Below, piece after piece: positions 1 to 64,000 of a stretch of 64,000 nt of DNA. Numbering within the stretch: position 1 is the stretch's first letter; each line of letters begins with the position of its first letter. The stretch is from Halobacteriovorax marinus. GTDB taxonomy: Bacteria; Bdellovibrionota; Bacteriovoracia; Bacteriovoracales; Bacteriovoracaceae. A program made the translations under genes and the position numbers. Under the pieces are notes generated by a model. It searched no databases and was not told the origin of the DNA. It saw nothing but the letters and a program-made list of their open reading frames with translations. The stretch lies in NCBI GenBank assembly GCA_002163155.1, contig MAAO01000015.1, positions 248,001 through 312,000 of the forward strand, written 5' to 3'.

Positions 1-1036
1 AGTATCTGAAAATTCCTAGGTGATTAAACTTAGCTTGTTGCACACCTGATAAAAGTTCTTGAAAATCTTCTTCAGACTCCCCAGGAAAACCAACAATGAT
101 TGAAGTTCTAAGAACGATTCCTGGACTCTTCTCACGTAATCTTTCGATTCTATTCATGATTCTGTCACCAGTAATCTTTCTATTCATTCTTCTAAGCACA
201 TGGTTAGAAAAATGTTGCACAGGCATGTCTAGGTAATTACAAATTTTCTTTGAACCTGCTATTTTCTCAATAACTTCATCAGTTAATTCATCTGGGTAGA
301 AGTAGAATAGACGAATCCAATCGACTCCCTCTACCGCTTCAAGACCAGAAAGTAATTCAAAGAGATTATTCTCATCTTCAAGATCAACTCCGTAATCAGA
401 GAGATCTTGAGAAATTAAATTAAGCTCTCTTACTCCACCTTCTGCTAACTTCTTAGCTTCAGCAATGAGCGAGGCTACAGTTCTTGATCTTAATCTTCCT
501 CTTAGAGTTGGAATAATACAGAATGTACAATTTCTATTACACCCTTCAGAGATTTTTAACCAAGCAGTATAAAATGGTGACGTATTTAAACGCGGATCAA
601 ATTCCGTGTGAATGAATTTTGGGATTTCAACAAATGACTTACTCTCAAGTTTTCCATCTTCTAGCGCTCTTAAAAGTTTTGTTATCTTATTATACTCTCC
701 AGTTCCAATGAACATATCAACTTCTGGAAGAGACTCAACTAACTCATCAGAATATCTCTGCGCCATACAACCAGAAACAACTAACGCCTTACAGCTTCCA
801 GCTTCCTGATCTTTATAGTCTGCTAAATCTAAAATCATCTCAATCGATTCTTGTTTTGCAGCTTCAATAAATGAACATGTATTAACAATAATAACTTCTG
901 CTTCTTTAGGCTCAGGAACGATTTCAAAACCATCTAATCCCATATAACCAAGCATAACTTGCGAGTCGACTAAGTTCTTAGAGCAACCTAGTGAAGTGAA
1001 AAATACTGTTCTGTTTTCAAACTTTGTTGTTTGCAT
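1..1036 (-). CDS. rimO: Ribosomal protein S12 methylthiotransferase RimO (C-terminus cut by window edge)
   Basis: Radical-SAM methylthiotransferase that thiomethylates the conserved aspartate of ribosomal protein S12. Translated from the minus strand, the protein begins with a TSLGCSKNLVDS stretch, the UPF0004-domain signature of RimO, where MiaB differs. Near residue 165 it has CNRNCTFC, the CxxxCxxC cluster motif of radical SAM enzymes. The start is ATG at 1036-1034 with an AGGA ribosome site six to seven bases upstream. About 345 residues are visible; RimO is normally about 430-450, so the C-terminal part including the TRAM domain lies beyond base 1. Stated from the family: cytoplasmic, two [4Fe-4S] clusters. 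It points away from the lytic transglycosylase gene, with 132 bases between them. Confidence 0.93.
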   Translation of the reverse strand, partial: MQTTKFENRTVFFTSLGCSKNLVDSQVMLGYMGLDGFEIVPEPKEAEVIIVNTCSFIEAAKQESIEMILDLADYKDQEAGSCKALVVSGCMAQRYSDELVESLPEVDMFIGTGEYNKITKLLRALEDGKLESKSFVEIPKFIHTEFDPRLNTSPFYTAWLKISEGCNRNCTFCIIPTLRGRLRSRTVASLIAEAKKLAEGGVRELNLISQDLSDYGVDLEDENNLFELLSGLEAVEGVDWIRLFYFYPDELTDEVIEKIAGSKKICNYLDMPVQHFSNHVLRRMNRKITGDRIMNRIERLREKSPGIVLRTSIIVGFPGESEEDFQELLSGVQQAKFNHLGIFRY

Positions 1037-1168
1037 TTTAAATCCTGAAAAAATTGAGTTTTGTTGTGCCCCTTTGTAGTACAAATTGCTCCAATTTTCA
1101 AAGGGTTGTGTAATTATTCACCATTTTTATGATTTGCCTTTAACAACATATCCCAATAGACTTAAGTC

Positions 1169-3175
1169 ATGGAAAATAAAAGGATTTTAAGCTATTTAGT
1201 CATTATCTCTCTCTCTACTTCATGTGCCACTAAGTTGCTTAGGGCCCCCAAGAAAGGTTTTTTAAACCTAACCGGTAAAGTTAAGCTGGAAGAACCGGAG
1301 ATATTGGCAAATAAATATCATAGAGCCAACCTAGAGTTGAAAGAAGGTTTCAATCAATTGGCCTGTGAGAAATTCGAAGAGTTATCTCTTATCGAAAATT
1401 TTCCTCTGCGTAAAATTTCTCACATCAAAGCGCTTAAGAGTTGTGATTGGACAGCAGACAAATTAATTTCCACTTGGAACGAAGCTAAAATTCCAAAATG
1501 GTTACAAGAAGAATACTTTGAGAGCTCACTTTCTATCGCTAAGAAGAAAAATATTAAGCTGTGGCAATCTAAACACAACTTCTCTCTCTACCCTTTTCAA
1601 AAAAGAAAAGATGAAAAAGAAAAATTCATTCATAGGGCCTTAAAAATTGCAGAGGACGAACAGTTTAGTGAACAGATAGTTATCTACAACGAAGAATTAA
1701 AAAAGATTTCTCCTCGCTACATAACTGCACCAACTTCTGAAGAGCTCTATAGTGTTGCCAGAGATTATGAACGTGCAAGAAATTTCAAACAGGCCATTTC
1801 TACTTATGAAGAAATTTTAAAATCAAAAGACATAGAACCAGATACAAAAATAAAATCTTGGCACAGGATCACTCGCGTATTTAAAAATCAAAGAAGAAGA
1901 GATCTCGCCCTTAGCTCTACTCACACTCTTGTAAAGTGGATCACTAAGAACAAAGTCATCTTTAGCGATAAGTACCAACAAGAATTAGTGGAAGCAAGAC
2001 TACGTTGGGCGAGAGCAACTTGGACTGCCAACAACTTAAAGCTAGCGAAGAAAATTCTAAAGAACACTTTAAAGAAGTTTAAACCAACAGATGTTCAAAC
2101 CTCAACTGTCCACTACCTACTTGGCAATATTTCTAAAGAAGAGAAGAAAATAAAAAAAGCGATCAAGAGCTTATACCTATCTCTTAGCTTTGCAGACTCT
2201 GAGCAAAGAGAACTTGTTCTTTGGCAACTCGCATGGCTTGAATATAAGAGAAAGAACTACTCGGTCTCTTCAAAGCTCTTCTTAGATCTACACGTTGAAT
2301 TCGATAACACTTCTAAATATTCCTACTGGTTGGGAAAATCTCTCTCCAGAGAAAAGAAGTCCGAGGAATCCATTAAGTTCTTTGAAAAGACTTCTGAGAT
2401 TGCGCCTTTTGGATACTATGGAATACAAGCTAAAAAGCTCTTGGGCCTGAAGCTAGAAATCGTCAAAAACACTATTTCGAGCAGTGAAGATAGATTATTC
2501 GAATGGCTAATTGCCCTTGGAGAATTCGACATTTCAAAGAATTACTTAAATTCATTTATATATAGCTCAAGTGGAGAGAATGAGAAACTCTCTCTCCTTG
2601 GAAAAATGAACCAATCTAAGAACTTTCGAGGAAGTCTTAGAACTTATTTCAACATGAGTGAAGAGCAGAGAGAGGATGTTTCTAAACAATACATCCACTA
2701 CATTTACCCTAAACCTAATCTCGCCACAAAATTTATTAAGAGTGATTACGATGCCGACCTCGCCTACTCAATCATTAGGCAAGAGTCAGCTTTTGATAAA
2801 GATGCGAGAAGTTTTGCAGATGCCTATGGCCTTATGCAGATCATTCCAAAGAGAGCAGTGAAGTTAGCAAAACGTCATAGAGTTCCCTATCGCAATGAGA
2901 AGGATCTCTACGATATTGATACTAATATTGTTCTTGGAGTACGATATCTTGAAGACCTAAAGAAGTCTTTTAAGAATCTTCCCATGGCGATTGGGTCTTA
3001 CAACGCTGGTGAAAATGCTATGCATAGGTGGAGGAAATCTCGTTTTAATGGTGATATGGAGATTTTCATTGAAGATATTCCTTATAGGGAAACGAGGAAA
3101 TATATCAAATTGGTTCTTAGGAACTACTCTATTTATCAGCAGCTCCCAATTAGTGAAAAAGTCTTTATTTATTAA
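1169..3175 (+). CDS. Membrane-bound lytic murein transglycosylase, Slt70-like lipoprotein
   Basis: Predicted peptidoglycan-cleaving enzyme that forms 1,6-anhydro-muropeptides. Residues 1-19 form a signal sequence ending in a lipobox-like LSTSC, so it is probably lipidated at Cys19 and sits in the periplasm or on the outer membrane. Residues about 60-500 are alpha-helical and TPR-like, resembling the superhelical ring of Slt70. The C-terminal 140 residues are an SLT domain: catalytic Glu539 in RQESAF, then AYGLMQ, the NIVLGVRYL segment and SYNAGE. Its 668 residues fit the Slt70 size class. The last 11 bases overlap the convergent lolA gene. Family assignment is strong; the exact subfamily is not settled. 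In a predator it could act on its own wall or on prey wall, but nothing in the sequence decides this. Confidence 0.88.
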   Translation: MENKRILSYLVIISLSTSCATKLLRAPKKGFLNLTGKVKLEEPEILANKYHRANLELKEGFNQLACEKFEELSLIENFPLRKISHIKALKSCDWTADKLISTWNEAKIPKWLQEEYFESSLSIAKKKNIKLWQSKHNFSLYPFQKRKDEKEKFIHRALKIAEDEQFSEQIVIYNEELKKISPRYITAPTSEELYSVARDYERARNFKQAISTYEEILKSKDIEPDTKIKSWHRITRVFKNQRRRDLALSSTHTLVKWITKNKVIFSDKYQQELVEARLRWARATWTANNLKLAKKILKNTLKKFKPTDVQTSTVHYLLGNISKEEKKIKKAIKSLYLSLSFADSEQRELVLWQLAWLEYKRKNYSVSSKLFLDLHVEFDNTSKYSYWLGKSLSREKKSEESIKFFEKTSEIAPFGYYGIQAKKLLGLKLEIVKNTISSSEDRLFEWLIALGEFDISKNYLNSFIYSSSGENEKLSLLGKMNQSKNFRGSLRTYFNMSEEQREDVSKQYIHYIYPKPNLATKFIKSDYDADLAYSIIRQESAFDKDARSFADAYGLMQIIPKRAVKLAKRHRVPYRNEKDLYDIDTNIVLGVRYLEDLKKSFKNLPMAIGSYNAGENAMHRWRKSRFNGDMEIFIEDIPYRETRKYIKLVLRNYSIYQQLPISEKVFIY

Positions 3176-3767
3176 CCTTTGTATTTTTAGGAGCTGTAAA
3201 GACAAAGTGATTTTTATTAAACTTAGGACTTTCATTAATTTTTGAAAGTTCTAACACTTTCACTTTCTTATTTGTAAGAATCATTTTCACAGTTTTAAGT
3301 TCTCTAAATTTAGCCTGGTTATTCTTAAAAAATAGTGTCGCTTCTTTTATGCCCAATTGTTTCTTGGCCTTCTTTTTAAAACTTAAGAGGTAACTATTCT
3401 TTAGCATCTTCACACTATAGACCTTATTTGATTTCAATCCCTTCTTTAAGACATTCAAAAATTTTGTAAGAGTATTCTTAGTCGCCTCTTGTACGGTCAA
3501 CTGTCCTGGCTCTCCCTCAATAAAAGGAGGGGTATAGTACCAAGTCTTATCTCTATTGCTCACATAAGTCAGACTCTCCGGACTAGAAGTAATGAGTTTA
3601 ATGCTGCTTGGATAAGAGTAATCGATTTGACCCTTGGATCTCTTTTCTTTTCCCGTTAGGGCACTTTTATAAACTTGCTCAAAAGATGCTGAGAAGTTTT
3701 TTGGGACAAAAGATTTCGCGAAAATTTGGGTAGATAGAAGAAAGAAAACAAATAGTATTTTAGTCAT
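3165..3767 (-). CDS. lolA: LolA-family outer-membrane lipoprotein carrier
   Basis: Predicted periplasmic chaperone that carries lipoproteins from the LolCDE complex to the outer membrane. It has an N-terminal signal peptide (residues 1-17, cut after IFAK or nearby). The body is a LolA-like beta sheet with the family pattern of G-x-x-Y after an initial amphipathic strand, a WYYTPP turn and a C-terminal strand ending in VFTAPKNT. At 200 residues it matches LolA length. It lies 47 bases downstream of smc on the same strand and may share its transcript. The ATG sits at the foot of a perfect 12-bp hairpin whose loop carries the GGAGG ribosome site (separate entry), so translation may be controlled. 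Recognition rests on pattern and size; sequence identity in this family is typically low. Confidence 0.78.
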   Translation of the reverse strand: MTKILFVFFLLSTQIFAKSFVPKNFSASFEQVYKSALTGKEKRSKGQIDYSYPSSIKLITSSPESLTYVSNRDKTWYYTPPFIEGEPGQLTVQEATKNTLTKFLNVLKKGLKSNKVYSVKMLKNSYLLSFKKKAKKQLGIKEATLFFKNNQAKFRELKTVKMILTNKKVKVLELSKINESPKFNKNHFVFTAPKNTKVNK

Positions 3768-3799
3768 AATAGTGAAGCCTCCGTAGACTTCACTATTAT
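3766..3799 (-). promoter_or_regulatory. Hairpin enclosing the lolA ribosome site and start codon
   Basis: Positions 3766-3777 and 3788-3799 are exact reverse complements (12 bp, ATAATAGTGAAG against CTTCACTATTAT) around a 10-base loop. In the minus-strand RNA the loop reads UCUACGGAGG, so the lolA Shine-Dalgarno is displayed in the loop. The 3' arm runs straight into the AUG at 3767-3765, whose first two bases are paired. No U-run follows, so a translational switch fits better than a terminator of smc. Its function is inferred. Confidence 0.6.
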
Positions 3800-3814
3800 A
3801 ACGAATATTGAAAA

Positions 3815-6800
3815 TTAGTGCAATTGAACTGATACAGCAGTAGAAACACCCGGCTCTTGCATAGTCACACCGTAAAGCGTGTCATTAAGTTCCATAGTTT
3901 TCTTATTATGTGTAATTAAGATGAATTGAGACTCAGAACTCATTTCTCTTAACAGTTCATTAAATCTACCAACGTTCGCATCATCAAGAGGAGCGTCAAC
4001 CTCATCTAAAAGACAGAATGGTGCTGGTTTAACTAAGAAGATTGAGAAAATTAACGACACAGCTGTCATGGCCTTTTCACCACCTGACATGAGGTTAATA
4101 TTCTGCATTTTCTTACCTGGCGGCTTAGCAATAATATCAACTCCACATTCAGTATCATTGATGTCACCAGTAATCTTAAGCATGGCTTCCCCACCACCAA
4201 AAATGATTGGGAATACTTTTCTAAATCTCACATCAACTTCTTCAAAAGCAATTTTAAATCTTTCTTTAGATTTTTCATCGATTTGAGCAATAGCAACTTC
4301 TAGATCCTCTAGAGATTGACTCAGTTCAACTTCTTGAACTTTTAAGAAGTCAAAACGAAGCTTTTGACGATCGAAATCTTCAATTGCTTGCCAGTTAATC
4401 TCTCCAAGACGTCCATACTCTTGCTTGTAATTTTTAAGCTTAGAGGCACAATCCTTAAGGTCTTGACCGTATCTTCTTGTGAATTCGTAAGCTTCTTTTT
4501 CAACCACTTGCAGACCAGTCTCAGTCTCCATGAAGTACATTTGTTGAACATCGAGAAGATCAGTAAAGTCGTCTTCCTCATACTCAAGGAATCCACCGAT
4601 AGCGTCTCTAAGATCAATTTGATACTTTTCAAAGACATTCTTAACGACTTCAACTTCTTCATTTTGCCACTGAGTAAGTTTTAACTCGTACTCAGTAATG
4701 TCTTTTTCATTTTTATTAATTTTCTTATTAAGTTCTTTGGCCTCATCTTCTCTTTCTTGCATGGCAAGTAGAAGTTGAGTCAGATCATCTTTCATAATAT
4801 TTAGAATATCATCACGATCAGTTAGCTCAGTGGCCATTGATTGATTAGAGTCTTCTAAAAGATCAATTTGATTGTTCGTTTCTTCAATCTCTTCATGGTA
4901 CTTCTCAACTAATTCTTTATTGGAATCAATTCTTGAAGTTTGCTTTTCCATTTGAGAAGAAATGTCATCAATTTGAGATTGAAAGCTATTCACTCTTTCT
5001 TTGAAAGTATTGATCTCAACTTGTTTCTCCATATAAGACTCTCTTTCAGTCTCATATGTTGATTTGAAATCAATCAATTCTTCGTTTAACTCTTCGTATC
5101 TAGAAGTCTTATCTTCTAGCTCTTCAGTTAGAACATTTTTCTTCTTAGAGAGATTGTCTTCACTTTCTAAGAGATCAAATCTTGATTTAGATATTTCACT
5201 CTTTCTATTTGTAAGGATATCTAAGCGAGCATTTCCTGTTTCCATTCCAGCAAGTTTAGAATCAAGTGCCGACTTCTTAGCAGCAAAATCAGATTTTGCT
5301 TCAGAAAGCTGATCTCTTAAAAGCTCTTGCTCATCTCTCTTATCATCAAGAGTCGTTGCACTGATTTCACATTTCTCTTCAATTTCTTTCACTTCTACTT
5401 CTAGAACTTCAAGATTTTTTTCTAATTCAATGATTTGGTTATTTCTCTCAACAACCCCTTGCCCTTCCGAGCTACCGATCATTGTTAAGATTTTTCCATT
5501 TCCTACATTTCTAATTAACGATTTTCCATCCGCAGAGCTAATGGCCTTAAAGTTAATTGAGTCAGAAACAAGATTAATGGCTTCAGGGTTTAATTCTGAT
5601 GCAATGAAGTAACCATCAAAGAATGGAATGAGTTTAGATTTATATTCCTCTGGAAGATTTAATAGTTGGTGTACTGGAATGATATCTCCACCAGTAGCAA
5701 CTCTTAATCTCTCAACAGATTCTTCAGAAGTCATTTCACCATTTTTATTTGGAACTAAGAATTCTAAAGCCTTTTCATTGTTAGTTTTACACCACTCAAG
5801 AACAGGAGTTATATCATTTTCAGTAGATACAAGAGTATCCATGAAATCACATAAAAGATTTTGAACCGCTTTCGCGTGATCTTCTTCGCAGTTAATTAGA
5901 TTTCCAAGAAGTTGGTAATTTTCAGAATCAACATTCTCAAGAAATTCAACAGCACCTTCTCTTACTCCGTCCATCGCTGCACTAATTTCTTTTAAAGAAG
6001 CTAGTTTAGATTCTGTCGTAATGAATGCTTTACTCTTATCCTTAAGTTCTAGCTCAACTTCTTTGTTGGCTGAAATAAGGTTTTCAATAACTGATTTAAA
6101 CTCAATTTCTTTTTCAGAGAGATCACTTGCTAACTCTTCTGCAGCGTGAACTGCATCTCTTTCATCAGCAATTTGTGTTGATACACCTGAGTATTGTTTT
6201 TCTAAAACTTCAATTTCTTCAGTAATATCTTGTAGGTTAGCTGCAAACTCTTCTAACTTAGAAGTATTTTGGAAAAGTGTTTGCTCTAATTTACTCAGTT
6301 CAGATTTCTCTTCTTCAAGTCCTAATTTTAAAGAGTCAACTTGCTCTGTCTTAAGCTCAAGCTCTTCTTTCATAAGTTCTATTTTTTCTTCAACTTCTTC
6401 AAAGTTAACAGACTCTTCATTCTTAGCCTGAAGATCAGTCATAGAAGTTTCTAATTCTTCAATCTTAGCTTCTCTTTCGACAAGCTCCTCTTGAAGTTCA
6501 CTCATTTCTTTTTGTCTTGTTTCAATGAGCGATTCTTTATCTGTTAGTGTTTTACAAAGGTTATTGAAACGCTCTTCAGAAGTAGCAAGCCTAGTAGAGA
6601 TTTCATTTCTTTCTGTTTGAAGAATTTCTAGTTTCTCTGTTTGCTCTTCCTTCTTAAATCTTTCTTCCTCTAGAGAAATTTCAAGAGAATTCTTACGAGT
6701 TCCCCATCCTTCTAGTTCTAAAGATTTTTCATTTAATAAAACTCTTCCATCTCTTAAATCCTTAAGAAGATCATAGGCTTTATGCGCATGGACAACGATA

Positions 6801-7495
6801 TCATTTCTCTTAACTTTTTCCTTAAGTGACTTCGCTCTCTCTGCTTTCTCAGCTTGCTTTTGCAGGGCCTTTAAATTCTTTTCAATTTCTGATTGTAGAT
6901 CTTGAAGTCTATTTAAGTTTTGCTGAGTTTGTTCAATTTTCTTTAATGATTCTTTCTTTCTTAGCTTAAATTTTGTAATTCCTGCCACATCTTCAATCAT
7001 CGTTCTACGTTCTTCTGGCTTAGCCTGAACAAGACGGTTGATTTCCCCTTGGGCAATAATTGAATAAGACTTAGCTCCCGCACCGGTATCCATGAAAACT
7101 TCTTGAATATCTTTGAGTCTCGCAGGAACATTATTAATGCGGTACTCAGTCTCACCATTTTTATAGAGCTTTCTTGTTAGTTGAATTTCACTTGGACTGG
7201 AAACTTTATTTCCAATATGAATATGCTTTCCAGTGTCATTATCAAGAACGAGTGTAACTTCGGCGAATGAGCCTGGGTTATATTTAGATGAACCTGCGAA
7301 TATAAGATCCTTCATGGTTTTTCCACGAAGGTGCTTGGCAGATTGCTCACCCATTACCCAAAATAAGGCGTCAACAATGTTAGATTTTCCACAACCATTT
7401 GGTCCAACGATACCAGTGATACCATCATCAAAATGAATAGTTGTGCGGTCCTTAAAGGATTTGAATCCTTGTACTATTAGTCTCTTCAGCTTCAC
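3815..7495 (-). CDS. smc: Chromosome segregation SMC ATPase
   Basis: Structural-maintenance-of-chromosomes protein, the DNA-organising ATPase of the Smc-ScpAB complex. The N-terminal head carries Walker A GPNGCGKSN at about residues 32-40. Two long coiled coils, about 170-500 and 680-1000, flank a hinge at about 510-660. The C-terminal head holds the ABC signature LMSGGEKA (about 1133) and Walker B CLLDEVDAPLDDAN. Its 1226 residues are full length. It starts with GTG at 7495, with AAGGA seven bases upstream. ScpA and ScpB are not in this window. It is followed by lolA on the same strand. I see no frameshift or missing motif. Confidence 0.97.
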   Translation of the reverse strand: MKLKRLIVQGFKSFKDRTTIHFDDGITGIVGPNGCGKSNIVDALFWVMGEQSAKHLRGKTMKDLIFAGSSKYNPGSFAEVTLVLDNDTGKHIHIGNKVSSPSEIQLTRKLYKNGETEYRINNVPARLKDIQEVFMDTGAGAKSYSIIAQGEINRLVQAKPEERRTMIEDVAGITKFKLRKKESLKKIEQTQQNLNRLQDLQSEIEKNLKALQKQAEKAERAKSLKEKVKRNDIVVHAHKAYDLLKDLRDGRVLLNEKSLELEGWGTRKNSLEISLEEERFKKEEQTEKLEILQTERNEISTRLATSEERFNNLCKTLTDKESLIETRQKEMSELQEELVEREAKIEELETSMTDLQAKNEESVNFEEVEEKIELMKEELELKTEQVDSLKLGLEEEKSELSKLEQTLFQNTSKLEEFAANLQDITEEIEVLEKQYSGVSTQIADERDAVHAAEELASDLSEKEIEFKSVIENLISANKEVELELKDKSKAFITTESKLASLKEISAAMDGVREGAVEFLENVDSENYQLLGNLINCEEDHAKAVQNLLCDFMDTLVSTENDITPVLEWCKTNNEKALEFLVPNKNGEMTSEESVERLRVATGGDIIPVHQLLNLPEEYKSKLIPFFDGYFIASELNPEAINLVSDSINFKAISSADGKSLIRNVGNGKILTMIGSSEGQGVVERNNQIIELEKNLEVLEVEVKEIEEKCEISATTLDDKRDEQELLRDQLSEAKSDFAAKKSALDSKLAGMETGNARLDILTNRKSEISKSRFDLLESEDNLSKKKNVLTEELEDKTSRYEELNEELIDFKSTYETERESYMEKQVEINTFKERVNSFQSQIDDISSQMEKQTSRIDSNKELVEKYHEEIEETNNQIDLLEDSNQSMATELTDRDDILNIMKDDLTQLLLAMQEREDEAKELNKKINKNEKDITEYELKLTQWQNEEVEVVKNVFEKYQIDLRDAIGGFLEYEEDDFTDLLDVQQMYFMETETGLQVVEKEAYEFTRRYGQDLKDCASKLKNYKQEYGRLGEINWQAIEDFDRQKLRFDFLKVQEVELSQSLEDLEVAIAQIDEKSKERFKIAFEEVDVRFRKVFPIIFGGGEAMLKITGDINDTECGVDIIAKPPGKKMQNINLMSGGEKAMTAVSLIFSIFLVKPAPFCLLDEVDAPLDDANVGRFNELLREMSSESQFILITHNKKTMELNDTLYGVTMQEPGVSTAVSVQLH

Positions 7496-7527
7496 AAGCG
7501 GTTCCTTTGCTTGAAATGTGTGTGTGT

Positions 7528-7568
7528 ATGTACGAAAAATCTACCATTAATAAAGGCGATTCGTACAT
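7528..7568. repeat. 9-bp inverted repeat upstream of smc
   Basis: ATGTACGAA at 7528-7536 is repeated inverted as TTCGTACAT at 7560-7568 with 23 bases between. It lies in the 164-base gap between smc and the next gene, preceded by a short TG run (about 7516-7527). It could be an operator or a stem. No consensus promoter was recognised beside it. Confidence 0.4.
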
Positions 7569-7659
7569 GATAAATTATGAAATGTAAGATGTTGTGAGGC
7601 CAGAAACTATTGAATTTTCAGCCACTTATCCTAGAATGTAAGTTTCTGAGATAGCTCTA

Positions 7660-8121
7660 TCATTTGCTCGCAGCAGCATTCACCTTAAGACAGCTAATTC
7701 TGGCTTCTGGAATAGGTGTCCCATCAGAGAAATGACCCTTTGTCCGCTGGATCAACTCACCGCTCTGTCCTGACCAGATATCCGTGGTCATCTGAATTCT
7801 TTGGTTAAATTCCGGAATATCACCACTCATTTTCAATGTAAGAATCTTTTTATGACAAGAAGCGATGTATTTAAGATTTGTGATTCCGTCCATAGAGCTA
7901 GCTGGCAGCAAATGTTCTCGCTGATCCGCTATCCAACTCACGCGCTCATCTTGATTTTCTTTAAAAGTATAAGTGGTGATACCACCATCGATATTTTTAG
8001 AAATATCGAGCTTCACAACCTGAGCTTGGCCCATTTCACAGAAGTACTGACCTGCTAAGTTCGGACAAGCAAGAGAATTGAGACTCATAGAAATAAGAAA
8101 AAAAGAGATAAGTGTTTTCAT
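7660..8121 (-). CDS. Secreted protein of unknown function, 153 residues
   Basis: Not recognised. Residues 1-18 form a signal peptide ending SLNSLA, followed by a mature start CPNLAGQYFC. Four cysteines are visible in the mature part (CPN, YFC, ASC, ISC), enough for two disulfides in the periplasm. The rest looks like a small beta-rich fold with repeated polar strands; the opening LAGQYFC resembles small lipocalin-like secreted proteins, but that is only a resemblance. It reads in the same direction as the Sel1-like gene upstream (37-base gap), so the two may be co-transcribed. Its coding reality is supported by the clean signal peptide and normal composition. Confidence 0.6.
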   Translation of the reverse strand: MKTLISFFLISMSLNSLACPNLAGQYFCEMGQAQVVKLDISKNIDGGITTYTFKENQDERVSWIADQREHLLPASSMDGITNLKYIASCHKKILTLKMSGDIPEFNQRIQMTTDIWSGQSGELIQRTKGHFSDGTPIPEARISCLKVNAAASK

Positions 8122-8158
8122 GGAGAAATTATAGAAAATTCACCATGCCAATGACAAA

Positions 8159-9091
8159 CTAATTCTGACACAAGCTTTTATCAAGCTTACAGGCCTTCAA
8201 CTGAAATTTCTTTGAAAGTTTCGGGCTAGTTTTGTGATAATAAGAATACTTATAGCAGGCACTGGCCCTAGCATTGCTTTTTGACTCACAGCTTCTGCGG
8301 TAGAACGTCATGGCGCGGGCGAGGTTTCCTTGTTCAATACTTTGAGCATATCTAAAACAACCTACACCATTTTCTAAATCACAGGCCTTTTCAAAGGAGC
8401 TCAGCTCCTTCTTACCTTCCTTTTGTTCAACCTCTCCAAGGACCAAGCAACCCTGATCATGTTGGTTGTTGCAGGACGTTTCCGCCCACTTTCTTGCCTC
8501 TTTTAAGTTTGCCAAAAAAAGGTAATCTCGAGAGAGTTTTGTACAATCCTTGTATTCCTTACCTTCACAACTCTTTTTTAAGAAAGCCATTTTCTCCTTT
8601 AGGAGTTTTAAGTAATTCGCCTGATCCTTCTTTTCCTCATCATTTAAATCTTTTTCTGCTGATCTAACAACTTTGGAAAAGTAGGGTTTTATTTGAGCTA
8701 GTCGTTTACAAGCTAATTCATTCTTTAAATTACAAGAGTTTTCTAGAACTTCAAGAGATTCTAAGAAGGATTTCTTCTCGAAAAATATTTCTCCAAGCTC
8801 ATAACAAGCAAGAGAGAAATTATAATCACAGGAAAGAACTAAGAACTTATGATCATTATCTAACTGACCCAACTTCTTATAAATCTTATCGACAGCATAA
8901 CAAGACTTACCATCCTTGAGCTTACACCCTGACTCATAGAGATTAAGGGGCTCCAGCTGCTTGCCTTGATGACTAGCAAGATAGGCTGCTTCAAAACAAG
9001 AGTTCGCATTTGAGCTCATACATTCATTTTTTAGCTCATCGAGAGTTTTAGCCTGAATAAGAAATGTAAAAAGAATTAGTAGTAATTTCAT
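8159..9091 (-). CDS. Sel1/TPR-like repeat protein, secreted, cysteine-rich
   Basis: Predicted periplasmic helical-repeat scaffold. After a signal peptide (MKLLLILFTFLIQA) it carries about eight units of 30-38 residues with a recurrent C...A.C.......L pattern and paired cysteines (for example NSCFEAAYL, SCYAV, ACYELGEIFFE, GCLVLGE, GCFRYAQSIEQG). This matches cysteine-bearing Sel1-like repeats, as in HcpA-type proteins, which usually bind other proteins. I chose ATG 9091 because it starts exactly at the signal peptide; the open frame extends to a TTG at 9130, adding 13 residues that would precede the signal. No strong ribosome site decides it. The same repeat type occurs in the N-terminus of the TadC-like protein at 33496-34710. 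Confidence 0.68.
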   Translation of the reverse strand: MKLLLILFTFLIQAKTLDELKNECMSSNANSCFEAAYLASHQGKQLEPLNLYESGCKLKDGKSCYAVDKIYKKLGQLDNDHKFLVLSCDYNFSLACYELGEIFFEKKSFLESLEVLENSCNLKNELACKRLAQIKPYFSKVVRSAEKDLNDEEKKDQANYLKLLKEKMAFLKKSCEGKEYKDCTKLSRDYLFLANLKEARKWAETSCNNQHDQGCLVLGEVEQKEGKKELSSFEKACDLENGVGCFRYAQSIEQGNLARAMTFYRRSCESKSNARASACYKYSYYHKTSPKLSKKFQLKACKLDKSLCQN

Positions 9092-9235
9092 TATACTAGA
9101 AAATATATCATGTCTCATTTCTACATTCAAATAGCTGAAAATAGGACCTCATACAAAAATCGAAAATAGTGCCAGGGAGCGAATCTATTGCAAATAGTAA
9201 ATATACTTACTATAATTCTGTGGGGGCAATACCAT

Positions 9236-10021
9236 ATGGAACAACCATCAAAACGTAAATTAAAAGCAAATACCGAGCTTGTAACATCCCTTACAAGAGA
9301 GACTATTACTGAGCTCTATAATTTATATTCGCTTTATTACGAAAATGTTCAATTGGATCAATTTACATCAGACCTCTTAAAAAAGATGAAAATCATTATT
9401 ATGAGAAACCCAAAGAAAGAAATATGTGGATTTTCTACTATTACTTTCTTTTCTTTAGATGATCATCCCGAAAAACCTTATTGTATTTACAGTGGCGACA
9501 CAATTATTCACCAAGACTATTGGGGAACCTCTGCTCTTACTATCGAGTTTCTTAAAAATATCATGCTCGCAAAGTTGCAGAATCCATTCAAGCCCGTTTG
9601 GTGGTTCTTAATTTCTAAGGGCTATAAGACTTATCTCTTACTTGCCAATAATTTCCATGAATATTACCCGAGAGTTAATGTAAATACTCCGTCTGATAAA
9701 TTAAATATTATAGAATCTCTTTCGGAAAAAATTTATCCAAATTGCTTCAGTAGAGAAACTGGAATCATTTCATTTGATGATGATAATCATGAAAGATTAA
9801 AACAATTCGTAGCCCCCATTACCGACCAAATCACAGCAAAGAATAAAAAAATAAAATTCTTTCAAGACTCAAACCCTAATTGGGAAAAAGGTGATGAGTT
9901 AGCGTGCATTGGAAAAGTTTCACTTGCCCTAGGCTTTACTCACCCCTATAAGGTCATCATGAAACCTCTTAAGAAAAAGTATCGTGTCACTTTAGATAAA
10001 CTCTTAAAAATTAACCTATGA
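9236..10021 (+). CDS. GNAT-like acyl/acetyltransferase, first gene of the oxidative cluster
   Basis: Probable N-acyltransferase-fold protein of unknown substrate. The central part carries strands like EICGFSTITFF followed by CIYSGDTIIHQDYWGTSALTIEFLKNI, the order of strands and pyrophosphate-binding loop expected in the GNAT superfamily, though the Q/R-x-x-G-x-G/A motif is degenerate. There is no signal peptide if ATG 9236 is used; a GGGGG run lies nine bases upstream. A TTG at 9188 would add 16 residues. The stop overlaps the next ATG by four bases (ATGA), so this gene and the GH3-type gene are translationally coupled. A second protein of similar style occurs at 18508-19665. Function is inferred from fold only. 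Confidence 0.55.
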   Translation: MEQPSKRKLKANTELVTSLTRETITELYNLYSLYYENVQLDQFTSDLLKKMKIIIMRNPKKEICGFSTITFFSLDDHPEKPYCIYSGDTIIHQDYWGTSALTIEFLKNIMLAKLQNPFKPVWWFLISKGYKTYLLLANNFHEYYPRVNVNTPSDKLNIIESLSEKIYPNCFSRETGIISFDDDNHERLKQFVAPITDQITAKNKKIKFFQDSNPNWEKGDELACIGKVSLALGFTHPYKVIMKPLKKKYRVTLDKLLKINL

Positions 10022-11544
10022 TTCAAGAGTGTTGTCACTGGGCCCTAAAGTCCTTATCACATAGAAAACATGAACATTTTTTAAAGAGTTTATCTGATCC
10101 AGAATTAGCTCAGAAAAAAGTTCTAAATCAAATTCTAAAAAAGTACAAAACTCTCTACCCAAAAGTTGAAAACCTCAATGACTTTAAAAAGAAATTCTCT
10201 CCTAGTACTTATGAAGACTGGAAAGATGGTGTTCTTAAGCAGAAGAGTTCTGGTTTAGAAACTGTGGCGCTAGAAGTTGAGAAATATGAGCCCACTAGTG
10301 GTTCAACTCAAAATGTTAAATGGATTCCTTATACTAAGTCTTTTCTAAACGAACTTGAATACGCCTACGAACCTTGGCTATTTGACCTCTATAAGAAATA
10401 TCCTGAAATTAATAAGGGAACACACTACTGGTCCCTCTCATGGTTACCGGATAATTTAAGAAATCAAAGTGTTGATGAAGCTGACTTATTTCCTTTTTGG
10501 AAGCGGCTCTTTCTAAAAAACCTTATGACCTTAGATAGTGGAATTTCCCACTTGGAAAGCTCACAGCTCGCTCAAAAAGCAGCCCTACTCTCGTTACTCT
10601 CAAAAAAAGTTTCACTCATCTCCATTTGGAGCCCAACCTATCTTCTTTCTTTAATTGAAATGATGATGGTCTCAAAAGATGAAATTATTTCGAGTCTGCA
10701 AGATAAGTCATTTCAAAAACAGCTGCATATATTTTCAGATAAGGACTGTGTAGACCGCAGTATTCAGATTTTAAAAAGCATTAATAGTTTTGATAGCAGT
10801 GTCTCAAAAGAGCTCTTCCCAGAACTTAAACTCATCAGTATGTGGGACACTTCTCTTTCTAATAAATGGGCACAAAATGTTTCCACTATGTTTGCACACG
10901 CAGAGACTCAGGGAAAAGGTCTCTGGGCCACAGAAGGTGTCGTCACTATTCCTTTTGGTGACAAGTATCCTCTGGCCATTAACTCCCACTTCTATGAATT
11001 TGAAAATATTGAAACAAAGAAAATTCTAAGTAGTTGGGAATTAGAAAAAGACATGAGAGTGAAACCACTACTCACCTCTGGGTCAGGCCTATTTAGATAC
11101 GCTCTAAATGATGAATTAAGAGTGAGTGATTATCTTGAAAAAACACCCTGTTTTGAATTCATCGGTAGATTACGCGATGTTGATATAGCGGGAGAGAAAT
11201 TAGCCCACGCTGAAATTAAAAACATATCCAAGAAGTTAGAGTTAGAATTCAATGTCAGAACAATTTCTGTATTTGCCCATAATATTAGTGGAAAACCTAG
11301 AAAGTATGAACTTCTACTTGAAGGGCAATATTCTGATGCTCTCCTAGCAAAGGTAAAAAATAGTTTTGAGCAACTTTTGCTTGAACACTTTCACTACCGC
11401 TTGGCTAGAGAACTGGGACAGCTTAAAGCAGCTGAAGTTATAACTCGAGAGAATGGCATTAAACATTATTACGAAAAAGTCTCTAAGCAGATAAAAATTT
11501 CTGGTAATATTAAATTAGAAGAAGTGGTCGTTTTAAATAATTGA
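10018..11544 (+). CDS. GH3-family adenylate-forming enzyme (GH3 auxin-responsive promoter-like)
   Basis: Predicted acyl-acid activating enzyme of the GH3 family. In plants these adenylate jasmonate or auxin and join them to amino acids; the bacterial members mostly lack an assigned substrate. The diagnostic ATP loop is at about residues 91-106, EPTSGSTQNVKWIPYT. Later come a T/S-W-D-T region (LISMWDTS) and the motif SGSGLFRYALNDELRV followed by FEFIGRLRD, the hinge and nucleotide-binding part typical of GH3 enzymes. Its 508 residues match the family. It is translationally coupled to the GNAT-like gene and lies seven bases before the Rieske gene, so it belongs to a three-gene operon. It probably activates a carboxylic acid later modified by the oxygenases. 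This GH3 is unrelated to glycoside hydrolase family 3. Confidence 0.82.
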   Translation: MIQECCHWALKSLSHRKHEHFLKSLSDPELAQKKVLNQILKKYKTLYPKVENLNDFKKKFSPSTYEDWKDGVLKQKSSGLETVALEVEKYEPTSGSTQNVKWIPYTKSFLNELEYAYEPWLFDLYKKYPEINKGTHYWSLSWLPDNLRNQSVDEADLFPFWKRLFLKNLMTLDSGISHLESSQLAQKAALLSLLSKKVSLISIWSPTYLLSLIEMMMVSKDEIISSLQDKSFQKQLHIFSDKDCVDRSIQILKSINSFDSSVSKELFPELKLISMWDTSLSNKWAQNVSTMFAHAETQGKGLWATEGVVTIPFGDKYPLAINSHFYEFENIETKKILSSWELEKDMRVKPLLTSGSGLFRYALNDELRVSDYLEKTPCFEFIGRLRDVDIAGEKLAHAEIKNISKKLELEFNVRTISVFAHNISGKPRKYELLLEGQYSDALLAKVKNSFEQLLLEHFHYRLARELGQLKAAEVITRENGIKHYYEKVSKQIKISGNIKLEEVVVLNN

Positions 11545-11551
11545 GAAAAGT

Positions 11552-12604
11552 ATGATTAGTAGTTTAAAAGAAAGAGATGGAGCATTAATAAACAATTGGT
11601 ATATTGCCTGCACCTCTAAAGAACTATCAAAGAAACCTATTTCCCGTATGATTTATGATACGAACATCGTTCTTTTTCGAGATGAAAATAACGTCGCAGG
11701 TTGCCTCTTAGACAGATGTCCTCACAGAGGAACTCCCCTGTCTAAAGGATCTTGTGTGAGCGGAAATCTTCAATGCTCATATCATGGATGGATATTCAAC
11801 AATTCAGGGGTTGTACAAAATGTACCTTCTGAAGGTGTAGAGAAAACGAAAGTAAGAAGAATAGTTCAAAACTTTGCCACTCATGAAAAAGATGGAATTA
11901 TTTGGGTTTGGTTTGGAGAAGAAGGAAAGGAAGATATCTCAAAGATTTGGGACTTTCCCTATAGAAATGATCCTTCTTGGCATTCCTACTATATGGTCAC
12001 AGACTTTGAAAATGAAGTGACAAACCTTACGGAAAATTTTGTGGATGTTCCCCATACCGTATGGGTCCATAAAGGTTGGTTTAGAAATCGCTCCTTTCAA
12101 CATGTCCCAGCCGTTGTAAGCACTGAGAATGGAGTAGTCAATGTTGAGTATGATCAACCCAATGACAATATTGGCGTACTCATTAAAGCATTTTTAAATC
12201 CAAAGAATGAGCCCATGGTTCATACTGACAAATTTATTTTTCCAAATATAACCAGAGTTGATTATTCCTTTGGCTCCAGTTTCAAATATGTCATCAATAG
12301 CCAATGCACTCCTGTGTCGACCTTTAAATCCAGAGTCTACACTTATATTGCCTATAAACTTCCTATTGGAGGTAGCCTGATTAAGCCTTTCTTAAACTAC
12401 TACACTAGAAAAGTTATAGAGCAAGATGTGGTAATCATGAGGCACCAAAAACAGAATTTAATTAATGAAGAAAAGCCTCGTTTCCAATCAACCCTTGCAG
12501 ATGAGCCACATATTCAAATTGAATTTTTAAGGGAACTTGGAATTAAAGGAAGTGATAAGGTTTTTGAACATAAGAAGAGTAAAGAAATATCCTTCTATAT
12601 TTAA
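11552..12604 (+). CDS. Rieske non-heme iron oxygenase, alpha-subunit type
   Basis: Predicted O2-dependent hydroxylase, desaturase or demethylase that receives electrons through a Rieske cluster. The Rieske motif is Cys56-x-His58 (CPHRG) and Cys75-x-x-His78 (CSYHGW). The mononuclear iron site follows at ENFVDVPHTVWVH with Asp165, His168 and His173. At 350 residues it resembles the vanillate-demethylase/PaO-type single-component oxygenases more than two-subunit dioxygenases; no small subunit, ferredoxin or reductase gene is near. It is the last gene of the GNAT-GH3-Rieske operon and its stop directly abuts that of the convergent desaturase gene. The substrate is unknown; a lipid or aromatic product of the GH3-type enzyme is a reasonable guess. 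Confidence 0.88.
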   Translation: MISSLKERDGALINNWYIACTSKELSKKPISRMIYDTNIVLFRDENNVAGCLLDRCPHRGTPLSKGSCVSGNLQCSYHGWIFNNSGVVQNVPSEGVEKTKVRRIVQNFATHEKDGIIWVWFGEEGKEDISKIWDFPYRNDPSWHSYYMVTDFENEVTNLTENFVDVPHTVWVHKGWFRNRSFQHVPAVVSTENGVVNVEYDQPNDNIGVLIKAFLNPKNEPMVHTDKFIFPNITRVDYSFGSSFKYVINSQCTPVSTFKSRVYTYIAYKLPIGGSLIKPFLNYYTRKVIEQDVVIMRHQKQNLINEEKPRFQSTLADEPHIQIEFLRELGIKGSDKVFEHKKSKEISFYI

Positions 12605-13396
12605 CTATTCTATTACATCAGTAATAAGACCTAACTTTCTGAGCAATCTAATATATTGAAATCCTAAATCAAATTCCCCTTTCATATGGGCCATATTTGA
12701 AGAATTTGGTTTTCTATGGTGATTATTATGAAATCCTTCTCCACCAGTGAGGAGGGCCACAAACTTATTATTCGTTGAAAAGTCTCTTCCCTCATAATTT
12801 TGATAACCCCAAACGTGTCCTAGAGAATTTATCATCCATGAACTATTTAAAGTGAGAGTCACGCGCACACATCCAAACCAAAGTAGCCATTTCCACCCCC
12901 CAATGAAGAAGAGAAGAGCAAATAAGAGGAAGAAGAAAGGAAAGTGTACTGCTTGAAAAAAGCGTAGAGTTTTATCTTCAGCTAAGTCCTTAGGAACTGA
13001 TTGAAAGTCTTTTAATTGTTTTCTCTTTCCCTGTTCAAATATCCAACCAAAGTGTGAACGCCAAAAACCTTTTATAGGAGAATGTGGGTCATTTTCTTTG
13101 TCAGAATGTTTATGATGAATTCTATGAACCTGTGCCCACATAATCGGACCCGCTTGACCGGCGATGAGAGCGCAAGTTAAGTGAAATATTTTAATTGGGT
13201 AGATAGACTTAAAAGACCTATGGGTTATTTCCCTATGAAAACAAACTGAAATTCCTATCAGTGCAAAGAATTGCCACAGAAGAATTGTCATGAGTAGAAG
13301 TTTAACATCAAAGAAATATATAAATGCCGCTAAAGCGCCAATATGTATTACCCCTAGAAAGAAAATCATAAATAGAGTTGTTAATTTACTAAGCAT
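12605..13396 (-). CDS. Acyl-CoA delta-9-type fatty acid desaturase
   Basis: Membrane diiron desaturase that introduces a double bond into a fatty acyl chain. All three histidine boxes are present: HREITH (His54-His59), HRIHH (His91-His95) and FHNNHH (His223-His227). Four hydrophobic segments place the boxes on the cytoplasmic face. At 263 residues it is a short bacterial stearoyl-CoA-desaturase-like protein. It overlaps the upstream 140-residue membrane gene by eight bases on the same strand, so they form a pair. A second desaturase of a different type lies at 23093-24043. Substrate and regiochemistry cannot be read from the sequence; delta-9 is the usual activity of this subgroup. Confidence 0.86.
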   Translation of the reverse strand: MLSKLTTLFMIFFLGVIHIGALAAFIYFFDVKLLLMTILLWQFFALIGISVCFHREITHRSFKSIYPIKIFHLTCALIAGQAGPIMWAQVHRIHHKHSDKENDPHSPIKGFWRSHFGWIFEQGKRKQLKDFQSVPKDLAEDKTLRFFQAVHFPFFFLLFALLFFIGGWKWLLWFGCVRVTLTLNSSWMINSLGHVWGYQNYEGRDFSTNNKFVALLTGGEGFHNNHHRKPNSSNMAHMKGEFDLGFQYIRLLRKLGLITDVIE

Positions 13397-13811
13397 CTAT
13401 CTTGAATGATACCACTAAAGTGAAACTCGCTAATACCAGGTTAAAAATGATATTAATCAAACTTCTTTTAAGATCTATTTTATAAGCAGCAAGAAATAAA
13501 TCTTTTCGAAAAATTCTAAATAGTGCTCGTCCAAAGAAAAGTGCTGCTAAAGTTTGTAGTGTAAATTGTCTATAAGCTAAATCTTCAACAATAGCTCCAC
13601 GCAAACAAAATGCACTCAAAGTTAGAGCAAAAATTCCCAACGCCTTTAAACAGATGTCATATTGTGGACCAAATTGGTCAGGAAAGGTGAGGTCATAGAG
13701 CTTTTTCCCAAAGATTCTAGTCCAAGAATGCGGGCCGAGAACTGCTAACCCCGCAAAAATATGATAAGCAAATGACCCCACTAGAATATATGTCCCCATA
13801 CTATTAATCAC
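13389..13811 (-). CDS. Small integral membrane protein of unknown function
   Basis: Not recognised. The 140-residue protein has about four hydrophobic segments (about residues 5-25, 52-72, 80-98 and 115-136) with conserved-looking turns GPHSWTRIFGKK and FPDQFGPQYD between the first two. GTG at 13811 is the likely start because AAGGA lies seven bases upstream; an ATG at 13799 would remove four residues but has no ribosome site. It precedes and overlaps the desaturase gene, so it may be a partner or anchor for that enzyme. It is divergent from the AurF-like gene with a 93-base gap. Confidence 0.6.
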   Translation of the reverse strand: MINSMGTYILVGSFAYHIFAGLAVLGPHSWTRIFGKKLYDLTFPDQFGPQYDICLKALGIFALTLSAFCLRGAIVEDLAYRQFTLQTLAALFFGRALFRIFRKDLFLAAYKIDLKRSLINIIFNLVLASFTLVVSFKIDA

Positions 13812-13904
13812 TACATATTCCTTATTTGTTTGTTACAATATTCTAGGCTTAAGAGCCTGACAAAACCATCTTTGTTCAATTAATTTTAAGACAGACTAGA
13901 CCTA

Positions 13905-14819
13905 ATGGAAACAACTGAAACTATAAAATTTCAAAGACAATTTGATTCCTATATAGGTGATATGAATAAGTTTAAATCTAAGTGGCAGGATTTTGAAACA
14001 TATCCAAAAATGGCGCTAGATAAGTCTGACTACCAAGATGAGTTAACTCCTTTCCATGGTCTTGAAATTTTTGACACCCTAACTAAAGAAATCAAAGAAA
14101 ACCTTTTCATAGAATATGTAAAATTCCTCTCCGAAGTGCAAATCTACTTTGAACAACTCGTGGTGTATGCCTTTAGAAGTTTAAGAGAGAGATATTCACT
14201 TGATAAGACAGATAAAGATATCGTAAATAAATTTATCTACGAAGAGGTCTATCACTCTATCGCCTTTAGAAATTTTCTATCTTCACAGAAACAATTTGAT
14301 TGGCCAAGAGAGTATAATGTTCCAAAAGTTAAGATGCTTAGAAAATTCATCTGTTTTTGCATTAGAAAGAATCCTCTAGCAGTCACTCTTCCTGGAGCCA
14401 AGCTTGAAGCTTTTACTGTGGAATACAGCAAACTCATCAAGAATGTCTACAAAGACAATCATACAAACGCTTGGTCGCTAATTAACCACTATCATCACAT
14501 AGATGAAGCAGTTCATGTAAATGTTGAGATGTATATTTATAAGAAATACATAGGAACAAAGAGCTCTCTTGGAACTCTATTAAGTACTTTCGCCTTTGTC
14601 GGATTCTTACAAGTCATTCTCTTTTTTGGCTGTAAGAACGTTGTTAAAAGATCTTTTCCTAAAATGGGTCTACTTGAAACAATGAAGTGGACTTTACGAA
14701 TGGGCAAGTGGGCAGTGAGAGATCTAAGACCCTACAGACAAGCATTGAAAGTTACTGAGAGAAACTTTGATAAATACCAACCAAAATATAAGAAAATTTT
14801 AAAATTTATTTACTGGTAA
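13905..14819 (+). CDS. AurF-like non-heme diiron oxygenase
   Basis: Predicted diiron N-oxygenase or hydroxylase of the AurF/CmlI family, ferritin-like fold. AurF uses a set of Glu and His ligands spaced ExxH and HxxxExxH. Here Glu114-x-x-His117 (EEVYHSIAF) and His197-x-x-x-Glu201-x-x-His204 match exactly, and Glu83 (or Glu77) and Glu168 (or Glu173) can supply the remaining carboxylates. Known members oxidise aromatic amines to nitro groups; many homologues have unknown substrates. At 304 residues it fits the family. A hydrophobic stretch at about 225-242 is unusual for soluble AurF and could mean a membrane substrate. It is followed after ten bases by a secreted-protein gene. Confidence 0.8.
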   Translation: METTETIKFQRQFDSYIGDMNKFKSKWQDFETYPKMALDKSDYQDELTPFHGLEIFDTLTKEIKENLFIEYVKFLSEVQIYFEQLVVYAFRSLRERYSLDKTDKDIVNKFIYEEVYHSIAFRNFLSSQKQFDWPREYNVPKVKMLRKFICFCIRKNPLAVTLPGAKLEAFTVEYSKLIKNVYKDNHTNAWSLINHYHHIDEAVHVNVEMYIYKKYIGTKSSLGTLLSTFAFVGFLQVILFFGCKNVVKRSFPKMGLLETMKWTLRMGKWAVRDLRPYRQALKVTERNFDKYQPKYKKILKFIYW

Positions 14820-14829
14820 GGAGTAAAAA

Positions 14830-16302
14830 ATGAAAATGACTTTTATTCTAGCAAGTCTGCTTTGCAGTAGCTTAACATTTGCAAGTCTTGATCAATACAC
14901 AAGCGGATACAAATGGATTTCACACGAGAAAACAGTTAAGGCTAAAGTAAAGGCAAAAAAACGTGGAAGAAGATCTATTTCAAGTAAAGTTGAAGTTGAT
15001 GACTCTCGCCTCTCTAAAGAGTTCAAGTCTTTTAGAAAGACTTATCTAAGTATCAAAGATCCAATTGAATTAGAAAAACAATTAAGACATATCGACAAGA
15101 ATTACGATTCTTATCCTGATGATTTAAAACTTGTAGCGGCTATCCTAACTCCAATGTTAGAGATGAAATCATTTGCATATAGAATGTATCCTCTACTTAA
15201 AAGAGAGAAAGTTACTCACAGTGTTCTTTTAACTAGAGTTTATAGATTCGCTTCATTTATGTCAGTTAATCTTCCAACAGACCAATGGGATGCTGGTTTT
15301 AGATTTATGAGTGAGCCTTTTGAATATGAAATGACTAATAATCGTTTTCACAAAACTAGTGACTTACAAGAGTTTGTAACTAATAAAATCTATCCTGCCC
15401 TAGCGAAAGCCGCAGAGAGAGTTCAGGCCTTAGACTTTTCAACTAATAATATGACTTGGGACCATAAATTACTTTATGGAACTGCAAGCTTTCAAGATGA
15501 ATTCAAGAGATACCGTCTAATTGGTGAATCTGAAAGATTACTTCTATTAGCAAATCTTCATTATGGTCTTTCGTGGTCAGCCAGGTTCTCTGCTTATAAC
15601 GTGTCTGGAACTCTATCTCTCGTAAAAGATATGGGATCTCTTTATGGGATTGATTCGATGTTTGGATTTAGTAAAGTTGACGGTGTCACGGCAAAGAAAA
15701 TAGTAGCTAAAATAAACAAGAGAAAATACAAAAAACTTTTCACGATCCTTGATGGTGGAAAAGAAAAAATGCAACTTTCATTCAAGCATTTAAGAGAAGC
15801 AGCAAGAGTATCTGTTGTCGCTTGGGAAGAGATGAAAGAGAGAAGAAATGGAGAAGCTAACGAATCTGCTTTAATCAGGTCAGAGATGTTTGAATCTTTC
15901 ATTGGTAGAATTGATAGAGGCGCTGAAACATTCGTTGATATCGTAAATGGTCCAACAATAGTTAGAAGTGATATCACTGGAGAAGTGATTACTGTTGATC
16001 TTCCTAAGTTCTTAATGAATCCTCCTAAGGATTTAAAGTCCCTTCTCCCTACTTCATTTACATCTGCTGATGATATGAAGAGTAAAAAGATAGCCAATAA
16101 AAGTGGGAAAATGAAGAGTGTTAAATTTAGAAATTATCACTACGGAAAGGCCACGAGTTGGGAATTAAAGTCTTATAACACTCTACTTCCTGAAGTAAAA
16201 AATGGAGATGACATAAGTACAGCGGCGAGGATTTTAAATCAAAGCCCTGGAGCTGCACCAGTGGCACTTATTATCAATCCATTCATGATGTATAATAGAT
16301 AA
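14830..16302 (+). CDS. Secreted protein of unknown function, 490 residues
   Basis: Not recognised. It has a signal peptide (residues 1-19, MKMTFILASLLCSSLTFAS), then a short basic segment KAKVKAKKRGRRS (about 38-50), then a largely alpha-helical body without cysteine-rich or TPR signatures. The strong site AAGGAG lies five bases before ATG 14830. The gene is ten bases downstream of the AurF-like gene and is most likely co-transcribed. Its stop lies eight bases from the stop of the convergent exporter gene. In context it might be a periplasmic partner of the exporter or of the product, but there is no direct sign of function. Confidence 0.6.
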   Translation: MKMTFILASLLCSSLTFASLDQYTSGYKWISHEKTVKAKVKAKKRGRRSISSKVEVDDSRLSKEFKSFRKTYLSIKDPIELEKQLRHIDKNYDSYPDDLKLVAAILTPMLEMKSFAYRMYPLLKREKVTHSVLLTRVYRFASFMSVNLPTDQWDAGFRFMSEPFEYEMTNNRFHKTSDLQEFVTNKIYPALAKAAERVQALDFSTNNMTWDHKLLYGTASFQDEFKRYRLIGESERLLLLANLHYGLSWSARFSAYNVSGTLSLVKDMGSLYGIDSMFGFSKVDGVTAKKIVAKINKRKYKKLFTILDGGKEKMQLSFKHLREAARVSVVAWEEMKERRNGEANESALIRSEMFESFIGRIDRGAETFVDIVNGPTIVRSDITGEVITVDLPKFLMNPPKDLKSLLPTSFTSADDMKSKKIANKSGKMKSVKFRNYHYGKATSWELKSYNTLLPEVKNGDDISTAARILNQSPGAAPVALIINPFMMYNR

Positions 16303-16309
16303 GTTATTC

Positions 16310-18508
16310 TTAGAGATCTCTACTTTTTCTCATAATTGATTTGAGCATGTAGAGGTCTCCTAATAAAGAAAGTAAGAAGCCTACAAACAAGAGAACTCCG
16401 AAAACCTTTGGAGGATTAAAACAAGAAAAGAGAAAAGTCAGAGAAGTTATCGACATGATAATTGCCGTTATAATAGAGGCCTCACTTTTCTCATCAATCC
16501 CCTGATCTAAATTATTTCCTTTAATACCATTTAAAATGAAGTGAATAGCATTATCACCAGTTAATCCCACAAGAGTGGAGATAACGACACAGGTAATAAA
16601 GTTAATTTTGATTTGAAAGACACTCATTATACAAATAACAATCGCCACTCCCCAAAACGTGGTCATTGAAAGTTTAAATACGGGAATATTTTTCACCATA
16701 AAGCTAAGAGTTAGAATAATCATAAAAACAATGGCTAGAGAGAGCTTAAAGCTGCGGAGTAGTGTCTTTGGAACTTCCTGAGAAAAGTCAGCATAAGCGA
16801 CATGAAGTCCTGACAAGTGACATCTCTTAGAAGTACACAACTCTTCGTTGACATATATTCTCATATCATTAATAGACTTTAGGTCAGTTGATTTAAGGTA
16901 AATAATCGCCCTAGCTTCTGGTTCCGAAATTAACCTCTTATAACTAGGAGATGTCCTAAGGGATCTTCTTACGACTTTTTGATTCAAGGGACTAAGCCCC
17001 TCTGTAAAATAACTCAACATTAAATAAGGTGATTCAATTTTGACAACATTCACTAACGCTTTGATCTTACTTAAAACTTCTTGGTTAAATTCTTCATCGC
17101 TAAAGTCCTTAAAGACCAAACTCACATCTCCAGAGTATCCCCTGCTCTCTTTAAGGTATTCCATTCCAACTCTATAAGAGCTCTTTTTTTCAAATAGCTC
17201 CAATGGTACGTCAGAAACATTTAGGTGGTTTAGAGAATAAGGAATAAATAAGTAAGCAACTAAAAGAAGATAGGTTAATTTTCGAGGAAAGTTTATTTTA
17301 GAAATCCAATTGATTGAAATTATCTTAAAAACTTTCTGCGAATCGATCCATTTAAAATCACTCTTAAGAAATGTTAGAAAAGCTGGTAGCACTAGAAATA
17401 TAACAATCCATTCAATCACTCCACTAACAGCGGCCCAAAGACCTAATCGTTTCACAATATCTAAGTCACTTGAATAGAGAGAAATAAAACCTACAAAAGT
17501 TGTAAGGGAAGTTAAAAAACTTGGTAAAGCGTTATTTAAGAAAGCTTCCTTCCAGTGTTTATCTGGATTTCGAGATTGAAAATTTGAGAGAAATATAAAA
17601 TCTCCCATTGAGCTCACTGTTAAAAGTAAGAAGAGGGCATTATTTAAAATATCGATAGGTGTGCCAGTTAGCGACATTAAACCAAAGAGGATCCCTGTAC
17701 TTAAGATCAGAGTTCCGAGGAAGATGAGACTTGAACTCCAAGTTCCTAAGAAGGCCTTGAACAGTATAATAATGATTACTGAAATAATTATATTGAGTTT
17801 AAAGTTCTTCTTTAAACCGTCAGACATCTCTTGGTGATAGGAAGCTTCACCGATAAAGTACGCCTTAAGCTCAGGATAGAGTTTTTCAGTTTCACTCCAA
17901 AAAATTTTCATCTTTCTCACGAGCTGTGGAATAACTTTACTTTGGAAGTTCAATTCATCTTTCTCAGAGAAAGTAATATTGATGCCAAAATCAGAATAGT
18001 CATCATTTGAGAATATTTTCTTCCACGGAGTTGTAGCTATTGGCGAAAGTATAGAATTATCAGTCCTTGGAAGATCACAATTGAATCTTAAAAGGGGATT
18101 AAAGAGCAGTTTAGGAAACTCTCCATTTTGCTCCTTCACATAGCTTGTTTTTCTTAGAGTAATGGGAGAGATAGAGTAGTAGATATTAGAAGTGTTAAAA
18201 TTTACTTTATTTCGCCAACCTCTAATATGACAAAGGTCTGCTTCGTTTAGAACAGAGTCTTGTTTCTTTATTATAACAAATACTGAAGGCATCACCTCAA
18301 AATCTTCTTTTAGATCACTATACTCTTGATAAGTTTGATAACTCTTGTTTAGCAACTCATCAATAGTGATAAGTAATTTAAAAGGTTTTGCCTGGCCGAT
18401 ACAAATTACAATAAGAGTAAAAAGAAAGAAAATAATTTTCTTGGGGTTTCTAATAGAGTACGAAATCATACTCACTAATAATTTTTGAAAACCTTGTAGA
18501 AAGACCAT
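16310..18508 (-). CDS. MMPL/RND-superfamily exporter
   Basis: Predicted proton-driven lipid or small-molecule exporter of the inner membrane. It shows the duplicated RND layout: TM1 (about 22-40), a first periplasmic region of about 190 residues, a cluster of five TM segments (about 232-375), TM7 (about 408-425), a second periplasmic region and a final TM cluster (about 590-722). A GD-containing fourth-helix pair is visible as SSMGDFIFLSN and LVGLTGDNAIHFI, resembling the charged positions of HpnN/MMPL proteins. At 732 residues it is a compact member without a fused periplasmic adaptor. Its ATG overlaps the stop of the upstream GNAT-like gene (TAATG). Position in the oxidative cluster suggests it moves the cluster's product or a lipid intermediate. 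Confidence 0.82.
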   Translation of the reverse strand: MVFLQGFQKLLVSMISYSIRNPKKIIFFLFTLIVICIGQAKPFKLLITIDELLNKSYQTYQEYSDLKEDFEVMPSVFVIIKKQDSVLNEADLCHIRGWRNKVNFNTSNIYYSISPITLRKTSYVKEQNGEFPKLLFNPLLRFNCDLPRTDNSILSPIATTPWKKIFSNDDYSDFGINITFSEKDELNFQSKVIPQLVRKMKIFWSETEKLYPELKAYFIGEASYHQEMSDGLKKNFKLNIIISVIIIILFKAFLGTWSSSLIFLGTLILSTGILFGLMSLTGTPIDILNNALFLLLTVSSMGDFIFLSNFQSRNPDKHWKEAFLNNALPSFLTSLTTFVGFISLYSSDLDIVKRLGLWAAVSGVIEWIVIFLVLPAFLTFLKSDFKWIDSQKVFKIISINWISKINFPRKLTYLLLVAYLFIPYSLNHLNVSDVPLELFEKKSSYRVGMEYLKESRGYSGDVSLVFKDFSDEEFNQEVLSKIKALVNVVKIESPYLMLSYFTEGLSPLNQKVVRRSLRTSPSYKRLISEPEARAIIYLKSTDLKSINDMRIYVNEELCTSKRCHLSGLHVAYADFSQEVPKTLLRSFKLSLAIVFMIILTLSFMVKNIPVFKLSMTTFWGVAIVICIMSVFQIKINFITCVVISTLVGLTGDNAIHFILNGIKGNNLDQGIDEKSEASIITAIIMSITSLTFLFSCFNPPKVFGVLLFVGFLLSLLGDLYMLKSIMRKSRDL

Positions 18509-19665
18509 TATACTAACGCCATATCAAATGCTGGCATATTCCCACAAGCTTCTATTATATCAAACGTTTCACCATCTTCAGAAACTTTGTGGACAGTATA
18601 TAAACCCATTGCTGTTGCATGAGTAAAATATCCCTTTAGTTCACTTTTAAAGTTCTCTCTATCAAAATCGCAATAAGCCAAAAGATTTAGTCCTCTGAAC
18701 TCACAATAGAAGTAGTTCACTAATTCTTTAAAGAGTACCCCTTTTTCAATTCTAGAAATATCTTCTTTAAAACTCACTTGATTGATATATTTGATACTAA
18801 TAGCTTTTTCTTCCTGCGGTAAATCAAAGACATCTAAAAATGGAATATATTTTGAAATGACCTTAAGCAGTTTAAACATCGTAGGCACGCCACTGATCAG
18901 TAATTGTTTTGAAGACTTTGGCCCCCACAGACTTGTAGCAGCAAGGATCTCATCCGTTCTAGGATCTCTTAACAGAATCCAGTTCTTCTTAGAGTAATCT
19001 TCCCAGTTTTTGAAACGATAGCTTAACTCTGACTTATACTCTAGACCAAAAGATCTCAGCTTATGGTCACTCTCTAAGAAGTTTATAAGTTCTACAATAT
19101 TTTCCTGCGTAACTTTATCAATTTTATAGTTTTGTGATTTTCTAAATCCATAAGATCCTACAATATTAACCATATGATAATCTTCAAGCAGACTATACTT
19201 AATACCTTTAATTTTTGAATTCGCTAGGTTGTTTCTACTTTGTACATTGTCGTGAACAAGCGCTGTTTGATAGTGCCTACAATGAAATGTTTCTTCGAGA
19301 TTTTTTGAATTATTGATAAATAATGAAAAGAAACCTCGCCACTGACGAATGAGTTTTCTATTGAGGGAAATGCGTAAATCCCCTAAGTAACCTACTTTTA
19401 CTAGCTTAGAGTTAATATACCCATCTCGGTAACTAACAGTGGCTATCCCCTGAATTGTCTCTTGCTCATCTCTTAGAAGAAAAACTAGATATTCAGAAGA
19501 TTTTTCCTTCATAAAAGAAAAGAAATCCCTACCTCTTTTGTATATAATATTATGGGAGCTAGTTGTCAGTTGAGACCGATGGTAATACTCAAGTATTTCT
19601 TCGTTATCACCCTCTGTAGCTAAACTAATATTGGGATAATCTTTTAGAAGCGAAAGTAAAGTCAT
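18508..19665 (-). CDS. GNAT-superfamily acyltransferase-like protein, 385 residues
   Basis: Probable N-acetyltransferase-fold protein with two parts. The N-terminal half (about 1-175) has the GNAT order: an acidic start helix, strand YLVFLLRDEQETIQGIATVSY, then LVKVGYLGDLRISLNRKLIRQWR, which sits where the acetyl-CoA loop belongs. The C-terminal half (about 190-385) repeats a weaker version (WILLRDPRTDEILAATSLW) and may be a second degenerate domain. The start is ATG at 19665. It is translationally coupled to the exporter downstream. It resembles the 9236-10021 product in style, so the cluster may contain two acyl transfer steps. The substrate is unknown. Confidence 0.62.
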   Translation of the reverse strand: MTLLSLLKDYPNISLATEGDNEEILEYYHRSQLTTSSHNIIYKRGRDFFSFMKEKSSEYLVFLLRDEQETIQGIATVSYRDGYINSKLVKVGYLGDLRISLNRKLIRQWRGFFSLFINNSKNLEETFHCRHYQTALVHDNVQSRNNLANSKIKGIKYSLLEDYHMVNIVGSYGFRKSQNYKIDKVTQENIVELINFLESDHKLRSFGLEYKSELSYRFKNWEDYSKKNWILLRDPRTDEILAATSLWGPKSSKQLLISGVPTMFKLLKVISKYIPFLDVFDLPQEEKAISIKYINQVSFKEDISRIEKGVLFKELVNYFYCEFRGLNLLAYCDFDRENFKSELKGYFTHATAMGLYTVHKVSEDGETFDIIEACGNMPAFDMALV

Positions 19666-19711
19666 ACAATATTATAGCTATTACTAACCAATACTGTCAC
19701 TTTATTCATTT

Positions 19712-22474
19712 ATGGAAAATTTAATCAATTACTTTAATCTTGGGCTAGGAAAATTTAAACTCTCCCCCAAGTATACCGTCTGCCTAATTCTTCTTGCTTA
19801 TAATATATTAGGAATCACTGTTCTCGGATTTAACAGAAGTTTTGAGCAGGTTTTTCTAACCACTGCTGCTGTCTGTTTACTGCAAATGTTTTTTGATAAA
19901 CTCTTTAAGAAAGAAGTCATCTTTCCCTTGAGTGCCATAACCACTGGTTTAGGATTATCGATTCTTCTAAACTACGGTCACAGTTTGCTTTTTCCACTCG
20001 TGCCCGTATTTCTGGCAATTGCTTCAAAGTTCTTTTTTACTTTTAAAGGCAAGCATATATTCAATCCAGGCTTAATGGGTGTTGTACTCTCCTTACTCCT
20101 TACCAATGAATTTATTTCTCCCGCACCCGCTTATCAGTGGAACGGGTTGACCTCAATGTCGTTATTTATCATTATGCCTTCTTTATTCTTATTCATGCCT
20201 AAAATTAATCGTCACTATTTAGTTGGATCCTTTCTTGTCGTTTTCGTTTTACAGCTTGTACTTAGATCAATATTAATTAAACACTATCTTCCTTTTAATA
20301 CTTTGTTCTTTGGAACTATTACTTCTCCACCATTTTTCTTATTTGTTTTCTTTATGATTACAGATCCAGCAACTACTCCTAGTGACAAAAAGAAGCAGAT
20401 TATAGTAGGTGTATTACTCGCATTATTTGATTTATTCTTTCACTTATTTAAAAGTTACCATACCTTCTTCTATGCAGCGTTACTGCTTGGTTCTGGAAAA
20501 CTAATATATCTACATACGAAAGAACTTAAGAGTGGAGGAATTGAGTACCTTAAAAAATCCTTCATACACTCGGGATATTTTAAGAGGTTTTTCACAATCC
20601 TCTTCATTGCAGTCATCAGTGTTCTCGTTTATAAGTTTGTTTTAAATGATTTTGGAAGCTTTTATAAACCTGATTTTAAAATGACTCTAGTCAAGACAGA
20701 GAAGACTGGAATGAAGTTCTCTAAGGGTGAAATATTCGAAGCAGTGGATCCCAGAGTTCAGCATATGGGAAAATGGATCCTGGCCATATCCGATGGAGTT
20801 GCCGTAAGTGATTTCAATAATGACGGACTTGTAGATGTCTTTTTCACAAATGGTCACAAGAGTAAAGAGGATAGAAACGCACTCTTTCTCAATACAGGTA
20901 ACTTTACTTTTAAACGCTTTGACTCAAAAGAATTAAGTTTCTACGCAAGTGACTTTAAGAAATATGGTGTTCCTTCCAATGCTCTCTTTGTAGACTATGA
21001 TAACGATGGGGATAAAGATCTCTATATCACTTATGCTTTTGGAAGTATGGGTACGTCCAGACTCTTTGTAAATAAGTTCATTGAAACAGGCTCTGTAAAA
21101 TTCGTGGAAAGTACTAAAGTATTAGGACTTGAGAAGTTTAGTAACTCGGCGACAGCAAACTTCTTTGATTTCAACAATGATGGTCTACTAGATCTCGTTT
21201 CCGGAAACACCATTAGAACACATTTAGAAAACTACAAAAAACCTACTGAGTTAAATCTCTTCTCTCTTCCACAAGCTGAATATGAAGGTGATGAGAGAAT
21301 GTTTGATTTCATGCACGACAGTTGGCACATGTCTAACAACGGTTCTGAAAATTTTATTTTCTTAAATCAGGGAGATCGTTTCAAGATACTAGATCCAAAA
21401 GAGATTGGTATGCCTGAAACAAGATGGACTATGGCAATTGGTACTGCGGACTTTAATCAAGACGGCTGGACAGATCTCTACATGGCAAATGATTTTGGTG
21501 CTGACGATCTCTACTACAACCAACAAGGAAAAGGATTTATCAATATTAAAGGAAAGTATTTCGGAGATATTGGTAAAGACACCTATAAAGGAATGAATGC
21601 AACAGTAGCTGACTTTGATAGAAACGGAATGAGTGATGTTTACATATCAAACGTTCATCATCCTCTACAAGCAGAGGGAAGTTTACTTTGGTCATTCTTT
21701 CCAGGCGTCGAAAATCAGAAACCAAAGATTATAGATAATGCCACAGCAGCTGGTAGCTTAAATGAGAATAGATTTGGTTGGGGAGCTTCTTCGACGGATT
21801 TTAATAATGATGGACATGTCGACCTCGTTCAGGCCAACGGTATGGTAGATAATAAGTTTGATAAAAAAGACGACTCATGTCCCGACTATTGGTACATCAA
21901 TGAAAAGATTGCACGCTCGCCTCCCTCTATTCACAGATTCATAAACAAATGGGGAGATTTAAGAGGAATGTGCATTCACGGATTTGAAAAGAATAGAATG
22001 TACTTAAATAGAGGGGTTGCCAGTAAACCTCAATTCATTGATATCGCTGATAAAGTAGGAATGGATCAAGTTGGAAATTGGCGAGGAATGGCCTCTGGAG
22101 ATTTTAATAACGATGGAAAGATGGATTTAATTGTCAGCTCTCTTTACCGCGATCCCCTAGTCTTTAAAAATGAAGCCACTACAAATAAGAATCACTGGAT
22201 AGGATTATCCCTTACTTCCACACAGGCCACTTGCAATAGAGATGGAATAGGATCTGTTGTAAAAGTTAATTACACTGATAGCGAAGGTATTTCTCAAATT
22301 CAAAGAGTTGAAACAAAAATTGTAAATGGATTTTCTGCTCAAGATGATACAAGAGTTCATTTTGGTTTAGGGGCGGGATCTACATTAAATATGATCACTG
22401 TGAATTGGTGTAAGTCGAATCTTAAAGAATACACTAATTTGAAAATTAATAATTATAACAAATTAATACTATGA
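19712..22474 (+). CDS. RnfD-like membrane domain fused to FG-GAP/VCBS propeller and ASPIC/UnbV domain
   Basis: A 920-residue fusion. Residues about 15-310 are a polytopic membrane domain resembling NqrB/RnfD: FNPGLMGVVL and MITDPATTP are at the usual places of the family's FNP and DP-x-T/S motifs. From about 345 the protein is outside the membrane and carries at least seven DxDxDG-type calcium-binding FG-GAP repeats (for example SDFNNDGLVDVFF, DYDNDGDKDLYIT, DFNNDGLLDLVS, DFNQDGWTDLYM, DFNNDGKMDLIV), predicting a beta-propeller. The last 100 residues (NHWIGLSL to HFGLG) match ASPIC/UnbV, as in CRTAC1-type proteins. I infer an inner-membrane protein with a large periplasmic propeller. It starts an operon with the next two genes (4-base overlap). 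A role in electron supply to the oxygenases is only a hypothesis. Confidence 0.82.
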   Translation: MENLINYFNLGLGKFKLSPKYTVCLILLAYNILGITVLGFNRSFEQVFLTTAAVCLLQMFFDKLFKKEVIFPLSAITTGLGLSILLNYGHSLLFPLVPVFLAIASKFFFTFKGKHIFNPGLMGVVLSLLLTNEFISPAPAYQWNGLTSMSLFIIMPSLFLFMPKINRHYLVGSFLVVFVLQLVLRSILIKHYLPFNTLFFGTITSPPFFLFVFFMITDPATTPSDKKKQIIVGVLLALFDLFFHLFKSYHTFFYAALLLGSGKLIYLHTKELKSGGIEYLKKSFIHSGYFKRFFTILFIAVISVLVYKFVLNDFGSFYKPDFKMTLVKTEKTGMKFSKGEIFEAVDPRVQHMGKWILAISDGVAVSDFNNDGLVDVFFTNGHKSKEDRNALFLNTGNFTFKRFDSKELSFYASDFKKYGVPSNALFVDYDNDGDKDLYITYAFGSMGTSRLFVNKFIETGSVKFVESTKVLGLEKFSNSATANFFDFNNDGLLDLVSGNTIRTHLENYKKPTELNLFSLPQAEYEGDERMFDFMHDSWHMSNNGSENFIFLNQGDRFKILDPKEIGMPETRWTMAIGTADFNQDGWTDLYMANDFGADDLYYNQQGKGFINIKGKYFGDIGKDTYKGMNATVADFDRNGMSDVYISNVHHPLQAEGSLLWSFFPGVENQKPKIIDNATAAGSLNENRFGWGASSTDFNNDGHVDLVQANGMVDNKFDKKDDSCPDYWYINEKIARSPPSIHRFINKWGDLRGMCIHGFEKNRMYLNRGVASKPQFIDIADKVGMDQVGNWRGMASGDFNNDGKMDLIVSSLYRDPLVFKNEATTNKNHWIGLSLTSTQATCNRDGIGSVVKVNYTDSEGISQIQRVETKIVNGFSAQDDTRVHFGLGAGSTLNMITVNWCKSNLKEYTNLKINNYNKLIL

Positions 22475-23100
22475 TTAAAAAAATTCTCACTTTCATAATT
22501 TTCTTAGGTACATTAAGTTGTTTCGCTAAGTATGAAATGATTTTATTTTCCTATGATCATAAAATCATACCAGGCTGGAGTCCTCACACTTTTGCCCTTT
22601 TTGTTGAGCTTGATGATCTAACTAAGAAAGTGATACAGAGTACTCATTTAAGTTGGTTACCTGCCACCTCGCCAAATGATGTGGAAGTATTCGCTAAGAG
22701 TGTAAAAGGGAAGAACTATTCACTGAAAGAAACCCTTGAATTTGCCCTAAAAAACGAAAAGAAGCTCTATTACAAGGGTTCCTACATCATAATGAAGGAG
22801 CTCTTTACGAAGGCACAGAATCAAGAAAGAAAGCTTCAAAGTGGAGAAGTAGAATACAAAGTACTTTGGACCAATAGAGAAGGAAAAGAACGAACTTATC
22901 ACTGTGTGTATGCAATTAGTGATCTACTTACTGGAAGAGGCCTCATGAGCAATGGCATGTCACATACATTAGATTCAATGGAAAACATTCAAAGACATTT
23001 TAAAGAGTACGTAATTTCAAGAGAAGAAGTAAGTGAAGAGATTAAGGCTCATTTTAATTTAGGAACTTATCTTAAAAAGATGGAGATGGTAAATGACTAG
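22471..23100 (+). CDS. Secreted protein of unknown function, possible permuted papain-like fold
   Basis: Not firmly recognised. A signal peptide (about 1-19, ending SCFAK) precedes a 190-residue domain. A conserved-looking SPHTFALFVEL strand near residue 38-48 is followed much later by YHCVYAISDLL near 148-158. A histidine before a cysteine in this order is what circularly permuted NlpC/P60 (YiiX/LRAT-like) proteins show, so a thiol hydrolase or acyltransferase is possible but unproved. The ATG overlaps the stop of the RnfD/FG-GAP fusion (ATGA) and the stop overlaps the start of the desaturase by eight bases, so the three are translated as one unit. Confidence 0.5.
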   Translation: MIKKILTFIIFLGTLSCFAKYEMILFSYDHKIIPGWSPHTFALFVELDDLTKKVIQSTHLSWLPATSPNDVEVFAKSVKGKNYSLKETLEFALKNEKKLYYKGSYIIMKELFTKAQNQERKLQSGEVEYKVLWTNREGKERTYHCVYAISDLLTGRGLMSNGMSHTLDSMENIQRHFKEYVISREEVSEEIKAHFNLGTYLKKMEMVND

Positions 23101-24043
23101 TGACGATTTCAAAACTCTCCAAAGTAAGTACAAGCATTTAAAGACAAATAATTTCTTAGCTTTCTTTATTATATTTGCTCTCTCGCTAACGACTCTTTCG
23201 GCCCTCTATCTTTCCACATCAGAAAGTTGGAGTATCTGGCTGCTAGGACAAGTTATTCTTGGAGTTAATATTATTTCTTGGTTTGCTATTTTACATGACC
23301 TTGGTCATAACCATTTCTTTTCAAACAAAAGACTTAATTCCATAACTGGTCATCTTGCCTCATTCATTTGTATTCTCCCCTACTATCCCTGGAAATACAT
23401 TCACAGAGAGCATCATGTTTGGACAGGTTGGAAAGATAGGGATCCAACTATGACAATAGTTGCCCCAAGAGATCTCTCACAAGGTAAGAGAAAATTTGTG
23501 AACCTATGCTGGAAGTGCTGGATCCCAATCATGACTCTCTCTTTCTCTTTTGATAACTTTTGGAATATTAGAAAACTCTTTCGTATGTATCCTTCTTGGA
23601 AGTTCAAGTGGAGAAATACTTTTAGTATTATTTTCTTAATTACTGCCTACACTACCCTTATCTATACTTTTGGTTGGTCACCATTTTTTAAAATCTGGGG
23701 TCTTGGTTATTTAATTTTCTTATTGATCAGTGATCCACTTCTACTTAGTCAGCATAGTGGTGTTCCACAAATGATAAGTAAGGAAGGCGTGCCAACCAAG
23801 AAAGTTCACTTTAAAGATCAAGAACAATACACTCGTGGTTTAATATTTCCTAAATGGATTAGTAGTTATATTTTGATTGGGTTTAATAGCCACATACTAC
23901 ATCACTTCTTTCCAACACTACCTGGCTATCGTCTTGTGCAAATGGATGAAAACTTTAGTAATTCAGAAAATTGGATGAGCTGGCTAGTTAAAGCTAAGAA
24001 TACAGATGCCATTGAACTTCTGTTTGAAAACATTATCGAGTAA
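23093..24043 (+). CDS. Membrane fatty acid desaturase, DesA/omega type
   Basis: Predicted diiron desaturase or hydroxylase acting on lipid-bound acyl chains. The histidine boxes are HDLGH (His68-His72), HREHH (His104-His108) and HILHH (His267-His271). Their spacing is that of the delta-12/omega-3 and beta-carotene-ketolase-like group, not the acyl-CoA delta-9 group found at 12605-13396. Hydrophobic segments at about 20-40, 48-66, 85-98, 180-198 and 202-216 fit the family. It is the last gene of the three-gene operon with the propeller fusion and the secreted protein. Activity could be desaturation, hydroxylation or epoxidation; the boxes do not discriminate. Confidence 0.85.
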   Translation: MTSDDFKTLQSKYKHLKTNNFLAFFIIFALSLTTLSALYLSTSESWSIWLLGQVILGVNIISWFAILHDLGHNHFFSNKRLNSITGHLASFICILPYYPWKYIHREHHVWTGWKDRDPTMTIVAPRDLSQGKRKFVNLCWKCWIPIMTLSFSFDNFWNIRKLFRMYPSWKFKWRNTFSIIFLITAYTTLIYTFGWSPFFKIWGLGYLIFLLISDPLLLSQHSGVPQMISKEGVPTKKVHFKDQEQYTRGLIFPKWISSYILIGFNSHILHHFFPTLPGYRLVQMDENFSNSENWMSWLVKAKNTDAIELLFENIIE

Positions 24044-24070
24044 GTAAAATTTAGTGGATTTTTTTAAAAA

Positions 24071-24145
24071 TGGTCGGAGTGAGAGGATTTGAACCTCCGA
24101 CCCCCTGCTCCCAAAGCAGGTGCGCTACCCCTGCGCTACACTCCG
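24071..24145 (-). tRNA. tRNA-Pro (anticodon UGG)
   Basis: On the minus strand positions 24145 to 24071 fold into a full cloverleaf of 75 bases: acceptor CGGAGTG/CACTCCG, D stem GCGC/GCGC, anticodon stem CCTGC/GCAGG with loop TTTGGGA (anticodon UGG), T stem GGAGG/CCTCT with TTCAAAT loop. The 3' CCA is encoded at 24073-24071. A good promoter lies upstream. Confidence 0.95.
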
Positions 24146-24170
24146 ACATTATATTTTTTTAGGTGGGAAT

Positions 24171-24199
24171 TTTATAAGGCTTATTACACTATTTGGCAA
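24171..24199 (-). promoter_or_regulatory. Sigma-70-type promoter of tRNA-Pro
   Basis: Read on the minus strand: TTGCCA (24199-24194), 17 bases, TATAAA (24176-24171). Both hexamers match five of six consensus bases. Transcription would start near 24164, giving a leader of about 19 bases. The -35 lies inside the 3' end of rdgB. Confidence 0.65.
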
Positions 24200-24774
24200 T
24201 CTCTTTCCTTGAAAAACTTCAAAGCAGATTTACAAGCATGGGCCCGATGAGAGTTTTCATGCTTCCACTCAGGCACTTCAGCCACGCTCTCATTGACGTG
24301 CGGGCCTAAACCGTGGAATACAGGATCATAACCAAAGCCATGCTCCCCTTTGTATTCTTTACCTATTAATCCACTTAGACGGCCTTCAAAAAAGAAAATT
24401 TCTTGAGGGCTTATGTAAAAACAGAGTACACATGTGAAGTAAGCATCTCTATTTTCCTGCTCTTCCATATTTTTTAAAAGAAGATTTGCTCGATCTTGAT
24501 CGTTTAGGCCATCTCCGCCATATCTGGCCGAATGAATGCCCAGCACTTCAGGGAGCGCTGCAACATTTAATCCGGAATCATCGGCCAAGACGGGAACTTG
24601 GAATTTATCATAATAAGCTTTAGCTTTTAAGAAAGCATTTTCATTATAAGTCTTTCCGTTCTCTTCCACTTCTAACTTTTCGCTAGCAGCAATGACTTCG
24701 ATCACGTCCTTATCGAGGAGTTCTGAGAACTCCTCAGCTTTATGAGGATTACCTGAGGCTAAGATGAACTTCAT
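24184..24774 (-). CDS. rdgB: Non-canonical purine NTP pyrophosphatase RdgB/HAM1
   Basis: Cytosolic house-cleaning enzyme that hydrolyses dITP, XTP and ITP to monophosphates. It has the N-terminal family motif ILASGNPHKAEEF, the catalytic-region VLADDSGLNVAALPEVLGIHSARY, FTCVLCFY, and the C-terminal GEHGFGYDPVF and SHRAHACKSAL segments. At 196 residues it is full length. It overlaps the rph stop (TAATG), the common rph-rdgB order, so the two are co-transcribed. I see nothing unusual. Confidence 0.95.
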   Translation of the reverse strand: MKFILASGNPHKAEEFSELLDKDVIEVIAASEKLEVEENGKTYNENAFLKAKAYYDKFQVPVLADDSGLNVAALPEVLGIHSARYGGDGLNDQDRANLLLKNMEEQENRDAYFTCVLCFYISPQEIFFFEGRLSGLIGKEYKGEHGFGYDPVFHGLGPHVNESVAEVPEWKHENSHRAHACKSALKFFKERDCQIV

Positions 24775-25478
24775 TACGAGAGGGCCTTTTCCTGAGCGCT
24801 AAATACACATTTCAAAGCTTCTGCAGCACAATCTAAAATGGCATTCAACTCATCTCTTGAAAATGGTTCACCCTCAGCAGTTCCTTGAATCTCAATATAT
24901 TTACCAGACTTAGTCATAGCAATATTCATATCTGTTTCACATGTTGAATCTTCTTCGTAATTTAGATCAGCAATAACTTTTCCTGCTGATGTAACTCCAA
25001 CGCTTAGTGCCGCTAAAGGCTCTCTAATGGGTGATTCTTTAAGTAGTCCTTCTTCCATTAGCTTCTTTACGGCCATGGCTAAAGCTACATATGCTCCAGA
25101 GATTGAAGTTGTTCTCGTTCCACCGTCTGCAACTAATACGTCACAATCGATTTGAATACTTCTCTCCCCTAACTTCTCAAGGTCGATAATTGCTCTTAAA
25201 CTTCTTCCAATTAATCTTTGGATTTCTTGCGTTCTACCACTAACCTTGCTTCTCTCTCGTCTATTTCTTGTGTGAGTAGATGATGGAAGCATAGAGTACT
25301 CAGCAGTTACCCATCCTTGTCCTTTATCTTTTAAAAATCTAGGGACACTTTCCTCAACACTTGCTGTGATATGAACTTTAGTATTACCAAATTCAGCAAT
25401 TACACTTCCCTTAGCATATGGATTAATTCCAGTAGTAAATTTTATTTCTCTAGGTTGTGATCTTTCGATAATTGACAT
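24774..25478 (-). CDS. rph: Ribonuclease PH
   Basis: Phosphorolytic 3'-5' exoribonuclease that trims tRNA 3' ends. Recognised by [19 protein letters not shown] (phosphate and RNA binding), [40 protein letters not shown] and the C-terminal [15 protein letters not shown]. At 234 residues it is full length. First gene of the rph-rdgB pair; divergent from birA with an 82-base gap. Catalytic residues appear intact. Confidence 0.96.
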
Positions 25479-25560
25479 GTTTTTAGCCCCTTTATAGTGA
25501 TTTGTGATACTTATTATTTTTACCTGTTCTTATGAGATTTGAAAAGAAGGTCACAGTAGT

Positions 25561-26262
25561 ATGAACGATAAAATTGAACATTTCCACTCAGAAGAATGTG
25601 CTTCGACACAAACTTCGCTCAAAGAGTTCATCCAAGAAAATCCACATGAGGAAAATATTCTCTTTTCTACTCTATTTCAAACACTTGGAAGAGGTCGTTC
25701 TGGAAATGGATGGGAAAGCTTAGATAATTCACTGGCAATGAGTTTTAAAATAAGGCCGAATGAAGTGATGACTTTGACTTCATTGGAGCTTGGTATTCTG
25801 ATTTGTCAGTTTTTTGAGAGTCATAAATTATCACTAAAGTGGCCAAATGATCTACTTACGGTTGAAGGACTGAAGTGCGGAGGTATCCTTTGCCAAGGTT
25901 ATAATCAAAATATTCTAGTTGGAGTTGGACTAAATTTAGGAAAGAGTGAAGAAATACGGCCAAATTCTAATTTTAAGTTTGGAAGATCTTGTATTGACTC
26001 TAATCTTGTTTTAAAGAGTTCACAGATAAAAGAATATTGTTCTAAATTATATTCATTCATTATTCACAATCGCCTTAGTTCTAAAGAAGTCAGAGAGAAG
26101 TGGGCATCCTATTCAATTCATTTAAATAAGTCCGTTCTTATAAAGGATCAAACTATTGAAGAGAGAGGAGTTTTTATTGGAATTGGTGAAAGTGGAGAAG
26201 CCCTTTTAAATCAAAAGGGCTTAATTAAAAAAATCTACACAGGATCTTTATTCTTAGATTAA
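25561..26262 (+). CDS. birA: Biotin--[acetyl-CoA-carboxylase] ligase, class I
   Basis: Attaches biotin to carrier lysines via biotinyl-AMP. The catalytic loop GRGRSGNGWES (variant of GRGRRGRxW), LSLKWPNDL, LKCGGILCQG and VGVGLNLG are present. It lacks the N-terminal winged helix of bifunctional BirA, so it should not act as a repressor. At 233 residues it has a short C-terminal SH3-like domain. The 3' end overlaps that of the convergent response regulator by four bases. Confidence 0.9.
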   Translation: MNDKIEHFHSEECASTQTSLKEFIQENPHEENILFSTLFQTLGRGRSGNGWESLDNSLAMSFKIRPNEVMTLTSLELGILICQFFESHKLSLKWPNDLLTVEGLKCGGILCQGYNQNILVGVGLNLGKSEEIRPNSNFKFGRSCIDSNLVLKSSQIKEYCSKLYSFIIHNRLSSKEVREKWASYSIHLNKSVLIKDQTIEERGVFIGIGESGEALLNQKGLIKKIYTGSLFLD

Positions 26263-27563
26263 CTCTCTAAAGAGTTTGCAATATCTTTTATTTCTTTTCT
26301 AATGAGATTTTCTGCAAGATCAGGAATGACTTCCCATGCAACTTGTTCAATTTTTTCTTTACAGAATTTTTTAACAAGCTCTTCTAACACAGGAGTTATA
26401 GCCAGCTTAACTTCTGCTACAAGCTCATCAGAATCAAATTCTACAGCAGCTGCCGGTGTAGAACTTAGCGCTGCTGCACTTTGATCTATAGAGTAACTTT
26501 CTTTTTCAGAATCAATTTCACTTTCTAAGTCAGAAAATATTTGATCAACTTCTTCTTCAGCAAGATCATCAAGATCATCTAAGCTCGTTGCTTCGGGAGT
26601 AGCCGTTTCAAAGGAATTTACATCATCTTCAAATGGCGACTCATCAACATCATCAACTGCCCAAAAGTCTTCGCTATCTATATGCTCTTCAACTTCTGAA
26701 CTTAATTCTTCAGAAAAATTTGCGGGCATTTGAAATTGAGGATCAGTGGCATCCAGATCTTCATCATCATCTTCTATATTTTCTTCGACAAGCTCAGCGT
26801 GATCAAATGTTACAGACTCAAGAGACTCCGAACTTGATCCGATATCAGGATGCTCTAGGTCTTCTTCCGTAAGGGATAAGTGTGGCTCATCAAGAGATGA
26901 AGCATCCTCAATTTTTGGTGGAAAGAGATCAAACTTAGTTTCATCTCCAATCACACTAGGAACTTCAATTCCCCATCCTTTAATTTCTTCACTAAGAGCA
27001 TCTTTAGCAACATCTCCATCAAAGTTAACCTCTTCAGGTAATTGATCAGATTGAGAAAGAGTTGCACTTGAAACATCAGTAGGTTTAGGAGAATCAACGA
27101 TCCAGTCAGAACCGATTTCAACTTCTTCTGAAATAGACTCTTCTAAACTTTCTTCAAAAATTTCACTTGATTCCAGATTCACTTCAGTAAGTTCACCTTT
27201 GCTATCAATTAAAGTTCTACATTTTAAAATGAATTTTTCACTCTCAAATGGCTTAACTATTTTATCACCAATGCCACAGTCATTTAACTCAGAGTCATCA
27301 ACCGTATCAAAGGTTCCTAGCATGGCCAAAATCTGACTCGAACTGGAAACAGTTTTAATTTCTTTTGAAAGTTCATATCCTGATTTTGAATCGGATAAAT
27401 TGAAATCAAGTAACACAAGATCATATTGATCTTCTTTTAACATCTTTAGAAGTTCAACTTCATTAAGACATTCATAAAGCTCATAGCCTGTATTTGCTAG
27501 AGTGATTGCGATTACTTTTTGAATTGTGAGACTGTCGTCTGCGACTAATATTTTTTCTGCCAT
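26259..27563 (-). CDS. Response regulator with long acidic linker and C-terminal helical domain
   Basis: A receiver domain occupies residues 1-120: acidic pair in VADDSLT, phosphoacceptor Asp in LVLLDFNLSD, and the KPF lysine. Residues about 130-370 are a low-complexity acidic stretch rich in Glu, Asp and Ser. The C-terminal 50 residues (ELVKKFCKEKIEQVAWEVIPDLAENLI) form an amphipathic domain seen in FrzZ-like and other deltaproteobacterial or Bdellovibrio regulators. No DNA-binding domain is visible, so output is probably by protein contact. It is the last gene after the PP2C phosphatase (55-base gap) of the FHA/Tad operon. No cognate histidine kinase is in the window. Confidence 0.85.
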   Translation of the reverse strand: MAEKILVADDSLTIQKVIAITLANTGYELYECLNEVELLKMLKEDQYDLVLLDFNLSDSKSGYELSKEIKTVSSSSQILAMLGTFDTVDDSELNDCGIGDKIVKPFESEKFILKCRTLIDSKGELTEVNLESSEIFEESLEESISEEVEIGSDWIVDSPKPTDVSSATLSQSDQLPEEVNFDGDVAKDALSEEIKGWGIEVPSVIGDETKFDLFPPKIEDASSLDEPHLSLTEEDLEHPDIGSSSESLESVTFDHAELVEENIEDDDEDLDATDPQFQMPANFSEELSSEVEEHIDSEDFWAVDDVDESPFEDDVNSFETATPEATSLDDLDDLAEEEVDQIFSDLESEIDSEKESYSIDQSAAALSSTPAAAVEFDSDELVAEVKLAITPVLEELVKKFCKEKIEQVAWEVIPDLAENLIRKEIKDIANSLES

Positions 27564-27618
27564 GAATTTATTGTCACCTAAAACAGGTAGGTAAGCAACT
27601 GATTATTCAAAACACCGG

Positions 27619-28362
27619 CTAAAACTGTAGTAAAACAGTCGACTGATTATCTAGGTTTCCTCTCTTATTAGAGAGTTTATTAAACTCTTTTACCTTACTA
27701 TTATCGTCAAGATCATTTCTTTCTAGAATATGTTTGATCTCTTCAATACCTAGTCTTGAGTAAGCGCCATCAGTCATAAACACGAATAAATCACCTGTTA
27801 GAACTTTAAACTCTTTAACATTTAAATGTAAATCATCAAAGAGACCGAAGCCACTCATGGGAGTTGTTCTAAACTGTATATCAAAGTTGTCTTCACTTAG
27901 AGATTCAAGAGAGTCTGGTCGAACAATATTGTCTATTTTTCCTCTTCTCAGTAAATAAGCACTGCAATTCCCAGTAGAAGATAGAGTTAAAATACTATCG
28001 GCTAGACTTGCAGCAATACAAGATGCTCCTCCTCTTTCAGAAAGATTCTTGTCTTGATTAGATTTTTTTAACATTGAATGAGCGAGATGCATGGAATTAA
28101 CCAAGGCATTTCCTTCAATTAAATATTTATGACTATAGTAGAATGGAAATGTTGAATCTGGATCTCCACCTATTTTTGTGTAAAACTTTTGGATCGTATC
28201 TCTCACGAGATCAACCGCTTTATGGCCAATATTAGTGCCACCGAAACCGTCAAAAATCATGAAGAGCTTATTCTTTAAATCCACCACTGCGTCATCTTCA
28301 TTAATTTGAAGATAAGGTCCTTGATTGGTATTAATTGTATAACTTTTTAATTTCATCATCAT
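27619..28362 (-). CDS. PP2C-family protein serine/threonine phosphatase
   Basis: Predicted metal-dependent phosphatase. Motifs in order: NEDDAVV (metal), FMIFDGFGG (DGxGG), GGASCIAA (usual GGTT position), LSSTGNCSAYLLRRGKI, VFMTDGAYSRLG (second metal Asp) and DNQSTVLL at the C-terminus. At 247 residues it is a minimal catalytic domain. The start is one of three consecutive ATG codons at 28362; the stop of the FHA-TPR gene overlaps it. Sitting directly behind three FHA genes, it is the natural eraser for the phosphothreonines those domains would bind. The writer, a Ser/Thr kinase, is not in the window. Confidence 0.87.
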   Translation of the reverse strand: MMMKLKSYTINTNQGPYLQINEDDAVVDLKNKLFMIFDGFGGTNIGHKAVDLVRDTIQKFYTKIGGDPDSTFPFYYSHKYLIEGNALVNSMHLAHSMLKKSNQDKNLSERGGASCIAASLADSILTLSSTGNCSAYLLRRGKIDNIVRPDSLESLSEDNFDIQFRTTPMSGFGLFDDLHLNVKEFKVLTGDLFVFMTDGAYSRLGIEEIKHILERNDLDDNSKVKEFNKLSNKRGNLDNQSTVLLQF

Positions 28363-30638
28363 TACTCCAAATAATTCTTAAGCTTCTCGGTAGCTTTCTG
28401 ATAATACTCACTATCAGAAGGAGAAACTTGCTGAACCTCTTGAAATTTTTCTTTAGCTTCGTTAAATAGGCTTAAAGACTCTGCAATAATAGCTTCTCTA
28501 AAGATCCTCTTTGATCTTAAGGTCAAAGTATCTCTAATTGTATCCATTTCATTAAGGGCCTCTTTATGAGTAGGATCAAACTCTAAAATCTTATTATATT
28601 TTTCATAGGCACCTTTTAAATCTTGCCCTTCTCTAAGAGATCTTGCTTTACCAATAAGAGGTCCAATAATATTAATCATATTCTCTTTGGACTCACTTAA
28701 CATACGTGAACTTTCTTTTACAAGATCATCATCCATTCCTTGCAGCCTTAGAAAGGATTCGAGTTTTAAAATTGCACTATGCCACTCACCTTTTAAATAG
28801 AAAGTTTTCCCTGGTTCAAGAGATTTTACCTGCCTACTTCTTTCAGCTTCTCTTTGTGCCTTTTCAACAGAAATACGATCTTGTTCCTTTCTCCACTCAT
28901 CAATTTCAAGTCTCATCTGTGGAACATCATAATTTTCAGGATCTAAACTTAGTATTTCTTGAAATAATGATTTAGCGAAAGTCTCTTGTCTTTGTTTTAC
29001 TGCTTCCTTAGCTTTAACAACTAATTTTGCAACTTTAGCTATTCGCTCTTTTCTTCTTATCTCTTCTCTTTTTTTACTTTCTAACTCTTCAATTTTAGCC
29101 AAACCTGTTTTAGCAGAATTATAAAGTTGATTAGAGTTTTTATACTCAGGAATAACTTGCTTCAATCTATCTAAAGCTAAAATAGCCTGTTCATACTTCC
29201 CATTCTCAATCAATTCTTGGGATAACAAATATTGAGAGTCAACAAATTCCAATTCCTCAGGCTTAAGTTTAATCTTAGGACCTGAAAGTTTTTTCTTAGG
29301 TTGTTTAGAGAGTTTTTCATTTTTCTTCTTATTTTTCTTACTTACATCTACAGCGGGATCAGGAGCAAGCATAACGTAAGCGACAACAAGTCCTAACACA
29401 ATATAGATAAGCTTTTTTCTCTGAACAGGATCTTTCAATGCCTGCTTAGAAAATAGCGGCACTGGCCCTGCATTTTCATCGGCTCCAAACTCGCCAGCTT
29501 CAATATCTAGATCATCATCATCATAATCAGAAGGTACTTCAATTATTTCTTCAACCTCTACAGATTGATTTTCTTCAACTGGCATTAATGTATTTTTTTC
29601 TTTTTCAAGAAAGTCCGATCCAACTTTAAAAGTAAAAGTCGTAGAACCTACAATGAACTCATCATTATTTGTTAGTACAGCTTGATTAATTCGTTCCCCA
29701 TTTAAAATGGTTCCATTTCCAGACTGCATATCTTCTAGCATACAAGTAATATTATTCTTTTTTAATTTCGCATGGGTTGAAGACACTTCTGGATCATTCA
29801 GAACGATATGACACTTATCGGGATCTCGACCAATGATGACTTCTGTACTTTCAATATTGTATTTGTCATATGGAGAATTTTCACCAAAGAGTTCTAAGTG
29901 AAATGTAGCAAAAGACTGTAGAACCTGAGTCTTATCGTCTTCCTCATAATCATCATCATCCAATCCATAATCATCTTCAGAGCCTGAGTCAGCGTCAGCA
30001 TATTCATCAGAAAACTCATCTCCACCTTCTTCAAAAGTTTCCGTTCCATCATTTTCTTCAGGAAACTCTACCTCTGTATTTTCTCCAGAGAAAAAAGATG
30101 TTGCCTCGCCAATTGCGGATGCTTCTCCGCCATCGCTATTATCATCACCTTCTTTATCATCATCATTATCATCATCAAGAGAACTCAAATCACCTAGGTC
30201 TGACTCATCATCAGAACTCTCTTCGCTCTTAACTTCTTCTGCATTAATTGCAATCGTTTCAGTCATAGAAGGAGCCTCTTCAGTTGACTCAGATATATTT
30301 TCAGCTTCTTGGACTACATTAGATTGAATTGGAAAAATAAAACATGTGAGAACAAATGGACCGATCATGATCATGTCACCATTATTTAGTTCTACTTCTT
30401 GAATGTTACTTCCGTTAACCAGTACAGATCCGAACTCTGAGATTTGATTTATTGTCCAATTTGTACCATTAAAACTAAGCTGAGCATGTTCTCTAGAAAC
30501 CATTTTATCATCTAAGTGAACATGACACTCATCTGAGCGACCAATGAGAAAACTTAGACCTTGTCCGGCCATTGTTAACTCGCTAGTTAAATCAAATTCA
30601 CCGTAGGGTAAATTGTTTTTAGAAACATTTAACTTCAT
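28362..30638 (-). CDS. Double FHA-domain membrane protein with TPR-like C-terminus
   Basis: A 758-residue signalling scaffold. FHA1 (about 10-110) has GRSDECHVHLDDKMVSREHAQL and FGSVLVNG. An acidic Ser/Glu/Asp linker follows (about 115-240). FHA2 (about 245-345) has GRDPDKCHIVLNDPEVSSTHAKL and GNGTILNG. One TM segment (about 407-425, KKLIYIVLGLVVAYVML) is followed by lysine-rich sequence and TPR-like helices to the end. FHA domains bind phosphothreonine peptides; here they are predicted in the cytoplasm with the helical part across the membrane. Its start overlaps the upstream FHA gene by 20 bases, and it shares that gene's KKLIY anchor, suggesting duplication. Confidence 0.88.
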   Translation of the reverse strand: MKLNVSKNNLPYGEFDLTSELTMAGQGLSFLIGRSDECHVHLDDKMVSREHAQLSFNGTNWTINQISEFGSVLVNGSNIQEVELNNGDMIMIGPFVLTCFIFPIQSNVVQEAENISESTEEAPSMTETIAINAEEVKSEESSDDESDLGDLSSLDDDNDDDKEGDDNSDGGEASAIGEATSFFSGENTEVEFPEENDGTETFEEGGDEFSDEYADADSGSEDDYGLDDDDYEEDDKTQVLQSFATFHLELFGENSPYDKYNIESTEVIIGRDPDKCHIVLNDPEVSSTHAKLKKNNITCMLEDMQSGNGTILNGERINQAVLTNNDEFIVGSTTFTFKVGSDFLEKEKNTLMPVEENQSVEVEEIIEVPSDYDDDDLDIEAGEFGADENAGPVPLFSKQALKDPVQRKKLIYIVLGLVVAYVMLAPDPAVDVSKKNKKKNEKLSKQPKKKLSGPKIKLKPEELEFVDSQYLLSQELIENGKYEQAILALDRLKQVIPEYKNSNQLYNSAKTGLAKIEELESKKREEIRRKERIAKVAKLVVKAKEAVKQRQETFAKSLFQEILSLDPENYDVPQMRLEIDEWRKEQDRISVEKAQREAERSRQVKSLEPGKTFYLKGEWHSAILKLESFLRLQGMDDDLVKESSRMLSESKENMINIIGPLIGKARSLREGQDLKGAYEKYNKILEFDPTHKEALNEMDTIRDTLTLRSKRIFREAIIAESLSLFNEAKEKFQEVQQVSPSDSEYYQKATEKLKNYLE

Positions 30639-31602
30639 CAGCCCTCAATCCTTGTTCGTCGACAATACTTTTAATTTCCTTTTCAGCTCTCTTATATCTC
30701 TCATCTTCAGGCTTCTCTTGGAGATAGCGCAATATAGAACAATAAATTCGTACTGCTTTCTTAAACTTAAGTGAATCAATTTCACGTTTTGCCTTGTTAA
30801 ACTGACTTTTAACTTCTTCATCAAGAAGCATTCTTGACTTAAGTAAATATGCACTCGCCCTTCCATGATTAGGGCTAAGGATCAACGCCATGTCAAACTC
30901 TTCAATGGCACGCATATAATTCTTCTCACGCAATTCTCTAAAACCTCTAAAAAGAATAGTTCCGATTTTCTCTTCGGTTTCCTGATCATAGTTTCGGTTA
31001 CGTCTTTTAATATCTGCAGCGAGACTCGTATCTTCCCTTTCTACCTTAACAGCTACTTTTTTCTTTTTAGGCTTCTCACCATCGTCTAAGACAAGGAATA
31101 AAACAGCGATCGCTACCAATCCGTAAATAAGTTTTTTTCTCTTTGCTGCGGGGTCATCTTTCTTTTTCTTTCTTCTTACTTCAACTTCTTCCTCTTCATC
31201 GTCGTCTTCATCATCATCTTCGTCAGATTCGACAGAGGCGAGATCGTCTTCAACCACAATACAACTGAATTTGAAAACAGTTTGTCCAACAATGATTTTG
31301 TCACCATTAACAAGTTGATGTTGACTAACTTTTAAATCGTTTACGATGATTCCATTCTGAGATCCAAGGTCTGTAACAATGAAGGTGTCATTAAATCTTG
31401 TTAATTCTGCGTGTTCCCTTGAGCTTTTTGTATCTAAAATTTGAACGTCGACAGACTCAGAACGACCCATCAATGCACGTTTACCTCTAAGGTAATAAAC
31501 TAGACCTTTATTTTTTCCAGTCATACACAAAAGCCTATAGTGAGTTCCTACTCCCTCAGGCTTTTTTAAATCTCGAGTTATTCTTACGTTCTGTTTCTTC
31601 AT
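30619..31602 (-). CDS. FHA-domain membrane protein with TPR-like tail
   Basis: The FHA domain is at about residues 25-110: GRSESVDVQILDTKSSREHAEL and DLGSQNGIIVND. An extreme acidic run (SDEDDDEDDDEEEE, about 125-140) and a basic run (RRKKKKDDPAAKRKK) come next, then a single TM segment (about 158-175, LIYGLVAIAVLFLVL) and a TPR-like tail (about 210-327). The architecture is a shorter copy of the downstream double-FHA protein. The 5' end overlaps the upstream FHA-PAS gene by four bases (ATGA). The role is inferred: cytoplasmic phosphopeptide reader linked to a periplasmic scaffold, possibly for the Tad apparatus encoded two genes upstream. Confidence 0.87.
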   Translation of the reverse strand: MKKQNVRITRDLKKPEGVGTHYRLLCMTGKNKGLVYYLRGKRALMGRSESVDVQILDTKSSREHAELTRFNDTFIVTDLGSQNGIIVNDLKVSQHQLVNGDKIIVGQTVFKFSCIVVEDDLASVESDEDDDEDDDEEEEVEVRRKKKKDDPAAKRKKLIYGLVAIAVLFLVLDDGEKPKKKKVAVKVEREDTSLAADIKRRNRNYDQETEEKIGTILFRGFRELREKNYMRAIEEFDMALILSPNHGRASAYLLKSRMLLDEEVKSQFNKAKREIDSLKFKKAVRIYCSILRYLQEKPEDERYKRAEKEIKSIVDEQGLRADEVKCF

Positions 31603-33161
31603 GCTTTAACAAATGTTATATAGAAGGCCTTAGCAAAGTTATCACTTCCAAGTAACGATGCCACGTGGATAGCATAATTAGTTCCTTGCAATTCATACTC
31701 ACCTTCTTGATTTGTTCCCCCGTTATTAGCTGAATTATCACATAATTCAATTATTGTTCCTGCAAAACCTTTTTCTCTAGAAACATCTGAAATGTTCATT
31801 CCTTGGGCACTAGACTCTCTTATACCTGTCAAATCTTCAGCTTCTGTGTTTAAAGCTTGTAGATTTTTCTCTGAATCAAGGATGAGGACACCACTAGGAG
31901 CACCCATCATAAATTCTTTTAAGGTTCCTACATATCCCTCGTCACTTTCCATTTCAGCAAATTCACTATCAACTTCTTCATTTTGTAGTTCTCTAATTCT
32001 TTGTAAAACCGAATTAACAGACCCTCTTAAAGTATCCATTTCACTAAAGAGGAATCGACTTTCTAAATTTCGTCTCTTTCCCCTCAAGGCTTCTTCAATT
32101 TGATACTTCATTTCTTCAAGAGGCTTAATTGTTAGATAATAAATGATTGAGAAAAATATGATTGCCACTAAAAATGATGTCATTAATGCTTCTAAAAATG
32201 ACTTCGTACTTTCCTGCGCCTCTACTGCAAGAGAAGCTGGATTAAACCTAATTGCAATAATACCTACGGGATCAGTTGTTCCTGTTTTTGGATTGAAGGC
32301 CATAATTTTCTTACCAATTCCAATTTCACCCTCACCTAATCTTCTTTTATATACTGAATCTTCAGATTTTGTTCTCTCAGCCCACTCTCTAACTTTAATT
32401 GAGTGAGTATCTTCAATATAACTATTCATTCTCACAAGAGGACGTACAATTCTTCCATCCAAGTCAAAGAGATCAAAACTCGTTACATCTTTAATATTAT
32501 TCATAAAAGCTGTATTCAATTGGTCTAAGTTCTTACTCTCAAGTGCTCTAGCATTGGTACGTGCAATTTCTTCAGCGTAATGAGCTCCCCGTTCAGCGAT
32601 TTCTTTAAGTAGAGTATTTCTACTCGTAGTGATAACGGGATAAATAGTTAGAGTAATAGTAATGATACTTAGTAAAACAAGAAGAATTCCAAAGAGCGAT
32701 CTCCACTCATATTCCTCATTAATTCCATGAAAAACTGGCATTAACTTATACTTAAACGCCCAAATAAGTTTTGCCGGCAATGGCTCAGGAATAGGAGGTG
32801 CTTCAGACATGAAATCAATGTCTTCATCTTCTTCATCATCCGCTGCTTTCTTCTTAATAATAACTTTCTTTTCTTCTACATATACAACTTGCAAGATGGA
32901 GTCAGGGAGAGCAATTTTATCTTTATTCTTTACTGTCGCTCTTTTGGCAATCTTTCCATTTAGGAACGTTCCATTTGAACTTCCCATATCCTGTAGATAA
33001 GCGACATCTCCTGTAACAGTAATCATCATATGTTTTTTTGAAACACCATTAACTGGAAAATGAATGTCACAATCTTCACTTCTTCCGAGAGAGTTTTCTC
33101 CTTCTTGAAGTTCAAATTCCTCACCTCTTAATTTCCCACCAACAACAACTAATTTATACAT
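31599..33161 (-). CDS. FHA-domain, two-TM sensor protein with PAS domain
   Basis: Residues 1-95 are an FHA domain (GRSEDCDIHFPVNGVSKKH, MGSSNGTFLNGK). TM1 is at about 158-180. An extracytoplasmic sensor-like region (about 185-325) has a PDC/Cache-like pattern. TM2 is at about 330-352 and is followed by a helical HAMP-like stretch (KPLEEMKYQIEEALRGKRR). A PAS domain is at about 415-515 (APSGVLILDSEKNLQALNTEAEDLTG). No kinase, GGDEF or methyl-accepting output domain follows, so it ends in sensing modules only. It would pass signals by protein contact. It overlaps the DUF192 gene by 13 bases upstream and the FHA gene by four bases downstream. Confidence 0.85.
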   Translation of the reverse strand: MYKLVVVGGKLRGEEFELQEGENSLGRSEDCDIHFPVNGVSKKHMMITVTGDVAYLQDMGSSNGTFLNGKIAKRATVKNKDKIALPDSILQVVYVEEKKVIIKKKAADDEEDEDIDFMSEAPPIPEPLPAKLIWAFKYKLMPVFHGINEEYEWRSLFGILLVLLSIITITLTIYPVITTSRNTLLKEIAERGAHYAEEIARTNARALESKNLDQLNTAFMNNIKDVTSFDLFDLDGRIVRPLVRMNSYIEDTHSIKVREWAERTKSEDSVYKRRLGEGEIGIGKKIMAFNPKTGTTDPVGIIAIRFNPASLAVEAQESTKSFLEALMTSFLVAIIFFSIIYYLTIKPLEEMKYQIEEALRGKRRNLESRFLFSEMDTLRGSVNSVLQRIRELQNEEVDSEFAEMESDEGYVGTLKEFMMGAPSGVLILDSEKNLQALNTEAEDLTGIRESSAQGMNISDVSREKGFAGTIIELCDNSANNGGTNQEGEYELQGTNYAIHVASLLGSDNFAKAFYITFVKA

Positions 33162-33496
33162 TTCATTTCCAACTGCTCACCTTTTTGAATCGATCCATTT
33201 AATGATCCTCCTTCAAGCTCTAAGACCTGAGTGGATTTAAAATACATCAATGTCATTCGCCAAGGTTTTATGTTTTCAATTATTTTGATTACATTTAGAT
33301 TTTTATCCAAAAATATTAAATCCAATTTATATCTCATAAACATTGTGTGTATTGAGTTACATTGAGTAATTAGTAAGCCATCAAAGTTTTTCATGTGCTT
33401 CTTAAACATCAATCCAACAAGTCTATCTGAAAAGCTTTTTGCTATTTTTGCTTTCTTACAAAGAATATTTTCTTTAAACTTTATTTCATACAACAT
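33149..33496 (-). CDS. DUF192 family protein
   Basis: Small beta-barrel-like protein of unknown biochemical role. The family pattern is clear: DRLVGLMFKK, SIHTMFMRYKLDLIFLD, and VLELEGGSLNG near the C-terminus. At 115 residues it is only the domain, without the signal peptide found in many homologues, so it is probably cytoplasmic. Its ATG overlaps the stop of the TadC-like gene (TAATG) and its 3' end overlaps the FHA-PAS gene. DUF192 genes beside Tad pilus genes recur in other bacteria in my recollection, but no function follows from that. Confidence 0.88.
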   Translation of the reverse strand: MLYEIKFKENILCKKAKIAKSFSDRLVGLMFKKHMKNFDGLLITQCNSIHTMFMRYKLDLIFLDKNLNVIKIIENIKPWRMTLMYFKSTQVLELEGGSLNGSIQKGEQLEMKCIN

Positions 33497-34710
33497 TATT
33501 TCTTTTCCATGACGAGTTCTAAAACAATCGGCGCGGCAACTATAATAAATACGGCAGGAACAATCAGAAATAACATTGGGAACAAGATTTTGGTTGCAGC
33601 TGTAGCACCGGCTTTCTCCACTTCTGAAGACTTCTTTTGTCTAATTTCTACCGCGAGAGACTTTAATATTGGTCCAATCGATGCCCCAACAGAATCTGCA
33701 GCAATCAATGTGGCACAGAAAGAAGATATTTGAATGAGGTCAATTCTCCATGCTAAGTTACGAAGAGCTTCAGCCCTACTAGCACCAATTTTAATTTCCT
33801 TAATCATAGTTTCAAATTCTTGAGACAACGGTGTTACCTTTGCTTTCTCAATCACTTTTGTCATGGCAGCAATGAAATCTAATCCCGCCTCTACCGACAG
33901 CGCCAACATATCTACACAAAAAGGCATCGCCATAATAATATCTTTCTGTCTTTGCTGGATACGACCCTTAATCCATATGTCTGGGTACACAAAACCAACA
34001 GCACCAACCACAGGAATTATCGAAAGTGGCCAAGTCTCTTCTAAGAATACTCTGACAGCGATAAAGACTATTGGAAAACCTACAATTAAAAATATTTTAA
34101 ATGAGAAGAAATCTTCGGGAGATAGAACATTGGTGAGTCCCGCTGAAGCCAACTTTCTCTTATACTTTTCCTTAATTTTCTTCTTAGACTTCATCGTGGA
34201 AACGATGGGAGTAACATACCTTTTAAAAAATGGCTTTGAGTAACGGAGAACTATTCCATAGTTCTCTTGAGGGGCATTACTCTTTTCACTATCGTCTAAT
34301 TTTTCGGCGGCCTTAAACTCTTCTTCATCTTGAAACATCATTATTGTCACAAGAAAAATAGCGAAACCAATAAGACCAATAGAGGAGTAGAATAGAATTG
34401 CAGAACCCGTATCTCTTGCGAGTCCTCCCTTTAGATAATCACAGGCATTATCATGCCCACCGTCGCATGCTTTATTTATTAGTTTTTTTCCTTTTGCCTT
34501 TAAAGCTTCTTTATCGGAAGACATATACATCTGACCTGCTTCGTAGCAATTGGCCATTTGTCCTCTTTTACATGCATCTTTTAAAAGCTTGAGAACTTCA
34601 CGTGTGGAAAGATCATCATATCTCTTTTTTTGAGCATAGGAATTGTTTGAAACCAAAAGTTCCACTAAAACAAACAATACTAAAAAGATACGATATACCC
34701 ATTTTTTCAT
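33496..34710 (-). CDS. TadC-like type II secretion F-domain protein with Sel1-like N-terminus
   Basis: Inner-membrane platform protein of a Tad/Flp-type pilus or related secretion system. The C-terminal half (about 175-404) is a T2SSF domain: several TM helices and PFCVDMLALSVEAGLDFIAAM, EIKIGASRAEALRNLA, then VEKAGATAATKILFPML. The N-terminus is unusual: a signal-like segment (about 1-26), then two or three cysteine-bearing Sel1-like units (CKRGQMANCYEAGQMY, CDGGHDNACDYL) before a TM at about 108-128. Typical TadC proteins lack these repeats. It starts the operon of FHA genes. No other tad gene (ATPase, secretin, pilin) lies in the window. Confidence 0.83.
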   Translation of the reverse strand: MKKWVYRIFLVLFVLVELLVSNNSYAQKKRYDDLSTREVLKLLKDACKRGQMANCYEAGQMYMSSDKEALKAKGKKLINKACDGGHDNACDYLKGGLARDTGSAILFYSSIGLIGFAIFLVTIMMFQDEEEFKAAEKLDDSEKSNAPQENYGIVLRYSKPFFKRYVTPIVSTMKSKKKIKEKYKRKLASAGLTNVLSPEDFFSFKIFLIVGFPIVFIAVRVFLEETWPLSIIPVVGAVGFVYPDIWIKGRIQQRQKDIIMAMPFCVDMLALSVEAGLDFIAAMTKVIEKAKVTPLSQEFETMIKEIKIGASRAEALRNLAWRIDLIQISSFCATLIAADSVGASIGPILKSLAVEIRQKKSSEVEKAGATAATKILFPMLFLIVPAVFIIVAAPIVLELVMEKK

Positions 34711-34791
34711 CTAAGTATAGAATATCAAAAGGAAGTGAATAAGAAGACGAAGGGCAAAAAAATCACCCCTCGATAATAGTTGAGTAAAAAG

Positions 34792-35868
34792 TTATTTATC
34801 TAATTCTTCAATTTTTTTGAAAATCTCAGAGATATAATTTTTACTTTGAATCGTTCCTACAACCTTGGAGATTTCAGGAATGTAAATTGGAGTATATTCT
34901 TTTAAGCACTTTTCTTTACTGCTCATCACACGATCATGCCTATCAATAATTGTGTCATTTTTTAACAGCTTATTTTTTTGAGCATCTTTAAGACCTTGCA
35001 ACGCTTTTTTAGCATTTTCCATATCTTTATACTCAACTATATCAGCACCAGCATTTATCGCCATAACTGCAGCATCTTCTACAGAATATCTGTCAGTAAT
35101 TGCTTTCATCTGCATATCATCTGAAATAATAATTTTAGTATACCTAAGCTCTTCTCTTAGAAGAGCGTATGCTTTTTCACTAAGTGATGTTGGAATATCA
35201 GGATCAATATCTTCAACAATCATATGGGCCATCATAACAAATTCAACTCTAGATTTAATTGCTTTCTGGAAAGGAAGAAATTCTTCATTCCTTAATTCCT
35301 CGAGTGTTTTTTTCACTATTGGAAGGTCAAAGTGTGAATCCTTAGTTGTACAACCATGTCCTGGAAAATGTTTTGCACACGATAATATGTCGCTAGTTTG
35401 CAGACCTCTAATCACTGAAGAAATATTTTTCGAAACTGTTTCAGCATCCTTACCAAAGGCGCGATCTCCAATGACTTTATTTTTTTCATTATTGAAGATG
35501 TCACATACTGGAGCAAAATTTACATTTACTCCACATGCCTTTAGTTCCTTGGCCATAATCTGGCTACATTCAAATACTGTTTTCGGAGAATTTAAACGTC
35601 CTAGATCCATCATAGGAGGAAAATTAGTAAATCCATTTCTAAACCTAAAAACTCTCCCGCCTTCATTATCTACACATATAAATAAAGGATACTCTTTTCT
35701 TGTCGTTTGAATTTGGTTCACTAGTTCAGCAAGCTGTGCTGGACTCTCATAGTTATTGGCAAATAGAATAACTCCCGCAATATTTTCATTTTCTAAAAAT
35801 TCACGCTCTTCATCTAAAAGACCTTTTCCAGATATGCCAGTAATAATTAATTGGCCTAAATTACTCAT
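34792..35868 (-). CDS. nagZ: Beta-N-acetylhexosaminidase NagZ, glycoside hydrolase family 3
   Basis: Releases N-acetylglucosamine from murein breakdown products. Key features: GVILFANNY, VDNEGGRVFR (substrate binding), NFAPVCDI, DRAFGKDA, the histidine loop KHFPGHG and the nucleophile region IISDDMQMKA. At 358 residues it fits NagZ. There is no signal peptide, consistent with a cytoplasmic recycling enzyme. I chose ATG 35868 because AGGTGG lies five bases upstream; an ATG at 35886 adds six residues but has no ribosome site. It follows two Opp/Dpp-type permease genes by 65 bases, which fits import of muropeptides. Confidence 0.92.
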   Translation of the reverse strand: MSNLGQLIITGISGKGLLDEEREFLENENIAGVILFANNYESPAQLAELVNQIQTTRKEYPLFICVDNEGGRVFRFRNGFTNFPPMMDLGRLNSPKTVFECSQIMAKELKACGVNVNFAPVCDIFNNEKNKVIGDRAFGKDAETVSKNISSVIRGLQTSDILSCAKHFPGHGCTTKDSHFDLPIVKKTLEELRNEEFLPFQKAIKSRVEFVMMAHMIVEDIDPDIPTSLSEKAYALLREELRYTKIIISDDMQMKAITDRYSVEDAAVMAINAGADIVEYKDMENAKKALQGLKDAQKNKLLKNDTIIDRHDRVMSSKEKCLKEYTPIYIPEISKVVGTIQSKNYISEIFKKIEELDK

Positions 35869-35933
35869 TCGTACCACCTTTTGCATTCTATTCTATTACA
35901 AAATAAAAATTACACAATAATTGTAAGATGTTT

Positions 35934-36779
35934 TTAACTTGAAAATGATTTCCTTGGATCAAGGTAATCTCTCAATCCATCTCCCAATAAATTTAATCCA
36001 ATAATTAACCCCGCCATAACTACGGATAAAATTATTACTATATAGGGCGCTTCCAGAAGAACAGACTTAGCTATTGCTAACATTCCCCCCCAAGAGTACT
36101 CAGATCCACCGAGCCCCAAGAAACCAAGAGCTGCTTCACTTATAATTACACCACTAACTCCCAGTACAATATGCACCATCATTAGAGGTAAAATTGCAGG
36201 AATGACAACTCTTGTAAATAATCTTAGTTCAGTGACTCCAACTGCCCTAGCACTTTCAACATATGAAATATTCATTACCCTAAGAGTTTCTCCACGGGCA
36301 ATTTTTGCGTATCCAGGCCATCCTGTAATAACTAGTGCAAATACTAATCCCCAAAATGATTGTCCCGTTACCGACATCACCATAATAGCAATTAAGATAC
36401 TTGGAAAAATGAAGATAAGGTTTATAACTAAATCACTTAAAATCTTTATTGTTTGATTTCCTGTCACAGATAAGTAACCCACAATTATACCAATCGTAGC
36501 GGTTGTAAAACTCACCATAAAAGAAATTCCTAAACTGTAGGCTAACCCGGCAGAGAGGATTTCAATAATTGATCGTCCATATATATCAGTACCTAACATA
36601 AAGCCATTAACTCCAGGTCTAAGTAACTCTTTTGTCATATCACTTTCAGGAAAATAAGGACTGGTAATCTCACCCTTAATAAAATGACTATAAACAATCC
36701 ATGCAACGGCCCAAAGTAAATAGGATGATATAAGTACAAACCCAATTTTAATTTCTTTATTTATTTTATTCTTTTTCAT
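35934..36779 (-). CDS. Peptide-type ABC transporter permease, OppC/DppC family
   Basis: Inner-membrane subunit of a peptide importer. It has an N-terminal TM (about 12-30), the OppC-type GTDIYGRSI sequence (about 62-70), about five further TM segments, and the EAA loop ESARAVGVTELRLFTRVVIPAILP (about 175-198), where the ATPase docks. At 281 residues it is full length. It lies two bases downstream of the OppB-type gene. No ATPase or substrate-binding protein gene is nearby; these must be elsewhere, or the upstream lipoprotein contributes. Peptide or muropeptide transport is inferred from family and from neighbouring nagZ. Confidence 0.9.
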   Translation of the reverse strand: MKKNKINKEIKIGFVLISSYLLWAVAWIVYSHFIKGEITSPYFPESDMTKELLRPGVNGFMLGTDIYGRSIIEILSAGLAYSLGISFMVSFTTATIGIIVGYLSVTGNQTIKILSDLVINLIFIFPSILIAIMVMSVTGQSFWGLVFALVITGWPGYAKIARGETLRVMNISYVESARAVGVTELRLFTRVVIPAILPLMMVHIVLGVSGVIISEAALGFLGLGGSEYSWGGMLAIAKSVLLEAPYIVIILSVVMAGLIIGLNLLGDGLRDYLDPRKSFSS

Positions 36780-36781
36780 AA

Positions 36782-37693
36782 CTAAGCCGAAATCCTTGGA
36801 TCTATTTTCTCATTTACAAAATCAACAATGAAATACACGCCCATATAAATAACTGTGGAATAAATGATAACTCCCTGAACAACAGGATAGTCTCTGTTTT
36901 GAATTCCTTCAAAGAGGAGTAAACCCATTCCAGGAATATCGAATATTGTTTCAGTAATCATTGTTCCGGCTAAAACAACAGAGAGTTGTATTGCAACTAC
37001 ATTTAAAATTGTAGGCATACACACTTTTGATAATCTTCTCAAAATAGAAAGGTCACTCATTCCTTTTGATCTTAATACTTGAACCCAAGGTGCTCCAGAC
37101 TCTTCAAGTAACTTATTTCTAGCGACTCTCATTATAACTGCACTCAGTGGAATAACTAACGTTAATACAGGCAATATACCTTGAGCGAAACTTCCCCATT
37201 CTGAAACAGGTAAAACATTAAACTTTATTGCAAATATATAAACCAGAATTGGAGCTAGTGAAAAGATAGGAAACGAGAGAGCGACTAATGAAATTATTCT
37301 CGAAGTATTATCAAATAAACCTGATTTTTTAAAACCGGCATAAATTCCAAATACTGTTCCTAGTATCGTTGCAAAAGAAATAGATACAAATGCCAAAACA
37401 ATGGTTGGCTTCATATGTTTCTTAATTAAAACAGTGACATCTTTCTTCTTAAAAAGAGATTTACCCATCTCGCCGCTAACAATTCCCACAAGATAGTTTT
37501 TATATTGATCGCCTAAACTTTCATTTAAGCCTAATTGCTCTCTATATTTCACAATTTCTTCTTCTTTAGCTTCAGGGCCTAGAATTTTTTCAACAGGATC
37601 CCCTGGAGTTGCTCTAAGAATGATAAAAATAGCACTCACAGCTAGGAACATTGTAAAAAGAGAGTATAAAAACTTTCTTACCGAACTTTCCAT
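36782..37693 (-). CDS. Peptide-type ABC transporter permease, OppB/DppB family
   Basis: Partner of the OppC-type permease. It shows FILRATPGDPVEKILG near the N-terminus, GLNESLGDQYKNYLVGIVSGEMGKS, six TM segments and the C-terminal EAA loop VQVLRSKGMSDLSILRRLSKVCMPTI followed by TETIFDIPGMG, all standard for OppB. I chose ATG 37693, which overlaps the stop of the lipoprotein gene (TAATG) and has GGAGAAG upstream. An upstream start at 37732 would add 13 residues with no good site. About 303 residues, normal length. Confidence 0.9.
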   Translation of the reverse strand: MESSVRKFLYSLFTMFLAVSAIFIILRATPGDPVEKILGPEAKEEEIVKYREQLGLNESLGDQYKNYLVGIVSGEMGKSLFKKKDVTVLIKKHMKPTIVLAFVSISFATILGTVFGIYAGFKKSGLFDNTSRIISLVALSFPIFSLAPILVYIFAIKFNVLPVSEWGSFAQGILPVLTLVIPLSAVIMRVARNKLLEESGAPWVQVLRSKGMSDLSILRRLSKVCMPTILNVVAIQLSVVLAGTMITETIFDIPGMGLLLFEGIQNRDYPVVQGVIIYSTVIYMGVYFIVDFVNEKIDPRISA

Positions 37694-38478
37694 TATTTCT
37701 TCTCCACCATAGATAAGCCTTGCGACACCCAAAACTTTTTTGAAAGTTCATGGTTCTTATCTAAAAAATAAAATATAGACTGGTTTGCTACAGTTAGAGT
37801 GAATCTTCTTTCACCCTTGGCATTCTTTCCGTCGTAAGAAAACCTTGCCCTTGAAAAGACTGAGCTTGGTACATTTAAATATTGCTCCTGAAAGTAAGGG
37901 TATCCTTCCCAAATAATAATGACCTTCATAGATCCACCATCATTTTTAATAGATTTTTCTATAAAACCTGTGGCCCTAGCGCACTCAGTGATTTGAGAGA
38001 AATAACAAAATATACCATCGCCATTTGGAAAGGAGTAAGACCTCTTTCCTTGCCATTGCCGCTCAGGTGAATTTAGCGTCACATCCATGGAACGTTTTTT
38101 AGAATTAATTTTCATACGAGTGGTATATTTTTTGCCATCAAACCAAACACTATATTCAGATACAGTAGGTCTAAGAATAGTTAGTTTTTTATTGAGATTT
38201 CCTAACTTTGAAATCATAATTAATTTCTCAAGAATTTTACCATTATCTCCAGCTTTCACCGTTTTTTTAACTATGAACTGGTTCTTACTCTTACTAAAAC
38301 CCTTTTCTCTATGAACATAGAATTTCCCCGCTTTGTCAGATAGCTGAAATTCTTTATTTATTCTTGCTGTATTTGGACTATCAGGAGTAGATGAAAAAGT
38401 AGGGCCTGTGCCTAATTGTTTGAAGTAGGCACAAGAACTTAAGCTAAGTAATATTATAAATTTAAATAAAGTCTTCAT
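37693..38478 (-). CDS. Lipoprotein of unknown function
   Basis: Not recognised. The signal sequence ends in the lipobox LSSC (Cys16), so it is predicted to be lipid-anchored. The 245-residue mature part is beta-rich with many charged turns (KLTILRPTVSEYSVWFDGKKY, QWQGKRSYSFPNGDGIFCYFSQITEC) and three further cysteines. It is not similar to the periplasmic binding proteins expected beside Opp permeases: it is too short and lacks their bilobed pattern. It lies between the PilZ-like gene (five bases) and the OppB gene (TAATG overlap), firmly inside the mreB operon. Confidence 0.7.
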   Translation of the reverse strand: MKTLFKFIILLSLSSCAYFKQLGTGPTFSSTPDSPNTARINKEFQLSDKAGKFYVHREKGFSKSKNQFIVKKTVKAGDNGKILEKLIMISKLGNLNKKLTILRPTVSEYSVWFDGKKYTTRMKINSKKRSMDVTLNSPERQWQGKRSYSFPNGDGIFCYFSQITECARATGFIEKSIKNDGGSMKVIIIWEGYPYFQEQYLNVPSSVFSRARFSYDGKNAKGERRFTLTVANQSIFYFLDKNHELSKKFWVSQGLSMVEKK

Positions 38479-38483
38479 GAAAG

Positions 38484-39326
38484 TTAGTCCGCTAAGAATG
38501 ATTCAAAACTTTTATCAACTTCTCGTAAAGCTCCTGAATCATTTATGAGCTTATTTATGCTCTCTTTTATCTCATCGTTTTCGTCAAAATGAATCCCTAT
38601 TTTCTTCATTGGAATTCTAGCAGCCCTTTGATTTACATAATCTACTATATAAACAATTTCAGCATACTTTAGAGAATAGGAGGTTCCTTCAAACATTAAT
38701 GTAAATTGAATTCCACCGTCATCCTTTAAACCCGCAAAGTAAGAAGTTTCCCTACTGTTTGCAAAGAAAGAAAGTCCATCACTAGAAAGATCTAAGATTC
38801 TAAAGCCCATAAGTTCAGCTATAGCATCTTCTTCATCAACAATTTGTTTCATTTTTTCAGAAACAAATGATTCAAGAGCACTATTTGGAGTCTCTTTAAA
38901 CCTGTTGATCGAAATGATATTACTGGAGTTTTCATCAGAATAGACTTTAAAATAAGCATGAACTTGATGATGAGGAAAAGTTAACAACCTTTCATTATGC
39001 CTCTTCTCGCTTTTAAAGACTTCTTCTTCTAATTCTATTGAAAGAAGGCCATTATTCTCAGATAGAAGTGATCCCTTCGCAAAGTAATCAACACTATTAA
39101 AAGAAAAGTTAAGAAAGACTTTATCACTAAAATCAACTTCAATTATAGAAGTTGATACATCAAGCGTGATTACTCTTTTTTCAATATTTCGAATAAAGGC
39201 AAGGGAAGGCTCACTCCCCTTGCTCCAGACTCTTATAGGTTTTTCGCTATTAACGAAACTGGAAATCTTCGATGAGATTTCTGAAACGTTCAATCCTGTG
39301 AACTTCTCTTTTGAGCTTTCCACCAT
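38484..39326 (-). CDS. PilZ-like domain protein
   Basis: Probable cyclic-di-GMP-responsive protein. The two halves resemble a YcgR-type arrangement: an N-terminal beta domain (about 30-105) followed by a PilZ-like region with EKRHNERLLTFP (the RxxxR-like switch, here K-R-H-N-E-R) and, after a helical insertion, FRILDLSSDGLSFFA (D/N-x-S-x-x-G). The long insertion (about 140-180) is unusual. ATG 39326 is preferred because AGGTGG lies five bases upstream; a GTG at 39335 adds three residues. It is 26 bases downstream of mreB, suggesting second-messenger control of cell shape or wall functions. Binding of cyclic-di-GMP is not certain because the arginine motif is weak. Confidence 0.7.
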   Translation of the reverse strand: MVESSKEKFTGLNVSEISSKISSFVNSEKPIRVWSKGSEPSLAFIRNIEKRVITLDVSTSIIEVDFSDKVFLNFSFNSVDYFAKGSLLSENNGLLSIELEEEVFKSEKRHNERLLTFPHHQVHAYFKVYSDENSSNIISINRFKETPNSALESFVSEKMKQIVDEEDAIAELMGFRILDLSSDGLSFFANSRETSYFAGLKDDGGIQFTLMFEGTSYSLKYAEIVYIVDYVNQRAARIPMKKIGIHFDENDEIKESINKLINDSGALREVDKSFESFLAD

Positions 39327-39352
39327 GAAAGCCACCTCTTTATTTTAAAGTT

Positions 39353-40411
<1,059 letters not shown>

Positions 40412-40415
40412 TTAT

Positions 40416-41570
40416 TTACCAATTATAATGTCTAACTTTCTCACCACGATCAGCAATGTCTGCCATGGCTTCAATACCTAATTCAATATGAATATCAGTA
40501 TACTTCCTAAATACTTCTTTCGCAGAGTTTTTAGTTTTAATCCCGCCTTTTTTCAAAGGACAATCTGAAATTAAAAGTAATGCTCCAATATTTACCTTAC
40601 TTACAAAACAGGCCGTAAATAATGCAGCGGTCTCCATCTCTACAGCTAAAACCCGCTCTTCAATTAAATTTTGTTTAAAGCGATCATCAAACTCCCAGAA
40701 ACGGAAATCAGTAGAATGGATAGTTCCCGTTCTATAATCATGACCGTGTTCAACTAAAATTTGAGAAACAAACTTTTGAACTTTAAAAGTTGGTAGTGCG
40801 GGAACCTGTGGTGGCAAGAAGTGATCCGAAACTCCTTCAGCTCTAACTGAAGCAATAGGCAGAACAAAGTCTCCAACTTTTAGCGACGGATGTACTGAAC
40901 CAGCAAGACCTAAGAATAAAACGGCCTTAGGTGATACAACTGAGACAAGTTCTCCAATTAACGCTGCCATGGCAGAACCAACTCCAAACTCAACAATTGT
41001 AACTTTTGCTTTCTTAGATGAAGAAGCTTTAAAGGCAGAACCTTTTGTATAATGAGCATCATCTAAGAGAACGTTGAATCTCTCCATATAGTAATGGAAA
41101 TTTGTTAAAATAATTTGTTGTTCGAAATCTTCAATGCTATGCCCAGTATATCTCTCGAGCATATCTTTAGCGATTCTCTTCTTATCTTCGTTCCAGTGAA
41201 TTCTTCTAGAGCGAAGTCTTGCCTTCTTCTCTTCAACAGAATTAACTTGTCTCTTAGTAGACATTCTAACTAACGAATACGGATCGATAGCTGCCTCTAA
41301 TTCGCTACTAGGCGTAGACTTAACTCGAAGAGTACTATCTTTCTTTTTAGAAATAACTTTTTTCTTCGTAGTTTTTTTTGAAGCTTTTTTAGCAACTTTT
41401 TTTGTAGCTTTCTTAGCAATTTTTTTTGTAGTTTTTTTAGCAATTTTCTTCGTTGCTTTTTTAGAAGTAGAAGTAGCAGTTTTCTTTTTAGAAACTTTCG
41501 CTTTCTTCTTTGTAGTCTTCTTAGCTTTAGTTGAAGAAGTCTTTTTTGCTGTCTTTCCTTTGACGGCCAT
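40416..41570 (-). CDS. Histone-H1-like tail fused to AMP nucleosidase-type phosphorylase
   Basis: A two-part protein. Residues 1-77 are almost only Lys, Ala, Thr and Ser in KKxxKK/KKATKK units, like bacterial H1-type (Hc1, AlgP) tails that bind DNA or RNA. Residues about 100-384 are a PNP/UDP phosphorylase-family domain closest in feel to AMP nucleosidase: VTIVEFGVGSAMAALIGELV, AVLFLGLAGSVHPSLKVGDFVLPIASVRAEGVSDHF, VLAVEMETAALFTACF (the MExxA specificity motif) and LLLISDCPLKKGG. It would split the glycosidic bond of AMP or a related nucleotide. ATG 41570 has AAAGGA ten bases upstream, and a promoter lies at 41607-41636. It appears to lead the mreB operon. Confidence 0.83.
   Translation of the reverse strand: MAVKGKTAKKTSSTKAKKTTKKKAKVSKKKTATSTSKKATKKIAKKTTKKIAKKATKKVAKKASKKTTKKKVISKKKDSTLRVKSTPSSELEAAIDPYSLVRMSTKRQVNSVEEKKARLRSRRIHWNEDKKRIAKDMLERYTGHSIEDFEQQIILTNFHYYMERFNVLLDDAHYTKGSAFKASSSKKAKVTIVEFGVGSAMAALIGELVSVVSPKAVLFLGLAGSVHPSLKVGDFVLPIASVRAEGVSDHFLPPQVPALPTFKVQKFVSQILVEHGHDYRTGTIHSTDFRFWEFDDRFKQNLIEERVLAVEMETAALFTACFVSKVNIGALLLISDCPLKKGGIKTKNSAKEVFRKYTDIHIELGIEAMADIADRGEKVRHYNW
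41340..41570 (-). repeat. Degenerate short tandem repeats coding for the Lys/Ala tail
   Basis: The region is built of repeated 12-36-base units that translate to KKxxKKxA blocks (KKIAKKTTKKIAKKATKKVAKKASKK). Base pattern is strongly A-biased on the coding strand. Such tails vary in length by slippage in other bacteria; whether this one does is not visible from one sequence. Confidence 0.75.
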
Positions 41571-41606
41571 AATGACATAATCCTTTATTTAAATTTCATT
41601 CAATAA

Positions 41607-41636
41607 AATGTACCATTTAGAGCTTTTTATTGACAA
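41607..41636 (-). promoter_or_regulatory. Sigma-70-type promoter of the AMP nucleosidase-mreB operon
   Basis: Read on the minus strand: TTGTCA (41636-41631), 18 bases, TACATT (41612-41607). The -35 matches five of six and the -10 four of six. It lies about 37 bases upstream of the ATG at 41570. Confidence 0.5.
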
Positions 41637-41723
41637 CACCTAAGTGTCCAAAACCCTATAAAAACTAATAGAGACGATGGTAACACAGCGCCAAAATTCA
41701 TTCATATAAAAGACATATTTTGC

Positions 41724-41752
41724 TTGTCAGAGCGGGTCAATTTCCATAGTAT
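41724..41752 (+). promoter_or_regulatory. Sigma-70-type promoter of the 34-residue basic protein
   Basis: TTGTCA (41724-41729), 17 bases, TAGTAT (41747-41752). It lies 44 bases before the ATG at 41797, a normal leader. With the terminator at 41897-41923 it makes a self-contained transcription unit of about 165 bases. Confidence 0.6.
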
Positions 41753-41796
41753 GAGGAAACTTAATCGTAATTTAACACGTAGCAAAAGGATATCTC

Positions 41797-41901
41797 ATGG
41801 GAATGGGTAGAAAAAGAACAATTACAAAAATGAAACAAAGAAAGGGTCAAGCTAAGAAAAAAGCAAGAATCCTTAAAAGAATTCAAGCCAGTAAAAAGTA
41901 A
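41797..41901 (+). CDS. 34-residue highly basic protein
   Basis: A short gene with full expression signals: promoter at 41724-41752, AAAGGA six bases before the ATG, and a strong hairpin terminator just after the stop. The product starts MGMGRKRTITKMKQRKGQAK and continues with Lys, Arg and Ala to an SKK end; about 40% of residues are Lys or Arg and it is predicted helical. It resembles small ribosome- or RNA-binding basic proteins in composition, but I do not recognise a named family. It is divergent from the AMP nucleosidase fusion, whose tail is also very basic. The tight promoter-gene-terminator layout argues strongly that it is real and well expressed. Confidence 0.75.
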   Translation: MGMGRKRTITKMKQRKGQAKKKARILKRIQASKK

Positions 41902-41923
41902 GGTTCAATAACCTTACTTTTTT
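41897..41923 (+). terminator. Strong intrinsic terminator, probably bidirectional
   Basis: AGTAAGGTT (41897-41905), loop CAAT, AACCTTACT (41910-41918), followed by TTTTT. A perfect 9-bp stem. On the opposite strand the stem is followed by TTTTAC, so it can also end transcription of the HPr-kinase-like gene. Confidence 0.85.
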
Positions 41924-41938
41924 AACTCGCTGAATTTA

Positions 41939-42973
41939 TTACGATTTTTCCTTTAGAAATTCATATAATATCTTCGCATTCTTGATTGGTTCATCTCCAG
42001 TTTCAAATATATAGAAGTCACTTTTGAATAAAACTCTTATCATTGCGAAAAATCTCAAGCATGCAATCTTAGATTTTCTTAGAAAGTCAGTGAATCCGTT
42101 TTCCCAAAAATACTCAAAAATCATCGGCAATCCAATGCCAATTACCATATTTATCATCAAAGAATAAATTTTCTGATCTAGCCGAGCTTTATGTAATCTT
42201 GAGGTTGAACCCTTAATTCTCTTACCCTGAATAAGGACTTGTCGCTTACTTTTCGAGGCGAGCTCATTTGAAATCCCCTCCAAAGAGATAAGTTCTTTCT
42301 TTCCGTACTGTCTTCTTGTTAGTGAATAAATATTTTCATCAGGGTTTTTTATATTTTTAATGAGCTCAGGAGCTACTCCCAAGCGAATGGCAAAATTTAA
42401 AAACTCCCCTCTTGTATTAATCAATGGGGAGTCGTCCGAAATAATTTTAACATCATCATAATTTAAAAGGTTTGCTAACAATGTACTCTTACCACCACCC
42501 ATGGGGAACATGCACAAACATGAGACGTCACCAATCTGTACGCCCATGGCGTGAATACGGTGCAGCCCCAACAGATCAAGCCTCTTTCCAACTCTCGATA
42601 AAATAATTAAATATGTTAACTCATGTAGAAATTCTATATCTAAAGAATATATTTTAGACTTTTCAACATCGTAATCGAAAATAGTCAGACCCTGTTCAAA
42701 GTAATTATTAAAACGAATAGGGCCTTGATCATGGGTTATTGAATTTGAAGAAGTACGAGTAATTTTAGCATTTCCAATTCTATCTAATGGAGGACTCTCC
42801 TTAAAACATTCTATTTCAAGAAATACTTCACTAGGGTCTTCAACAATGAAGTTTGAAAAATCAAGATTCAATCTCTTATACAATTCTTCACTCTTGGAGC
42901 GTACAACAACCTCAAGGTCATAAAAATTAAAAACATTACGAAATTCAACTAACATATGTTTATAATAAGGCAT
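41939..42973 (-). CDS. HPr kinase-like P-loop protein
   Basis: A predicted ATPase or kinase of the HprK/PEPCK-like fold that occurs in many bacteria outside sugar regulation. The P-loop is FPMGGGKSTLLANLL (about residues 155-169), followed by DDVKIISDDSPLI, which is the family's second acidic motif. The N-terminal part (about 1-140) is a mixed region of unknown fold, and the C-terminal part is basic and helical with a possible membrane-associated stretch (about 270-310). The start is uncertain: ATG 42973 has GGAG only two bases away, TTG 42988 is upstream, and ATG 42955 is downstream. It is divergent from a glycosyltransferase gene by 25 bases, a pairing often seen in polysaccharide or peptide-modification loci. 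The substrate is unknown. Confidence 0.68.
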   Translation of the reverse strand: MPYYKHMLVEFRNVFNFYDLEVVVRSKSEELYKRLNLDFSNFIVEDPSEVFLEIECFKESPPLDRIGNAKITRTSSNSITHDQGPIRFNNYFEQGLTIFDYDVEKSKIYSLDIEFLHELTYLIILSRVGKRLDLLGLHRIHAMGVQIGDVSCLCMFPMGGGKSTLLANLLNYDDVKIISDDSPLINTRGEFLNFAIRLGVAPELIKNIKNPDENIYSLTRRQYGKKELISLEGISNELASKSKRQVLIQGKRIKGSTSRLHKARLDQKIYSLMINMVIGIGLPMIFEYFWENGFTDFLRKSKIACLRFFAMIRVLFKSDFYIFETGDEPIKNAKILYEFLKEKS

Positions 42974-42998
42974 AACTCCATCTATCAAAAGAATATTT

Positions 42999-43967
42999 AT
43001 GAACTATTCAATTATTATCGTTACATACAACCGCTTAGACCTCTTACAGAAATGTATCGCTGAAATTACGAGCCAATCACCCAAGGCAAAAGTACTTGTG
43101 GGAATCAATGGCCACGATGATGCGAGTCAGGCTTACTTACAAAATTGCCCTAACGTCACCTTTAAAAGCTTTAAAAAGGTGACCCCTGGAGAAGTGAGAA
43201 ACGACCTTGCTAAAATGGTTGAGACTCCTTGGATATGTTTCCTTGATGATGATGTCATCGTAAGTGATGGCTACTTTAAAAAAGTTGAAAATATTTTGTC
43301 TACCTATTCAAATCTAGATATTTTTGGAGGTCCTGATGCGAGTTATCCTGGAGAGGACAGTACAGAGACAGCAATCTCTTTGGCATTAACATCTCCAATT
43401 GCGACGGCTCACTCAAGAAAGAGGCATACTGTCTCTAAAACAGATACTCAGGATGCCACAGAGCAAGATTTAATTCTTTGTAACCTGTGGATGAGAACGT
43501 CACTATTTCAAAAAGAGAACTTCTCATTTGATAAGAGATTTTTTAGAAATGAAGAAAATGTACTTCTTCATTTATTATTAAAAGCGAATAAGAAGGCCAT
43601 GTATTTTGGAGAACTCTTTGTTCATCACAAGAGGAAGAACAACCTTTTTCAAATGATTATAACAGTTATGAAAAGTGCAAATTTTAGAGCTAAATCATTT
43701 ATGTTATTTCCGGATAGCTTTAACTTTCTATACACTGTTCCAAGTTTATTTTTTCTCTATATTGTTACAATACCTTTCTATGAGTGTTTCTTAAAACTCA
43801 TACCTCTGTTTATATACTTTTTGGTATTGATATATTTCACATGGAAAGTCTGCAGCAGTGCGAATAAAATGAATTTATTTTTTCAAGTTATGTTGGTTCA
43901 GATACTCATTAATTTAAGTTATGGAGTAGGTTTTATTTCTCCTCCAAGATCTACAAAGACTTATTAG
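42999..43967 (+). CDS. Family 2 glycosyltransferase with C-terminal membrane segments
   Basis: GT-A fold glycosyltransferase. Residues 1-200 carry SIIIVTYNRLDLLQKC (nucleotide-sugar strand), PGEVRNDLAKM, the metal-binding FLDDDVIVSDGYF and a later NEENVLLHLLLKA resembling the ED acceptor motif. The C-terminal 80 residues contain two or three hydrophobic helices (about 240-315) placing it at the inner membrane. Likely role: sugar addition in lipopolysaccharide, capsule or glycoprotein synthesis. No signal peptide. Its 3' end overlaps the convergent lipoprotein gene by 17 bases. Confidence 0.86.
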   Translation: MNYSIIIVTYNRLDLLQKCIAEITSQSPKAKVLVGINGHDDASQAYLQNCPNVTFKSFKKVTPGEVRNDLAKMVETPWICFLDDDVIVSDGYFKKVENILSTYSNLDIFGGPDASYPGEDSTETAISLALTSPIATAHSRKRHTVSKTDTQDATEQDLILCNLWMRTSLFQKENFSFDKRFFRNEENVLLHLLLKANKKAMYFGELFVHHKRKNNLFQMIITVMKSANFRAKSFMLFPDSFNFLYTVPSLFFLYIVTIPFYECFLKLIPLFIYFLVLIYFTWKVCSSANKMNLFFQVMLVQILINLSYGVGFISPPRSTKTY

Positions 43968-45918
43968 CCTCTAAGAACACGGGCTTAATTTTCCCTCTCC
44001 TAAGCTTTAGAGGGACCATTTTCTTTAACCAAACATTGTCCTGCAATACCCAAGATCCTGTTATTCCTGTGAGCTTTTCTTTATTCCGTACAAGAATTTC
44101 TAATTCATCTCTTGAAGTTGGAGAGCTGTCCGCAAGGATAGAGTTTACAACTTGAAAAGCATCAAAGGCCCTCATTTCAATGAGGCGAGGTTTGACTTTA
44201 TATCTATCAATAAAATTATTCAAAAAGCTTTTGTCTTTAATACTAAAGTCATCTCCAACGAAATACAAAGAACCAAGCTTATAGCTTTCGCGGCTTAGTG
44301 CCTTAGATCTCCAACTTGGTCCACCAATGATATTTAAATTAAAAGCATCAAAATAGCTAAAAGAAGGAATTATTTGTAGCGCCTCATTCGGAAAAGAAGG
44401 TATGAAAACCCAATCAAAATCAATAATAGGTTTCAGTGTTTGGATTCTTCTCGTGGTGTTACTTTTTTCCAGAGAATGAATTCCTTCCATAATATCTAAT
44501 TCTTCTTGTCTTTCTCGCTTATATTTTAGCCCTAAGAGTTTCTTAATAGTATCCCTATGGTCTGTTTGCTTTTTATTATAAGACTTAACTTCAGTAACAT
44601 TTACATTATGAATTTTTGCTTTTCTCCAAAATTCGTCAACGTATGCTTGCCCACGTTCAGAATTAGGATATATTACTGCAGCATTTTTACCAAAGTGATT
44701 TAACATTTTCTCAGAGAAAAGGTTCTCAACTAATGATTCAACTGATCCTGGAATTTCTATAAGTAAGTGATTTTTTTCTTCTTTAGGTAAATAGATCTGA
44801 GATAAACTAATAAAGAGTACTCCGTGCTTCTTTGCCTCTAGATACTCCTTTGTAGCTTCAGAAGAAAATAGACCTCCAATAATAACTGAAACGTAGTGCT
44901 TTTCAATTAGCTCTTTAACTCTATAAGAGCCAACGACTCCACTTCCCTCACTATCTTTAACAAAGATTTCGAAGGGAGGTCTTCCCTCAAGTTTATTATT
45001 AAGCTCTCTTATTCCATTATCAATTCCAACTAGTGCACGCTTACCAAATTCAACTTTATCTCCACTTCTTGGCAAAATTACACCGATTGCATGAGGATTC
45101 ATTTTCGTAAAATTCTCTAGTCTAAATTTAAAATTTGAAATGAGAAGTTCTATTTCTTGAAAGTTTGCGTAACGTTCCTCTACCCAACTAAGTAAGCTTT
45201 TAGAATCTTCCCTCGAGCCTTTATAATAGAGTTTTTCTGTTTCAAGATAACCTAGGTAACCTACAACCAAGAAGGGTTCATCTTCAAACTCCTGTAGTAT
45301 TCTTTTCTTTTGATTTTCTTCCAATTGAAAGAAAGCTCCAATGAGTTTTTCGTACATGGGCTCTACTTTTAAGCCACTTAGTGATCCTATATTAGATAAA
45401 TACCAGATTAAAGATTTCATAGATTGAATAGGCCTATCAAGCTCATTCGCAAGGTTATAATTTAACTTATGAAATTTCTTACTTTCTTCTTTCTGTAAGT
45501 TCTTGAAGTCGCAAATAGATAAAGTTGAATAAGCTCTATCAATGTAACCCATTTTAAAATATGAGCTAGCAAGATTTAAATGTACTTGAGCTGTTAATCC
45601 ACTATCTAATCTTGAAGTAGAAAGAGCTAAATCAAAATTATAAATAGCTTGTTCATAATTTTTTTCTGAAAAATTTATAACACCAATTAAATTTCTTCTT
45701 AGTGCCTTTTCTGTGGGAAGTAACATTTCAGTTTTATAGGACTGAAGCTTTTTAAGTGCATGTTGAGACTGCCCTTTCTTATACTCATTTTTAACTGCTT
45801 TTATAAAGACCATAAATTTTTCAGTATAGAGGTCTTTTGGGTCTCCACCGGAAAGGAGCGAGACCCCCGAACATGAAATAAATGAAATCAGTATTAGTAT
45901 AGAAAGAATATTTTTCAT
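43951..45918 (-). CDS. LpoA/LppC-like lipoprotein: TPR region plus periplasmic-binding domain
   Basis: A 655-residue outer-membrane or periplasmic lipoprotein with lipobox FISC (Cys16). Residues about 35-235 are TPR-like helices. Residues about 268-640 have the pattern of a type I periplasmic binding protein (IGVILPRSGDKVEFGKRALVGIDNGI, VSVIIGGLFSSEATKEYLEAKKHGVLFISLSQ, NAAVIYPNSERGQAYVDEFW). This TPR plus Peripla_BP_6 layout is that of LpoA/LppC, the activator of penicillin-binding protein 1A. It could instead be a substrate sensor. Regulation of murein synthesis is the most likely role given the architecture. Confidence 0.8.
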   Translation of the reverse strand: MKNILSILILISFISCSGVSLLSGGDPKDLYTEKFMVFIKAVKNEYKKGQSQHALKKLQSYKTEMLLPTEKALRRNLIGVINFSEKNYEQAIYNFDLALSTSRLDSGLTAQVHLNLASSYFKMGYIDRAYSTLSICDFKNLQKEESKKFHKLNYNLANELDRPIQSMKSLIWYLSNIGSLSGLKVEPMYEKLIGAFFQLEENQKKRILQEFEDEPFLVVGYLGYLETEKLYYKGSREDSKSLLSWVEERYANFQEIELLISNFKFRLENFTKMNPHAIGVILPRSGDKVEFGKRALVGIDNGIRELNNKLEGRPPFEIFVKDSEGSGVVGSYRVKELIEKHYVSVIIGGLFSSEATKEYLEAKKHGVLFISLSQIYLPKEEKNHLLIEIPGSVESLVENLFSEKMLNHFGKNAAVIYPNSERGQAYVDEFWRKAKIHNVNVTEVKSYNKKQTDHRDTIKKLLGLKYKRERQEELDIMEGIHSLEKSNTTRRIQTLKPIIDFDWVFIPSFPNEALQIIPSFSYFDAFNLNIIGGPSWRSKALSRESYKLGSLYFVGDDFSIKDKSFLNNFIDRYKVKPRLIEMRAFDAFQVVNSILADSSPTSRDELEILVRNKEKLTGITGSWVLQDNVWLKKMVPLKLRRGKIKPVFLEANKSL

Positions 45919-46071
45919 AGCTTAGCTTCTCTTAATCCGTTAAAAGTAGGCTTAAATTGTACTTTAAGGTAGGAGAAAGTGCTAGATGGTTTTATTCTAC
46001 TCACCAAGTCATAACACTGTATTTTCTTCAAAAAAGCAGCCAAGTTCATGTCTTTTCGCTAGATTTGGCCC

Positions 46072-46779
46072 ATGAAAAAACTTATCCTCCTTAGTCTCCT
46101 ATCACTCAACATTCACGCCAGCGTAAATTACGATCAACTTAGCCAGTTAAAAGAGGCCATATATCTTGCCTTTGATGAGCTAAAACCTGATTCTTCTCAT
46201 TCTTTGAGTATTAATCAAAAAGTAGGTGATCTTGAAAGTTACTGGTGGGACCTAGATATAGTACACGCTTCATATTCAGGAGTGGAACAAGATGGCCTAT
46301 TCTCACACAATATTTTTCTATTTGGTGGTTTTGCAAGGCTAGATGGGATGACTCTAGATGGACTCGCGCTTACCGCTTGCCATGAAATAGGGCATGGAAT
46401 AGGAGGCTTACCATTAAAAGTAAATGGTAAAACAATGGAGGGCCAGGCTGATTACTACGCTACCCAAACATGCCTACCAATTCTTTTTAAATACCTGAAA
46501 CAAGCAGATGAACTTTCAACTGATCCCTACATTGAATATTTTTGTAAAAGTCATACTGATTATAGTTACTGTCAACGGGCCATGACAGCACTCGAAAGTG
46601 AAATTTTCTTCTTCTCGTATCTTGGTGATGAAACTTCTTTCGAAGAGAGATCAACTGAAGTAGTTACTGAGTTAAATACTTCTGAAACTTATTATCCAAG
46701 TGCTCAATGCCGGCTAGATACTTCTATGAATGGTATATTTGGGTTAGCTAGACCCACTTGCTGGTTTCCAAAAAACTAA
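46072..46779 (+). CDS. Secreted zinc metalloprotease-like protein (HExxH)
   Basis: A 16-residue signal peptide (ending NIHA) precedes a domain with TACHEIGHGIGG: His104, Glu105 and His108 form the HExxH zinc and catalytic motif. EGQADYYA 15 residues later supplies a glutamate (Glu123) and aspartate as third ligand, like M48-type enzymes. Five or more cysteines in the rest (QTCL, FCKS, SYCQRA, AQCRL, TCWFP) suggest disulfides in an exported enzyme. At 235 residues there is no membrane segment after the signal, so it is probably released to the periplasm or outside. I do not recognise a named family. It ends at a bidirectional terminator. Confidence 0.72.
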   Translation: MKKLILLSLLSLNIHASVNYDQLSQLKEAIYLAFDELKPDSSHSLSINQKVGDLESYWWDLDIVHASYSGVEQDGLFSHNIFLFGGFARLDGMTLDGLALTACHEIGHGIGGLPLKVNGKTMEGQADYYATQTCLPILFKYLKQADELSTDPYIEYFCKSHTDYSYCQRAMTALESEIFFFSYLGDETSFEERSTEVVTELNTSETYYPSAQCRLDTSMNGIFGLARPTCWFPKN

Positions 46780-46805
46780 GGCCCCTTTCGAGGCCCTAGA
46801 TTTTA
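46776..46805. terminator. Bidirectional terminator between metalloprotease and dnaJ
   Basis: CTAAGGCC (46776-46783) and GGCCCTAG (46792-46799) form an 8-bp stem with one A-C mismatch. TTTTATT follows on the plus strand. On the minus strand the stem is followed by TTTTTTGG, so it serves both convergent genes. Confidence 0.65.
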
Positions 46806-47936
46806 TTGAAATAGATCTTTTACTTTATCGAAAAATCCACGACTCATAGGATTTGAAACTTCATTATCAAATTCTGAGAGTTTCTGAAAAAGCTCTTCTT
46901 GCTCTTTAGAAATCTTTTGAGGAGTTTCAACATGAATATGCATGATCTGATCACCTTGACCATAACCACCTAAGCGCTGTATTCCTTTTCCTTTTAATCT
47001 CATTTTCTTACCAGCCTGTGTTCCCGCAGGAACTTTAACTGAAACTTTTCCATCTAACGTTGGAACTTCAATATCAGCACCAAGGGCCGCCTTCGAAAAA
47101 GAAATTGGAATAGTACAATGAACATCAAAACCATCTCTCTCAAAGAGTTCGTGCTCTTGAATATCTATTACGACATAGAGGTCACCACCTGGGCCACCTT
47201 TAATACCTGCATCACCCTCTCCAGAAAGTTTCAACCTTTGACCGTGATCAATTCCGGCTGGAACTTTTACAGAAAGATCCGTTCTCTTTCTAGCTCTTCC
47301 TTCCCCGTGACAACTCCCACAAGGATCACTAATTGATTGACCAGAACCTGAACACTTAGGGCAAGTTTGAGAAACAGTGAAGAAGCCTTGTTGTCTTCTC
47401 ACTTCTCCCATTCCGCCACACATGTCACAAGTAACAGGCTTAGAACCTTCTTTAGCTCCTGATCCATGACAAGTTCCACAGTCTGCAAGACGAGTAATTT
47501 GAATTGTCTTCTCACAACCAAAAGCTGCTTCTGCAAATTCAACCTCTAGGGCCATTTGTAGATCGTTTCCTGGACGAGCTGCAGAACGTCTTCTTCCGCC
47601 TCCGCCTCTTCTTCCACCACCTAAAATATCACCAAAGATATCACCAAAGATATCTCCTAAATCTCCAAAGTCTCCGCCACCGCCTCCGCCAAAGCCACCA
47701 CCGCCTTGACCGTCGACACCGGCATGACCAAATTGATCATAACGAGATTTCTTATTTTCATCTAACAGAACTTCAGCCGCCGAAGAAGCCTCTTTAAACT
47801 TGGCTTCTGCCTCAGCATTGTCAGGATTTCGATCTGGATGGTATTTCATCGCAAGCTTACGATAAGCTTTCTTAATCTCATCTTTGCCTGCGCCCTTATC
47901 TACGCCCAGAACTTCATATAGATCTCTTTTACTCAT
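46803..47936 (-). CDS. dnaJ: Chaperone DnaJ (Hsp40)
   Basis: Co-chaperone that delivers substrates to DnaK and stimulates its ATPase. J domain at 1-70 with the HPD motif (YHPDRN). Gly/Phe-rich region about 75-115. Zinc-finger domain with four CxxCxGxG repeats ([32 protein letters not shown]), then the C-terminal substrate-binding domain. At 377 residues it is standard. It follows dnaK with a 75-base gap containing a hairpin that may reduce its expression relative to DnaK. Confidence 0.98.
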
Positions 47937-47953
47937 TTGATTCTCTTTTGTAG

Positions 47954-47986
47954 AAAAAGGGAGAGACCCAAAATGAACCTCTCCCT
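47954..47986 (-). terminator. Hairpin between dnaK and dnaJ (reads either way)
   Basis: AGGGAGAG (47958-47965) and CTCTCCCT (47979-47986) make a perfect 8-bp stem with a 13-base loop. On the minus strand it is followed by TTTTTC, a short T-run. It lies downstream of the dnaK stop and 18 bases upstream of the dnaJ start, so it could partly terminate dnaK transcripts. Confidence 0.55.
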
Positions 47987-48011
47987 CTTCAAAATTAATT
48001 TACTTTTTTAC

Positions 48012-49937
48012 TTAAACTTCTTTAAAGTCAGCGTCAACTACATCGTCATCGTCTTTCTTTGCTTGAGCTTCTGGTCCTGCACCTGGCTGACCTTCTGCAC
48101 CCGCTTGCCCTTCTGCACCTGGTTGCCCTTCGGCACCTTCATACATTTGAGTAGCAATTTTATGTGAAGCATTTTGAAGTCTTTCTACTTCACCTTTAAG
48201 TTCATCAAGAACTTCAGACTCTAATTTACCTTTTGCTGCTTCTAATGCTGCTTCTAATTCTTTCTTATCAGTATCAGCGATTTTATCTGCACCATCTTTA
48301 AGCATTTTCTCACTACTTAAGATAAGAGCATCTAAACTATTTCTAGTATCAACAATTTCTCTTCTCTTAGTATCGCTTTCTTTGTTCGCTTCTGCTTCTT
48401 TAACCATTCTTTCGATTTCATCTTCACTTAGACCTGAACCAGCAGTGATTTTAACTTCTTGCTTATTACCAGTCGCTTTGTCGATAGCAGAAACATGAAC
48501 GATTCCGTTAGCATCGATATCGAAGATAACTTCTACTTGAGGAACACCTCTTGGAGCTGGAGCAATTCCAGTAAGATCAAATCGTCCAAGTGTTTTGTTA
48601 TCATTTGCAAATTCTCTTTCACCTTGAAGACAGTGAATAGAAACTGCAGGTTGGTTATCTTGAGCAGTTGAGAAAACTTGAGATTTCTTTACAGGAATCG
48701 TAGTGTTTTTCTCAATAAGCTTAGTCATAACTCCACCAAGAGTTTCAATACCAAGAGATAAAGGAGTTACATCTAAAAGAAGAACATCTTTAACATCTCC
48801 AGCTAAAACTCCACCTTGAATAGCTGCACCAGCGGCAACAACTTCATCAGGGTTAACACCTTTAGAAGGCTCTATTCCAAAGATTTCTTTTACTCTGTCT
48901 TGAACAGCTGGGATTCTAATAGATCCACCAACAAGGATAACCTCATCAATTTCATTCTTATCAAGTCCAGAATCATCAAGACAAGTTAAACATGGCTTAG
49001 CTAGTGCTTCTAAATCTTTAGCAATTAAATCTTCAAATTTTGCTCTCGAAAGATTGATATTTAAATGTTTTGGACCAGAGGCATCAGCAGTGATGAAAGG
49101 AAGATTAATATCTGTTGAATTAACATTTGAAAGTTCATGCTTAGCTTTTTCAGCAGCTTCTTTTAATCTTTGTAGGGCCATTTGGTCTTTTCTAAGATCA
49201 ATTGAATCGGACTTTAAGAATTCTTCCGCTAAGAAGTTGATGATATCTTCATCAAAATTCTCACCACCTAGAAAAGTGTCACCGTTAGTTGCTTTAACTT
49301 CGAAAACACCATCAGTTGTAATTTCAAGAATTGAAATATCAAATGTACCACCACCAAGGTCAAATACAGCGATATTCTTATCAACTTTAGTATCTAATCC
49401 GTAAGCAAGTGCAGCTGCAGTTGGCTCGTTAATAATACGCTTAACTTCAAGACCAGCAATTTTTCCTGCGTCTTTAGTCGCTTGTCTTTGTGCATCGTTA
49501 AAATAAGCTGGAACTGTTACAACAGCTTCAGTTACAGTTTCACCAAGGTAATCTTCAGCCGCTTTCTTAAGTTTTTGAAGAACGATAGCAGAAATTTCTT
49601 GTGGAGACATTTCCTTTTCATCAACTTTTATCCATGCATCACCATTGTTATTTGCAAAGATTTCAAATGGTGCCACTTTTTGAAACTTCTCAGCCTGTGG
49701 AGTATTTGCCTTACGACCAATTAGTCTTTTGATTCCGTATACTGTTTTTGAAGGATTTGTCACTGCTTGTCTCTTAGCAACTTGACCAACTAGTGTTTCA
49801 CCGTTGTTAGCAAACCCAACAACAGATGGAGTTGTATTATGCCCTTCAGCGTTTGCAATAATTTTGTATTTTCCATTCTCAAGAACTGAAACACAAGAGT
49901 TTGTAGTTCCTAAGTCGATTCCGATAATTTTACCCAT
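48012..49937 (-). CDS. dnaK: Chaperone DnaK (Hsp70)
   Basis: ATP-driven folding chaperone. The N-terminal ATPase starts [16 protein letters not shown] and includes [34 protein letters not shown] and [14 protein letters not shown]. The linker is [18 protein letters not shown], followed by the substrate-binding domain and a helical lid. The C-terminal tail has a Gly/Ala/Gln repeat ([21 protein letters not shown]) and ends [12 protein letters not shown], the EEVD-like end typical of bacterial DnaK. At 641 residues it is normal. AGGAGAATATC precedes the ATG. It sits 24 bases after grpE. Confidence 0.98.
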
Positions 49938-49961
49938 GATATTCTCCTAAAATATTATTAA

Positions 49962-50528
49962 TTAATTTTTTACTATTACTACTTTTGCGGCCCTTAATAA
50001 GCGACCATTTAAAATATAACCTTTTTGAAATTCAGAAATAATTTCGTCATCTTCTTTTCCTTCCGCTGGTTGTTGTGCCAGTGCTTCATGAAAATTAGCA
50101 TCAAAAACTTTTCCTAATGACTCAACTTCCTCTAAGCCATTTTGTAAAAGAACATCAGTCATTTGCTTCTTAACCATATCAATACCTGTGAAGATATTTT
50201 TTACTTTCTCATCTTCATCGTTTGAAATAGCTAGAAGTGTTCTATCTAAGTTATCTACAACATCTAAAAGTGCAGATAAAACTTTTTCATTTCCGTACTT
50301 AAGAAGGTTTTGTGTCTCTCTATCGTGACGTCTTCTTAGGTTCTCCATTTCTGCTGCGAGGTAATAGAATTTAGATTTAAAGTCCTCCTCCTCTACAACT
50401 TCTACTTTTTCTACAGTAGCGTCAGCAGCCTCAACTGTTTCTTCTGCTTGAGTGTCCTCTACGGTCTTAAGCGTCTCTTCAATATTTACTTCAGTATTCT
50501 CTGCATTCTCTGTATTTTCTGTAGTCAT
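49962..50528 (-). CDS. grpE: Nucleotide exchange factor GrpE
   Basis: Releases ADP from DnaK. Acidic Glu/Thr-rich N-terminus (about 1-48), a long coiled-coil helix (about 50-110, DFKSKFYYLAAEMENLRRRHDRE), and the C-terminal beta wing with FHEALAQQPA and GYILNGRLLRAAKVVIV. At 188 residues it is normal. First gene of grpE-dnaK-dnaJ. hrcA is not upstream and I found no CIRCE element in the 221-base gap, so control is probably not by HrcA. Confidence 0.95.
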   Translation of the reverse strand: MTTENTENAENTEVNIEETLKTVEDTQAEETVEAADATVEKVEVVEEEDFKSKFYYLAAEMENLRRRHDRETQNLLKYGNEKVLSALLDVVDNLDRTLLAISNDEDEKVKNIFTGIDMVKKQMTDVLLQNGLEEVESLGKVFDANFHEALAQQPAEGKEDDEIISEFQKGYILNGRLLRAAKVVIVKN

Positions 50529-50657
50529 TACTTCTTCGCTCCGTAAGCTTTCATTTTCGTCATCACCAAGATGTGTTCATATGTTCCAGTGTCAATGGTA
50601 GAAAAATAATAAATTCTTCTCCTAAAAAAAAGGTCTTAATATCCAGTACTTAGGGGG

Positions 50658-50674
50658 TTGGCATGGACTTTGTA
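50658..50674 (+). promoter_or_regulatory. Possible sigma-54-type promoter upstream of the hydrolase gene
   Basis: TTGGCATGGACTTTGTA resembles the -24/-12 pattern TTGGCACG-N4-TTGC. The -24 GG is exact and the spacing is right, but the -12 element reads GT instead of GC. It lies 75 bases before ATG 50750. Confidence 0.3.
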
Positions 50675-50749
50675 ATTAGAATAGATGAATAGCGAAGGTT
50701 AAAGGTAACCTATTGAAAACTCATAGCTAAAAGGTTGGATATCTGACAT

Positions 50750-51724
50750 ATGTCTAAATTTCAAACACTTCTCCTATTTTGTCTCGTAATGAGCTGCAAT
50801 GTATTCGCAGAGGGTATTGATATATCTAAAGAGTATTTATTAACTAAAACTCAAATTCAGAATGAATCTTTTAACGGTGAACTCTTAAAGAGCTATTTAA
50901 AGAATCAAACGGTTTTATTAATTCCAGGAGTTCTTTCTCAATCTTTTTCAAGTACTGCGAGTCAAAGAATCAAGTTAAATTTGGTTCTAGGCGAAATTTT
51001 CGATGACCATGAAAACTGGCTCATTGAAGAGGATGTAAATTACGAAAAAATAGAACTAGAGTCAGAAGCTTCACCAGAGGAAAATGCTGATTTTATTATT
51101 GAAGTTCTAGAAGATATGCCTGATAACATTATTATTTTCACACACAGTAAAGGCGGTATAGATACTTTCCAGGCCCTCTCAAAAAAGCCGGAGCTTCTTG
51201 AAAAAATCTCAGGAATAATAACTGTTCAAACCCCCTTTAAAGGTTCCCCTATAGCTGAAGATTTTTCTAATAATTTTCTAACGAGACAGCTTGGAAATTG
51301 GCTCTTCAACCTACTTGGCGGTTCCCCTGAAGGAATAGACAGCTTAACTCAATCAGCCTCAAAGAAAAGAAATGAAATTTTAGAGGATCAATATAAATAT
51401 ATTATAAGCAAAGTTCCGGTAATTAATTTTGGATCATTTAAAGAAGATACATTTGGGTGGGACTCTCCACTGGAGTTATTTAGAGATATCGCTGATAAAA
51501 AGTCTGGCCCCAATGATGGAGTTGTTCCTCTAACCAGCGCTTTTTTAGATGAAACATACCAAGTAACAGAGGCTAATGTTGACCATTTACTTAGTGTAAC
51601 GAGTTGTAAGGGGATTAGAAAATTAGGTTTCTATCCAAAGTTAAAATATTCTGAAAGATGGACCTATGACAGAGAAGCCCACTTCAAAGCTCTCCTAGAG
51701 AGTTTGAGAAAAGTGTCATACTAA
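50750..51724 (+). CDS. Secreted alpha/beta-hydrolase, lipase- or esterase-like
   Basis: A signal peptide (about 1-20, ending NVFAE) is followed by an alpha/beta-hydrolase-like fold: VLLIPGVLSQSF (oxyanion region), IIIFTHSKGGIDTFQAL with the nucleophile serine in THSKGG (usual G-x-S-x-G altered to T-H-S-K-G), then IITVQTPFKGSPIAE, a strand typical of triacylglycerol lipases. An acid and histidine are plausible at NDGVVPLTSA and VDHLLS. At 324 residues it is exported to the periplasm or outside. The substrate is unknown. The 3' end overlaps hemW by nine bases. Confidence 0.76.
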   Translation: MSKFQTLLLFCLVMSCNVFAEGIDISKEYLLTKTQIQNESFNGELLKSYLKNQTVLLIPGVLSQSFSSTASQRIKLNLVLGEIFDDHENWLIEEDVNYEKIELESEASPEENADFIIEVLEDMPDNIIIFTHSKGGIDTFQALSKKPELLEKISGIITVQTPFKGSPIAEDFSNNFLTRQLGNWLFNLLGGSPEGIDSLTQSASKKRNEILEDQYKYIISKVPVINFGSFKEDTFGWDSPLELFRDIADKKSGPNDGVVPLTSAFLDETYQVTEANVDHLLSVTSCKGIRKLGFYPKLKYSERWTYDREAHFKALLESLRKVSY

Positions 51725-52837
51725 TTCATGTTTAAATAAATCATCCATTAGTGAATCCAAAATCAAAAAACCATTTGAATTTAAACTTATTGTACTACCA
51801 GCTCGCGTATTTAGTAATTTTCGCTCTTGCCATAAATCTAGAACCTTTTCTAATTCCAAAAGATTATCAGTGAACATACTCAAATCAAATGGGCGATTAA
51901 TCCTAAGGGCCATGTAGACTTCTTCTAGTTTCATCTCTTCTGCAGTGAGTTTTTCCAAAACGAAATCAACTTGAGTCATCTTCCACTTAAACCTCGTCTG
52001 AGCTTCTTTTAAGAAACCAGTTGCACTAGGTCCTAGCGCCGCGACCGACTCACTTTTCCAATACTGTAAATTGTGATTGGACTCTTTACCTTTCTTTGAA
52101 AAGTTAGACACTTCGTAATGATCATATCCTCTTTTAATTAAAAAGTTGGACACTCTTAAATATTCACCTTCGATATATTCATCATCAGGAAGATGATCTT
52201 TATGAATGTAGCCAGCTTTAGTGGTTAAAATATATAAACTAATATGCTCAGGATCATGAACTAAAATTTCTTCTAGTTCGGAAATTATATCTCTTTTGAA
52301 TTTCTTAGAAAATGGGAGACCCAACATGAAATCAACAGAAAAAGATAATTTTTTAGAACTAAAGTAATTAAGAGTTTCATGAACGTCTTCAATATTGTGT
52401 ACGCGATCAATCAATTTTAAAAAATGAGGATTTAATGACTGAATTCCCAAAGAGTAACGATTGACGCCAATGTCCCTCCAGGCCAGCAATCCTTCCTCTG
52501 TCCAGCCACCAGGATTAACTTCAAAGGTAAACTCACAACTAGGGCCCAAGATGATATTTCTATCAAGGAGAAAATTTTTCAAAAATGCTGCGCCTCGCTC
52601 TCCCCACAGAGAAGGAGTTCCTCCTCCTAAATAGAGCGTATTTAAGGCCCCAAGTGTGGAGTCATTCTCTTTTAATAGATCCGTAAGAAGCGCAAACCCC
52701 TTTACTAGTGAGGCTTCATAAGCTTCGTATTCTTTTTCTTTATTTTTGGGGATATTTTTATAGAAGTCACAGTAATTGCATAAATGTCGACAAAAGGGAA
52801 AATGAATGTAAATTGATCTAATTTCTCGAATATTCAC
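51716..52837 (-). CDS. hemW: HemW, radical SAM heme chaperone (HemN-like)
   Basis: Radical-SAM family protein related to coproporphyrinogen III oxidase HemN but thought to insert heme into respiratory proteins. It has SIYIHFPFCRHLCNYCDFYK with the CxxxCxxC cluster, LYLGGGTPSLW, FEVNPGGWTEEGLLAWRDIGVNRYSLGIQSLN and DFMLGLP. At 373 residues it fits HemW rather than HemN (about 455), and it lacks the HemN N-terminal extension. HemW and true HemN are often confused in annotation. ATG 52837, divergent from the M16 protease by 71 bases. Confidence 0.87.
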   Translation of the reverse strand: MNIREIRSIYIHFPFCRHLCNYCDFYKNIPKNKEKEYEAYEASLVKGFALLTDLLKENDSTLGALNTLYLGGGTPSLWGERGAAFLKNFLLDRNIILGPSCEFTFEVNPGGWTEEGLLAWRDIGVNRYSLGIQSLNPHFLKLIDRVHNIEDVHETLNYFSSKKLSFSVDFMLGLPFSKKFKRDIISELEEILVHDPEHISLYILTTKAGYIHKDHLPDDEYIEGEYLRVSNFLIKRGYDHYEVSNFSKKGKESNHNLQYWKSESVAALGPSATGFLKEAQTRFKWKMTQVDFVLEKLTAEEMKLEEVYMALRINRPFDLSMFTDNLLELEKVLDLWQERKLLNTRAGSTISLNSNGFLILDSLMDDLFKHELV

Positions 52838-52868
52838 AGATTTACCTGAAAAAATTAATTCCTTTCAC

Positions 52869-52874
52869 TATAAT
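52869..52874 (+). promoter_or_regulatory. Perfect -10 hexamer upstream of the M16 protease
   Basis: TATAAT lies 35 bases before ATG 52909. The -35 region is weak (CTGAAA at 52846-52851, 17 bases upstream), so it may depend on other contacts. Confidence 0.4.
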
Positions 52875-52908
52875 AGAGAGAGTATAAATTTAAATATATA
52901 GGATATAT

Positions 52909-55473
52909 ATGCAACATGATCAAGTCACTTTAAAAAACGGTTTAGAAACTCTCTTTATCGACTTTCCCGGATCAACAAGTTCAACTGTTCAAATTTGGTT
53001 TAAAGCTGGCTCAGCACTTGAGACAAAGAAAGATCAGGGAATTGCTCACTTTCTTGAACATATGTTCTTTAAAGGGACCAAAACTAGACCAGGAGCTGCA
53101 ATCGCTCACGAAGTTGAATCTTTTGGTGGTGAAGTTAATGCTTTCACATCTTTTGATTACACTTGTTACTATATAAACTCACCCTCTTCAAAAATAAACA
53201 AAACAGCTGATATCCTAATGGATATGGTTGCCAACCCTATGTTTAAGAAAGATGATTTTGAACCTGAGATTGGTGTAGTCTTCGAAGAATATAGACGTTC
53301 ACAAGATAACCCTAACCAGTACTCTTTTCAAAAAATTCAAAAGGGAAGTTTCACCGGTGGTTATGCTCATCCAATACTAGGAACAGAGAAAACAATCTTA
53401 AAGTTCAATAGAGAGCAACTACAAAACTTTAGAAAGAAATATTACAACTTAAACAATGCCTTATTAGTTGTTTCTGGTGACTTAAAGAATAAAGACAAGA
53501 TTATAAAAACTATTGAAAAATATAAACTACCTAAAGGTGAGTCTTCAAATTTTCCAAACTTTAAGCTTAAGAAAGTACCTTCGATTGATATTCATAAGAG
53601 AGACGTTCGCATGTCTCAACTTACACTAACAATTCAAGGTCCCGCTTACTCTGATCCAAACGCAGCAGCTGAGGACTTAGCTCTCAGTACGTTAGGACAC
53701 GGAGAAACTTCTCGTCTACATAAGAACCTAGTGATTGATGGAACTCTTTCAAACGGAGCTTCAAGTTCAACTATGTTCATGTCAAAAGGTGGAGTTCACT
53801 TTTTAAGAATTAGTCTGCCACATAAAAATTTAAAACCTGCCCTAAAAAAGCTAGAGAAAATTTTTAAAGGCTTAGTGCAAGAAGGTCTAACCAAAGAAGA
53901 GATCACAAAAATTAAAAATCAATACGTGGCTTCTAAAATCTATGAAAAAGAATCACTAGATTCTTATTCATTTTCTTTAGGACATGGATACGCTCAAACT
54001 GGGGACATCCACTGTGAAGAAGAATTCATATCAAGAATTAAGAAAACAAGTGTCACGGCTGTAAATCAAACCTTTAAAGAAATATTTTCTCGACCTATTC
54101 ACATTTCGCTACAGGTTCCACAGGAAACTAATGTAGAGAAAGCTGAAGAAACTTTAAATTCTTTTCAAAAGAACATTGAGAAACTTGAAAAGATGGCAAA
54201 AAAAGAAAATGTAAAATCGCACGGGATAACTTCAAAGTATGATCCTCAAGTAAGAGTTATCGAACTTAAAAAGGGTATTTCATTACTCTATAGATACAAT
54301 CCTCTCAACCCTACTTTTGTCCTACATACCTATCTAAAGGGAGGACTAACTGAAGAAACACTAGAAACAAATGGTATTCATCATCTATTAAGTGGAACCA
54401 TCTCAAAGGGTCATAAAGATAAGACCAACGAAGAACTTAAGAGTGATTTAGAAAATAAATCTGCCTACATCTCAGGATTCACAGGAAAAAATGCCTACGG
54501 GTTAACCATGCACGGTCTAACAGAGAATGCACCAGAGCTATTTAAAGATTTCTTTACAACACTTGTACACCCTACTTTTGAAGATAAATTCATTGACCAT
54601 GAAAAGGAAATGACCATAAGGCACTTTGAAAATCAAAAAGAAGATCCTGTTAGGCATTGTTTTGAAAAAGTGAATGAGTACGCCTTCAAAGGTCACCCAT
54701 ATAGTTACAACATTCTTGGTAGTGAAGAAAACATCAAAAAATTTAAAAGAAAAGATCTTCAAGAAAGGCACGCTCAAAACTTAAAAAATAAAGAAATCCT
54801 GATCAGTTACTGTGGCGACTTAACTCTTGAAGAAGTGACCTCCCTAGTGACTCCAGAGATTAAAGATCTACCAACGAGACTTAAGAAGAAACTCGTTGTT
54901 AAACCAATTAAGCCAGAACAAGGCAAGAAACACTTTATCGAGTTTAATAGAGAGCAAACACAAATATTTCACTTCATTCCAGGTTCAAAACTTGGGACAA
55001 AAGAAAATATTTTTCTAAAGATGGTGGCTACACATCTCTCTGGACAATCAAGCGAGCTCTTTGTTGAAGTAAGAGATAGGCAAGGACTATGCTACTCTGC
55101 TCAACCTATTCACTTTACTGCTCTTGAAGCGGGATACTGGGGAATTTACATGGCCTCAGGTCATGACAAAGTAAAACCTGCCCTTAAAGCGATTAAAGAT
55201 ATTCTAGAAAACCTTCGCATCAATGGACTAACCAAAAGAGACTTCAATCGCATCAAAAAAATGATTGAAGGACAAACTCTTCTTAACGTTCAAACGAATG
55301 AAGACTATGCAAATATCTACTCAGTTCCAACTCTTCAGGGACTCGGTCTAGACTGGTACCACAAAGGAAATGAAGATATTAGTAATATCACTCACGAAGA
55401 ATTTCAAAAAGCTATCAAGAAGGTTTTCTCTAGGAAGTGGAATACAATTATTGTAGGAAGAGAAGACGGATAA
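52909..55473 (+). CDS. M16-family zinc metalloprotease (insulinase/pitrilysin type, fused pair)
   Basis: Single chain with two M16 halves. The first half carries the inverted zinc motif HFLEH (His47, Glu50, His51) and a downstream glutamate in DDFEPEIGVVFEEYRR. The second half (from about 430) has the same fold but its equivalent HHLL lacks the zinc residues, so it is inactive and shapes the chamber, as expected for the family. At 854 residues it is a full pair. There is no signal peptide. Likely role: cleavage of peptides or small proteins. It ends just before a perfect hairpin terminator. Confidence 0.92.
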   Translation: MQHDQVTLKNGLETLFIDFPGSTSSTVQIWFKAGSALETKKDQGIAHFLEHMFFKGTKTRPGAAIAHEVESFGGEVNAFTSFDYTCYYINSPSSKINKTADILMDMVANPMFKKDDFEPEIGVVFEEYRRSQDNPNQYSFQKIQKGSFTGGYAHPILGTEKTILKFNREQLQNFRKKYYNLNNALLVVSGDLKNKDKIIKTIEKYKLPKGESSNFPNFKLKKVPSIDIHKRDVRMSQLTLTIQGPAYSDPNAAAEDLALSTLGHGETSRLHKNLVIDGTLSNGASSSTMFMSKGGVHFLRISLPHKNLKPALKKLEKIFKGLVQEGLTKEEITKIKNQYVASKIYEKESLDSYSFSLGHGYAQTGDIHCEEEFISRIKKTSVTAVNQTFKEIFSRPIHISLQVPQETNVEKAEETLNSFQKNIEKLEKMAKKENVKSHGITSKYDPQVRVIELKKGISLLYRYNPLNPTFVLHTYLKGGLTEETLETNGIHHLLSGTISKGHKDKTNEELKSDLENKSAYISGFTGKNAYGLTMHGLTENAPELFKDFFTTLVHPTFEDKFIDHEKEMTIRHFENQKEDPVRHCFEKVNEYAFKGHPYSYNILGSEENIKKFKRKDLQERHAQNLKNKEILISYCGDLTLEEVTSLVTPEIKDLPTRLKKKLVVKPIKPEQGKKHFIEFNREQTQIFHFIPGSKLGTKENIFLKMVATHLSGQSSELFVEVRDRQGLCYSAQPIHFTALEAGYWGIYMASGHDKVKPALKAIKDILENLRINGLTKRDFNRIKKMIEGQTLLNVQTNEDYANIYSVPTLQGLGLDWYHKGNEDISNITHEEFQKAIKKVFSRKWNTIIVGREDG

Positions 55474-55494
55474 TGTATTAAGATAACTTTAGCG

Positions 55495-55530
55495 ATCAAG
55501 GACTTTTCGAAGTCCTTGATTATTTTAATT
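55495..55530 (+). terminator. Intrinsic terminator after the M16 protease
   Basis: ATCAAGGACTT (55495-55505), tetraloop TTCG, AAGTCCTTGAT (55510-55520): a perfect 11-bp stem, followed by TATTTTAATTT. It is also at the 3' end of the convergent HD-GYP gene and could act on both. Confidence 0.82.
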
Positions 55531-56959
55531 TAAGAGTTTTTAATTTTCTGACAATTTTATTAAAGTTTGCACCCGAGTACCTTTCACTGGCCAACTCCGC
55601 AAAAACTTTCATATCCCAATTTGGATCATCAATAATAAAACTAACCAGATCATGAGCAATAATAAACACAGCAGTTAATGGTAATAACCGATTAGCACTG
55701 TGACCGAAGGGAAACCCTGTTCCTTGACAATTTTCATGATGCTGTAAAATGATATTACTTGCATCTGCAGGGGCTTCAGGCATTTCATCAACAAGTTTCT
55801 TAATCACCTCTGGGTGCTCAAGGAAAACTTTCTTTTCGTCTGGAGAAATTTTGTCGCCTAATTTCCTAAGCTCTTCCTTAGATTGTATTCTTGCAAGGTG
55901 AGGAAAATCCGAAAGAGTAATATCATGTAAATAAGAGACAAAAACTAATTTTTCAATGGTCGCATCTTGTTTCCAATCCATTATATGACAAATAGCTGTG
56001 GTTAACTTACAAAGCAAACCCACATGTGACTTACAATAGTCATCTCCATTTCTTGAAACATTTAACTTTTTAAGTAGTTTTGAGAGGTGTGGCACCTTTT
56101 GAACGGCCTTAACCGCTTTCCCTACTTTTTCACCTAATTCTTTTTCAAGTTCTTCAGTTATTTCAAAAATTTCATTTATATCTTTATGTATTTTGTTTAA
56201 GTTTTCTTCTTCACTTGCTTCATTCAACTTAGACATTAGATCTTTTTCATCTAGCGCCTCTTCAACAACTTCCTCAACCTTTACTTCGGGCATTGGTGGC
56301 TCAACTTGCAATACTACAGGCTTGTTACTTTCAATATTATCAACTACTGATTCAATATTTTTATTAATTGTATTTAAAAGCCAATGAGAAACTTTCTTAT
56401 GTAGAAATAGCTCATCAACGCCTTTCCCTTGATACTTGGAAACATCTTCATCATTAATCTGATCTTCTTGTCGATAAATTTTTAAGTGTCTTCCTGTTGG
56501 CAACTGAATAAATAAATCTGTCTGAAGACCTTCGAAAGAAGTTAAGACACTAAAGCCTACTTCACAAAATTCTTTGGGTTCTACACTTTTATCTACTGAG
56601 AAATACTTCTCAACAGCGGAGTTTAAGTCTTCCAGAATATTTTTCTTCCCTATATACTCAGAAACCACTTCTCTATTTTCATTCTTTTCTCGAAATTTCT
56701 TAGTTGCACCAAGAGCGAAAAATGGAACATCTATTTTCTTGTCCATGAAAGTTTTTAATGTATTTGAGAATTGTTTTTCACCAATAGCAAAATCAGAGAT
56801 AACCAAACAGAAGTCCGTATTTACATCCATATATTCTATGACATCTAAAATACTAACAAAACGAACGATCTCAAAACGAAAGTTCGTCTGCAATGAGAAA
56901 CAAATTAAATCTAAGAGATTTTTATTTTTTCCAATGAGAATAATTTTTGGCTTATTCAT
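55520..56959 (-). CDS. Degenerate receiver fused to HD-GYP-like domain
   Basis: Residues 1-120 look like a receiver (LVISDFAIG at the phosphoacceptor) but lack the N-terminal acidic pair (ILIGKNK), so phosphorylation is doubtful. Residues about 300-479 are an HD-GYP-type domain: VSYLHDITLSDFP (HD pair), LEHPEVI and IILQHHENCQGTGFPFG, in which GYP is GFP and DG is QG. It is probably a cyclic-di-GMP phosphodiesterase or a binding-only relative. The middle (about 125-300) contains a VDELFLHKK motif often found before HD-GYP domains and a charged linker. At 479 residues it is full. No partner gene is adjacent. Confidence 0.78.
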   Translation of the reverse strand: MNKPKIILIGKNKNLLDLICFSLQTNFRFEIVRFVSILDVIEYMDVNTDFCLVISDFAIGEKQFSNTLKTFMDKKIDVPFFALGATKKFREKNENREVVSEYIGKKNILEDLNSAVEKYFSVDKSVEPKEFCEVGFSVLTSFEGLQTDLFIQLPTGRHLKIYRQEDQINDEDVSKYQGKGVDELFLHKKVSHWLLNTINKNIESVVDNIESNKPVVLQVEPPMPEVKVEEVVEEALDEKDLMSKLNEASEEENLNKIHKDINEIFEITEELEKELGEKVGKAVKAVQKVPHLSKLLKKLNVSRNGDDYCKSHVGLLCKLTTAICHIMDWKQDATIEKLVFVSYLHDITLSDFPHLARIQSKEELRKLGDKISPDEKKVFLEHPEVIKKLVDEMPEAPADASNIILQHHENCQGTGFPFGHSANRLLPLTAVFIIAHDLVSFIIDDPNWDMKVFAELASERYSGANFNKIVRKLKTLKLK

Positions 56960-57058
56960 TTAAATCCATAAATAGAAATACATTCTATTATTCTAATATG
57001 AAAATAAATAAACACAAGAAAACGAGCTACACTACTAAAAAATTCCGGTACTTAGAGC

Positions 57059-57607
57059 TCAAGCAATCAATAAAAGGTCTTTAGACTTGTTTTTTGAGGA
57101 ATACTCTTTAGCAAGTAGTTCAATCAGAAATGCCATATTGGAAAATGATTTTGAGAATTCAACATAGAAGGAATCAACATCATAAAAAGAAGGTACCAGA
57201 GAATTTAATTTTGAATAAGCAGCTTGTCCAATTTCCTGATAATACCGAACGTCTATAATTTTCCCATTGAGTGAATCAGAAAAAAAGCCGCTTACAAATA
57301 AGGCCGTATCCCCAATATCTTTCAACTCCCTCTTTCTTCTTTCTTTAGAAAGGTGAACAGTCTCCATCAACTTAATCCCAAGAGACTTATTGGTATACTT
57401 GCCCTCTTTTTCTTCAAACAGCTGGTGTACAACACCAAATCGATCCATTACGAGACTAGAATAAAAAATCGCCTCATTCGACAAGGGCCTTAAACTTTTT
57501 TTATTAAGTTCATTTAATTGATCAAAGAAATAACATTGAAGGCTATTTTCAAGAACCAAGCCCGAAGAAGAATTTGAGAACATGTTCCCTCCTAGTCTAA
57601 ATTTCAA
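57059..57607 (-). CDS. Conserved-looking protein of unknown function, 182 residues
   Basis: Not recognised. No signal peptide or membrane helix is clear. The sequence is mostly helical with one internal LSKERRKRELKDIGDTALFVSGFF segment (about 85-108) and two hydrophobic stretches near the C-terminus (NMAFLIELLAKEY). ATG start at 57607; an internal ATG at 57583 (MFSNSS) is a possible alternative. It stands alone between the HD-GYP-like gene (99-base gap) and the mutase gene (177-base divergent gap). Confidence 0.55.
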   Translation of the reverse strand: MKFRLGGNMFSNSSSGLVLENSLQCYFFDQLNELNKKSLRPLSNEAIFYSSLVMDRFGVVHQLFEEKEGKYTNKSLGIKLMETVHLSKERRKRELKDIGDTALFVSGFFSDSLNGKIIDVRYYQEIGQAAYSKLNSLVPSFYDVDSFYVEFSKSFSNMAFLIELLAKEYSSKNKSKDLLLIA

Positions 57608-57784
57608 CTAGTTATGCAAGAGTAATAAACCCTCACACACATACCTATGTTATTTTAGCACACTACAACACTGTGCAACATTCCGTATTTTTTTCCATCA
57701 CTTATAGGTGACTACAAGTGCAAAACTGCCAAATATTTGCTAGTTTCTGATTAAATCAATTATTTTCTCAGCTTACGGAGCAAC

Positions 57785-59920
57785 ATGAAAACTGTTAACG
57801 ATTGGAATGAACTAGCTACTAAAGAGAGAAAGGGTAAAGACCCTTCAACTTTAATTAAGAAATCTGCTGAAGGTATAGATATTAAACCTCTATACACAAA
57901 AGAAGATATTGAAGGTTTAGATAACACAAATACAATGCCTGGCTTCGCCCCTTTTATTCGTGGACCAAGAGCAACTATGTACGCTGGTAGACCTTGGACA
58001 ATTAGACAGTACGCTGGTTTTTCTACAGCAGAGGAATCTAACGCTTTTTACAGAAAAGCACTCGCTGCTGGTGGACAAGGTGTTTCCGTTGCTTTTGATT
58101 TAGCGACTCACAGAGGTTACGACTCAGATCACTCAAGAGTTACTGGGGACGTTGGTAAAGCCGGAGTGGCAATCGATAGTATTGAAGACATGAAAGTTCT
58201 CTTTGATTCAATTCCTCTTGATAAAGTTTCTGTTTCAATGACGATGAATGGCGCCGTACTTCCAATTCTTGCTAGTTATGTTGTAGCAGCAGAGGAACAG
58301 GGAGTTGCCCAAGAGAAACTTTCAGGAACTATTCAAAATGATATTTTAAAAGAGTTCATGGTGAGAAATACATATATTTATCCACCAACTCCCTCTATGA
58401 AAATTATTGCTGACATTTTTGAATACACTTCTAAGAAAATGCCAAAATTTAATTCTATTTCAATTTCTGGTTATCATATTCAAGAAGCAGGAGCAGATAA
58501 CGCCCTGGAACTCGCTTACACACTTGCCGATGGCCGTGAATATATTGAAACAGCAATTGCGAGCGGTATGAACATAGACGACTTCGCTCCTAGACTTTCT
58601 TTCTTCTTTGGAATTGGAATGAATTTCTACATGGAAATTGCCAAACTAAGGGCAGCTAGAATGTTGTGGTCTGAAATTGTAAATGAATACAATCCTAAAA
58701 ATATAAAATCAACAATGCTTAGAACTCATTGCCAAACTTCAGGTTGGTCACTTACTGAGCAAGACCCCTATAACAATGTAGTCAGAACCACTGTCGAAGC
58801 CATGGCAGCTGTCTTTGGTGGAACTCAGTCACTTCATACAAACGCTCTTGATGAAGCTGTGGCACTACCAACAGAATTCTCAGCAAGAATTGCACGAAAT
58901 ACACAGATTATTCTTCAGGAAGAAACAGGAATTACTAATGTTGTAGATCCTTGGGGTGGTTCTTATATGATGGAAACCCTTACTAACCAAATTGCAGACA
59001 AAGCAAAAGAGTTAATGAAAGAAGTTAAGGAACTTGGAGGAATGGCAAAGGCCATTGAGTCAGGTGTCCCAAAACTTAAAATTGAAGAAGCCGCTGCCGT
59101 CAAACAAGCTCAAATCGACAGAGGTGAGTGTACAATTGTTGGTGTAAATAAGTATCAACTCAAAGAAGAAGAAGAAGAAGAAATTGAAATTCTAGAAATT
59201 GATAATTCAGCTGTCAGAGAATCTCAAATTAAAAGACTAGTAGAACTTAAGAAAAATCGAGATGATAAAGAAGTAGAAACTGCACTAGAGGCACTTTCAA
59301 ACTACGCCGAACATGGAACGGGCAATGCACTAGATTTAGCGATTAAAGCGATTCGTGTACGTTGTACTATTGGTGAAATCTCTGATGCTCTTGAGAAGCA
59401 TTGGGGAAGATTCAAGGCCAACTCTCAAACTGTTTCAGGCGTTTATGGAAGTGCTTACGAATTTGATAAGAAGTGGGCGATGTTAACAAAAGAAATAGAA
59501 GAATTTGAAAATACTCATGGAAGAAGACCTAGAATGCTTGTTGCCAAGATGGGACAAGATGGCCATGACAGAGGGGCGAAAGTTATTGCCACTGCATATG
59601 CTGACGTTGGCTTTGACATTGACCTTGCTCCTTTATTTTCAACTCCAGAAGAAGTAGCGAAACAAGCTGTAGAAAATGATGTTCACGTCATTGGTGTTTC
59701 TTCACTCGCTGCTGGACATAAGTCATTAATCCCAGACCTTATTGCAGAACTAAAGAAGCTAGGAGCAGATGACGTCACAGTCGTCGCTGGTGGAGTTATT
59801 CCAAAACAAGATTACAAATTTCTCTATGATATTGGTGTTAAAGGAATTTACGGACCAGGTTCAAATATATTGGATGCTGCAACAGATGTTCTTAGACTGA
59901 TTAAAGAAGCGATTAAATAA
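57785..59920 (+). CDS. Methylmalonyl-CoA mutase, single-chain
   Basis: Interconverts methylmalonyl-CoA and succinyl-CoA with adenosylcobalamin. The N-terminal TIM-barrel half has [66 protein letters not shown] and [16 protein letters not shown] Glu-rich linker (EEEEEE, coded by tandem GAA, about 459-464) leads to the C-terminal B12 domain with [16 protein letters not shown] (DxHxxG cobalamin site). At 711 residues the single chain contains both domains. CGGAG precedes the ATG. It overlaps meaB (TAATG). I see no B12 riboswitch upstream. Confidence 0.95.
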
Positions 59921-60885
59921 TGTCAAAAATAGATACGAACTCCTTATTTAGTAGTGATAGAAGAAGTTTAGCCAAAGCTATTACTCTAATAGAAAGCAAA
60001 CTTGATACTCACAGAAAAGAGGGTCAAAAACTACTTGAAGAAGTCCTTCCTAAAACAGGAAAGAGTATTCGTATCGGTATCACAGGAACTCCAGGAGTTG
60101 GTAAATCTACATTTATTGAATCCTTTGGTTTATATCTTGTCTCAAAAAAATTTAAAGTTGCCGTTCTAGCCGTTGACCCCAGCTCCCCTATAAATGGTGG
60201 AAGTATTATGGGAGATAAAACAAGAATGGAATTACTCTCACAATCCAAGAGTGCATTCATTAGACCGTCCCCAACGGCAGGATCTCTTGGAGGAGTCTCT
60301 CAAAAAACGCGAGAGAGTATGCTTCTATGCGAAGCAGCAGGTTACGATGTTATTCTCATTGAAACTGTTGGTGTAGGACAATCAGAAATTGAAGTGGCTT
60401 CCATGGTAGATTTCTTCATGGTTCTCATGCTGCCAAATGCTGGTGATGAACTACAAGGAATTAAAAAAGGTATTCTTGAATTAGCAGACTCTATTGTAAT
60501 AAACAAAGTAGACGGGGAATCAATAAATCTTGCGAGTAAAACAAGATCTCATTATACGAGCGCCTTACAAATTATTCATCCAACTTCATTTTGGAAACCA
60601 GAAGTTCAGCTAGTTTCTGCTCTTGAAAATAAAAATATTGATTGTGTGTGGGATATGATTAATCGTTACCACAAAGAAGCTTTAAAAAATGGAGAATTTA
60701 AAGACAAGAGAACTCTTCAAAATAAGAATTGGATGATGAAGCTTGTCGGAGAAATGTTAGACATAAGACTTAAGGAACATCCACAAGTGAAGATATCTCT
60801 ACCTACTCTACAGGAAGATGTCACAAAGGGAAAAACGACACCTTATTTAGCGGCAAAGAAAGTTATAGATACTTTCTTTGAATAA
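59920..60885 (+). CDS. meaB: MeaB/ArgK-type GTPase chaperone of methylmalonyl-CoA mutase
   Basis: G-protein that loads and protects the mutase. It has Walker A GITGTPGVGKSTFIE, VLAVDPSSPINGGSIMGDKTRM, VILIETVGVGQSEIEVA (switch III/Walker B region) and VINKVDG (NKxD). At 321 residues it is typical. Its ATG overlaps the mutase stop, so the pair is translated together. Specific to this organism only in operon position; function follows from the family. Confidence 0.94.
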   Translation: MSKIDTNSLFSSDRRSLAKAITLIESKLDTHRKEGQKLLEEVLPKTGKSIRIGITGTPGVGKSTFIESFGLYLVSKKFKVAVLAVDPSSPINGGSIMGDKTRMELLSQSKSAFIRPSPTAGSLGGVSQKTRESMLLCEAAGYDVILIETVGVGQSEIEVASMVDFFMVLMLPNAGDELQGIKKGILELADSIVINKVDGESINLASKTRSHYTSALQIIHPTSFWKPEVQLVSALENKNIDCVWDMINRYHKEALKNGEFKDKRTLQNKNWMMKLVGEMLDIRLKEHPQVKISLPTLQEDVTKGKTTPYLAAKKVIDTFFE

Positions 60886-61008
60886 CCCCCTTAAATCCTT
60901 ATTTTATGGCCATAAATACAATCATTATTTTCTCTAAGTAACTAAATTTTCATATTTCACTATAATTGGTTATAATAAGTCGATAGAAGAACTAATATAG
61001 GAATCAAA

Positions 61009-61218
61009 ATGGCTGAAGAAAAAAGTATTGTTAAGAAGAAAACTCTTATCCAAAAAATAAGAACTAACAATAAAATGCTTCACGAAATCTACTTACTTAT
61101 CAAGAAGAATAAGAAGTGGTGGCTAATGCCTATCTTTATGGTCTTCGCAGTACTAAGTCTCTTTATTACATTGGCAGGAGGGAGCTCTATTCTTCCTGCA
61201 ATCTATGCTCTATTTTAA
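61009..61218 (+). CDS. DUF5989 small membrane protein
   Basis: A 69-residue protein with a basic N-terminus and one hydrophobic C-terminal segment (WWLMPIFMVFAVLSLFITLA, about 47-66) ending in SSILPAIYALF. This is the DUF5989 pattern, which I know as a frequent neighbour of NodU-type carbamoyltransferases. Two TATAAT hexamers lie upstream (60961-60966 and 60971-60976). Its 3' end overlaps that of the convergent carbamoyltransferase by four bases, so the pair is tail-to-tail rather than in one operon. Confidence 0.8.
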   Translation: MAEEKSIVKKKTLIQKIRTNNKMLHEIYLLIKKNKKWWLMPIFMVFAVLSLFITLAGGSSILPAIYALF

Positions 61219-63461
61219 AAAGGACGTTTAAGGGACTTTGGATCATATTCCTCATCTACATCCTTAAGGTAGGATGAAAGTTCACTCCTGTACTTCTTCT
61301 CAATCGGATCCTTTCCCAGAACCTTCATAAGAACCCCTATGGGACTAATGAGTGCAAAATAACTAACAAAGAGTAAAACTTTCGAATTCACAAAGCCCAT
61401 GATTTCAGAAAACCTAGTCCATACTATATACGGAACATATAAAAGCGTCGGTCTAACAGAGCGTAACAATAAACAGATAGCCCCTAAAACAATAGGTATA
61501 ATTGAAAATTGATAATTCCAAATTTTAGGAAGTAAAACACCGACAATAACCGCAAGAATAATAGTAAACTGATATCCAAAAGACTTAAGTTCAGTAATAT
61601 CCTTTTCAAGTTTTTTGAAAAATGTCTTCTTAGGTTTTACCCCGAGTTCATGTGTACTATATGATTTAAAATTTTCAATATTCTGATCTTCTTTTCTTAG
61701 AACAAAATCACCAATGGCTAAAATATCCATTTCAGTATTCATAAAGCAATTGAGAGCATCATAAGGAGATAGAACTATTGGTTCACCTCTAATATTAAAT
61801 GATGTGTTAATAAGAACAGGACATTTTGTGATTTTATGAAAATGATCTAAGAGATCGTAAAATTTATCATTTCTCTCTTTAGAAACGGTTTGAACTCTTG
61901 CAGAGTAATCCACATGAGTAACAGCTGGTATATCTGAGCGAATAGACTTAATTTGATCAAGTCCCTTCAAATTAGACTCAACTTCTATTCTCCTGTCTTT
62001 AGAGATGGGTGCTGTAAGAAGCATGTAAGGGCTTTCAATTTCCATATCAAAGTATTCACTAACCTGATCTTTCAATACAGCAGGAGCAAAAGGCCTAAAG
62101 GACTCTCTATACTTGATCTTCAAATTTAGTTTACTCTGCATTTCTCTACATCTAGGATCACCTAGGATAGATCTGTGCCCAAGTGCTCTAGGGCCATACT
62201 CACTGCGACCCTGAAACCATCCCACCACTTGCCCATTAGATAACTCAGATGCAACAGTTGCACATATTCTTGAATTCTCTATTACTTCATAGTGACACTT
62301 ATACTTATTAAGTACTTCTCTTATTTCATCATTGCTAAACTCAGGGCCAAGATAACTTCCCTGCATGATATCAGTTGAACCATTTACCTTTGGTTTATCT
62401 AGGTATTGATGCCAATAACAAAGCGCAGAACCAAGACTACCTCCAGCATCACCAGAAGCAGGTTGTATCCAAATATTTTCAAAGATTCCTTGTTTAACGA
62501 GCTCTCCATTGGCAACGCAATTTAGGGCCACTCCACCTGCTAGACAAAGGTTTTTTGCACCCGTTCTTTGTTGTAAAGTTTGTGCCAACCTAATGACTAC
62601 TTCTTCTGTTATTTTTTGAATACTAGCTGCTAGATTCATGTGTATTTGACTAAGGGATGTATCTTTCTCTCTAGGAGTCATTTTGAAAAGTTTATTAAAC
62701 TTTTCGTTTGTCATGGTTAGACCTGTTCCATAATTAAAGAAAGACATATCTAATCGAAAAGACCCATCTTCCTTAATATCTATTAAATTTTCTCTAATTG
62801 TCTCTACAAATTCAGGTTCTCCGTAAGGTGCAAGACCCATCATTTTATACTCACCATTATTAACTTCAAAACCTAAGAAGTAGGTAAATGCTGAGTACAG
62901 AAGACCAAGAGAGTGGGGAAAATCTATGGAAGAAATTTTAGAGAGTTTATTTCCTTTACCGTGCCAAGTCGTCGTTGTATTCCACTCACCAACTCCATCA
63001 AGACATAGAATTGCAGCATCTTCGTACGGACTAGCAAAGTAAGCAGAGGCGGCGTGAGACTGATGATGCTCGGCAAAGAAGATTTCGGTCTCCCCTGACC
63101 AATCACTAAAGAGAGCATGTAAGTCTTTTCGAATTGTTCCCTCTAAGAAGATCTTTCCATTAAACCATTCAGGAAGAGACTTCGCATATAACTCAAATCC
63201 CATTGGGGCAAATGAAATATATGACTCTAAAAGTCTTTCAAATTTAACCAAAGGTTTGTCATAGAAGACAATCCCTTCTAAGTCATTAATAGAAATTCCG
63301 GCACAACTTAAACAGTACTCTATAGCTCTCTTAGGAAACTCTTTATCATGTTTAACTCTAGAAAACTTCTCTTCTTCTATGGAAGCTATTATTTTACCAT
63401 TATTTAAGAGAGTAGCTGAACTGTCATGATAAAAAGAAGAAATACCTAATACATAACTCAT
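61215..63461 (-). CDS. NodU/CmcH-type carbamoyltransferase with C-terminal membrane segments
   Basis: Transfers a carbamoyl group from carbamoyl phosphate to a hydroxyl of a sugar or secondary product. The N-terminal part has GISSFYHDSSATLL, ASIEEEKFSRVKHDKEFP, AEHHQSHAASAYFASPYEDAAILCLDGVGEW and LCLAGGVALNCVANG. The C-terminal domain has VVGWFQGRSEYGPRALGHRSILGDPR and PVLINTSFNIRGEPIV. Residues about 625-720 add several hydrophobic helices (FTIILAVIVGVLLPKIW, IPIVLGAICLLL), which plain NodU lacks, so it is membrane-associated. At 748 residues it is longer than usual NodU. The ATG overlaps the stop of the upstream partial gene. Confidence 0.88.
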   Translation of the reverse strand: MSYVLGISSFYHDSSATLLNNGKIIASIEEEKFSRVKHDKEFPKRAIEYCLSCAGISINDLEGIVFYDKPLVKFERLLESYISFAPMGFELYAKSLPEWFNGKIFLEGTIRKDLHALFSDWSGETEIFFAEHHQSHAASAYFASPYEDAAILCLDGVGEWNTTTTWHGKGNKLSKISSIDFPHSLGLLYSAFTYFLGFEVNNGEYKMMGLAPYGEPEFVETIRENLIDIKEDGSFRLDMSFFNYGTGLTMTNEKFNKLFKMTPREKDTSLSQIHMNLAASIQKITEEVVIRLAQTLQQRTGAKNLCLAGGVALNCVANGELVKQGIFENIWIQPASGDAGGSLGSALCYWHQYLDKPKVNGSTDIMQGSYLGPEFSNDEIREVLNKYKCHYEVIENSRICATVASELSNGQVVGWFQGRSEYGPRALGHRSILGDPRCREMQSKLNLKIKYRESFRPFAPAVLKDQVSEYFDMEIESPYMLLTAPISKDRRIEVESNLKGLDQIKSIRSDIPAVTHVDYSARVQTVSKERNDKFYDLLDHFHKITKCPVLINTSFNIRGEPIVLSPYDALNCFMNTEMDILAIGDFVLRKEDQNIENFKSYSTHELGVKPKKTFFKKLEKDITELKSFGYQFTIILAVIVGVLLPKIWNYQFSIIPIVLGAICLLLRSVRPTLLYVPYIVWTRFSEIMGFVNSKVLLFVSYFALISPIGVLMKVLGKDPIEKKYRSELSSYLKDVDEEYDPKSLKRPF

Positions 63462-64000
63462 TTGGAACTCTCAAATATTTTTTTAAGAAAGTAAGATTTG
63501 AAACTCTGCCAAAAGCTATGAAGTCTTTTTTGAAAATAACTCATTTCAACATTAGAGATTTCTAATCTATTTACTATGGGAATCATTTGCGTATCGGTCT
63601 TAAAAGACTCTAATCTATTTTTAATATTACAGCAGTCATCTTTGTTGTCCCAGAGGTCTTGATCTTTCCAATAATATGGCTCTCCAAGACCTAAGTAACA
63701 AGTTGTGAATTCTATATTAAATTTCTGACACTCTTCTTTTATGAGTTCATAGTACTTTCTAATCTCACTATTAGAGTATCTAAAACCTGGACCTTCCTCT
63801 TTTAATTCGTTGCTCATCATATCGTAGAGGTTTATTTGTGTTTTATTTTCAATAAGTTTAATCACCTGATCTTCTAGGTGAACAAATCCAGTCAAAAGAG
63901 ATTTACATCCATACTCATATAACGTTTCAATACTTTTAAAACTGAAAAAATCTGTAGAGAAATCACTTTCAATATTTCTAGAATATTTACCATCTGGATA
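63458..64000 (-). CDS. C-terminal part of a gene of unknown function, cut by window edge
   Basis: The open frame runs without a stop to base 64000, so only the C-terminal 180 residues are seen; a TTG at 63895 is inside the frame and is not the real start. The product contains FTTCYLGLGEPYYWKDQDLW and DDCCNIKNRLESF, with three cysteines close together (TTCY, DDCC). This reminded me of C-terminal parts of some radical SAM proteins, but the cluster-binding motif would be outside the window, so the family cannot be assigned. It is translationally coupled to the carbamoyltransferase (ATGA) and presumably acts in the same pathway. Confidence 0.6.
   Translation of the reverse strand, partial: YPDGKYSRNIESDFSTDFFSFKSIETLYEYGCKSLLTGFVHLEDQVIKLIENKTQINLYDMMSNELKEEGPGFRYSNSEIRKYYELIKEECQKFNIEFTTCYLGLGEPYYWKDQDLWDNKDDCCNIKNRLESFKTDTQMIPIVNRLEISNVEMSYFQKRLHSFWQSFKSYFLKKIFESSK

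Follow-up and report, generated by a model that had tools for sequence, protein, structure and literature searches.

A genomic island of twelve genes beside tRNA-Pro in Halobacteriovorax marinus: joint inheritance, an enediyne-type UnbU-UnbV fusion and a possible exported fatty-acyl product

The window (the whole stretch of 64,000 nucleotides analysed, positions 248,001 to 312,000 of contig MAAO01000015.1) contains at 9236–24043 (~15 kb) a block of twelve intact ORFs, A to L, in which a GH3-family enzyme, oxidative enzymes, GNAT-like transferases and an MMPL-type pump stand side by side. The locus raises two questions: whether these genes form one cluster, and what such a cluster would make.

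Layout and inheritance of the block

The preliminary description had placed twelve genes in five back-to-back operons of alternating strand; all twelve were present, and ORF coordinates and strands agree (units A-B-C on the plus strand, E-D minus, F-G plus, I-H minus and J-K-L plus). Pfam matches likewise agree with the family labels given there (GH3, Rieske, two desaturases, MMPL, FG-GAP/RnfD/UnbV). Inside units the ORFs overlap or stand a few bases apart, and gaps between genes are at most about 105 bp across the block. There are three 5′ control regions (9131–9235, 13812–13904 and 19666–19711), and no regulatory motif common to the three was found. The block occupies the gap from a TPR-like gene (8159–9130) to a tRNA-Pro(TGG) gene (24071–24145, minus strand, located with ARAGORN), the right boundary of the slot; by slot comparison, the control region ahead of A-B-C (9131–9235) is also the left boundary. 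The TPR-like gene and tRNA-Pro are only 47 bp apart in the same-genus genome G004, where the slot is empty; it holds a metal-transport module (named by eye) in G003, about 8 kb of other DNA in G001, and in G002 a related cluster of the window's type (type 1) with a different gene order. The block is a genomic island inserted beside tRNA-Pro, and the empty slot in G004 supports its treatment as a single cluster.

A tRNA hotspot could also have collected unrelated operons with no common pathway; the other cargo, or none, in the slot of same-genus genomes would fit this, as would five units that start separately and have no shared motif. Separate searches for GH3, A, C, G, J and F covered 129 genomes of the host family, with E-values per genome and mechanically called ORFs in the relatives. 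Whenever a homologue shared a contig with GH3, the two lay less than 25 kb apart (A 40/40, C 42/42, G 23/23, J 16/16, F 5/5). Co-occurrence with GH3, counts of which are depressed by contig breaks, gave Fisher p values, computed ignoring shared ancestry, of 5e-27 for A, 1e-27 for C, 5e-10 for G, 2e-8 for J and 0.007 for F. The other homologues came from genomes in which no GH3 was detected or from other contigs, mostly of fragmented assemblies; in a few genomes, among them G007, G026 and G091, the set seems genuinely split into two loci. Between genera the order of the genes is scrambled and their content retained, which argues for functional selection, and in two genomes of other genera (G086 and G080) most of the five-unit layout is preserved, with K and L following J. 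Coincidental clustering was rejected on the proximity and co-occurrence in the 129 genomes: with the same genes clustered at other sites in other genera, in changed order with retained content, and p values down to 1e-27, we regard a chance assembly as very improbable. For A, B, C, G and J chance grouping is largely refuted; passenger status is still conceivable for D, E, K and L. Distribution among relatives is patchy for D, E, F, K and L, and the cluster is missing from about half of the family. That the twelve-gene block is one jointly inherited cluster is strongly supported, and the single-cluster claim of the preliminary description survived the synteny comparison proposed with it, since relatives group the genes within 25 kb and do not scatter them.

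The GNAT-GH3-GNAT core and the exporter

B (10018–11544, plus strand) matches Pfam GH3 with 69.5 bits (cut-off 23.6); the N and M domains score above the cut-off and the C domain just under it (20.5 against 23.6), and the ATP-binding loop TSGST, the GLxRYxxxD region and the C-terminal lysine are conserved. B is predicted to be an acyl-adenylating, amide-forming enzyme. Its partner A (9236–10021, plus) has no significant Pfam match by sequence, and a search of A against the sequences of solved structures gave nothing useful; its AlphaFold model (pLDDT 94) has a GNAT fold with Z values of 11 to 12.5 against many GNATs, the best structural matches including NatD (Z up to 12.5) and AAC(2′). For I (18508–19665, minus), a two-part protein, a GNAT-like assignment is supported by a profile link to a gammaproteobacterial I family (E 1.5e-24), 5 of 25 members of which match PF00583. 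The two GNAT-like transferases claimed earlier are thus upheld, A by fold and I by family, with A weak from sequence alone.

A GH3 alignment scanned against one genome per species (84,980 species) yielded 507 relatives, and among the best 80 of these 507 loci, A was found in 72 and the I family in 71. Core-bearing taxa among these 80 include Alcanivorax, Thalassolituus, Oleispira, Moritella, Alkanindiges and Acinetobacter, including Acinetobacter baylyi, and frequent neighbours of the core in Gammaproteobacteria are RND pumps or HlyD-MFS-TolC exporters (named by eye). Because A, I and exporters recur across the 80 loci, GNAT-GH3-GNAT-exporter is taken as the core and the oxidative enzymes as add-ons. 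A full-text literature search of open-licence PMC papers turned up neither the GH3 locus nor the twelve-gene cluster; the GNAT-GH3-GNAT core is widespread and apparently new to the literature, and what is new here is that it recurs, paired with exporters, in Gammaproteobacteria, oil-degrading ones and others.

In the window the predicted exporter is H (16310–18508, minus), of MMPL/RND type (MMPL 30.6 bits, cut-off 20.5; HAE3 63 bits; membrane segments). Three membrane or secreted proteins described earlier as unknown still have no known family: E (13389–13811, minus), small and with hydrophobic segments, homologues of which stand beside F in G062 and G086; G (14830–16302, plus), a 490-residue protein with a signal-like N terminus, part of the core of type-1 clusters, for which a moderate model (pLDDT 79, 13 sequences in the alignment) gave no significant PDB match; and K (22471–23100, plus), a secreted protein of 209 residues whose homologues in G080 and G086 likewise stand between J and L. 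Since the core adjoins RND or HlyD/MFS/TolC exporters in Gammaproteobacteria, a pathway that makes and exports one product is favoured. The exporter could instead serve an envelope lipid, a modified phospholipid or pigment lipid whose acyl chains the desaturases and the Rieske enzyme would modify in place and which H, G and K would put into the outer membrane, with none released. The hopanoid-associated transporter HpnN is among the matches of H, PAP2 and hexapeptide acyltransferase genes occur in some type-1 clusters, and membrane desaturases usually act on lipids, all of which would suit such a lipid; recurrence of the core with HlyD-MFS-TolC sets is typical of release outside, and a basic envelope component would not be expected to be missing from the G004 slot and in about half of the family, as the cluster is. 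We consider the envelope lipid rather unlikely and retain an exported product as the preferred reading.

Oxidative enzymes, the J fusion and the sister clusters

The earlier claim of four iron enzymes is borne out by iron-site motifs in C, D, F and L, and these motifs favour the pathway reading. C (11552–12604, plus) is a Rieske non-haem iron oxygenase by its Pfam matches (Rieske, 77.5 bits, and VanA_C) and both metal sites (CxH...CxxH at residue 56, NxxDxxHxxxxH at 162), and is the sole Rieske protein of oxygenase size in the host genome; no dedicated reductase or ferredoxin for it was found within the window. D (12605–13396, minus; DesA-like) and L (23093–24043, plus) are membrane fatty-acyl desaturases by their FA_desaturase scores (80.4 and 98.2 bits) and three His boxes each; of the 11 desaturases in the 4.55-Mb host genome, two lie inside the cluster, where 0.04 would be expected per 15 kb. 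F (13905–14819, plus) had been called AurF-like: its Pfam AurF score (23.8 bits) is under the cut-off of 29.6, but two diiron ExxH motifs are present (EVYH at 114 and EAVH at 201, with ELYH and EIFH as counterparts in the homologue from L053); F is a putative diiron protein, and homologues occur in 7 other genomes of the family. A sterol pathway was set aside as weak (sterol-sensing match of H 18.1 bits, below cut-off; SdmA match of C 74 bits against 600).

J (19712–22474, plus) consists of a membrane half and an FG-GAP/CRTAC1 half (Pfam FG-GAP_3 120.7, NQR2/RnfD (PF03116) 47.6 and UnbV_ASPIC 38.6 bits). By tblastn it matched Streptomyces plasmids, among them the C-1027 plasmid SGLP1, which carries, in this order, a CRTAC1 gene, an RnfD-like gene and the PKS; in another Streptomyces the second gene of the pair is annotated 'enediyne biosynthesis protein'. 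Residues 31–268 of J align with the C-1027 RnfD-like protein (26% over 266 aa, BLASTP E 3e-15, profile E 8e-26) and residues 338–896 with the C-1027 CRTAC1 protein (24% over about 600 aa, BLASTP E 8e-26, profile E 8e-50), which we take to be E4/UnbU and E3/UnbV, respectively. Judged by these alignments, J joins two proteins of the enediyne cassette, UnbU (E4) and UnbV (E3), in one collinear fusion. Products of the enediyne cassette, in work of 2024 by Gui et al., reportedly include iodoheptaene, diiodotetrayne and pentaynes. The earlier designation of J as an RnfD/FG-GAP/UnbV fusion stands for its Pfam domains, PF03116 included, and fails for the Rnf identity: RnfD/NqrB family models score 21.5 to 26.5 bits on J against curated cut-offs of 207 to 400, solved RnfD gives only 14.5 bits, and no Rnf subunit genes were found among the Pfam-identified neighbours; J as an Rnf subunit was therefore rejected.

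The relation of J to enediyne UnbU/UnbV gives the idea of an oxidised or polyunsaturated acyl product a specific argument, and the pathway reading is also favoured because the enediyne E4 and E3 genes adjoin each other and a PKS. J may not perform enediyne-type chemistry here, because a carrier protein, a PKS and a DUF1702 partner are absent: neither an iterative enediyne PKS nor a thioesterase was found among the twelve ORFs or flanks, DUF1702 (E5/UnbL) had no Pfam match in the window cluster and its profile was blank in the relatives' loci, and neither FAAL nor acyl carrier protein had a Pfam match among the twelve ORFs, and an ACP gene would not fit into the intergenic gaps, none of which exceeds 105 bp. 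UnbU-UnbV pairs elsewhere lie beside radical-SAM/DegT or YcaO/JmjC genes, and such other contexts speak against the pathway reading, as do the patchiness of D, E, F, K and L, the lack of a shared control motif and that of a dedicated redox partner for C in the window. J might then be a mere electron-transfer or scaffold protein for C, D, F and L, with the same oxidised acyl product and no alkyne; its N-terminal half falls within the broad NqrB/RnfD superfamily and the cluster has no other redox partners for its oxygenases, whereas the likeness to E4 (65 bits) far exceeds that to solved RnfD, and the Rieske proteins of type-2 clusters are accompanied by a ferredoxin instead. This role is quite possible, if somewhat short of an even chance, and overlaps with the main model because the oxidised acyl product is common to both.

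Sister clusters bear on the acyl-chain reading. The host family shows three types of add-on. Type 1, to which the window's cluster belongs, combines Rieske and UnbU-UnbV with desaturases, G and MMPL; type 2 (same-genus G001, G003, G004 and others) has 3–4 Rieske proteins, FA_hydroxylase, a ferritin-like protein, an SDR, a hexapeptide acyltransferase and a protein termed c11; tandem B12-radical-SAM enzymes mark type 3 and occur also on a Citrobacter plasmid. In the GH3 tree type 2 forms one clade (100/100), a branch (100/99) sets type 2 and four type-3 entries apart from type 1 and the gammaproteobacterial core, and type 1 is not monophyletic. A search of c11 against sequences of solved structures gave nothing useful; its sequence aligns with a hypothetical protein (32% over 92%) encoded next to FAAL, ACP and PKS/NRPS genes on a Planktothrix plasmid, and with a Stanieria protein adjoining a sulfotransferase and a P450. 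A sulfotransferase/P450 CylC cluster is known in Stanieria, and orphan cyanobacterial Rieske/CylC clusters have 2–4 Rieske proteins, mostly a sterol desaturase, and acyltransferases, without a carrier protein and with no activating enzyme reported (Eusebio et al. 2021, PMC8406957). By these matches c11 is a homologue of CylC halogenases, and together with the published description this makes type 2 look like a GH3-bearing relative of the Rieske/CylC clusters. As CylC-type halogenases act on fatty-acyl chains, their relatives in the sister clusters favour the pathway reading. No c11 homologue was found in the window or the type-1 maps, and J and c11 were not seen together in one cluster in the type-1 and type-2 maps.

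A candidate pathway and its likeness to known systems

We put at about even the chance that the island encodes the synthesis and export of a single fatty-acyl product with oxidative tailoring, likeliest an acyl amide or related lipid; the product is probably a heavily oxidised fatty-acid derivative, unsaturated and perhaps alkyne-bearing. In the scheme that we infer, including its order of steps, amine acceptor, alkyne formation and exported species, an acyl chain would be drawn from ordinary fatty-acid metabolism and desaturated by D and L, and C and F would oxidise it further. J would oxidise the chain much as the related enediyne proteins E3/E4 do and, in the boldest step, might plausibly remove hydrogen from a conjugated chain to give an alkyne. 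B would activate the carboxylate with ATP and join it to an amine, A and I would acylate the head group, and H, with the secreted G and K, would export the product.

A broader proposal, speculative and in our view improbable though worth stating, is a PKS- and carrier-free route in which a stand-alone UnbU-UnbV makes alkynes on, or halogenates, ordinary fatty-acyl chains and GH3/GNAT enzymes turn these into exported amides, giving a new class of specialised lipids in predatory Bdellovibrionota and stripped-down versions in oil-degrading bacteria and Acinetobacter. Should the pathway reading be right, biosynthetic clusters with swappable oxidative modules around a GNAT-GH3-GNAT core, itself apparently undescribed, would form a superfamily; E3/E4, fused into one protein and next to desaturases, would then occur without any polyketide surroundings, and their chemistry could be tested in a simpler system.

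Bacterial polyyne clusters contain FAAL, ACP, several desaturases and a thioesterase. They share with the window an acid-activating enzyme and several membrane desaturases, but in the window GH3 replaces FAAL, there is no ACP, and Rieske, UnbU-UnbV and GNAT proteins are extra. With the enediyne PKS cassette (C-1027) the likeness lies in UnbV/E3 and the adjacent UnbU/E4, both of which have their homologues in J; they are separate neighbouring genes there and one fused protein here, set among desaturases and a Rieske enzyme without PKS, DUF1702 (E5) or thioesterase. B belongs to the same family as the plant GH3 acyl-acid amido synthetases (JAR1, AtGH3.15), with which the ATP loop, GLYRYxxxD and the C-terminal Lys region align, although identity is low and B sits in a bacterial operon; these structural relatives also favour the pathway reading. 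The cyanobacterial Rieske/CylC clusters resemble the window in Rieske, desaturase, acyltransferase and diiron enzymes without a carrier protein; the window differs in its single Rieske protein (not 2–4), its lack of CylC and its additional GH3, GNATs, MMPL and UnbU-UnbV. The gammaproteobacterial locus (Acinetobacter, Alcanivorax, Thalassolituus and others) has the same three core enzyme families beside an exporter, without the oxidative enzymes and with RND or HlyD-MFS-TolC where the window has MMPL. The earlier remark that the cluster matches no known pathway has to be corrected for its parts, which match the enediyne cassette, the GNAT-GH3-GNAT-exporter locus and, via the sister clusters, the Rieske/CylC clusters.

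Insertion slot beside tRNA-Pro

The interval from the TPR-like gene to tRNA-Pro(TGG) (window 8159-24145) is an integration hotspot. The slot was compared at L162, L163 and L164 in three genomes of the same genus (G001, G003 and G004). In G004 it is empty, with 47 bp from the TPR-like gene to tRNA-Pro(TGG); the G003 cargo is a HupE/FTR1-like metal module (genes named by eye from sequences), and the G001 cargo differs from this module and from the window cluster.

Regulatory genes and further desaturase and GH3 genes

The cluster of genome G080 has three genes inserted between those for secreted protein G and exporter H (L053:15201-18533). By eye from the sequence, they encode a response regulator, a sensor histidine kinase and, between these, a small protein; the insert hints at regulation of that cluster.

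Outside its cluster, the window's genome contains two more fatty-acid desaturase genes, adjoining each other (G000:C13:39421-40952), and, in an 834-aa open frame, another GH3-like protein that is only distantly related (G000:C12:66401-67753; 23% identity).

Related gene sets elsewhere

UnbV and UnbU were also found as unfused two-gene pairs in enediyne gene order at L165 (G110:C135), L166 (G007:C31) and L167 (G133:C9), beside radical-SAM/DegT/ADH or YcaO/JmjC genes; these contexts suggest that the pair is used in several uncharacterised pathways.

The mobilizable Citrobacter portucalensis plasmid NZ_CP134684.1 (L136:9740-21126) carries clustered GH3, five radical-SAM, N-acetyltransferase, PAP2 and fatty acid desaturase genes, resembling the type-3 clusters (GH3 loci with tandem B12-radical-SAM enzymes). 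On the Serratia proteamaculans plasmid NZ_MT039191.1 (L139:3096-15925), DUF1702, UnbV and RnfD-like genes accompany ACP, ketosynthase and SDR genes, a set similar to the enediyne cassette but without the large PKS.
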